A DNA stretch of 28,794 bases, from positions 1-28,794 of IMG/VR virus record IMGVR_UViG_3300031977_002741, one strand, 5' to 3'. Both the position numbers and the translations under genes were made by a program. Positions 1-28,794 of the stretch are shown here, piece after piece (the stretch's first letter is position 1; every line of letters starts with the position of its first letter). The notes under the pieces were generated by a model. It did not search any database and was not told the DNA's origin. It saw only the letters and a program-made list of their open reading frames with translations. Origin of the DNA: a virus.

Positions 1-2
1 GT

Positions 3-179
3 TTGAACCCCCTTAGACGCTGCCCCAATGATGCGTACCACTACTCGGGCCGGGTGGTGGGGACCATGCGAAGGCTGTGTGAGAGCAGCCATCCGAGGTA
101 CGCCTCTCATAAGAAGTCGGGTTCCCGTCGAGGACATTGGATGGTTCCAGGTCTAATCAACCAGTCAGATCCTTTGTAA
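3..179 (+). CDS. C-terminal end of an unidentified gene (5' truncated by the window)
   Basis: One forward frame is open from base 3 to a TAA at 177-179 (58 codons); the other two forward frames hit stops within the first 15 bases. The reading ends in GHWMVPGLINQSDPL and is rich in Arg, His, Ser and Gly. I recognise no family. The start lies outside the window, or the ATG at 66-68 could start a very short protein. Its direction matches everything downstream. It could be chance open sequence, because only the absence of stops supports it. It is followed by about 50 bases without a gene, in which I see no clear promoter or terminator. Confidence 0.4.
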   Translation: MNPLRRCPNDAYHYSGRVVGTMRRLCESSHPRYASHKKSGSRRGHWMVPGLINQSDPL

Positions 180-230
180 GCGTCAGGTCTGTAAGTCCAG
201 CTTTTATTTCACTTTTAACATCACAAGAAC

Positions 231-416
231 ATGCCCACCGGATTTTACGATTCAAAATTTAGGCCAACCGGCACTGCCTACAAAAACTATTTACGGAATA
301 CCCGTCAATGGGATGAAAAGCCGGTAGAAAAAACCGAAGAGAGTGACGAAGAGAGAAGACTTAGAGTAGTAAAGCGTCGGAAACTTTGGATAGATGTTCT
401 TAATAACCTCAAATGA
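231..416 (+). CDS. Small hypothetical phage protein, 61 aa
   Basis: The ORF starts at ATG 231 with no strong Shine-Dalgarno (only a purine stretch, CAAGAAC). It encodes a highly charged peptide: Tyr- and Arg-containing N-terminal half, then an acidic patch (EKTEESDEE) and a basic patch (RRLRVVKRRK). No membrane segment, signal peptide or cysteine motif is visible, and I do not recognise a family. Its stop (414-416) overlaps an ATG at 413-415, and the next accepted ORF starts inside its 3' end at 394. It is the first of a run of small ORFs before the terminase genes, a place where phages often carry early or accessory genes. No function can be assigned. Confidence 0.55.
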   Translation: MPTGFYDSKFRPTGTAYKNYLRNTRQWDEKPVEKTEESDEERRLRVVKRRKLWIDVLNNLK

Positions 417-552
417 AAACCGTGACTTCACGGAAGAGTGGGCAATTCAGAGGATCATCCATCACATGGATGAAAACCGCCCAGACCATGCAAAAGCCCT
501 TGCCCAAGAGTGGGGAATTGATTGGCCTGATTGTTCGGATCCGTTCGTCTAA
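394..552 (+). CDS. Small hypothetical protein, 52 aa
   Basis: The ORF runs from ATG 394 to TAA 550-552 and overlaps the preceding ORF by 23 bases. The peptide has an amphipathic, protein-like composition (FTEEWAIQRIIHHMDENRP followed by DHAKALAQEWGIDWP) and ends DCSDPFV. It is probably a short helical acidic protein. A competing frame starts at ATG 413 in a tidy ATGA overlap with the previous stop and runs to 572-574, but its translation is Ser/Lys/Thr-rich with an irregular composition, so I prefer this one. There is no clear Shine-Dalgarno, so coupling to upstream translation is likely. No family is recognised. Confidence 0.45.
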   Translation: MFLITSNENRDFTEEWAIQRIIHHMDENRPDHAKALAQEWGIDWPDCSDPFV

Positions 553-598
553 TGACGGACAAACTGCTCGTTAAATTTAGTATTGCGGTGCGTAAGAG

Positions 599-760
599 AT
601 GTTCCCTCCAGCTCTCCTAGTGAAGACTGAAAGTCCATTTTCAGAGTTGATCCGATTCAAAGCACTCAGTGATGAGGACATGCAAATGGCCAACGACCGA
701 TTCCTGAGGAGAGGTGAACCGTACAAAATCATCAGGGAGCTAGCAGAAGCGGCGGCCTGA
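599..760 (+). CDS. Small hypothetical protein, 53 aa
   Basis: The ORF runs from ATG 599 to TGA 758-760. A TAA at 593-595 is the in-frame stop just upstream, so 599 is the earliest start. The only purine stretch (AAGAG) abuts the ATG, so initiation may be weak or coupled. The peptide has two likely helices (SELIRFKALSDEDMQMANDRF and EPYKIIRELAEAAA) and no cysteines or membrane segment. A longer open frame on the opposite strand (577-972) overlaps it but has an implausible composition and orientation. The family is unknown to me. Confidence 0.5.
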   Translation: MFPPALLVKTESPFSELIRFKALSDEDMQMANDRFLRRGEPYKIIRELAEAAA

Positions 761-795
761 AATGCGGTTACATAGGAACAGAAATACCTACGCAA

Positions 796-1185
796 GTGGA
801 GTACATCACTGATGCGGCCGTACCACTTGTATTGATTCCGCCTGGATACCGCCATCCGTTGGCTCAGCAGTTTGAGGAGATCGACGACGACGGTGACTTG
901 GTCCGTTCCTATGACGAGTGGGGGCTTGCGTCTGTTTTGACGTATGCCTATACCCGCCGAGTCAAGCAGCATGCGGATTACAAGTCGATGGAGTTATTGA
1001 TGGGCGAATGTCTAGAAGGCTCTCGTCACACGACCAATGAAAACAGGGAGCTGTTTCGTGCGATAAAAAGGTGTATCAAGGCGGGCAATGATCATGAGAC
1101 CCTTGGTTACTCGAAGGTTCTCATCTCAAAACTCGGTTTGGCATTGGCCGAACAACATGAGGGCTATGACGATGAGGAAGATTGA
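796..1185 (+). CDS. Hypothetical protein, 129 aa, GTG start
   Basis: The protein starts at GTG 796 and ends at TGA 1183-1185. It begins MEYITDAAVPLVLIPPGYRHP, has an acidic stretch (EEIDDDGDL), helical middle segments and an acidic tail (HEGYDDEED). I recognise no domain. The start is uncertain. The frame is open further upstream, and the best Shine-Dalgarno-like site (AGGA, 774-777) is 18 bases before the GTG but only 6 bases before an in-frame ATA at 784. The gene overlaps the following small ORF by 14 bases, which suggests coupled translation. Small terminase-proximal genes like this are often lineage-specific. Confidence 0.7.
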   Translation: MEYITDAAVPLVLIPPGYRHPLAQQFEEIDDDGDLVRSYDEWGLASVLTYAYTRRVKQHADYKSMELLMGECLEGSRHTTNENRELFRAIKRCIKAGNDHETLGYSKVLISKLGLALAEQHEGYDDEED

Positions 1186-1360
1186 ACCGAGTCTTAACGA
1201 TCAGTTGAGGTACACCAAATTTGTCAGGGGTATTGAGAAGCTTGATCACAAGGAATTAAAAGAGGTTGCATTGGAGCTGGCTCGGCTTGCGTTATTGATG
1301 CAACCAGCCGCGATGCGATGGGCTGCAAATGAAGCTGCAGATAATCTGGGTGGTCACTAA
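1172..1360 (+). CDS. Small helical protein with NblA-like spacing, 62 aa
   Basis: I chose ATG 1172 because a GAGGG site at 1159-1163 sits 8 bases upstream. In-frame ATGs at 1166 and 1157 are too close to that site or lack one. The 62-residue product is almost wholly helical: SLNDQLRYTKFVRGIEKLDHKELKEVALELARLALL. NblA proteins (about 60 aa) are phycobilisome proteolysis adaptors in cyanobacteria and some cyanophages. They share the pattern hydrophobic-x-x-Met/Leu-Ser/Asp-x-x-Gln/Glu-x-Gln/Lys-Glu...Glu-Leu-x-Arg-x-x-Met/Leu. Here that pattern is met by I-E-K-L-D-H-K-E-L-K-E...E-L-A-R-L-A-L. Identity is low, so any helical hairpin could look similar. The stop overlaps the terminase small subunit start (TAATG). 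The ORF is likely real; the family call is a hypothesis. Confidence 0.6.
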   Translation: MRKIEPSLNDQLRYTKFVRGIEKLDHKELKEVALELARLALLMQPAAMRWAANEAADNLGGH

Positions 1361-1794
1361 TGGAGCGTCCAGACGGATTAAGTGAGCGACAGATACTCGC
1401 GGCCCAGGCGCTGGCGAGTGGTTGTTCATGGCGTGATGCTGCACGTCGAGCCAAGTGTTCAGTCGAAGCAATCCGTGGTTGGAGGAAGCAGACCGACTTC
1501 AACGATGCGGTGTGGCGTTATCAACAGGAGATTTTCCAACAGACTTTCGGTGTTGTATCGGCAGCGCTACCTTCAGCAATCCAGAAACTGCGTGAAATAG
1601 TGGAGGACAACGACCCCGATGTCAATGTGGCGGTCAAAGTCCAAGCAATTAAGATATTGATTGATGCGAGTCAGAAGCAATATGAAACAAGAACTATCGA
1701 GCGCCGTATCGAACATTTAGAAAGCTATGCAAGGGCGACTGTCGTCGAGGCTGAACCAATTAGAGAAATTTCACAGGGAGAGACAAGCGGCTGA
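1360..1794 (+). CDS. terS: Terminase small subunit
   Basis: This 144-aa protein would recognise phage DNA for packaging and deliver it to the large terminase subunit. Residues about 8-42 (LSERQILAAQALASG, then WRDAARRAKCSVEAIRGWRK) form a typical helix-turn-helix of small terminases. It is followed by a helical oligomerisation region with a coiled segment (ETRTIERRIEHLESYA). The ATG overlaps the previous stop by one base. The 3' end overlaps the large subunit ORF by 68 bases. Position directly before the large subunit and the HTH composition support the call; small subunits are poorly conserved, so the family assignment is less firm than the role. Confidence 0.85.
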   Translation: MERPDGLSERQILAAQALASGCSWRDAARRAKCSVEAIRGWRKQTDFNDAVWRYQQEIFQQTFGVVSAALPSAIQKLREIVEDNDPDVNVAVKVQAIKILIDASQKQYETRTIERRIEHLESYARATVVEAEPIREISQGETSG

Positions 1795-3136
1795 GGAGCT
1801 TCGTAAGAAGTTCAGCACGGCTGAGGGATTCGTCCCAGACTTTCCGACTGCGGATAAGTGGGATAAATTTGCGCCATTGACGTGGATCAAGTCCGGCGGA
1901 ACTGTAAAACCATTCAAGCCGTTCAAGATTCAGAAGGAATTAGTCCAGTCAATTTGTGAGAGTCAATATACGATCATTTTGAAATCAAGACAGGTCGGAG
2001 CATCGGAGACTGTATGTAGTTATTTATTGTGCCGAGCCTTGACGGAGCCTGGATTTTCGGCGGTTGTCTTCAGTAAAACTGCGACTGACTCGGGCTCTTT
2101 AGGTAAACGGATTAGAGCCCAGGCAGCGAGTATTGCAAATACGAGCATTGAGTTCACGACAGAATCAAATAGTGAGCTTGCATTTCGTGGTCTTGGAACG
2201 CTTTACTTCTTGCCTGCTACGCCTCGGGCAGCCAGGGGAATTCCTTCAGTATCAGTAGTGGTTTTGGACGAGGCCGCTTTTCTGGACGGAGTCGAGCAAA
2301 TCTATACAGCAGTCCAACCGACGATGGCGACTCTAGGTGAAAAAGGCAAACTTATCATGATGAGCACTCCCAATGGCTTGGGTAATATGTTTGCTAATTT
2401 ATGGCACTCAGTTGGTGACGATTGGAACAGATTCAGAATCCACTATAGTGATATTCCGATCTATAATAAAGATCCGAAATGGGCAGAAAAGACAAAGGCA
2501 AAATCAAAGCTCAGCGATAGGGCTTGGAAGCAGGAATACGAGCTTGACTTTGTAGCTTCTGAAGCTCAAATTTTCGACCCCGACTTGATTGCCCTTGCTT
2601 GTAATGGCGAGTGTATTGAGACGGGCTTTGTAGGCAAGGATTACATCATGGCGATTGACCCTGCAGCGGGGGGTGCTGACTACTGGTGTTCAATCGTGAT
2701 GGATGCCACGACGACCCCTTACCGGGTTGTGAACGTTTTTAGGGAGCGCCATAAATCGAGTGATCACTGCATCAAAGCGATCATCGAGCAAGCTGAAAAC
2801 TTCATGCCATCAAAGGTGATAGTAGAGAAGAACGGTGTCGGCGCGATTGTTTCCGAGGTTTTGTCGCAGAAACTGGCTCGCTACATGGTCGAGCCTTACA
2901 ACACGAACCGTCCTAACAAGATCAGCAACACCGACCGCATTGCGTATTTGTTGGAGCGCGAGGAGTTGCTTTTACCGTTTGAGCCGTTCCACCAGGAACT
3001 TCTGATGTTCCAGCAGAAGGAGAATGGAGAACGTGCTGCAGGTGAAGGTAGTCATGACGACTCAGTTATGGCTTTGGCGCTTGCTGTTCAGGCATGTGCT
3101 ACAACTCCAACAGCCGATTGGTTAGATCTAGTCTGA
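1727..3136 (+). CDS. terL: Terminase large subunit (ATPase and nuclease)
   Basis: This is the DNA-packaging motor and headful or site-specific nuclease, 469 aa, the usual size. The ATPase motifs are visible: Walker A-like LKSRQVGAS at about 85-93, Walker B plus catalytic Glu VVVLDEAAF at 177-185, and coupling motif MMSTPNG at 211-217. The RNase H-like nuclease domain shows AIDPAAGGAD (catalytic Asp 311), VEKNGVG (Glu 367) and the final acidic site GSHDDSVMAL (443-445). All key residues are present, so it should be active. The ATG at 1727 lies inside the small subunit gene. Its TGA overlaps the next ATG (TGATG), which points to coupling. Confidence 0.97.
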   Translation: MQGRLSSRLNQLEKFHRERQAAEELRKKFSTAEGFVPDFPTADKWDKFAPLTWIKSGGTVKPFKPFKIQKELVQSICESQYTIILKSRQVGASETVCSYLLCRALTEPGFSAVVFSKTATDSGSLGKRIRAQAASIANTSIEFTTESNSELAFRGLGTLYFLPATPRAARGIPSVSVVVLDEAAFLDGVEQIYTAVQPTMATLGEKGKLIMMSTPNGLGNMFANLWHSVGDDWNRFRIHYSDIPIYNKDPKWAEKTKAKSKLSDRAWKQEYELDFVASEAQIFDPDLIALACNGECIETGFVGKDYIMAIDPAAGGADYWCSIVMDATTTPYRVVNVFRERHKSSDHCIKAIIEQAENFMPSKVIVEKNGVGAIVSEVLSQKLARYMVEPYNTNRPNKISNTDRIAYLLEREELLLPFEPFHQELLMFQQKENGERAAGEGSHDDSVMALALAVQACATTPTADWLDLV

Positions 3137-3351
3137 TGCCTTATCAAGAAGATGCCTCGCTGCGTAAACAGCGACTTGAGCGGATGGTTGAAATGATGAA
3201 GGACACTGTATCTGAATACAGTGATGAAAAGCACGGCATGGTGATTATGCAGCAACACCTGCTGACTGCGGCGCAAGAAATGCACGCTTGGCACGCTGAA
3301 AAAGCCAGAGATCTGAAAAATTTCATCGCTAATCTGGAGTTATCGAGTTAA
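3136..3351 (+). CDS. Small helical protein between terminase and portal, 71 aa
   Basis: The start is ATG 3136, which overlaps the terminase stop in TGATG. A longer frame with an earlier ATG (3094) lies mostly inside the terminase gene and is not needed. The peptide is charged and helical (LRKQRLERMVEMMKDTVSEY, later AAQEMHAWHAEKARDLKNF), so it probably forms a coiled coil. No domain is recognised and no cysteines or membrane segment are seen. Its place between terL and portal suggests a head or packaging accessory role, but that is inference from position only. Confidence 0.7.
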   Translation: MPYQEDASLRKQRLERMVEMMKDTVSEYSDEKHGMVIMQQHLLTAAQEMHAWHAEKARDLKNFIANLELSS

Positions 3352-3361
3352 GGCATAAACT

Positions 3362-5440
3362 TTGGCGGAAACTTCTGGAACTGCCGGTGATCAGTTCGAT
3401 GCGGAGCGTTTGGATGGTGTTCTAACCAACGCTATTACTGGGCTAGGTACTAAGCGCGACAAGAATGCCTACTACGGGATTCGGACTCAGTCGCACCTTT
3501 CTGAGGAGCAATTAGAGGCGCTTTATTACGATCCGCTGTGTCGCCGTGTGGTGGATATTTTTGCGGAAGCCGCCATCTCCAAACCACCGACGATTAAATT
3601 CGCGGAGGAGATGGAAGGACATGACGACATTATCCGTAGTTTTGAGGAATACCTCGATCAGACAGAGTTTTACCACTTTGTAGAAGAGGCGCTGAAGCTG
3701 CAGCGTATCTATGGCGGCGCGGCACTGTTCCTGGTCTGCGACGACGGGATGGATCCAACGGAGCCCATGGACCCCCGACGACTTAAGAACATCACAGACG
3801 TGGTGCCGTTGTCAAAGCGTGAAATCAAGCCGCATGACTATAACTATTTGAATTACAGGCGACCGGATCTGTACCGGATCAGTACCAGCAAGTCACTGAA
3901 TGAGCACAGTGATATGCAATACATGCTGGTTCACAGCAGCCGTGTTTTGCGATTCGACGGTTTGTACCTGCCATGGAAACAGCGTCTTAACAACGATGGC
4001 TGGGGTCTATCTTTCCTCCAACCATTTTTTGAGCCATATAAGAGGTATCGCGGTGGGTGTGATGGTCTCGCTTCGATGCTTAACGAGTTTGATTTGTTTG
4101 TCCATAAATTGCCGGGTTTGGCAAACAAGATCGCCGCTGGCCGGGAAGCTGCACTGAAAAACCGGCTTGAAGCCAACTCACTCGCACGTTCTATTTTTGG
4201 TGGGATGGTGCTCGACAGCGAGGAGTCTGTTGAGTTCCTCAATCGTTCACTGGGAGGGGCTCAGGATATTTTCGATCGTTTGTTGGATGATCTAGTTGCG
4301 GCGGCTGACATGCCGAAGCCTCTGCTGTTTGGAACTAGCCCTGCGGGTGGCTTATCGGAGAGTGGTAAGTACGAGGACAAGGTATGGGCTTCAACAGTTG
4401 AGCGTTATCAAAACCACAGTCTGCGGCGGGCGCTCACTCGTTATTTCAACCTGATTTTCCAAATGAAGTCAGGCCCTACGGGGGGTGTTGTTCCCCAGGG
4501 CAGTTGGACCGTTTATTTCCCGCCATATTTCGCCCAATCGGATTCCGACCGAGCAAACCTCCGTCAACAGATCGCCCTTAGCGACCAGATCTACATGAAT
4601 GCGAAGGTGTTGACTCCTATGGAGATCCGCGCAAGTCGGTTCGGCGGTACGGAATACAGCATCGATACGGTGTTGCACCAAGAGGAGGAGGATCGGTTAA
4701 TTGCGATGCGGGAGCTGCAGCATGAGGCAGCGCTTGAAGGATTCGAGGGTCAGCGCCAGCGACTAGAAAACGGAAATGGAGATCCTGTTAAGGAGGAGAG
4801 CGACTTCGAGCCGACTGGATTCAACGCGGATGGTGAGTTTCTGCAGATGAACGGCCTGACGTTAAGCGCCGGTTCCACTAACGGTATTTACAGGGTTGCT
4901 GAAGTTCTACACCCTGATGGTCAGGTCAACGATGCAGAGCCTGTTGTTTTGATTGGTCGTCGGCTTGAGGATCCCAAAATTTACCGAGGATTCTTGAAGC
5001 GCGATGACGAGACAATCGAGCCAGGGCCTTTGTTGATGGGCTTTTATTCGTCCAGGTCCGCCAGCCGTGCGCTGAAGGACTTTGTCCATTCCGATAGTGT
5101 CAGCGGCCTAGAGCGTTTGGATGCAGCCGATTTAGCGCACCTGAAGAATACATACGTTTATGAGGACGACATTGAATATGCGGGCCACCGTTTTCCTGGT
5201 TACAACAAACCGATCAGAACCCCCGATCATCCAGAGAAATCGCATGCAGTGCTAGCAAAAGAAGGTGAGCAGGTTAAGTTGATTCGCTTCGGGCAGCAGG
5301 GGGTAAAGGGCAGCCCAAAGCGTAAGGGCGAGTCTGAGGCATCACGCAAACGTCGTGAAGCTTTCAGGGCTCGCCATGCGGAGAACATCAAAAAAGGAAA
5401 AATGAGCGCAGCTTACTGGTCTGCGAGGCACAAATGGTGA
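3362..5440 (+). CDS. Portal protein (DUF1073 type) with extra C-terminal domain
   Basis: The portal is the dodecameric DNA gate at the head vertex. TTG 3362 is the start, with AAGG (3350-3353) 8 bases upstream. The 692-aa product opens with features typical of DUF1073 portals: GLGTKRDKNAYYGIR, then LEALYYDPLCRRVVDIFAEAA, LQRIYGGAALFLV, and PKPLLFGTSPAGGLSESG followed by ENHSLRRAL-type helices. This core spans about residues 1-470. The last 200 or so residues are extra. They include a beta-rich part (IYRVAEVLHPDGQ, PVVLIGRRLEDPKIYRGFLK) and a basic end, SHAVLAKEGEQVKLIRFGQQ through KGKMSAAYWSARHKW. I associate that end with cyanophage proteins. The C-terminus overlaps the MuF gene start. Confidence 0.92.
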   Translation: MAETSGTAGDQFDAERLDGVLTNAITGLGTKRDKNAYYGIRTQSHLSEEQLEALYYDPLCRRVVDIFAEAAISKPPTIKFAEEMEGHDDIIRSFEEYLDQTEFYHFVEEALKLQRIYGGAALFLVCDDGMDPTEPMDPRRLKNITDVVPLSKREIKPHDYNYLNYRRPDLYRISTSKSLNEHSDMQYMLVHSSRVLRFDGLYLPWKQRLNNDGWGLSFLQPFFEPYKRYRGGCDGLASMLNEFDLFVHKLPGLANKIAAGREAALKNRLEANSLARSIFGGMVLDSEESVEFLNRSLGGAQDIFDRLLDDLVAAADMPKPLLFGTSPAGGLSESGKYEDKVWASTVERYQNHSLRRALTRYFNLIFQMKSGPTGGVVPQGSWTVYFPPYFAQSDSDRANLRQQIALSDQIYMNAKVLTPMEIRASRFGGTEYSIDTVLHQEEEDRLIAMRELQHEAALEGFEGQRQRLENGNGDPVKEESDFEPTGFNADGEFLQMNGLTLSAGSTNGIYRVAEVLHPDGQVNDAEPVVLIGRRLEDPKIYRGFLKRDDETIEPGPLLMGFYSSRSASRALKDFVHSDSVSGLERLDAADLAHLKNTYVYEDDIEYAGHRFPGYNKPIRTPDHPEKSHAVLAKEGEQVKLIRFGQQGVKGSPKRKGESEASRKRREAFRARHAENIKKGKMSAAYWSARHKW

Positions 5441-6315
5441 TGGATGAACAACTGGAAGAATACAATGAACTGCTGAGGGAAATCGAGGATGAAGCCCTGG
5501 CAGCACTGGCTGGAGGTATTGCAGCCGCGTTCAATCTCCTTCTTCAGCGTATTTACGATCAGTCACAAATCGATCTATTTCAGCGTTTATCGATAGAGGC
5601 TCAGTTCCCAGATCTTTTTCCTCCTTTACCTCCTGATCAGTCTGATGATTTTCTTGAGCTTTTTGAAGAGCTGCTTCGCGGTGCAACTGCACTAGGTCTG
5701 GATTTAACTGAAAAAGTAATGCAACCTTTAAGTCGTGATGTAGTCCCCGTAGCAATATCAGCTGGACTAATTGCAGAAGCAGCGATGAGATCAAGAGGCT
5801 ACTTAGAACGTCATGGAAGGACATTGGCATCTGAAATTACTGGGGCTATTTCACAGGGGTTGGTGCAACCGGAATCTATTGAACAACTGCGTCGGGAGTT
5901 CGCCTCACGATTGAGTGTAATCAATTCCAGGGCGGCTGTCGTTGTACGGACAGAGTCTTTCCGTATGTTCAACGATGCCATACGAGCATCAGCGGCTCAG
6001 AACGGCGTAAAGCTTGTTGTTTATTATGCGACTGTTGATGATAGAACCTGCCCGTATTGTGCAGCACAAGCGGGTAGAGTGTTCAAATTAAACGCAATAC
6101 GAGTCCCTAGGCATCCAAATTGCAGGTGTTTGTTATTTCCGTATTTAGGGAATGAGCTTGCAACACGTTCACCTTATGACGACTTTCGTCGAAGGCATCG
6201 CAATGAAGTTCATCGCTATGCTAGGTCAAGGGGCGTCGAATTAGATGACGGCCCTGCTTACTTTGAGCAATCTCAGCCCCTCCCCGTTAGGAAAGATGGA
6301 AGAAACAGCCCTTAA
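5434..6315 (+). CDS. MuF/SPP1 gp7-type minor head protein
   Basis: This 293-aa minor capsid protein belongs to the Mu gpF (SPP1 gp7) family, internal head proteins associated with the portal and needed for head morphogenesis or DNA entry. Family signs are clear near the C-terminus: VVVRTESFRMFNDA (169-181), DDRTCPYCAAQAG (202-214) and PRHPNCRCLLFP (225-236), which together give the conserved Cys/His cluster. The N-terminus is helical with an acidic Pro/Asp-rich stretch. ATG 5434 or ATG 5440 could be used; GAGG at 5425-5428 is 5 or 11 bases away. It overlaps the portal gene end by 7 bases, which fits coupled expression of interacting proteins. Confidence 0.92.
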   Translation: MVMDEQLEEYNELLREIEDEALAALAGGIAAAFNLLLQRIYDQSQIDLFQRLSIEAQFPDLFPPLPPDQSDDFLELFEELLRGATALGLDLTEKVMQPLSRDVVPVAISAGLIAEAAMRSRGYLERHGRTLASEITGAISQGLVQPESIEQLRREFASRLSVINSRAAVVVRTESFRMFNDAIRASAAQNGVKLVVYYATVDDRTCPYCAAQAGRVFKLNAIRVPRHPNCRCLLFPYLGNELATRSPYDDFRRRHRNEVHRYARSRGVELDDGPAYFEQSQPLPVRKDGRNSP

Positions 6316-6691
6316 AACCGATATGTCTGGCTATATGTTCAAGACGAAGGATGAAGCAGAGAAGGCTGCCGATGAGATGGGTCTCAAAGGAGCGCATGCA
6401 CACAAAATGGAGGACGGCAGCACCCTCTATATGCCTGGCGATAGTCACGAGTCATTCATGAAAGCCAGGAAGGGTATGAAGGACGGCCACAAGAAAACTA
6501 AGTATCAAGCCGCCCGTGATGCCATGTATAAGAAGATGCTGAAGGACAAGTACAAATACTCTTCAGAGTCTCAGAAGGATAGTGAGGCGGTCGAGGAAGT
6601 TGAGGCTTCAGAGCCAGCTAAGACTCCTTATGCGGCTGGGTTCGATGCTGTGGACACCAACATCGGCCGTGTATTTGACGACGTGCTGTGA
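6296..6691 (+). CDS. Small head-region protein with cyanophage-type MFKTKDEAEKAA motif, 131 aa
   Basis: The frame is open from 6245, but I place the start at ATG 6296, preceded by AGGA (6289-6292), or possibly ATG 6323. Residues after the start read SGYMFKTKDEAEKAADEMG, then GAHAHKMEDGSTLYMPGDSHESF. This resembles short phage domains with a conserved MG-x-x-G-x-H...YMPC/WMPC pattern (possibly DUF3721; recalled, not searched). The usual Cys after MP is replaced by Gly here. A lysine-rich stretch (KARKGMKDGHKKTKY) and an acidic C-terminal part follow. It overlaps the MuF gene end and joins the next gene by a GTGA overlap. Its role is unknown; it is probably a virion or head-assembly protein. 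Confidence 0.75.
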   Translation: MEETALKTDMSGYMFKTKDEAEKAADEMGLKGAHAHKMEDGSTLYMPGDSHESFMKARKGMKDGHKKTKYQAARDAMYKKMLKDKYKYSSESQKDSEAVEEVEASEPAKTPYAAGFDAVDTNIGRVFDDVL

Positions 6692-7197
6692 GCAAATTCC
6701 GTGACAAGGCGCTGCATGGCAGAGCAGTTACGGCAGCTAAGCGCAAATTCAAGGTCTGGCCCAGCGCCTATGCCTCTGGTTTTGTCGTCCAGGAATACAA
6801 GCGGCTATACAAGGAAAAGCATGGAAGCATGCAGGGAGCATTCCGCGACGACGATTTAGCCCGTTGGTTCAAAGAGGAGTGGGTCAGGATCACTGGATCA
6901 GGGGAGATCGCTGGTCCGTGTGGCGGCCGTTCTTCAAAGGAAGGCAAGCCCAAATGCCTACCGAAGGCCAAGGCTCAATCACTGACGACAGCCCAGCGAA
7001 AGCGGTTAGTGGCCCGCAAACGTCGGAAAGATCCGAACCCCAACAGAAGAGGAAAATCGATCATGACCAGCAGCAAAGCTTCTAAGGATGCTCAGATGCT
7101 CGCCAAGATGCTGAAGAAAAAGCCTGGTGCCACTACAAATATCCGAGATCGTTTGGTCAAGCTGATGGAAGGCTACCGGAGTCGAAACACGCGCTGA
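6688..7197 (+). CDS. Basic conserved phage protein with WFKEEW and Cys motif, 169 aa
   Basis: GTG 6688 overlaps the previous TGA (GTGA). The product is strongly basic. It contains FKVWPSAYASGFVVQEYKR (about 21-39), ARWFKEEWVRI (58-68), a Cys-bearing segment GPCGGRSSKEGKPKCLP (76-92), then Arg/Lys-rich repeats (RKRLVARKRRKDPNPNRRGK). This order, Trp-Pro-Ser-Ala-Tyr-Ala-Ser-Gly then WFKE-x-W then CG...P-x-C, matches a small domain I have seen in environmental phage structural proteins (possibly DUF5872; not verified). The charge suggests DNA contact inside the head, which is inference. It closes the portal/MuF block before a 37-base gap. Confidence 0.75.
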   Translation: MSKFRDKALHGRAVTAAKRKFKVWPSAYASGFVVQEYKRLYKEKHGSMQGAFRDDDLARWFKEEWVRITGSGEIAGPCGGRSSKEGKPKCLPKAKAQSLTTAQRKRLVARKRRKDPNPNRRGKSIMTSSKASKDAQMLAKMLKKKPGATTNIRDRLVKLMEGYRSRNTR

Positions 7198-7234
7198 GGT
7201 TTTGCGTTACAAGTGACTAGACAACATTCACGGG

Positions 7235-7651
7235 ATGCCCGCAAGGGACGCAATCTTCACCGGAGCACAGGGTGAGCAAGCATTTGTGAACCACTTTGTG
7301 CAGCAGCGCGTGTTTATTTCCCGCGCTGTTCATGACTTGTGGAGTTGTGATTACTGCGTAGAGTGGGAAGGTGCTTTGCATAAAGTCAATGTCAAAACAA
7401 TGTCGAATATAGGTGAGGACAGATTCACTACTTGCCTCGCAAAAAAGACTGCAGCTAGCGGCACTAGGGCTTACACCGACGATGAGATCACTTACTTTGG
7501 GGTGGTCAATCTGGTACATGACAGGATTTGGATGATCCCCATTTCAAGCATTGAGGGGCGTGTAGGTGTTAAGTGGTTTGGCCCACTTTATGAAAGACGG
7601 CAAAAGCAGAGAAGAGATGCTTTTAATTGGGATCCTTACCGCATAAAGTAG
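7235..7651 (+). CDS. PD-(D/E)XK-like nuclease, possible free-standing homing endonuclease, 138 aa
   Basis: The ORF starts at ATG 7235 with no clear Shine-Dalgarno. The fold pattern of small PD-(D/E)XK nucleases is visible. GAQGEQAFVNHFVQQ (Glu 14) is the first helix, followed by DLWSCDYCVEWEGALHK (Asp 39), KVNVKTMS (Asn 52, Lys 54; the usual Glu or Gln is Asn here), and a final strand-helix YFGVVNLVHDRIWMIPI. Relatives include group I intron endonucleases and Holliday-junction resolvase-like enzymes. It sits between head genes, where no packaging or maturation enzyme of this type is expected. It is flanked downstream by an inverted repeat. A homing role is plausible, but a DNA-processing role in the phage is equally open. 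Confidence 0.65.
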   Translation: MPARDAIFTGAQGEQAFVNHFVQQRVFISRAVHDLWSCDYCVEWEGALHKVNVKTMSNIGEDRFTTCLAKKTAASGTRAYTDDEITYFGVVNLVHDRIWMIPISSIEGRVGVKWFGPLYERRQKQRRDAFNWDPYRIK

Positions 7652-7655
7652 GTTA

Positions 7656-7685
7656 TTGATACCAACTAAGTAGTTCTCACATAAA
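7656..7685 (+). promoter_or_regulatory. Possible promoter overlapping the inverted repeat
   Basis: TTGATA (7656-7661) matches five of six bases of a -35 box. CATAAA (7680-7685), 18 bases further, matches four of six bases of a -10 box. The site would fire into the protease, cement and capsid genes. The -35 box lies in the left arm of the inverted repeat and the -10 box in its loop. In AT-rich intergenic DNA such matches arise by chance, so this is a weak call. Confidence 0.25.
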
Positions 7686-7700
7686 GTTAGTTAGTATCAA
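7656..7700. repeat. Imperfect inverted repeat (14-bp arms) before the protease gene
   Basis: The left arm TTGATACCAACTAA (7656-7669) and the right arm TTAGTTAGTATCAA (7687-7700) are reverse complements except for one C/A mismatch (7663/7693). They are separated by 17 bases. The structure fills almost all of the 52-base gap between the nuclease stop and the protease ATG at 7704. No T-tract follows, so it is not a typical intrinsic terminator. It could be an operator, an RNA processing or attenuating hairpin, or a remnant of the nuclease's insertion. The right arm ends 3 bases before the ATG, so as RNA it would cover the ribosome landing site. Confidence 0.7.
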
Positions 7701-7703
7701 AGT

Positions 7704-8945
7704 ATGGGACAAGTTTCTCGCTACGATTACGGTCAAGTAACCCGGTCTGAATTATCAGACGAGGGTTATTTGAAGGTTTGGTGTAAGGCCGCCCGCACGG
7801 GCACTCAGCTTTACACGAGGGGTGATGGCACACAAGTTCGTGAGTATCGCCCTGAAGACGAAGTCGCAAACCCGGAATCGTTAGCAAGTTTTGGAATGAA
7901 GGCAGTCACCCTCAATCATCCGAGGATGCTACTCGACGCCAAGACTACGAAACTTCATCAGGTAGGACATGCCGGATCGCATGTTCGTTTCAGCGATGGA
8001 TTTGTTGAGGTTGCCCTGGTCATTACTGATCAGGACGCGATTGATGCAATCCAACGCGGAGATGCTCAGGAAGTAAGCGCGGGTTACCGCGTTGATTACG
8101 ACCCAACTCCTGGTGTAACCCCCGAAGGTGAGTCTTACGACGGTGTTCAACGAAACATCAAAGTCAATCACATTGCTTTGGTGAGTCGAGCGAGAGCCGG
8201 ACGTGAAGCACGCCTACTTCTCGATTCATGTGATCGCAACGATGCGGTCGCCGAAATTGAACTCCCGTCGAATTCGCCCGTTATTTCCATGGCACGAATC
8301 ACCCTCGACGGTTTGGATCTCGAAATTCCCGCAGACGCTGCTGGTGCTGTCCAATCCTTCGTTAAGGATAGCGAGCGTGCCAAGGCGGACCTCCAGCAAA
8401 AGCTGGATTCTCAGGAAGAGGTTATCCAAACTGCAATTACTGAAAAGTCCGAAGCTCAGGACCGCGTCGATGCGGCCAATGAGCGTATTAACGAGCTTGA
8501 GAAGCAACTGGCTGAGGCCGTTGCAGCTACTGAGCAACGCGACGATGCTGCTGAAATTAAAGAAGCAGTCAATCAGCGCCTCGAAGCTCTGCAGAAATTC
8601 GCCCCTATTCTCCCTGAAGATTACAAATTTGATGGTGAAGATGAAGCGCAAATCATGGCGCTCGCTTACCATAATGTCTTCGAGAAGAATCCTAGGGAAG
8701 ATGCAAGCGCTGACTACCTGCTAGGAATTCTGGATGGTGTGCTCGCTGCAATGGAGGACATCGAAGAAGATCAAGAGGAGATCAAGTCTGACTCTGATTT
8801 CGTCCCTGAAGAGGATGGCTCGAATGTGGCCGAAGTTCGTGCAGCACTCGCCCAAGTGCATGCTGCCGACAAATTCGACGCAAGCCAGACCTACCGTGAG
8901 CGTCTTGTTAACGGTTGGAAGTCAGATCTGTCCGCCCACGCCTGA
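7704..8945 (+). CDS. Prohead protease fused to scaffold (DUF2213 type)
   Basis: This 413-aa protein combines a head maturation protease with a scaffolding region. The N-terminal 170 residues carry the DUF2213 pattern: TRSELSDEGYLKVWCKAAR, then VREYRPEDEVANPESLASF, KAVTLNHPR (64-74), QEVSAGYRVDYDP (122-134, likely nucleophile Ser 125) and KVNHIALVSRARAG (153-166, likely catalytic His 156). Residues from about 196 onward are acidic and helical (roughly 215-280 coiled coil), as expected for a scaffold. The C-terminus is Asp/Glu-rich. Order before cement and capsid genes is standard. No good Shine-Dalgarno precedes ATG 7704. An internal in-frame ATG at 8289 could give scaffold alone. Confidence 0.9.
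   Translation: MGQVSRYDYGQVTRSELSDEGYLKVWCKAARTGTQLYTRGDGTQVREYRPEDEVANPESLASFGMKAVTLNHPRMLLDAKTTKLHQVGHAGSHVRFSDGFVEVALVITDQDAIDAIQRGDAQEVSAGYRVDYDPTPGVTPEGESYDGVQRNIKVNHIALVSRARAGREARLLLDSCDRNDAVAEIELPSNSPVISMARITLDGLDLEIPADAAGAVQSFVKDSERAKADLQQKLDSQEEVIQTAITEKSEAQDRVDAANERINELEKQLAEAVAATEQRDDAAEIKEAVNQRLEALQKFAPILPEDYKFDGEDEAQIMALAYHNVFEKNPREDASADYLLGILDGVLAAMEDIEEDQEEIKSDSDFVPEEDGSNVAEVRAALAQVHAADKFDASQTYRERLVNGWKSDLSAHA
8289..8945 (+). CDS. Possible scaffold protein from an internal in-frame start
   Basis: ATG 8289 is Met 196 of the protease/scaffold ORF, exactly at the boundary between the protease domain and the MARITLDGLDLEIPADAAGA scaffold segment. Lambda C/Nu3 shows this nested arrangement for a protease and its scaffold. 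No clear Shine-Dalgarno is seen upstream, which weakens the case. The product would be 218 aa, acidic and coiled-coil. Confidence 0.25.
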   Translation: MARITLDGLDLEIPADAAGAVQSFVKDSERAKADLQQKLDSQEEVIQTAITEKSEAQDRVDAANERINELEKQLAEAVAATEQRDDAAEIKEAVNQRLEALQKFAPILPEDYKFDGEDEAQIMALAYHNVFEKNPREDASADYLLGILDGVLAAMEDIEEDQEEIKSDSDFVPEEDGSNVAEVRAALAQVHAADKFDASQTYRERLVNGWKSDLSAHA

Positions 8946-8946
8946 T

Positions 8947-8952
8947 AGGAGA
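8947..8952 (+). promoter_or_regulatory. Strong Shine-Dalgarno of the cement gene
   Basis: AGGAGA lies 8 bases before ATG 8961, in a leader beginning TGATAGGAG that includes the protease stop codon. This is one of the few strong ribosome sites in the window and fits a protein needed in hundreds of copies. Confidence 0.8.
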
Positions 8953-8960
8953 ATCTACAA

Positions 8961-9545
8961 ATGGCTGTAACTTATTCTGCAACGACTGTCTCTGCACCCG
9001 CTGGGGTCCAGGGTTCTTATCCACTCACTCTTACTAAAGGCCACGAAGGTCTGATCGCGGATGCTCAGGCATACGTCGCTCGTTCCTACAGCAATGAAAC
9101 ATCTGCTGTTGTGCCCTTTGGCCACCTTGTCATTCGTGACTCTGCTGCCACCGACGATGGTGTGAAGCTGCCTGCGGGTGCTGCTGCCACCGACATTCTC
9201 GGTATTGCCACCAGCACTGTTGCTTATGAGAAAGGAACTGACACTGTCACTGCCTATGGCGCAGAAGGCTATCCCGACGATGCTCGGGTGAATGTTCTGA
9301 GCAAGGGTGTGATTTATGTCTTCTCTGCACATGCAATCGCCCTAGGTGATGCTGTGCGTGTGTTCCACACTGATTCTGCTAATGCTGCTACCAACAAGGG
9401 CTATAAGGGCCGTTTTGGTAAGACTGCTGAAGCAGGCAAGACCTTTGCTCTGACCGGCGCTCGCTGGCTGAGCACCTGTGCTGCTGGTGGTATCGCTCTC
9501 CTTGAGATCGATATTCCTGGCGTCACTGCAACCGCCGATACTTGA
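8961..9545 (+). CDS. Capsid cement/decoration-like protein, 194 aa
   Basis: This small, Ala/Thr/Gly-rich, beta-type protein lies directly between protease/scaffold and major capsid, where phages of this type place the decoration (cement) protein that stabilises the expanded shell. Visible features are an N-terminal GSYPLTLTKGHEGLIADAQAY and a strand-rich body (VPFGHLVIRDSAATDDGVKL, ILGIATSTVAYEKGTD, ARVNVLSKGVIYVF, ALGDAVRVFHT), a layout like DUF2190-type proteins. No cysteine cluster or membrane segment is present. Strong Shine-Dalgarno and Ala/Gly-rich codons indicate high expression. The family assignment is by position and composition. Confidence 0.8.
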   Translation: MAVTYSATTVSAPAGVQGSYPLTLTKGHEGLIADAQAYVARSYSNETSAVVPFGHLVIRDSAATDDGVKLPAGAAATDILGIATSTVAYEKGTDTVTAYGAEGYPDDARVNVLSKGVIYVFSAHAIALGDAVRVFHTDSANAATNKGYKGRFGKTAEAGKTFALTGARWLSTCAAGGIALLEIDIPGVTATADT

Positions 9546-9546
9546 T

Positions 9547-9553
9547 AGGAGGA
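9547..9553 (+). promoter_or_regulatory. Strong Shine-Dalgarno of the major capsid gene
   Basis: AGGAGGA lies 7 bases before ATG 9561, the strongest ribosome site seen here. The leader TGATAGGAG repeats that of the cement gene, again with the upstream stop codon included. Confidence 0.85.
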
Positions 9554-9560
9554 TTAACTA

Positions 9561-10466
9561 ATGTCTGACATCCGTAATGACGAAGTCGGTCTGTTTCTAG
9601 CCCGCGAGCTAGAGTCGATTCTGGCTCGTACTTTTGAGACTGAATACGCCGACATTAAGTATTCTCAGATTCTTCCTATCTCTACTGAGGTTGGAAGCGG
9701 TGCTGAGAGCTTTACTTACCGCATCTTTGATGCTCAAGGCAGCATGAAGATCATTGCCGACAAAGGCTCTGATCTGCCCCGCGCTGATGTGCTGCGTAAG
9801 GAAGTGACCCACCCGGTTCGTAGCCTGGGTGCATCCTTTGCATACACCATCCAGGAGACTCGCGCCGCCGCGATGGTTCCCGGCATGCAGCTTGAGCAAA
9901 GGCGTGCGAATGCTGTCCGCCGTGCATACGAGGAGAAAGTTCAGGACGTTGCCTACTTCGGCTCTTCTGCCGATGGCATGGACGGTTTCTTCAACAATGC
10001 CAACGTTGATAAGATCGTTCCTAACAAGTGGTTTGATGGCTCCATCACCACTGATGAGATGCTTGAGATTCTGAATGAGGGGCCTACCCGCATCATCCAG
10101 AACAGCAACATGAAGGAACAGCCCAACACGATGCTGGTTCCTCAGAACGTTTTTAGGATCATCTCGACTCGTCGAGCCTCTGATGCTTCTGACACAACAG
10201 TGTTGGAGTATTTCCTGCGGACAAACCCTTACATCCGTTCTGTTGAGCCTATCAACGAGCTGGAAGCTGCTAAGTCTGTTCTGACGAAGGATCGGATCAT
10301 CTGCTACGACCGTAGTCCTGAGAAAGTGCAACTGCACATCCCTCAAACTCTGGAATTCCTGCCACCTCTGCGTACGAATCTTGAGTTCTCTGTGGCCGCG
10401 CATGCTCGTATCGGTGGTGTTTCTCTGTACTATCCGAAGTCCGCTATTGTCATTGAGAAGGCTTGA
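9561..10466 (+). CDS. Major capsid protein (DUF2184 type)
   Basis: This 301-aa protein would build the icosahedral shell. The pattern fits DUF2184-type capsid proteins: N-terminal helix with LARELESILARTFETEYADI, then ILPISTEVGSGAESFTYRIF and DLPRADVLRKEVTHPVRSLG. The core follows with RRANAVRRAYEEKVQDVAYFG, GFFNNANVD, MLVPQNVFRIISTRR, and a C-terminal AHARIGGVSLYYPKSAIVIE. Length is normal, and there is no sign of a long cleavable N-terminal scaffold domain, consistent with a separate scaffold gene upstream. Strong Shine-Dalgarno and its place after the cement gene support the call. A 300-codon open frame on the opposite strand is a codon-bias shadow. Confidence 0.93.
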   Translation: MSDIRNDEVGLFLARELESILARTFETEYADIKYSQILPISTEVGSGAESFTYRIFDAQGSMKIIADKGSDLPRADVLRKEVTHPVRSLGASFAYTIQETRAAAMVPGMQLEQRRANAVRRAYEEKVQDVAYFGSSADGMDGFFNNANVDKIVPNKWFDGSITTDEMLEILNEGPTRIIQNSNMKEQPNTMLVPQNVFRIISTRRASDASDTTVLEYFLRTNPYIRSVEPINELEAAKSVLTKDRIICYDRSPEKVQLHIPQTLEFLPPLRTNLEFSVAAHARIGGVSLYYPKSAIVIEKA

Positions 10467-10481
10467 TTTAAGCTCCTTTTT
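10461..10481 (+). terminator. Weak terminator-like hairpin after the capsid gene
   Basis: GCTT (10461-10464) pairs with AAGC (10470-10473) around a 5-base loop, and T5 follows at 10477-10481. A stem of only 4 base pairs (perhaps 5 with a G-T pair) is too weak for efficient termination. It might lower readthrough after the highly expressed capsid gene. Confidence 0.15.
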
Positions 10482-10487
10482 AAGATC

Positions 10488-10898
10488 ATGATTATCATTT
10501 ATTCTCCTCAACTTGAGAATCCACCTCGTGATAAGGAAGTAACCCTCGGGTTCTCCTTCATCGGGGCGCGTTCGGGGAGTACGGAATATATCCAGATCAA
10601 GGCTGGGGTCAACCGCGATGTTGACCCCGCCGACTGGGAAAAGATCAAGGAAATGCCTCTGGTCCCCGATCTGCTTGAGATCGGTGCTCTAAAGATTCAG
10701 GAGGATGTTGAGGTTACTACTGAAGCACCGGCTGCTAAAGGTGGTATCTCAACGAAGTCCGTTAAGGACTCGCTTGATATGATCAATGCTTCATTTGACA
10801 TTGATCTGCTTAAGGAGTGGGACATGGCAGAAAACCGTGTTCGGATCAAAAATGCTATTCAAAAACGTATCAGAGCTATTACTGAAGGAGAAGGCTAA
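10488..10898 (+). CDS. Hypothetical head protein, 136 aa
   Basis: The ORF starts at ATG 10488 with only weak purines upstream. The N-terminal half looks beta-type (KEVTLGFSFIGARSGSTEYI, IKAGVNRDVDPADWEKIKE), followed by a linker rich in Ala/Thr/Glu. The C-terminal part is helical (KEWDMAENRVRIKNAIQKRI). The segment VNRDVDPADWEKIKEMPLV recalls short phage head proteins encoded after the capsid, but I cannot name a family. It overlaps the next ATG by one base (TAATG). Its place between capsid and connector genes suggests a head-completion or decoration role. Confidence 0.75.
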   Translation: MIIIYSPQLENPPRDKEVTLGFSFIGARSGSTEYIQIKAGVNRDVDPADWEKIKEMPLVPDLLEIGALKIQEDVEVTTEAPAAKGGISTKSVKDSLDMINASFDIDLLKEWDMAENRVRIKNAIQKRIRAITEGEG

Positions 10899-11227
10899 TG
10901 GCATGGACGAGTTCAACGTTTCTTGCACGTTTTCCAGAATTCAACAATCTGGAAGCGGCCGTTGTAACTGCGACCATCCAAGAGGCTGAACGCCAGAACG
11001 ACTCTGACGTTTGGGGTGACCAATACGATGACGCCGTCTTATATCTGACGGCTCATTTACTAGCGGCACGAACACAAGCCATTGGTCAGCAAGTAGGTGT
11101 TGCTGGTGCGGCTCGCATCAATAAATATGTTGGTGCCGCGGGTTATACATTGGCGGACACGACTTATGGTGCTGCCTATTTGTTCCTTAGGGAGGGCCTG
11201 GTCCCTATGACCGGGTTTAGTTATTGA
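10898..11227 (+). CDS. Head-tail connector/adaptor (DUF4054-like), 109 aa
   Basis: The protein is all-helical in pattern: FLARFPEFNNLEAAVVTATI, EAERQNDSDVWGDQYDDAV, LYLTAHLLAARTQAIG, then a Gly/Ala-rich end. The F-x-x-RFPEF...E...AE...W...D.A...LTAHLL order is that of DUF4054/gp6-like connector proteins that attach below the portal. The stop overlaps the next start in TGATG. The call is made from motif order and position, first in the connector block. Confidence 0.8.
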   Translation: MAWTSSTFLARFPEFNNLEAAVVTATIQEAERQNDSDVWGDQYDDAVLYLTAHLLAARTQAIGQQVGVAGAARINKYVGAAGYTLADTTYGAAYLFLREGLVPMTGFSY

Positions 11228-11604
11228 TGGGCGCTTATTCCCCTTTTGATAACGCCACACTGAACTTCCCTGTTTATTCGTCATTTACGATCGACCCCTC
11301 GACGGGTAACAGGTTACAGAATACGGTCGATGAGACCTATATTTGCAGTGTTCAATTAAGCCCTAAGTTCACTGAGAATAAAGAGGGTGTGAATGAAGTG
11401 GAGACTCGCTGTAATGGCAAGTTACTTTCACCCGCTACATTCAGTTCAAAAATTAAGGTAGGGATGGTGGCCGATGCAACTGTTAATGGTGTATCCGGCA
11501 AACTTCGCCTACTTGATATGGGTAGTAACACTCTTGTCTTTGCCAGGGCATCTCAATTCCAAGATTTTACTGGCATTTTTGAACAAACTGGTGCGGCGTC
11601 CTAA
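11227..11604 (+). CDS. Putative head-closure protein, 125 aa
   Basis: I start at ATG 11227, which overlaps the previous TGA. A TTG at 11224 is in frame but unnecessary. The protein is beta-rich: TLNFPVYSSFTIDPSTGNRL, ETYICSVQLSPKF, and a likely OB-like barrel (SKIKVGMVADATVNGVSGKL, NTLVFARASQFQDFTGIFEQ). Position after the connector and before the HK97 gp10-like gene is where siphoviruses keep the stopper (SPP1 gp16-like). That assignment is by synteny and fold pattern only. Confidence 0.65.
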   Translation: MGAYSPFDNATLNFPVYSSFTIDPSTGNRLQNTVDETYICSVQLSPKFTENKEGVNEVETRCNGKLLSPATFSSKIKVGMVADATVNGVSGKLRLLDMGSNTLVFARASQFQDFTGIFEQTGAAS

Positions 11605-12011
11605 TGGCTAAGATCACGCGGATGAGTCGTCTTCCCAATGTGGTTGATAACGCAGTCAAAGAAGCGCTTGACAAGATGGCCAAAGAGCTGAACTCTGAGT
11701 TTGAGCGTGAGATTCGTTTGAGAAAATGGGAGTGGCCTAGAGCAACTAAACGCAAGAATGGCGAAACAGTCAGCAGTCCTCGTGACATTGTTGACACAAC
11801 GGCCTTAGTAGATAGCCAAAAAATGGCCAAAAAGAATCCCTATGAATATAAATGGGTCTGGGAAGTTGACTACTCTGCGATAGTACATGACGGGGGTAAG
11901 TTTAAGAGTGGTGGTAGTTACCCAGCCAGACCGTGGACAAAGTCTGCAGAGGAGATTGTTAAGCCACAGGATTACTTTGCGGATATACTTAGGAGAGAGT
12001 TGAATGGCTAG
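11604..12011 (+). CDS. HK97 gp10-like neck/tail-completion protein, 135 aa
   Basis: The product has an N-terminal helix (VVDNAVKEALDKMAKELNSE), then FEREIRLRKWEWPRATKRKNGE, PRDIVDTTALVDSQKM, and VWEVDYSAIVHDGGK followed by YPARPWTKSAEEIV. This order, with the D-T-x-x-L-x-x-S motif, Y-x-x-x-VH-x-GG and the PARPW end, is characteristic of HK97 gp10-family head-tail joining proteins. ATG 11604 overlaps the previous TAA by one base. Its 3' end overlaps the next gene by 8 bases. Confidence 0.85.
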   Translation: MAKITRMSRLPNVVDNAVKEALDKMAKELNSEFEREIRLRKWEWPRATKRKNGETVSSPRDIVDTTALVDSQKMAKKNPYEYKWVWEVDYSAIVHDGGKFKSGGSYPARPWTKSAEEIVKPQDYFADILRRELNG

Positions 12012-12405
12012 TGTATCTCAAGTACGCAGTCTTATAGACTCAACAATCGGAACTTTTATCGGAAACTATAACCTTCCTGACGGTTCCGCTTCCCCCGCCC
12101 TATGGGTACGGGGTACACAGCAAGTTCCTAAGGATTGGACTATCACCGGCACCGAATGTGTGATCGATGAAGTCCCCACCGCTAGGAACACTCCGACGAT
12201 GTCCCAGGCTGTATTTATACAGCAACTTTGGACCGTAACTCTTACCAGTTACGACACAAGTCAAAGCCTGGCACCTCTTCGGTTGCTTTTACTTCAGGCG
12301 TTTCCTGATATTGAGGAAGTCACTCATTCCCCTCAAACAGACATTACATTTGAGACACTGAAGGTAACTATCCCCGATTACTCAACTCACACTGAGATAG
12401 GCTAA
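12004..12405 (+). CDS. Tail terminator-like protein, 133 aa
   Basis: This 133-aa protein lies between the HK97 gp10-like gene and the tail tube gene, the usual place for the tail terminator that caps the tube and docks to the head. It has an N-terminal helix (VSQVRSLIDSTIGTFIGNY), mixed strands (ALWVRGTQQVP, GTECVIDEVPTARN, AVFIQQLWTVTLTSYD), a second helix (LAPLRLLLLQAFPDI) and a terminal strand (TFETLKVTIPDYS). That alpha/beta pattern suits lambda gpU-type terminators. ATG 12004 has GGAGAGAG just upstream. The stop overlaps the next ATG. Confidence 0.75.
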   Translation: MASVSQVRSLIDSTIGTFIGNYNLPDGSASPALWVRGTQQVPKDWTITGTECVIDEVPTARNTPTMSQAVFIQQLWTVTLTSYDTSQSLAPLRLLLLQAFPDIEEVTHSPQTDITFETLKVTIPDYSTHTEIG

Positions 12406-12992
12406 TGGCTCAACTTCCTGGATCTGCTTTTCTGAAGGGGCGGGATCGCCTTGTTCGTATTTCTAATACTGGTGGTGCCCGCGCTGTCCCGGCAACACAC
12501 GGTAACGGTGACCCCAACACTGCTTATACAGTCCCTGGCTCTAATTACTCAAACACTCAATTTATTAAGGGCCTGACTTCCGCCGAGTACACCCCAGCCC
12601 CTACGTCTCAGGAATTCTTCCTGATGGGTGACGACGGTTACAGAGACTCTGTTGGCGTAACGATGGCTGGTGAGCTGGCCTGCACCGCATTTTTCATCCA
12701 GGGACTTTCCAGCGGCTCCCCTGACCAGAGCATTGATTCTGCTTTGGCAGAGGTCATGAAGGCTGAGAACGATCCTGATGTTGAGTTGTTTGTCGAGGTT
12801 CTCACTTACCTCGGCATTGCCAGCTCCAACCACATGTATAACGTGCGTGCATTCAATGCTTGTGTGACCAATACTTCTGAATCTGCGGCTTCGGATGGTG
12901 TTATTGAATATAGCTGGACGTTCCAATCAAGAGGTCAGATCTATGTTGGTGAGCTGACAGGCACCACTACTAAGTTTGATGTCTACGGTTGA
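12405..12992 (+). CDS. Major tail tube protein, 195 aa
   Basis: This protein would stack as rings to form the non-contractile tail tube. It is beta-rich, with GSAFLKGRDRLVRISNTGGA at the start, an unusual TKGLTSAEYTPAPTSQEFFL-type segment (residues about 47-68), VGVTMAGELACTAFFIQGLS, VELFVEVLTYLG and a final strand EYSWTFQSRGQIYVGELTGT. Length and position, just before the frameshifted chaperone and tape measure, support the call. The gene overlaps the next one by 14 bases. No C-terminal Ig-like domain is attached. Confidence 0.85.
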   Translation: MAQLPGSAFLKGRDRLVRISNTGGARAVPATHGNGDPNTAYTVPGSNYSNTQFIKGLTSAEYTPAPTSQEFFLMGDDGYRDSVGVTMAGELACTAFFIQGLSSGSPDQSIDSALAEVMKAENDPDVELFVEVLTYLGIASSNHMYNVRAFNACVTNTSESAASDGVIEYSWTFQSRGQIYVGELTGTTTKFDVYG

Positions 12993-13209
12993 TTTACTAC
13001 GGTCTGAAGACGAGCAATCATATTTCATCTGTTGTAAGATTAGAGGCGAGATTCTGGAGGTGGGGGCGGTTTACATCGCCCCCCTTTCTTCGTCTGAAAT
13101 GAAGCTCACATCTGCAGAAGGTGTTACCTTGACTGTAGAAATTCCAGAAAAGGTAGCTGATCAAGACTTTGAGATGGTCGCTGCCAACACTTCTTTCTTC
13201 ATATTATGA
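12979..13209 (+). CDS. Small hypothetical tail protein, 76 aa
   Basis: I use ATG 12979 rather than the in-frame TTG 12976. The ORF begins within the last 14 bases of the tail tube gene and ends overlapping the chaperone start (TATGAG). The peptide looks beta-type (YFICCKIRGEILEVGAVYIA, EGVTLTVEIPEKV) and contains a CC pair. No family is recognised. Genes between tail tube and chaperone are uncommon in lambda-like phages, so it may be a tube accessory or a lineage-specific insertion. Confidence 0.65.
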   Translation: MSTVDLLRSEDEQSYFICCKIRGEILEVGAVYIAPLSSSEMKLTSAEGVTLTVEIPEKVADQDFEMVAANTSFFIL

Positions 13210-13718
13210 GCAAGTATTCACAGGCATTCTTCGGCAAGAAAGATTATTACGAGATCGCACCATTCCGGTTTCCTATTTACCACGACTTGGTTGCTGGTGA
13301 GGCTGAAGGTATTGAAGAGGTAGGAAGGCGTCAAGCCCGCAACACCTATTCTCTTTTGAAAATCGCAAGGGATCTAGCCAACAAGCGGGAAATCCCGGTG
13401 CAGGACGCACTGGATGCGTTGTCAGATGCCAGTGACAATCAAGACATTCTTTTTGAGTATGTCGATGAGCTGGCTGATCTCCAGACAAAAGGCCAGTCAA
13501 TCGCAGAGCAGAGGATTGAGACGGTATCGTTGTTCATTCAATATCGAGGGGAGATCAAGGAAAAGGGCAAGTGGCTGTTGTTGCCTGATTGGAGTATGGA
13601 CGACACCCGCACGATGCCGAACCGTCTGCTCGAAGAGATTTACGAGTTTGTCGAGTGGGAGCGTAATGGTTGGCCTACTGATGACGGTGAGTCTGGGGAG
13701 GAGGAGCAGGGAAACTAA
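13206..13718 (+). CDS. Tail assembly chaperone, zero-frame product (lambda G-like), 170 aa
   Basis: This is the first of two overlapping frames between the tail tube and tape measure genes, the position of lambda G and GT. The zero-frame product is helical (EGIEEVGRRQARNTYSLLKI, ALDALSDASDNQDILFEYVD, RIETVSLFIQYRGEI, RLLEEIYEFVEWERNG) and ends in an acidic tail EEEQGN. It would bind the tape measure protein and guide tube assembly. ATG 13206 overlaps the previous TGA. The slippery heptamer GGGAAAC lies immediately before its TAA, so a fraction of ribosomes should continue into the -1 frame (to 14155). Confidence 0.88.
   Translation: MSKYSQAFFGKKDYYEIAPFRFPIYHDLVAGEAEGIEEVGRRQARNTYSLLKIARDLANKREIPVQDALDALSDASDNQDILFEYVDELADLQTKGQSIAEQRIETVSLFIQYRGEIKEKGKWLLLPDWSMDDTRTMPNRLLEEIYEFVEWERNGWPTDDGESGEEEQGN
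13709..13715 (+). promoter_or_regulatory. Slippery site for -1 programmed ribosomal frameshifting
   Basis: GGGAAAC reads G GGA AAC in the chaperone's zero frame, a canonical X-XXY-YYZ heptamer and one base from lambda's GGGAAAG. The zero-frame TAA follows at 13716-13718. The -1 frame is open from 13691 to 14155. A purine-rich AGGAGGAGGAG run at 13699 onward could pair with 16S rRNA and stimulate slipping. Confidence 0.88.
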
Positions 13719-14155
13719 CTGACGAGGCCGCTAAGGAGCAAATCCTCCGTTACCGTGAATACTTAGCGACCTCACCCCTAGACTTATTAAATATCTATTC
13801 AGAATTTAAGGCGACTCCCGCGGGCTCAGAATTTACCCGTGAGCAGTTTCTTAGGATGCCGACTAAGGCTATCTATGAAGTCATTCGGCTAGCAACCAAC
13901 AGAGAGAAGCGCCAGGCGAATATCTATTCGATAAGCACAGCACGTCTTACATCCATTCTCATTGCAATCGCTCAGGGTATGGGCGGTAAGAAGAATGATG
14001 CACAGCCACCTGAAATGGATAAGTTGCTGCCATTCCCACTAGACCCTGATCATTCTAAAGTTATGGATGAGACGAACGAAGTGTATAAGCGTTTGATCAA
14101 GCAGCGGAAGATTCCGATTCATGTTATTGCTGCATTAAAGAAGGTAATCAGTTAG
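13715..14155 (+). CDS. Tail assembly chaperone, -1 frame extension (lambda T-like)
   Basis: These are the codons read after the -1 shift, giving 146 residues joined to the 170-aa upstream product (316 aa total, from 13206). The extension begins LTDEAAKEQILRYREYLATS and continues PLDLLNIYSEFKATPAG, then an ATG at 13856 (MPTKAIYEVIRLATNREKRQ) and a helical end. No Shine-Dalgarno precedes that ATG, and 141 bases of protein-like sequence upstream of it would go unused if it were the start. I therefore consider frameshifting the normal route. In lambda the GT form binds tape measure and recruits tube subunits; the same role is inferred. Confidence 0.85.
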   Translation, partial: LTDEAAKEQILRYREYLATSPLDLLNIYSEFKATPAGSEFTREQFLRMPTKAIYEVIRLATNREKRQANIYSISTARLTSILIAIAQGMGGKKNDAQPPEMDKLLPFPLDPDHSKVMDETNEVYKRLIKQRKIPIHVIAALKKVIS

Positions 14156-14186
14156 CGATAAACTTAAATTACGGCTAGGTATTCCT

Positions 14187-17100
14187 GTGGCTCAAGGTCA
14201 ATTTACTTATACACTGACCGTTGAAAGCCGTCAGTACAGAAGAGAGCTGGCGAATGCTTCAAAGCTAGCCAATGAACTTACCCGCACTATAGGTAAATCA
14301 GCCAAAGCGCAGCGGGACGCTTTTAGGGCAGCATCCGAGGAAGTACAAAGAACACAACGCAGATATAACAACCTTGCAAATGCTGTAAAGGCTTTTCCTA
14401 ACATTGCGGATAGAACCAAGGATCGTGAGTTCTTCAAGCAATTACAGACGGAAGCAAAGGGAGCCAAAGTTGCGTTTAAAGATGCGTCAAAAGAGTTGAC
14501 AAGCTATGTCAGGACTCTTAAGCAGCTTAGTGAGCTAGATGTAAAACAGATTCGCCGCGCCCAGGTTCAATCTGATGTTGGCGGTGCCCAAAAGAATCTA
14601 GCGCGACAGAACAGAGCTAACACTGCCACAGCGGACACGATTCGTAGAGTTTCTCTGGAACTTGGACGGGCTACACAGAAGCAGCGGGAATTTGTGAATG
14701 CCGGTCTTGATACAGCAAAGGTTGATCTACAGATTGCTAACCTCACGATTAAGCATGCCAAGTTGAATGAAGCCCTGAATAGGGGTGTAAAAAACGCGAG
14801 GAATTTAGAGAAAGAGCTTAAAGCTGTTGCCGATCAAGAGGGACGTTTAGGTCGTACTCAGTACAGCAGACCTATTGGGCCTGCAGCTCCCAAGCGCGGG
14901 TTTGGAGGTAATACAGGTACAAGAGCTGCTATCGGCGGCCGAATGTCCAAGATGGGCGGCTCTGCAGGCGCTGCAGGCGCTGCTTTAACGGGCGGAATAG
15001 CGGGTCTTGCGGCTGCGGCTGCTAGTCAGGCTGTGGATGCTGTCATGGCGCTAGGCCGTGCGGTAGGTCAATACGCCAGCGATGCAGCAAGGGCTGCAGC
15101 AGAAACGACACGCATGCGCCGCGCCCTTGCAGGTGTCTTAGGTGCTGAAGCTCCAGAGGCGTTTGAGTCAATCAAGCGTGTTGTTAAAGACTTTAATGTC
15201 CCACTGCAGGACGCCACGACAAACTTCACACGTTTTGCTGCTTCTGCTAAATCATCGGGTGTAGATGCTGTTGATATCGAAAAGTCATTCCGCGGCTTAA
15301 TTGCGGCAAACAAAGCTCTAGGAGGCAGTCAGGAACAGGCAAATGGAATCTTACTAGCTGCAACCCAGGTCTTCGGTAAGGGTAAGGTGGCAGCCGAAGA
15401 GCTCAGGGGCCAGATCGCTGAACGGCTTCCTGGAGCTGTTGCTTTGTTTGCCAAATCGATGGGGCTGACAACGGCCGAACTTGACAAAAGGCTCGAAGAG
15501 GGAACAGTATCTGTAGCTGACTTTGTTAAATTCACTGGTGAACTCCTTCAACAGTTTGAAGAAGACGCTAAGGCTATTTCCAGAGGGCCTGAAGAAGCCG
15601 GACAAAGGCTCGAAGTTGCTCTTGATCTTTTGCAACGTAACATTGGTACTTTATTAGCTCCGATTGGCGCTGCCTTCCAAACCACGTTTGCACTTATTGT
15701 CGGTGCGATCAATACTGGAATAGAAGCTATGAATCGCTTCCTAGGTTTAACTCCAGAGGCAGCACTTGACAAAGCTCAGAGTGCTTTAGAGGCTAGGCAG
15801 CGTGACTTGACCAACGCGATTAAAGGCGAGGGTAAGCTTGTCGATATTGGAATGCAGGGCAGCGGTCGCCGCCAAACCGAATCAGAAGCAAGGGCTGAAT
15901 TAGATGAAGCTATTAAAGCGTTGGACAAGGCCAGAAAGGTTGTAGGTACTGGCAAAGGCAGTATTGAGAAAGACAAAATGGTTACAGCGGAGGATCTTAT
16001 TAACAACAGAAGAGGCAAAGGCAGGGCTAGGTCTACCGGCAAAAGTGAGGCGCAGAGAACGGCCGAGCAAATGGCCAAGATCATGTCCGCAAACGAACGG
16101 CGTCTTGCTGAGGAGAACGCTCGCCAAGCGACGGCCACACTCAAAGCCCGCTATGCACTGCAGCGGCAACTTGAAGAGGCAAACCAAAATCATATTGCGC
16201 AGGGTCTACATGGCGGCAGAAGGTTGATGCAGGAGATCTATAACTCGTTCACAGCACAGATCTCTGCGCTTCAGGACCAAGGCAAGCAACTGGAGGATGC
16301 AGTAAGTCAGGCTGAGGCACGAGTAGAGGCAGCCAAAGCCGAGCTTGCAACCGCAACCACAGGACCAGACCAGGAGCGAGCCCAGGGCAGGGTCGACATG
16401 GAAACTGCGAAGCTTGCGGGGGCACGACAACGTTCTGCTGATTTTGAATCCAAATCCGGTGATCTGGCGACCTTTGCGTTTGCCGATATGTTGTCTGCTT
16501 CAACCGCCGATTTCCGCGAACGTGCTTATCAACTGAAAACTGAGACTGAAGAGCTAAAGCTTCGCAACCGATTGATGATGGAGGGATTCTCTCCAGAAAT
16601 GATCGACATGCAGTTGGAGCAGGCTGAGATTGATCGCACACGCAATGAACAACTTGCTCAGCTCAGCGAACTTCAAAAAGCGGGTGGTATAAATGCTGAG
16701 TTATATGCTGCCAAGCTTAAAGAGATAAATTTAGCTGCTGATAGTGCCAAAGATGCTGTTGAAGCGTTGACTCAGGCGCAGATTGCGGCGGCCGACCCAA
16801 TTAAAAATTACATTGCAACGGCCCAGGAATACATTTCTAATACCAGAGAAAGACTTGGAGAGATGCTTGCGACAGTGGATCAAGCGTTAGCAGCTTCAAT
16901 CGAGGGTGTTGTCACGGGTACGATGACGATCGGCCAAGCATTCCAGTCGTTCTTTCAGAGCATTGGTCAGGCATTTTTGAAGATGGCTGCACAGATGATC
17001 GCCAAGTTGATCATTATCAAACTGTTGAAGACAGCCTTAGGGATGATGGGCGGCTCTGTGGCTCCAGATGTAGGGGATGCCATGGATGGTGGTGGCGTCT

Positions 17101-17435
17101 TACCAGAGATTGCTATGCCAGGTGAAATGCCTTTTGCCAAGGGTGGCATTGTGACACGTCCAACTCGTGCATTGATTGGTGAGGGAGGTATGAACGAAGC
17201 TGTTGTTCCATTACCTAACGGCCGATCTATTCCTGTTGATTTAGGTAAGGGAGGTGCGGGTCAAATGACTAATAATACAACCGTTACTGTGAATGTAGAT
17301 AATTCAGGCGGCGCTACTTCCGACGTTCAAGGTGATGATGCAGGGAAACTTGGTCAGGCCATTGATGGAGCGATCCGCAAAGTTATTATGGAGGAACGAC
17401 GTTCTGGTGGACTTCTTTATACAGGTGGTAGGTAG
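14187..17435 (+). CDS. Tail tape measure protein, 1082 aa
   Basis: This is the longest ORF in the window, in the expected place after the chaperone. It sets tail length and is probably ejected during infection. GTG 14187 has TAGGT 6 bases upstream. Residues 1-220 are helical coiled coil. About 257-295 is a Gly/Ala-rich hydrophobic stretch. About 300-490 is the conserved tape-measure domain (QYASDAARAAAETTRMRRAL, FTRFAASAKSSGVD, KGKVAAEELRGQIAERLPGA). A long coiled coil follows, then a hydrophobic helix (MAAQMIAKLIIIKLLKTAL) and the typical C-terminal KGGIVTRPTRALIGEGG with NEAVVPLP. No lysozyme or peptidase domain is seen. Confidence 0.96.
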   Translation: MAQGQFTYTLTVESRQYRRELANASKLANELTRTIGKSAKAQRDAFRAASEEVQRTQRRYNNLANAVKAFPNIADRTKDREFFKQLQTEAKGAKVAFKDASKELTSYVRTLKQLSELDVKQIRRAQVQSDVGGAQKNLARQNRANTATADTIRRVSLELGRATQKQREFVNAGLDTAKVDLQIANLTIKHAKLNEALNRGVKNARNLEKELKAVADQEGRLGRTQYSRPIGPAAPKRGFGGNTGTRAAIGGRMSKMGGSAGAAGAALTGGIAGLAAAAASQAVDAVMALGRAVGQYASDAARAAAETTRMRRALAGVLGAEAPEAFESIKRVVKDFNVPLQDATTNFTRFAASAKSSGVDAVDIEKSFRGLIAANKALGGSQEQANGILLAATQVFGKGKVAAEELRGQIAERLPGAVALFAKSMGLTTAELDKRLEEGTVSVADFVKFTGELLQQFEEDAKAISRGPEEAGQRLEVALDLLQRNIGTLLAPIGAAFQTTFALIVGAINTGIEAMNRFLGLTPEAALDKAQSALEARQRDLTNAIKGEGKLVDIGMQGSGRRQTESEARAELDEAIKALDKARKVVGTGKGSIEKDKMVTAEDLINNRRGKGRARSTGKSEAQRTAEQMAKIMSANERRLAEENARQATATLKARYALQRQLEEANQNHIAQGLHGGRRLMQEIYNSFTAQISALQDQGKQLEDAVSQAEARVEAAKAELATATTGPDQERAQGRVDMETAKLAGARQRSADFESKSGDLATFAFADMLSASTADFRERAYQLKTETEELKLRNRLMMEGFSPEMIDMQLEQAEIDRTRNEQLAQLSELQKAGGINAELYAAKLKEINLAADSAKDAVEALTQAQIAAADPIKNYIATAQEYISNTRERLGEMLATVDQALAASIEGVVTGTMTIGQAFQSFFQSIGQAFLKMAAQMIAKLIIIKLLKTALGMMGGSVAPDVGDAMDGGGVLPEIAMPGEMPFAKGGIVTRPTRALIGEGGMNEAVVPLPNGRSIPVDLGKGGAGQMTNNTTVTVNVDNSGGATSDVQGDDAGKLGQAIDGAIRKVIMEERRSGGLLYTGGR

Positions 17436-17437
17436 AT

Positions 17438-17869
17438 ATGGCTGATCACGCGCTTTCACTAGATATTCTCCGCCAAGTTAAAGAGACTGTCACTCATAGG
17501 GTACGCAGATTCGGTTATGGCGATGGTTATGAGCAGGTGCGCCCGGATGGTATTAACACGGCGATGCGTGAATACAACATTGTGACACGTCCACTTGATC
17601 GTGCTACGGCGAATGATTTTCGTGCTGCTTTGGACAAAGTTTGTTCCGGTGATTATTTCACTGCGACTTTAGAGCCATATCAAAATGTCACTACTAATGG
17701 GCAGCCCCGTTCAGATGGTTCTGGACCTAGTCGCTATAGAGTTGCCGATGACACTTATGAGCGTCAGATTATCCGGGCTGAGGGTTTAGGCAGAGCGAAT
17801 GTAAGACCTGCCTTTGAGGTTTATACGTTTACTTTGAAGCAAGCATTTGCTGGAGATAATATCGCGTAA
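17438..17869 (+). CDS. Minor tail protein, lambda gpM-like, 143 aa
   Basis: The protein carries HRVRRFGYGDGYEQVRPDG (36-54), the signature of the lambda gpM family, a tail-tip protein acting at the end of the tape measure. RPLDRATANDFRAALDK and a final strand FEVYTFTLKQAF complete the pattern. Here the two halves are separated by a Ser/Gly/Pro-rich stretch (NGQPRSDGSGPSRYR). ATG 17438 follows the tape measure stop by 2 bases; GGTGGTAGG is a fair Shine-Dalgarno. The order tape measure, M, L, K, I/J is that of lambda, with one extra gene inserted after M. Confidence 0.87.
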   Translation: MADHALSLDILRQVKETVTHRVRRFGYGDGYEQVRPDGINTAMREYNIVTRPLDRATANDFRAALDKVCSGDYFTATLEPYQNVTTNGQPRSDGSGPSRYRVADDTYERQIIRAEGLGRANVRPAFEVYTFTLKQAFAGDNIA

Positions 17870-17870
17870 G

Positions 17871-18743
17871 ATGGCACGTTATCCAGTTTTTGACAGAGAT
17901 AATTTGAGCGATGCAAATCCTTTCAAGAGGGATATGCAGGATGCTATTGACGAATTAGAAGATGCCCAGAGCGATTGGTATAACGACAGGGAAGACCTAT
18001 TTAGGGATTACGGTGTAAGAAATATAAGCAGAACTAAGGTAGAGGCCAAATATGATCAGGTCTTAGGGGAAAAGAACGGTGATAATAGACCTTGGAAATG
18101 GAAGGAAATCATTGAGGGGTTTTCTCTAAATAGAAGGAGTCGTAACGATGATGACGATAGGTGGGTAAAAATTGGCACCAAAGACCTTGGCATTGTAAGT
18201 AGTATATATCTGCTCTATGAGCGAGACGATTTTTCTTGGGATGAGATAAGGGATGACGGTGACCAAGTTATTGTTGTTCGATACGAACCTGGACGAGGGA
18301 AAGGGCAACTCGACATTCTTTATGAGGATGCACCTTTGTTCACCGGGGGTTCTAAACCTTATGAGAACCGTGACTTAGGTATTAGGGTTTTAGATGACGA
18401 GGATGCAGACATCATTAGCCTCAACGAACATGTTCGTAGTGGCTTTGGAGAAACCCCAATCGCCTGGGAAAAGGAGGGAAATTATACTGATGTGCAAATT
18501 CATATTATGAACGCTGCTTATCCAAGTTTTGAGGATGCAGTACGTCCTTATATCTCTGCCTATGAGGACGCTAGGGATCTCTATGAAGGAGCTGGAGGTA
18601 AGCCACTCGAAGGTGACTTTTTCCAGAATCCACCTGCAAGCTGGGACATTCCCTGGGATGGAATCGAGCTAGATTCTACTCGTTACAATAAACCCGGTCC
18701 GCTAAAAGATGCTTTGGTTAGATTGACCAGAGGAGTGGAGTAA
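17871..18743 (+). CDS. Unrecognised acidic tail-tip region protein, 290 aa
   Basis: The start is ATG 17871, two bases after the gpM-like stop. An earlier TTG (17847) lies inside the previous gene. The protein is rich in Asp, Glu, Tyr and Trp. It has a charged helical N-terminus (KRDMQDAIDELEDAQSDWYN), an acidic centre (RRSRNDDDDRWVKIGTKDLG), beta-type segments (QVIVVRYEPGRGKGQLDILY) and a helical end (FEDAVRPYISAYEDARDLYE). It contains no cysteine and no membrane segment. I recognise no family. Placement between M and L homologues implies a tail-tip or baseplate part, possibly calcium binding given the acidity; both are inference. Confidence 0.8.
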   Translation: MARYPVFDRDNLSDANPFKRDMQDAIDELEDAQSDWYNDREDLFRDYGVRNISRTKVEAKYDQVLGEKNGDNRPWKWKEIIEGFSLNRRSRNDDDDRWVKIGTKDLGIVSSIYLLYERDDFSWDEIRDDGDQVIVVRYEPGRGKGQLDILYEDAPLFTGGSKPYENRDLGIRVLDDEDADIISLNEHVRSGFGETPIAWEKEGNYTDVQIHIMNAAYPSFEDAVRPYISAYEDARDLYEGAGGKPLEGDFFQNPPASWDIPWDGIELDSTRYNKPGPLKDALVRLTRGVE

Positions 18744-18745
18744 AG

Positions 18746-19444
18746 ATGTCTCAAGATTTAAGTGGGAATTCTCAGGCTCTAATTGACTTGTATTCTATTG
18801 ACGGCTATGGCTCAAGCTCAGACGTAGATTTCACTACTGCTTATTTTGTTCCTGCTCAGCAGAGTGATAGCCGCACGGTTGAATATGTCAATGTTGACGG
18901 TACGCTTGTAATTTACGAGCCTTATCTTATTGAGACATCGGGTTTTGAAATTACAGGTTCAAATAAGTTGCCAAACCCTAAAATCGTCTTTTCCAACTTG
19001 CCTCTGTATAAAGAAGATGGCTCGTTACGGAAGAGAGGTAAGTTTACTTCCTTCAATAATTCCCACGATGATCTGATTGGATTTAGGCTTACACGAATCA
19101 GGACTTACCGGCGTTTTCTCCGCGCTATCGATGGAGTTCAGCAGTCCGGCTACGCTCCTGGCGCTCATTTTACTCCTGATCAATGGTGGTTCAATCGAAA
19201 GATAGAAGAGTCGATCAAATCCTGTGCTTATGAACTCGCTTCTGTTTTTGATGTAGAGGGCATTCGTTTCCCCCGGCGGCGAATGTATTCAAATTATTGT
19301 CCATGGGTTTTCAAAGGTCCAGAATGTGGATACACGGGGACTTCATATAATTTCTGCCCCAAAAATCTTGAGGGGTGTAAGGAACGTTTTGGTGAAGATG
19401 CTAATTTACCATTTGGCGGGTTTCCGACTGTACGCTATCAATGA
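18746..19444 (+). CDS. Minor tail protein, lambda gpL-like, 232 aa
   Basis: gpL-like proteins form part of the tail tip; the lambda C-terminal domain binds a [4Fe-4S] cluster through four cysteines. The protein has an N-terminal LIDLYSIDG segment, beta strands, FRLTRIRTYRRFL, and a C-terminal part with FPRRRMYSNYCPWVFKGPEC. Cys 185, 194, 204 and 211 follow the gpL arrangement; Cys 160 is extra. Shine-Dalgarno GGAGTGGAG is strong, and ATG 18746 follows the upstream TAA by 2 bases. The stop overlaps the next gene in an ATGA junction. Confidence 0.87.
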   Translation: MSQDLSGNSQALIDLYSIDGYGSSSDVDFTTAYFVPAQQSDSRTVEYVNVDGTLVIYEPYLIETSGFEITGSNKLPNPKIVFSNLPLYKEDGSLRKRGKFTSFNNSHDDLIGFRLTRIRTYRRFLRAIDGVQQSGYAPGAHFTPDQWWFNRKIEESIKSCAYELASVFDVEGIRFPRRRMYSNYCPWVFKGPECGYTGTSYNFCPKNLEGCKERFGEDANLPFGGFPTVRYQ

Positions 19445-19782
19445 GAAATAAACTGCACGTTGCTATTGCTAAAGCCGCCAAGAAGGCGTATCCAGAGGAA
19501 GCCTGTGGTTTTATTGATGGCAATACGGTCATTGAGCTAAAAAATAATTCGACCACACCGAAAGAATCATTTATTATCTCTGCCTTAGACTTTTTGAAGC
19601 ACGAACCTACTTCTATTTACCATTCGCATCCAACAGGTGATAATGGATTTAGCGAACAGGATTTATCTCTTGCTGCGACATTAGGTTTGACATCGTATCT
19701 GTATGTCAACGAAGCAGACAGGCTTGAGGTTTATACCATTTCAGAAGGTATTCAAAGATTTGAGAAGGTATCAAAACGATGA
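19441..19782 (+). CDS. Tail assembly protein, lambda gpK-like JAB/JAMM domain, 113 aa
   Basis: This is a compact JAB1/MPN (JAMM) metalloprotease domain. EEACGFIDG gives the upstream Glu (20), and HSHPTGDNGFSEQD (61-74) gives the His-x-His...Ser-x-x-Asp zinc motif with all residues intact. Lambda gpK has this domain plus an NlpC/P60 cell-wall peptidase; the latter is absent here, so the protein is about half the lambda length. It may process a tail protein during tip assembly. ATGA overlap with the gpL-like gene and ATGATG overlap with the next one show tight coupling. Confidence 0.9.
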   Translation: MRNKLHVAIAKAAKKAYPEEACGFIDGNTVIELKNNSTTPKESFIISALDFLKHEPTSIYHSHPTGDNGFSEQDLSLAATLGLTSYLYVNEADRLEVYTISEGIQRFEKVSKR

Positions 19783-22481
19783 TGAGAATCAGACTTGCGG
19801 GAGAGTTAGCCCGGAGATTTGGAGAGTTTCACATTTTCGCTGTCGGCAACCCTAATGAGGCGATCAGGGTTCTTTGCCAGATGTTGCCAGGCTTCCGTAC
19901 TTTTTTAACGGGTGCTCATGAGCGTGGTGTTTATTTTGAGTTAATTACCTCGAATGAAGATAGGCCAATCGGCTATGAAGACTTGATGCTGGGTTGTGAG
20001 TGTATAACTCTTGTTCCTGTTATTGCCGGTAACCTGTTTGGGCTTGGTGGTAAAGGGTTTGGCATCGCATCGATTTTAGTTGGTGTCGCCTTAGTTGCGT
20101 TTGCCTTCACTGGTTTCGGTGCTGTTGCGGCCGGTAGCTTTATGGCTGGTGTCCAAAGTGCGACTCTGTCGCTGGGCTTTGGATTGTTATTTACAGGTGT
20201 TGCGTCTCTATTTTCTCCAGGTGTACCGACTGCGGGCAAGAATACAAGCGAGGGTCGAGGCGCTGACGACGCTATTTTCAACAGTGCGTCTAGAACAGCT
20301 ACAAACGGCCAGCCAATTCCTTTGTTATACGGCGAAACGCTAGTTAGCGCTATACCTGTTGTCTCCTCTTACATCGCGGAGGATGACGAAGACGGGAGTA
20401 TTGACGCTGGCTATTGGATGGGGATTGTTTCTGAGGGACCGATTGAGGGATTTGCTTCAAAGCGGCGAGGAAACAGTGTAGAGGATGCTGCTGGTGAGGA
20501 TATTTACCTCGATGGACTTCAGGCTATCAACAGTTCTATGGAGGATTTTCAACTAACTGATGGCTTACAGACAACGCCTCAAATTACTCTTGTTAAATCT
20601 GCTGGTTTCCATATTCCTGTAGGTACGCAGTTCAACGCTCAGGGTGGTGAGTTTGGCGAAACTGACAACGGCATACCTAGTACAACTGCGACAAGAAGTT
20701 TTTCGCAACTTGGAGCTGATAAGGTTACTGTTCGTATAAGTGTGAGTCCATGCCACTTAGTTAGGGTCAAATCTGACAGTGGAGGCTCTGAGAGTAATTA
20801 TAAGCATTACAACAGTGATGATAGCGATTTTGATGATCAGGATGATCTAGAGGATGGTGCTCAAAACTTTACTAGGTTGTTTATTAGAGTGATTAACGGT
20901 AATGGGGATGTAATAGGGACACATGACTCTGAAGAGGAGTTTACTAAAGAAACTGCTACGAGACTCTACAAAAAATCATTCACTATTACCGGGCAGCCTA
21001 CGCCTATCTCTGTGACTGTCCAGCGCTTAGACCGGAAAGGACCGCCATCACCATATTCATTCCAAGGTGGTTCAAGTAATCGTAATTTCACCTGGGTTAA
21101 GGGGCCTTTTGTTTGGACCTCTATGGATGTCACTTGGAATGAAAAGCTTATCTACCCAAAATCTTCTTTGCTTGCTCTTAAGTTTAGAGCTGGCGAATTT
21201 TCAACTATTCCCAAAGTTCAGGTACGTCTAAAAGGTCTTAAGGTTCCTCAGCTAAATAGTAATCTGAAGGTTTCTTATGGTTACTCGAATAATCCAGCGT
21301 ATGTCTTGCTAAGCCTTTTGACCGACCCTCGATTCGGAGCTGGACGTCGTTCATTTGTTATCGATGGCGTCACTTTTGAGCAGCCCGGTATTGATATGAG
21401 AGATATAGACGCAGCGTCGTTTTTCAAGGCGGCTCAATACTGCGATGACCATAACATTACTTTTAACGGATATGTAAATCGAGATTCTGACGCACTTGAG
21501 TTGTTTAGGGGGATTGCTTCGACATTTCAAGCGCAGTTAATTTATGCTGGTGGATTTATCACGCTTGTTGTCGATAAGGAACTTGAATACGCAGAGGACG
21601 TTCGTATTTATTCCTCGGCTAATACAATTGCTGAAGGGCCAGGTGAAGTGCATTTTGTATATGAGGGTAGTGGCCGCAGGACCAGAAGTACGGCTGTAGA
21701 AGTCAGCTATATCGAGCCTGGTGAATTCTATGCCGAGAGAAAGGTGCTTGAAGAGTCTCCGAAGGACATCGACCGTTATGGATATAACTTGACTACGATC
21801 AGGGCGCTTGGCTGCACAAACGAAGCCCAGGCGCGTCGTTTAGCGCGGTACACACTAGAAACGAATGTGCGTTCAACGGATACTGTCTCGTTTAAGGTCG
21901 GCCCTGACGGTGCGATGGTCATTCCTGGCGATATCGTCCTGGTCTTAGACCCCTTGAAGACTAACTGTGAGTGTGCTGGAAGAATTATTTCAAGCGCTGA
22001 CAATCACATTATTGTTGACCGTGATATTACAGGTAATTCTTCTACTAAACTTGTTGATTTGACTGATGTAGAAGGTGGTGAATGGCGTTTGTTTACTTAC
22101 GGGAGTACAGGGGTTACACAAAAGCATAAAATCAAGGGACACAGTGGCAGGCGCATAACGGTTGCGAATTGGTCCCAGTCTGAAGACCGTCTTCGTAATG
22201 GGACGCAACCCAGGAGGATGGATATGTGGGGCGTAGTTAAAGAAGGCACTCCAAATAGATACAAGGAACCTTATTACAGGGTCCAGTCTGTCAAAGAAAA
22301 CGGCGATGGTACTTACAGCGTTATCGCCATCAAATACGACGCTGAAAAATACGGTGTCATCAATAGTTCGTCTGTAGCCTCAAAAAGCTATAGTGTTTCC
22401 GCGAACAACAGCCATAATTTGGCTGTCTCTGCTAGTTCAATTAACGTAAGTGTAGATACGACGGGCATCGGTGGCTACTAA
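19779..22481 (+). CDS. Fused tail assembly gpI-like and tip attachment gpJ-like protein, 900 aa
   Basis: Residues 1-147 match lambda gpI in pattern: a beta-grasp start (MRIRLAGELARRFG, AIRVLCQMLPGFRTFL, LITSNEDRPIGYEDL) followed by hydrophobic Gly-rich segments (90-147). From about 165 the sequence is gpJ-like: NGQPIPLLYGETLVSAIPVV, GPIEGFASKRRG, KVTVRISVSPCHLVRV, NPAYVLLSLLTDPRFGAG, and DTVSFKVGPDGAMVIPGDIV. In lambda these are two proteins (I and J); here one ORF has no stop or start signal between them. It should form the central tip that contacts the host. It lacks the fibronectin tail, which seems to be encoded separately next. Confidence 0.92.
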   Translation: MMRIRLAGELARRFGEFHIFAVGNPNEAIRVLCQMLPGFRTFLTGAHERGVYFELITSNEDRPIGYEDLMLGCECITLVPVIAGNLFGLGGKGFGIASILVGVALVAFAFTGFGAVAAGSFMAGVQSATLSLGFGLLFTGVASLFSPGVPTAGKNTSEGRGADDAIFNSASRTATNGQPIPLLYGETLVSAIPVVSSYIAEDDEDGSIDAGYWMGIVSEGPIEGFASKRRGNSVEDAAGEDIYLDGLQAINSSMEDFQLTDGLQTTPQITLVKSAGFHIPVGTQFNAQGGEFGETDNGIPSTTATRSFSQLGADKVTVRISVSPCHLVRVKSDSGGSESNYKHYNSDDSDFDDQDDLEDGAQNFTRLFIRVINGNGDVIGTHDSEEEFTKETATRLYKKSFTITGQPTPISVTVQRLDRKGPPSPYSFQGGSSNRNFTWVKGPFVWTSMDVTWNEKLIYPKSSLLALKFRAGEFSTIPKVQVRLKGLKVPQLNSNLKVSYGYSNNPAYVLLSLLTDPRFGAGRRSFVIDGVTFEQPGIDMRDIDAASFFKAAQYCDDHNITFNGYVNRDSDALELFRGIASTFQAQLIYAGGFITLVVDKELEYAEDVRIYSSANTIAEGPGEVHFVYEGSGRRTRSTAVEVSYIEPGEFYAERKVLEESPKDIDRYGYNLTTIRALGCTNEAQARRLARYTLETNVRSTDTVSFKVGPDGAMVIPGDIVLVLDPLKTNCECAGRIISSADNHIIVDRDITGNSSTKLVDLTDVEGGEWRLFTYGSTGVTQKHKIKGHSGRRITVANWSQSEDRLRNGTQPRRMDMWGVVKEGTPNRYKEPYYRVQSVKENGDGTYSVIAIKYDAEKYGVINSSSVASKSYSVSANNSHNLAVSASSINVSVDTTGIGGY

Positions 22482-22833
22482 AAAAACTTTTTTAACGGTA
22501 CGTTGGCAAGCCCCCTCTTACCCCACACATACAGCATTAGACGTTGTCTATCCAGGGTTTTTATTCGCTGGATCAACGGTTGATAGCCGAATTGATCGCT
22601 ATGAGGTTCAGCAGTACGAAGAGGCACTCAATTCGTATATGAATCTTGGCTATGTCTACGAGCCGCAGGTTCGTTTCCGTGTCAGGGATGATGTTATCGC
22701 TAACATTAGAATACGAGCCATCTTAAGGGACGAGACAAAGACTAAGTGGGCTGTTTCTGGTACATTTTCTTTGTATGGATTCACCGCTGATTTTTCGGAC
22801 CCTAACAACATACTTTTTCTTGGAATAATCTAA
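22471..22833 (+). CDS. Fibronectin type III-like tail tip protein, 120 aa
   Basis: GTG 22471 overlaps the gpJ-like gene by 11 bases in the +1 frame. The product resembles a single FN3 domain: LTVRWQAPSYPTHT near the start, RIDRYEVQQYEEALNSY, then ANIRIRAILRDETKTKWAVS and FSLYGF. FN3 domains are usually the C-terminal part of gpJ itself. Here the domain is a separate overlapping ORF, probably translated by coupling, since no Shine-Dalgarno is seen. The A7-C-T6 run just after the start is notable but lies downstream of the gpJ stop. The stop overlaps the next ATG. Confidence 0.75.
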   Translation: MATKKTFLTVRWQAPSYPTHTALDVVYPGFLFAGSTVDSRIDRYEVQQYEEALNSYMNLGYVYEPQVRFRVRDDVIANIRIRAILRDETKTKWAVSGTFSLYGFTADFSDPNNILFLGII

Positions 22834-23492
22834 TGGCCCTTTACGGACGGGATGCTAACGGCAACGACGCTTATATCCGCGGGACTGGGACAGGCTCGAC
22901 TACTGATGGATACATTACCTTCCACGACCCCTTTTCCTCGGACGCAAAGTTTATCAGCGGAGATTTTGAGGCAGGGGCCACAGAGGTTATTTCTGCCGTT
23001 ACAGGCGAAAAACACCGCGTTATGAGCTATCAACTCTGCGCGAATGGCGACTGTTATGTCCAGTTTCAAAGTGGCACTAATACGCAAAAATCTGGCCGTA
23101 TTTATCTGTCACCTCACAACCCCAGCTCCCATAGTGATCCACTAGGTGTGCTTGAGACTGTCTCCAGTGATATTTTGCAATTTACGGTTACCCCCGTCAG
23201 TTTTGTTGCGACTCTTGTAGATGCTACGGCTGACACTCTTACTCTTAAATCTCACCCATTTGATGTCAGAGACCCTGTAAGGATCAGTGCTGCAACGACA
23301 ATGCCAACAGGGTTGAGCGCAACGACAACTTATTACGTCATTGACGACACTGCCGACACAATTAAGTTGGCCACGTCAGCTAAAAATGCCTCTGCAGGTA
23401 CTGCCGTTGATTTCACTGACGTTGGAGTTGGTGACATCACGATTACCAGATTTGTAACTGTTGGATTAACACTGTCCTATCGACAGGTGTAA
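22833..23492 (+). CDS. Tail or fibre-associated beta protein, 219 aa
   Basis: The protein is almost entirely beta-type. Residues 1-95 form one unit (LYGRDANGNDAYIRGTGTG, RVMSYQLCANGDCYVQFQSG), with Cys 69 and Cys 74 close together. Residues about 123-205 form a second (TADTLTLKSHPFDVRDPVRI, TTYYVIDDTADTIKLATSA). The second unit follows the hydrophobic-L...HPF...D-x-V...YYV...I-K-L-A pattern common in phage virion proteins and echoed in two proteins downstream. No catalytic motif is visible. It begins in a TAATG overlap and probably belongs to the tip or baseplate. Confidence 0.8.
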   Translation: MALYGRDANGNDAYIRGTGTGSTTDGYITFHDPFSSDAKFISGDFEAGATEVISAVTGEKHRVMSYQLCANGDCYVQFQSGTNTQKSGRIYLSPHNPSSHSDPLGVLETVSSDILQFTVTPVSFVATLVDATADTLTLKSHPFDVRDPVRISAATTMPTGLSATTTYYVIDDTADTIKLATSAKNASAGTAVDFTDVGVGDITITRFVTVGLTLSYRQV

Positions 23493-23494
23493 TT

Positions 23495-24238
23495 ATGACT
23501 CGTGTTCATGGTGAACTCTTTGCTGACGGTCGGTCTGGAGTCTTAGTCATCAGGCCGAGCAAGCCATTTTTTGGTTGTGACAAGTCAGCGGAACATTACC
23601 CGGTCGATGCGGGGTTCGTTGATATGGACTTGCTTCCCACCCCACCTGGGCACGAGTATTTGGTCGGATTTAAGCGGGAAGGTGACTACCGCGAAACCAA
23701 TTACACCCTCCGCTGGCGGGTTCCAGACCAAGAATCCATTGACATCACAGCTAAGAAGGCTGAAAAGCCCGCTGAACCATCTGTATCGCCTATTGCGGGC
23801 AAATTGCATGTAAAGCGTTTGGGCACCGAACTGCTTGAGTCCATGGCGCTTGTAGCCCGTCTGAATAAGGAATTGCAGGAGGCCAAAGAACGTGAAGCTA
23901 AGGTCACCGAGCAATTCCAGGCCCATAAAGCTTTTATGGAAGAGTCCCTCCGTTTAAGGGACCAAGCAACCACTGCTTCTATGGGTGTTGACGAGCCCGT
24001 TGTTCAAACTCTTATTAAAGAAGTTCCAGTACCGCCTGAACCCCTACAGAAGAGAATCAGATTTTTGGAAAGCGAGGTTGCCCGTTTGCAGCAGCAATCC
24101 GATTTATATTATGAATCTGTAGTTGAGTTACATCAGCTAAAGTTAGAAAGAGCAACGAGTTTACCGTCATCTGCGCCTGTAAGTGTTTTTGATGGCTCCC
24201 CTCAACAGCGTCTAATTAACAAGCTTCTCAGTAATTAA
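23495..24238 (+). CDS. Structural protein with beta head and coiled coils, 247 aa
   Basis: Residues 1-85 are beta-type (HGELFADGRSGVLVIRPSKP, HEYLVGFKREGDY, NYTLRWRVPDQESIDI). A Lys/Pro/Glu-rich linker follows, then a coiled coil at about 112-155 (ELLESMALVARLNKELQEAK) and another at about 182-220 (PLQKRIRFLESEVARLQQQS). The shape suggests a trimeric or elongated adaptor joining fibres to the tail tip. It has no recognised family. ATG 23495 lies 2 bases after the previous TAA; there is no strong Shine-Dalgarno. Confidence 0.78.
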   Translation: MTRVHGELFADGRSGVLVIRPSKPFFGCDKSAEHYPVDAGFVDMDLLPTPPGHEYLVGFKREGDYRETNYTLRWRVPDQESIDITAKKAEKPAEPSVSPIAGKLHVKRLGTELLESMALVARLNKELQEAKEREAKVTEQFQAHKAFMEESLRLRDQATTASMGVDEPVVQTLIKEVPVPPEPLQKRIRFLESEVARLQQQSDLYYESVVELHQLKLERATSLPSSAPVSVFDGSPQQRLINKLLSN

Positions 24239-24240
24239 AT

Positions 24241-24960
24241 ATGGCACTGGACAACATTGCTGTAACTGTTCGAGAGGGTGATTCCTTTGATGAACTTCAA
24301 CTAAACATTGAGAAGCCGTGGGGTTATCCCTATGATTATTCCAATTCAGTTTTAGTCGCTGACATCCGCCGGTTTTTCAACGATTCAACGACACCTCCTT
24401 CAGCCGTTGATTCTTTCGGCATTGTAGAAACCAATCCTACTAAAGGTGAAGTACAGCTCCGTCTCACCAGTCGTCAGACCGAAGCATTAGGGCGTAACGT
24501 CCCACTTGGTTATGACGAACGAGGTATTCAGCAGTCTGGTGTTGCTCTTGCGGCAGACCCTACTGATGAGATTCAGGGTGTTTATCTCTGGGATCTCCGA
24601 GAGTATTTTACTGTTACCGCCGCTTCTATCACCGGCATTGCGGCTGGAGCTTCCTTTACTGCACCGGGCGGTGTTGTCTCCAGCAAGGTTCGTATCACGA
24701 CTTTGAAGGATCATCAGTTGACGGCTGAGGATCAAATTCTTCTAACAGGTACGGGTCAAGTCGCATACGACGGAGTCAATTTCAATGATAATAAACTGAA
24801 CATTATCAGTCCCACTGTTTTTGAAATTGAGCCAACAACTGCTGGTACTCCGGCATTTTCAGTAACTTCAACTGTAGGCACAGTAAGCTTGTATAAGGAA
24901 GATACGCTTGCTATTGGCACATTGGAAGTTATTCCTCGTATCTCAAGAGATTCCATCTAA
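24241..24960 (+). CDS. Baseplate/fibre adaptor-like protein (BppU-like N-terminus), 239 aa
   Basis: Residues 1-125 read like the Ig-type N-terminus of upper baseplate proteins: VREGDSFDELQLNIEKPWGY, SVLVADIRRFF, GEVQLRLTSRQTEAL and GVYLWDLREYF. The Gly-Asp...Leu-x-Leu...Asp-Ile-Arg...Trp-Asp-Leu order is typical. Residues about 148-215 form a second small beta module (RITTLKDHQLTAEDQILLTG, YDGVNFNDNKLNIISPTVFE) of the HGL-x-x-GD-x-hydrophobic-hydrophobic type found in many phage tail proteins. It would link the tip to the fibres encoded next. ATG 24241 lacks a clear Shine-Dalgarno. Confidence 0.78.
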   Translation: MALDNIAVTVREGDSFDELQLNIEKPWGYPYDYSNSVLVADIRRFFNDSTTPPSAVDSFGIVETNPTKGEVQLRLTSRQTEALGRNVPLGYDERGIQQSGVALAADPTDEIQGVYLWDLREYFTVTAASITGIAAGASFTAPGGVVSSKVRITTLKDHQLTAEDQILLTGTGQVAYDGVNFNDNKLNIISPTVFEIEPTTAGTPAFSVTSTVGTVSLYKEDTLAIGTLEVIPRISRDSI

Positions 24961-24972
24961 CGGTCGTAACCA

Positions 24973-26592
24973 ATGGCAACAGTTCAAGAAGGCGTAAATG
25001 TAATCACAGTAGGAAAAACTACACCAATTCCTGCTGGTCAAGCCACAAGCGCAAATTCTGTTCCGGTTGTTGTTGCATCGGATCAGAGCCCTGTACCTAT
25101 TCTCGACAACCTGTCTGCACCTTCACAGGTTCGGGATGATCTTCTGGGTATTCCGCGGGTTCAGACGCCTCTGGCTATTTTTGACGACACGAACCTAATT
25201 GATATTAACCCTGACACCTGGGCAACGGCTGAGGTTACCTCTGGTGGTACGCGGGTCACGCAGGTCAATCATATTCTGCAGCAATCCGCCGCGGAAATCC
25301 TCCTCACTCCTGCAGCGGCTAACGGCAATGTCGCTTCGCTGATTACCAAGCAAGCGTTCCCTTATCAGACTGGCCGCATTACATCGGCATCGTTTGGTGT
25401 GGCCATGAGCCGCGACACCAGCGCGAAGATGGAATTTGGCATGTTCGATGCCAGTGACGGCTACCTTTTGCGGGTTGTTGGAGACGAGCTTTATTACGTC
25501 CGGCGAACAAGCTCTGGAGAGCGTCCTAAGGACCATCTGAACGGCTATACAGCTCAGGGCACAGACCCCACTACATTCACGGTGGACAGCCTGGTTATGG
25601 CTGCCCAGCCTAATCGTACTGATGAAGGAACTATTTATTCTCTGGTTTCTTCCAGTCCGACGATCATGGAGGAGATCATTCCTAGGAGATACTGGAATGG
25701 TGACACCATGGTCGGAGAGGACGGCGCATCATTGATTGGCGCGGCTGATCCTAACTCTCTTCATAGGCTGAGTCTTACTAATCTCTGCATGGTCAGGGTG
25801 GAATACGGCTGGTATGGAGGCACGGGATCTCGGCTCTTATTCTATGTGCCAGTTGATGCAAACCTACCCGCAGATGAGGTTGCAAAGAACGCTCGTTGGA
25901 TCATTGCTCATAATCTAAATTGTAGTGATCGCATTCCGTACCCCTCGCTCGGCAATCCTACTTTGCCGATGCAATTCCGGTGCGAAAAAACTGGTGCGCT
26001 TTCAGCTAATGCCTATCTTCGTAAGTTTGGCGCTCAAATTAGTATTGATGGTGGAGACTATAGCAAGCTTGATATTTACAGTAAAGATGCTGCAAAGGTC
26101 ACTGGTATTGGTACAGCTACCTTTAAGCCGCTACTAGCGCTTCGCATTAAAGAAAACATCACCAATAATCAAGGGGAAGTAAAACGAAATCTGATGCGTG
26201 TCTTCCCATTGTTGCTTTCAATGGTTAGCTCCCATAGAGCGCAGTTTGTCCTAGTCAAAAATCCTGACACGATGGAGGACGCCAGCTCTGTTCCTGTAAC
26301 CACTTTCACAAGCACAGGGACACTTTCTGCTATTGAATTCAATTCACCTGAGAGCTCGACCAACGCCATCGATACGTTTACTGGCGGTTCGCAGATTGCG
26401 GCTTTCTTTACCGGCGATGCGGACGCACAGACATATGACTTGACCGATATTTTTGCTTTTGCCCGCCAATACCTGACCCGTGAAGCCAATGCCCCATCGG
26501 GCACAGCGGGGGATGTTTTGATCCTCGCGGCTAAGTCAATCGATAACGCATCAAATACCTGTAAGGCAAGTCTTACTTGGGGACAACGCTGA
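24973..26592 (+). CDS. Tail fibre/receptor-binding protein 1, 539 aa
   Basis: This large beta-rich protein begins with QATSANSVPVVVASDQSPVP (residues 23-42), a tail-fibre N-terminal motif widespread in phages. A long domain follows with PYQTGRITSASFGVAM, VEYGWYGGTGSRLLFYVPVD, ARWIIAHNLN and YLRKFGAQISIDGG. The C-terminus ends with TGDADAQTYDLTDIFAFARQ. The next gene encodes a longer paralogue with the same order of motifs. No enzyme active site (pectate lyase, SGNH, peptidase) is recognised. ATG 24973 follows the previous stop by 12 bases without a strong Shine-Dalgarno. Receptor binding is inferred from position and composition. Confidence 0.83.
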   Translation: MATVQEGVNVITVGKTTPIPAGQATSANSVPVVVASDQSPVPILDNLSAPSQVRDDLLGIPRVQTPLAIFDDTNLIDINPDTWATAEVTSGGTRVTQVNHILQQSAAEILLTPAAANGNVASLITKQAFPYQTGRITSASFGVAMSRDTSAKMEFGMFDASDGYLLRVVGDELYYVRRTSSGERPKDHLNGYTAQGTDPTTFTVDSLVMAAQPNRTDEGTIYSLVSSSPTIMEEIIPRRYWNGDTMVGEDGASLIGAADPNSLHRLSLTNLCMVRVEYGWYGGTGSRLLFYVPVDANLPADEVAKNARWIIAHNLNCSDRIPYPSLGNPTLPMQFRCEKTGALSANAYLRKFGAQISIDGGDYSKLDIYSKDAAKVTGIGTATFKPLLALRIKENITNNQGEVKRNLMRVFPLLLSMVSSHRAQFVLVKNPDTMEDASSVPVTTFTSTGTLSAIEFNSPESSTNAIDTFTGGSQIAAFFTGDADAQTYDLTDIFAFARQYLTREANAPSGTAGDVLILAAKSIDNASNTCKASLTWGQR

Positions 26593-28757
26593 TGACAACG
26601 GCCTATCAACTACCCGAAGATATTGGTCAAAAGTCTGTTACTAAGAACGGTGTAGAGGTTCAGCAGGCGGGAACGTTCCCTGGTGGCCAGACCTCAAGTG
26701 CAAATAGCATGCCTGTTGTCCTCCCTCGTGGAGGCTTCACGCTACCTATTATCGATAATTATAGGTTTGTCACTGAGGTTGATCGAGATCAATTAGGTTT
26801 CCCTAGGATTTCCGCTCAATATACATTTCAAGCTCTCCACGATCAGTTTGAACTCAGTGAGGACGATTGGATTTATGATGTCACGGGCCTGAATGAGCGC
26901 CCTGAGAACGACACTACACAATCAGCACGTTGGACACAGTTGCTCGGCGCTTCTGCTGTTTATAGCCCCTTACCTAATGGTGAGATCTTACATAATATCA
27001 AAAGCGGCTCTGCTCAGCTAATACTGAACAGCAACAACGGTGCTTTTCAACGTGCCCGTATCGCTTCAAAGAAGAGGTATCGTTATCAGCCAGGCCGTAT
27101 TGCCAGAGTAAGCCTCGCTGTACGGCTATCAACTATTGAAACTCCTGTATCTGTAACCCGTCTATGGGGTGTAGGTGACACTACAGATGGCTTTTTCATT
27201 GAGTGTCGTGGCGACGGTAATGGTGACCGCCTGGGCATTCTGTATCGCAATAGCGCGGGCAACGGCCTGAAGTTTGAAACCCGTGTACCTCGTTCTCAAT
27301 GGACTGGTGACAAATTAGACGGCACAGGAAGTTCTAATCAAACTCTTGATCTTTCAAAGGTCCACATGTGGACTGTCGAATGGGGGTGGTATGGCGCTTC
27401 AAACGTTCGTTTTTACGCTTATGTTGTTGATAAAAGCGATGAGCTACCTACCTCTATCACGCAAATACCTCGTGCTAGGTGGATTCTAGTTCATGAACTG
27501 ATGATCGCTGACACAGCGATCCGTAATGACCTAGTCGAGGATGACGGCGGCGGTAGTACACGCTCCTATGACGTTCCATCCCTCAGGACACCTAGTCTTC
27601 CTGTTTGGGTTGAGATTAACAATAGCGGCAACATCGCTCGCTCAGAGTACATCGAGCGTTATGGAGCTGCTGTTTTCATTGACGGTGGCACGGATGATCG
27701 TGCAAACATTAGAGCTGTTGATGGTGCGTTTGGCACTTCTGCTGAACCTGTTATTGGTGGCAACTTCTCTAATGCAGGTGTCGCGGCGATGACATTATCG
27801 GCGCGAACCAAAATACTTAATAGTGACAACAAGCTTGTTGACAATTTCCTGGTCACTTGCCCGCTTCAGCTCTCAGTTGAATCTTCCGATCTTGTAGAGC
27901 TAGAGATTTACAAAGATCCAGAAATGGTTGATCCGCTTGAGGTTGGTCACATCAATGGTTCTTTGGCTTATCGCAAGGGTCAGTATCTAGGTCCAAACAA
28001 TGTCATCCCTATCTATATCGGTAGTAGCGCTCCTTCACAAGCCGATCCTGCTATTTTAGAGCCTATCGCCATTACTCAGGAAGATCCTCTAAATTATTTT
28101 CTGACGGTTACTTCGCCTTACACTTCTACGGAACCCCAGACTGTTGATATTAACTTTAGTAATTTCCGCTTAATCAAAAGCGGTCGTCCCGTTGTTTCTT
28201 TGCTCTGTCCCGCAGGCGGCACTACATTCGACTTGACTGAGGTATTTGGCGCTCAGCGTGAAAATGTTACTGCTGAATATGATGCCCCGCCGGAGTTCCC
28301 CGTTAATACAGACTTGGTTACGGTCAGGTCTTTTGATACTTCAACTGGTCTGATCACTGTAGACAGTGCTTTCCCACTCCGTCTGTATCTAAACCAGAGA
28401 ATTGCCAAGGGCGCAACGAATTACTTTGTGCGGACTATTGTCTCCAGCACTTCGTTTACTATTAAAGCGGCTAAAGTAGACACAGCACCTGTTTTATCAG
28501 GAATTGCCGAAAACGATTCGTTGGTTGCTTTTTACGAACTTGATCTCTCCGCAAATATCGCAAGTCCTCTGAAGTCGGTATATCGGTCTGAGCTTGTTTT
28601 TGTGATTAAGCCTTTCAACCATTCGTTTACTAAGTTGGACAAAACCCAGCAATATGACGCCGAGTGGATGTCGCTTGTTTCTGCAACAAGTTCTAATTCC
28701 TATACTGCCGTTGCGTCACCAACCGTCAACCTTTATCTAACAAGTGGTGTCGCCTAA
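26592..28757 (+). CDS. Tail fibre/receptor-binding protein 2 (paralogue of the preceding gene), 721 aa
   Basis: ATG 26592 overlaps the upstream TGA and has GGGGA 8 bases before it, so I prefer it to the in-frame TTG at 26577. The protein repeats the plan of its neighbour: SSANSMPVV (35-43), LPIIDNY, RYQPGRIARVSLAVRLS, VEWGWYGASNVRFYAYVVD, ARWILVHEL, YIERYGAAVFIDGG, and GTTFDLTEVFGAQRENVTAE near the end. It is longer by about 180 residues. Much of the excess is a C-terminal beta module (TVRSFDTSTGLITVDSAFPL, YFVRTIVSSTSFTIKAAKV). Duplication followed by divergence of the receptor-binding gene is the simplest reading. Confidence 0.83.
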   Translation: MTTAYQLPEDIGQKSVTKNGVEVQQAGTFPGGQTSSANSMPVVLPRGGFTLPIIDNYRFVTEVDRDQLGFPRISAQYTFQALHDQFELSEDDWIYDVTGLNERPENDTTQSARWTQLLGASAVYSPLPNGEILHNIKSGSAQLILNSNNGAFQRARIASKKRYRYQPGRIARVSLAVRLSTIETPVSVTRLWGVGDTTDGFFIECRGDGNGDRLGILYRNSAGNGLKFETRVPRSQWTGDKLDGTGSSNQTLDLSKVHMWTVEWGWYGASNVRFYAYVVDKSDELPTSITQIPRARWILVHELMIADTAIRNDLVEDDGGGSTRSYDVPSLRTPSLPVWVEINNSGNIARSEYIERYGAAVFIDGGTDDRANIRAVDGAFGTSAEPVIGGNFSNAGVAAMTLSARTKILNSDNKLVDNFLVTCPLQLSVESSDLVELEIYKDPEMVDPLEVGHINGSLAYRKGQYLGPNNVIPIYIGSSAPSQADPAILEPIAITQEDPLNYFLTVTSPYTSTEPQTVDINFSNFRLIKSGRPVVSLLCPAGGTTFDLTEVFGAQRENVTAEYDAPPEFPVNTDLVTVRSFDTSTGLITVDSAFPLRLYLNQRIAKGATNYFVRTIVSSTSFTIKAAKVDTAPVLSGIAENDSLVAFYELDLSANIASPLKSVYRSELVFVIKPFNHSFTKLDKTQQYDAEWMSLVSATSSNSYTAVASPTVNLYLTSGVA

Positions 28758-28794
28758 TGACTGTAACTGGCTCGACGTTAATCAATACTTCGCT
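28757..28794 (+). CDS. Start of a further gene, truncated by the window end
   Basis: ATG 28757 overlaps the preceding TAA (TAATG), as at many junctions in this cluster. It opens a frame of 12 full codons (MTVTGSTLINTS) to the window edge with no stop. The Thr/Ser-rich beginning suits another virion protein, but nothing more can be said. Confidence 0.55.
   Translation, partial: MTVTGSTLINTS

Follow-up and report, generated by a model that had tools for sequence, protein, structure and literature searches.

In a viral stretch of DNA from IMG/VR, a single reading frame joins the tail proteins gpI and gpJ, and we propose that the small JAMM protein encoded immediately before it probably removes the N-terminal beta-grasp domain (residues 1-84) of this fusion at or after Gly84, with plug and hub staying fused. 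With somewhat less assurance, we also favor the wider reading that a stand-alone 113-aa JAMM protein without NlpC/P60 takes a ubiquitin-like pro-domain off a plug-hub fusion, this two-gene cassette accounting for the entire ubiquitin-like checkpoint in tail-tip assembly, with NlpC dispensable. The window, which is the entire stretch analysed (28,794 nucleotides, positions 1 to 28,794 of record IMGVR_UViG_3300031977_002741), carries what we judge likely to be a lambda-type siphovirus tail-tip module, with gpI and gpJ merged and gpK cut down to its JAMM domain:

14187..17435, + strand: tape measure protein, gpH counterpart (PF20155, E 3.5e-25)
17438..17869, + strand: gpM homologue, distal tail (PF05939, E 3.7e-11)
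18746..19444, + strand: gpL homologue (PF05100, E 2.7e-28)
19441..19782, + strand: JAMM-only gpK-like peptidase, 113 aa (PF14464, motif, AF2 fold)
19779..22481, + strand: gpI-gpJ fusion, 900 aa (phrog_32 and phrog_31, single frame)
19779..20030, + strand: beta-grasp (ubiquitin-like) domain of the fusion, residues 1-84, ending in invariant Gly84
20031..20063, + strand: Gly-rich segment of variable length, residues 85-95, the predicted cut region (indels across the clade)
20064..20216, + strand: hydrophobic helices of gpI, residues 96-146 (hydropathy peak 92-118)
20217..20282, + strand: residues 147-168, the linker proposed earlier, aligned with lambda gpI 157-177 (alignment map)
20283..20384, + strand: gpI C-terminal strand threading the hub, residues 169-202 (GxPxPxxYG motif)
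20385..22478, + strand: gpJ hub part, residues ~203-900 (PF13550; 8xcg_J fold match)

An earlier note on this DNA had correctly placed the pair at 19441-22481: the two open reading frames, 19441-19782 (113 aa) and 19779-22481 (900 aa), share 4 nt at 19779-19782. The translated gpL homologue (18746..19444) has a Cys-rich C-terminus, which from its sequence appears to be of the 4Fe-4S type. The description of the 113-aa product as gpK-like, with an intact JAMM motif and no NlpC/P60 domain, was borne out. Its sole Pfam match is Prok-JAB (PF14464, E 3.9e-13), the same search found no NlpC/P60 domain in it, and the motif E-x(n)-H-S/T-H-x7-S-x2-D is present as E20, H61-S62-H63, S71 and D74. The AF2 model (pLDDT 92.5) resembles deubiquitinase-type JAMMs, including Pyrococcus furiosus JAMM1 solved with its ubiquitin-like partner SAMP2 (5lda; Z 11.4, 2.8 Å, 104 residues). 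When relatives were checked for an inactive site, all five motif residues proved invariant (E20 in 68/68 sequences; H61, H63, S71 and D74 in 69/69). Because this holds across 69 sequences of a divergent clade, the JAMM site is unlikely to be dead. A Pfam search for an NlpC or M23 domain moved elsewhere gave no match in the window and nine clade records, which may be incomplete, and in one relative (L003) the tape measure shows an M23-like motif on visual inspection that likewise had no Pfam match. Searched by tblastn against cultured phages, the 113-aa protein had no match at 1e-5.

The 900-aa frame does hold a gpI-like and a gpJ-like part, as had been read earlier, although the gpI part does not end at residue 147 as then stated. 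Residues 1-205 match the gpI family phrog_32 (E 5.6e-36), and the protein also matches the gpJ family phrog_31 (E 1.6e-88). A profile search of the PDB with the fusion matched the gpI and gpJ chains of both lambda and T1; the gpI chains align from profile position 1-4, the 8iyk_I match spanning profile positions 1-196 (E 1.1e-18). Lambda_tail_I matches residues 1-84 weakly (E 0.009; score 16.8, under the Pfam cut-off of 23.8), and the AF2 model of the fusion has strands and helices at residues 2-82 and is poor and unconfident at residues 83-170. The hallmark succession of a lambda-type gpI, hydrophobic helices and then plug and GxPxPxxYG strand, is present, whereas a gpI polypeptide apart from gpJ is absent, all lying in one 900-aa frame. 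Helices 96-146 have their counterparts in H1/H2 of lambda gpI (PMC11101478). The plug strand ('GQPIPLLYGE...VSSYI', residues 177-199) carries the motif common to split gpI proteins and sits in a segment (169-202) with 7/32 columns fixed across the clade. Because this strand belongs to gpI, the gpI part ends at ~202 rather than 147; structural similarity to lambda gpJ starts only at model residue 203-207.

Fold searches were run with the whole fusion model and with the JAB model, and hub matches dominated the results for the former. Lambda gpJ (8xcg_J) matched with Z 25.6 and 3.6 Å over 552 residues (model 207-865), and the Sf11 hub (9occ_E) with Z 24.6 over 557 residues, from residue 173. The gpJ match stops at gpJ ~603-608, corresponding to model residue ~865-871, and the fusion protein ends at 900; nothing in it corresponds to the long central fibre, receptor-binding domain included, at the C-terminus of lambda gpJ.

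The combination of an I-J fusion with a JAB-only gpK, as the earlier note had claimed, is real: the profile matches lie in one frame and the same pair is kept in 70 records (the window and 69 IMG/VR contigs), the JAB gene standing directly upstream of the fusion wherever a record is long enough for both. The clade was opened by a search with a three-member alignment (A3); a search among viral contigs with the single fusion protein returned no matches, and diverse gpI proteins aligned together made too variable a query. Among the representatives compared, fused proteins are 41-59% identical to that of the window. All fused members fall in a single clade of the tree (100), so record counts are not independent events, and the I-J fusion and the loss of NlpC may each have occurred once. 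Of the split I/J loci surveyed, nearly all carry a gpK with JAB and NlpC, not a JAMM-only one. No cultured clade member was found in the phage collection searched, and sample numbers give the impression that the clade is marine. PF13550 searched across 398 genomes recovered mostly frames of ~1300 aa, apparently from another tail type, which were set aside.

Gly84 is invariant in the clade (71/71 fused loci, 56/56 distinct), and of the other 105 gpI sequences, 102 have glycine at its column. It aligns with Gly96 of lambda gpI, and that protein is resolved in the virion from residue 101, five residues past Gly96 (PMC11101478). T1 gp34 is modelled from residue 92 (PMC11945409), which is five residues on from its own glycine, Gly87. 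The cut is likely to fall at or just past Gly84, where the beta-grasp domain ends; the exact bond cut in the fusion is one that we infer. The glycine could be conserved for the fold instead, and N-termini unresolved by cryo-EM may be flexible, not absent. The Sf11 hub, whose model starts at residue 81 of 828 (PMC12724387), also speaks for loss of the N-terminal domain, but a chi-like relative has an NlpC-only gpK, so missing density alone does not show JAMM cleavage. In plug-J fusions without JAB, the glycine at the end of the beta-grasp is not kept (6/11 sequences, placed by eye), and eight cultured phages with such fusions have no JAB anywhere in their records. The T1-like phage Roth10 has a JAB+NlpC gpK yet no glycine at the column, with GG a few residues later. 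Taken with the clade described here, the reverse case of JAB-less chi-like and D3-like plug-hub fusions suggests that the conserved glycine accompanies the JAMM domain and not NlpC.

That a JAMM peptidase cuts a ubiquitin-like domain during tail assembly was predicted in 2006 by Iyer et al. (PMC1779556), and cutting of gpI by lambda gpK was reported as demonstrated by the Davidson laboratory at a 2025 meeting, according to a second-hand meeting report (PMC12908700). By analogy, we infer that lambda-like processing also occurs in this clade. Beta-grasp residues 1-84 would be a removable pro-domain, which the small JAMM metalloprotease would recognize as if it were ubiquitin and cut at or just after Gly84, probably at a stage when the growing tail tip already includes the hub. 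A single plug-plus-hub chain of about 85-900 would then be present in the mature virion, its gpI part plugging the tail lumen and supporting the tape measure. The plug, which threads the hub in any case, would merely be tethered to it by the fusion of I to J, as happens in chi-like hubs.

The earlier note had already connected a JAMM protein beside a beta-grasp tail protein with ubiquitin-like processing, and that connection holds; its placement of the cut between gpI and gpJ does not. A cut at ~147-165 would have left separate gpI (1-147) and gpJ (165-900) parts and restored the two-protein state, an outcome to which we give very little credence. The segment is polar and loop-like, has invariant residues (P147, G148 and E158) and falls where AF2 confidence is low, but it is not a gpI/gpJ linker: it lies inside gpI and aligns with lambda gpI 157-174, and the lambda gpI plug (159-175) stays in one chain in the virion (PMC11101478). 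Since it is upstream of the gpI plug strand at 177-199, a cut there would not part gpI from gpJ. No beta-grasp lies directly upstream of it, and the processing reported in lambda is removal of the ubiquitin-like domain (PMC12908700). Cleavage at 147-165 was rejected on the lambda alignment and the position of the plug strand. Practically no probability attaches to the long frame being an assembly or frameshift artefact, with separate genes in the real phage. IMG/VR contigs are uncultured assemblies and one relative (L109) does have a broken frame, but that break is within gpJ, and the in-frame fusion recurs with S218, E219, G220 and G224, past the I-J junction, fixed across the clade. Its presence in 70 records shows that neither chance nor faulty assembly accounts for the arrangement.

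The beta-grasp domain might instead be kept, as a structural or chaperone-binding domain, with the JAMM protein a non-cutting assembly factor. JAMM-fold proteins devoid of activity exist, and JAB-less plug-J phages retain an N-terminal region that is weakly ThiS-like. Inactive JAMM proteins usually lose catalytic or zinc-binding residues, however, and the invariance of all five here disfavors a non-cutting JAMM; that of Gly84 likewise counts against an unprocessed beta-grasp, and we regard this reading as unlikely. Less likely still, the peptidase could act on something else (the tape measure, gpL or a host ubiquitin-like conjugate, for instance), its place beside gpI being historical; against this stand the unbroken adjacency of JAB gene and fusion and the identity of the reported lambda partner, gpI (PMC12908700).

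For lambda, ubiquitin-like processing itself was predicted and then reported before this work, and the locus described here is a natural variant, not a new process. In this clade the two peptidase domains of gpK are separated and gpI is tied to gpJ. The pair offers a minimal test bed for the checkpoint reported in lambda, with one short protease, one substrate and a cleavage site predicted to lie at an invariant glycine. If the beta-grasp is cut off as predicted, the mature product would be ~84 residues shorter, and the JAMM-only cassette would, if true, show that NlpC is not needed for the ubiquitin-like checkpoint.

Among solved structures, the closest kind of fold to the 113-aa protein is P. 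furiosus JAMM1 with SAMP2, which is archaeal and without a phage role. The chi-like and D3-like plug-hub fusions (Sf11 gp14, PHA46_2, PAJU2) also hold plug and gpJ-type hub in one chain, but the protein at their gpK position is NlpC-like or without assignment, the cultured records searched are without JAB and, unlike in the clade here, the glycine ending the beta-grasp is not kept throughout. Lambda gpK-gpI-gpJ (TAPK-TAPI-TAPJ of Iyer et al., PMC1779556) shares the order after gpM/gpL and a JAMM protein just upstream; its gpI comprises beta-grasp, hydrophobic part and plug, its gpJ is the hub, and its gpK is reported to cleave off the ubiquitin-like domain (PMC12908700). That lambda K has both domains, as the earlier note had stated, fits an intact JAB+NlpC frame in another lambda-like record, although the JAB half is out of frame in the lambda reference record. 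Unlike in lambda, I and J here form one protein, gpK is without NlpC/P60 and the hub is without the long C-terminal fibre. The TAPI-TAPJ fusions that Iyer et al. noted in 2006 in some prophages likewise join gpI to gpJ, and the available text of that paper (PMC1779556) mentions no JAMM-only gpK alongside them, whereas the fusions reported here belong to one clade of uncultured viruses, and on every contig that includes the accompanying gpK gene, its product is JAMM-only.

The window carries the tail module of a siphovirus on a single contig, in which the following genes were recognized.

14187-17435: tape measure
17438-17869: gpM homologue
17847-18743: 298-aa gene, flanked by the homologues of gpM and gpL
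18746-19444: gpL homologue, directly before the JAMM gene
19441-19782: 113-aa ORF, with Prok-JAB (PF14464, E 3.9e-13) as its sole match
19779-22481: 900-aa ORF, overlapping the 113-aa ORF by 4 bases and matching phrog_32 and phrog_31

The 298-aa gene had no Pfam or PHROG match; another locus, L003, carries a 258-aa ORF at the equivalent position.

Within the 900-aa fusion, the gpI family phrog_32 matches residues 1-205, the gpJ family phrog_31 also matches, and profile searches recovered the PDB gpI and gpJ chains of lambda and T1. An earlier note had described a gpI-like part ending at residue 147, followed by a gpJ-like body; this description is correct except for the gpI end, as alignment with split gpI proteins and across the clade extends the plug strand to residue 199, while lambda gpJ can be matched by structure from 203-207 onward. 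The intact JAMM motif that it had read in the 113-aa protein is conserved in relatives, with E20 present in 68/68 and H61, H63, S71 and D74 in 69/69 clade sequences. Because every catalytic position is invariant, a dead enzyme appears unlikely. An AlphaFold2 model (pLDDT 92.5) has deubiquitinase-type JAMM proteins as its nearest solved folds, including P. furiosus JAMM1 with ubiquitin-like SAMP2 (5lda; Z 11.4, 2.8 A, 104 residues), although fold likeness alone does not prove activity.

Using a three-member alignment, we found IMG/VR contigs with the same arrangement. Counting each record once, gpI and gpJ share a single frame in 70; the upstream gene is a JAB without NlpC in 68 (one truncated by the contig end), and the other two contigs begin too late to show it. 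Among split I/J loci from this survey, whose sample is biased by its JAB and fusion queries, gpK has both JAB and NlpC in 85 (one cut), is JAB-only at one locus (L072), and shows NlpC alone at L162, where the contig begins within the gene. Two further JAB-only contigs, L021 (850-1894) and L035 (2053-3070), represent a divergent lineage with a separate, very degenerate gpI, in which the C-terminal strand survives but no hydrophobic segment is evident. In a tree of the gpJ part, all 28 fused representatives form one clade (support 100), so the 70 records may reflect one fusion event and one NlpC loss.

Pfam found JAB in 10/10 clade records, the window's included, and neither NlpC/P60 nor M23; because these records are probably incomplete, a hydrolase elsewhere in the genomes is possible. 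By eye, the L003 tape measure (3-2102) contains an M23-like stretch, HFHVEG...HHGFDLAGPNG, which has no Pfam match at 0.01; no such stretch was noticed in the tape measure encoded by the window.

Two observations concern gpK and gpI elsewhere. The first involves L005 1113-1873 (gene K of the lambda reference NC_001416) and L172 712-1473. In NC_001416 the N-terminal half of the K JAB domain, including the catalytic Glu, and the remainder lie in different frames, so that K is annotated as 199 aa; this break may be an old sequence error or a laboratory mutation. Nearly all lambda-like records listed differ from it by one base in length at this site, and OM418627, the only one translated, has an intact JAB and NlpC frame yet is annotated as 199 aa. 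A bacterial genome (L205 773-2088) has one gpK followed by two tandem gpI genes.

The earlier note suggested that JAMM cleavage might fall at about residues 147-165, between the gpI and gpJ parts. The idea of processing has precedent and stands, but this site does not: its counterpart is lambda gpI 157-174, which is the plug (residues 159-175), and cleavage at that point would disrupt the plug while leaving gpI and gpJ joined. For phage JAB proteins, Iyer et al. (PMC1779556) proposed a cut at the glycine that closes the ubiquitin-like domain. In the fusion the beta-grasp ends P80-V-I-A-G84, at or just past which cleavage would be expected, and Gly84 is invariant across 71 fused loci and glycine in 102/105 other distinct gpI sequences (one Ala, two gaps). 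It aligns to lambda gpI Gly96, and the structure of the closed lambda tail tip shows gpI from residue 101 onward, without its N-terminal domain (PMC11101478); the corresponding glycine of T1 gp34 is 87, and that model begins at 92 (PMC11945409). The segment directly after Gly84 varies in length across the clade and might be an accessible linker.

Plug-gpJ fusions also occur behind a small protein in chi-like, D3-like, Vibrio, Xanthomonas and Acinetobacter phages. This protein matches NlpC/P60 above the Pfam cut-off in PHA46_2, below it in phiXacJX1, HY01, PAJU2 and P27, and not at all in Acinetobacter phages AbIPP1 and Ab1656-2; the SH-Ab 15497 protein scanned was a DUF1833, hence its gpK was left unclassed. 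JAB was not found in eight such records, with T1 and ZQG1 as positive controls. The N-termini of these JAB-less fusions look only weakly ThiS-like (E 0.066 in a prophage relative), and the beta-grasp-end glycine, placed by eye, is present in 6/11 sequences. Three prophage plug-hub fusions (L238 and L239 in genome G017, L240 in G156) have an NlpC-only gpK and no adjacent JAB; in them a poly-Gly run directly follows the weakly ThiS-like domain. The 828-aa hub of Sf11, described as structurally chi-like, is modelled only from residue 81 (PMC12724387), so an unseen N-terminal region is not confined to phages that carry JAB; in Sf11 it could reflect flexibility or another protease. Mainly for this reason our confidence in cleavage is not higher.

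The AlphaFold2 model of the fusion has a mean pLDDT of 73.5; both its beta-grasp (2-82) and its hub are folded, and 83-170 is of low confidence. Structural matches to the hub are lambda gpJ (8xcg_J; Z 25.6, 3.6 A over 552 residues) and the hub of Sf11 (9occ_E; Z 24.6, 5.7 A, 557 residues, model 173-865), followed by T5 pb3. The Sf11 match starts within the plug region, in keeping with the idea that trimming would leave a chi-type plug-hub chain. The relevant passages of Iyer et al. (2006, PMC1779556) describe TAPI, TAPK and TAPJ, note TAPI-TAPJ fusion in some prophages and propose release of the ubiquitin-like domain by JAB. For lambda, removal of that domain from gpI by gpK is reported, second hand, from a 2025 meeting (PMC12908700). 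Given this precedent, ubiquitin-like processing by a JAMM protein is not itself new; the clade represents a variant of it, in which the predicted substrate is fused and the enzyme is JAMM-only.
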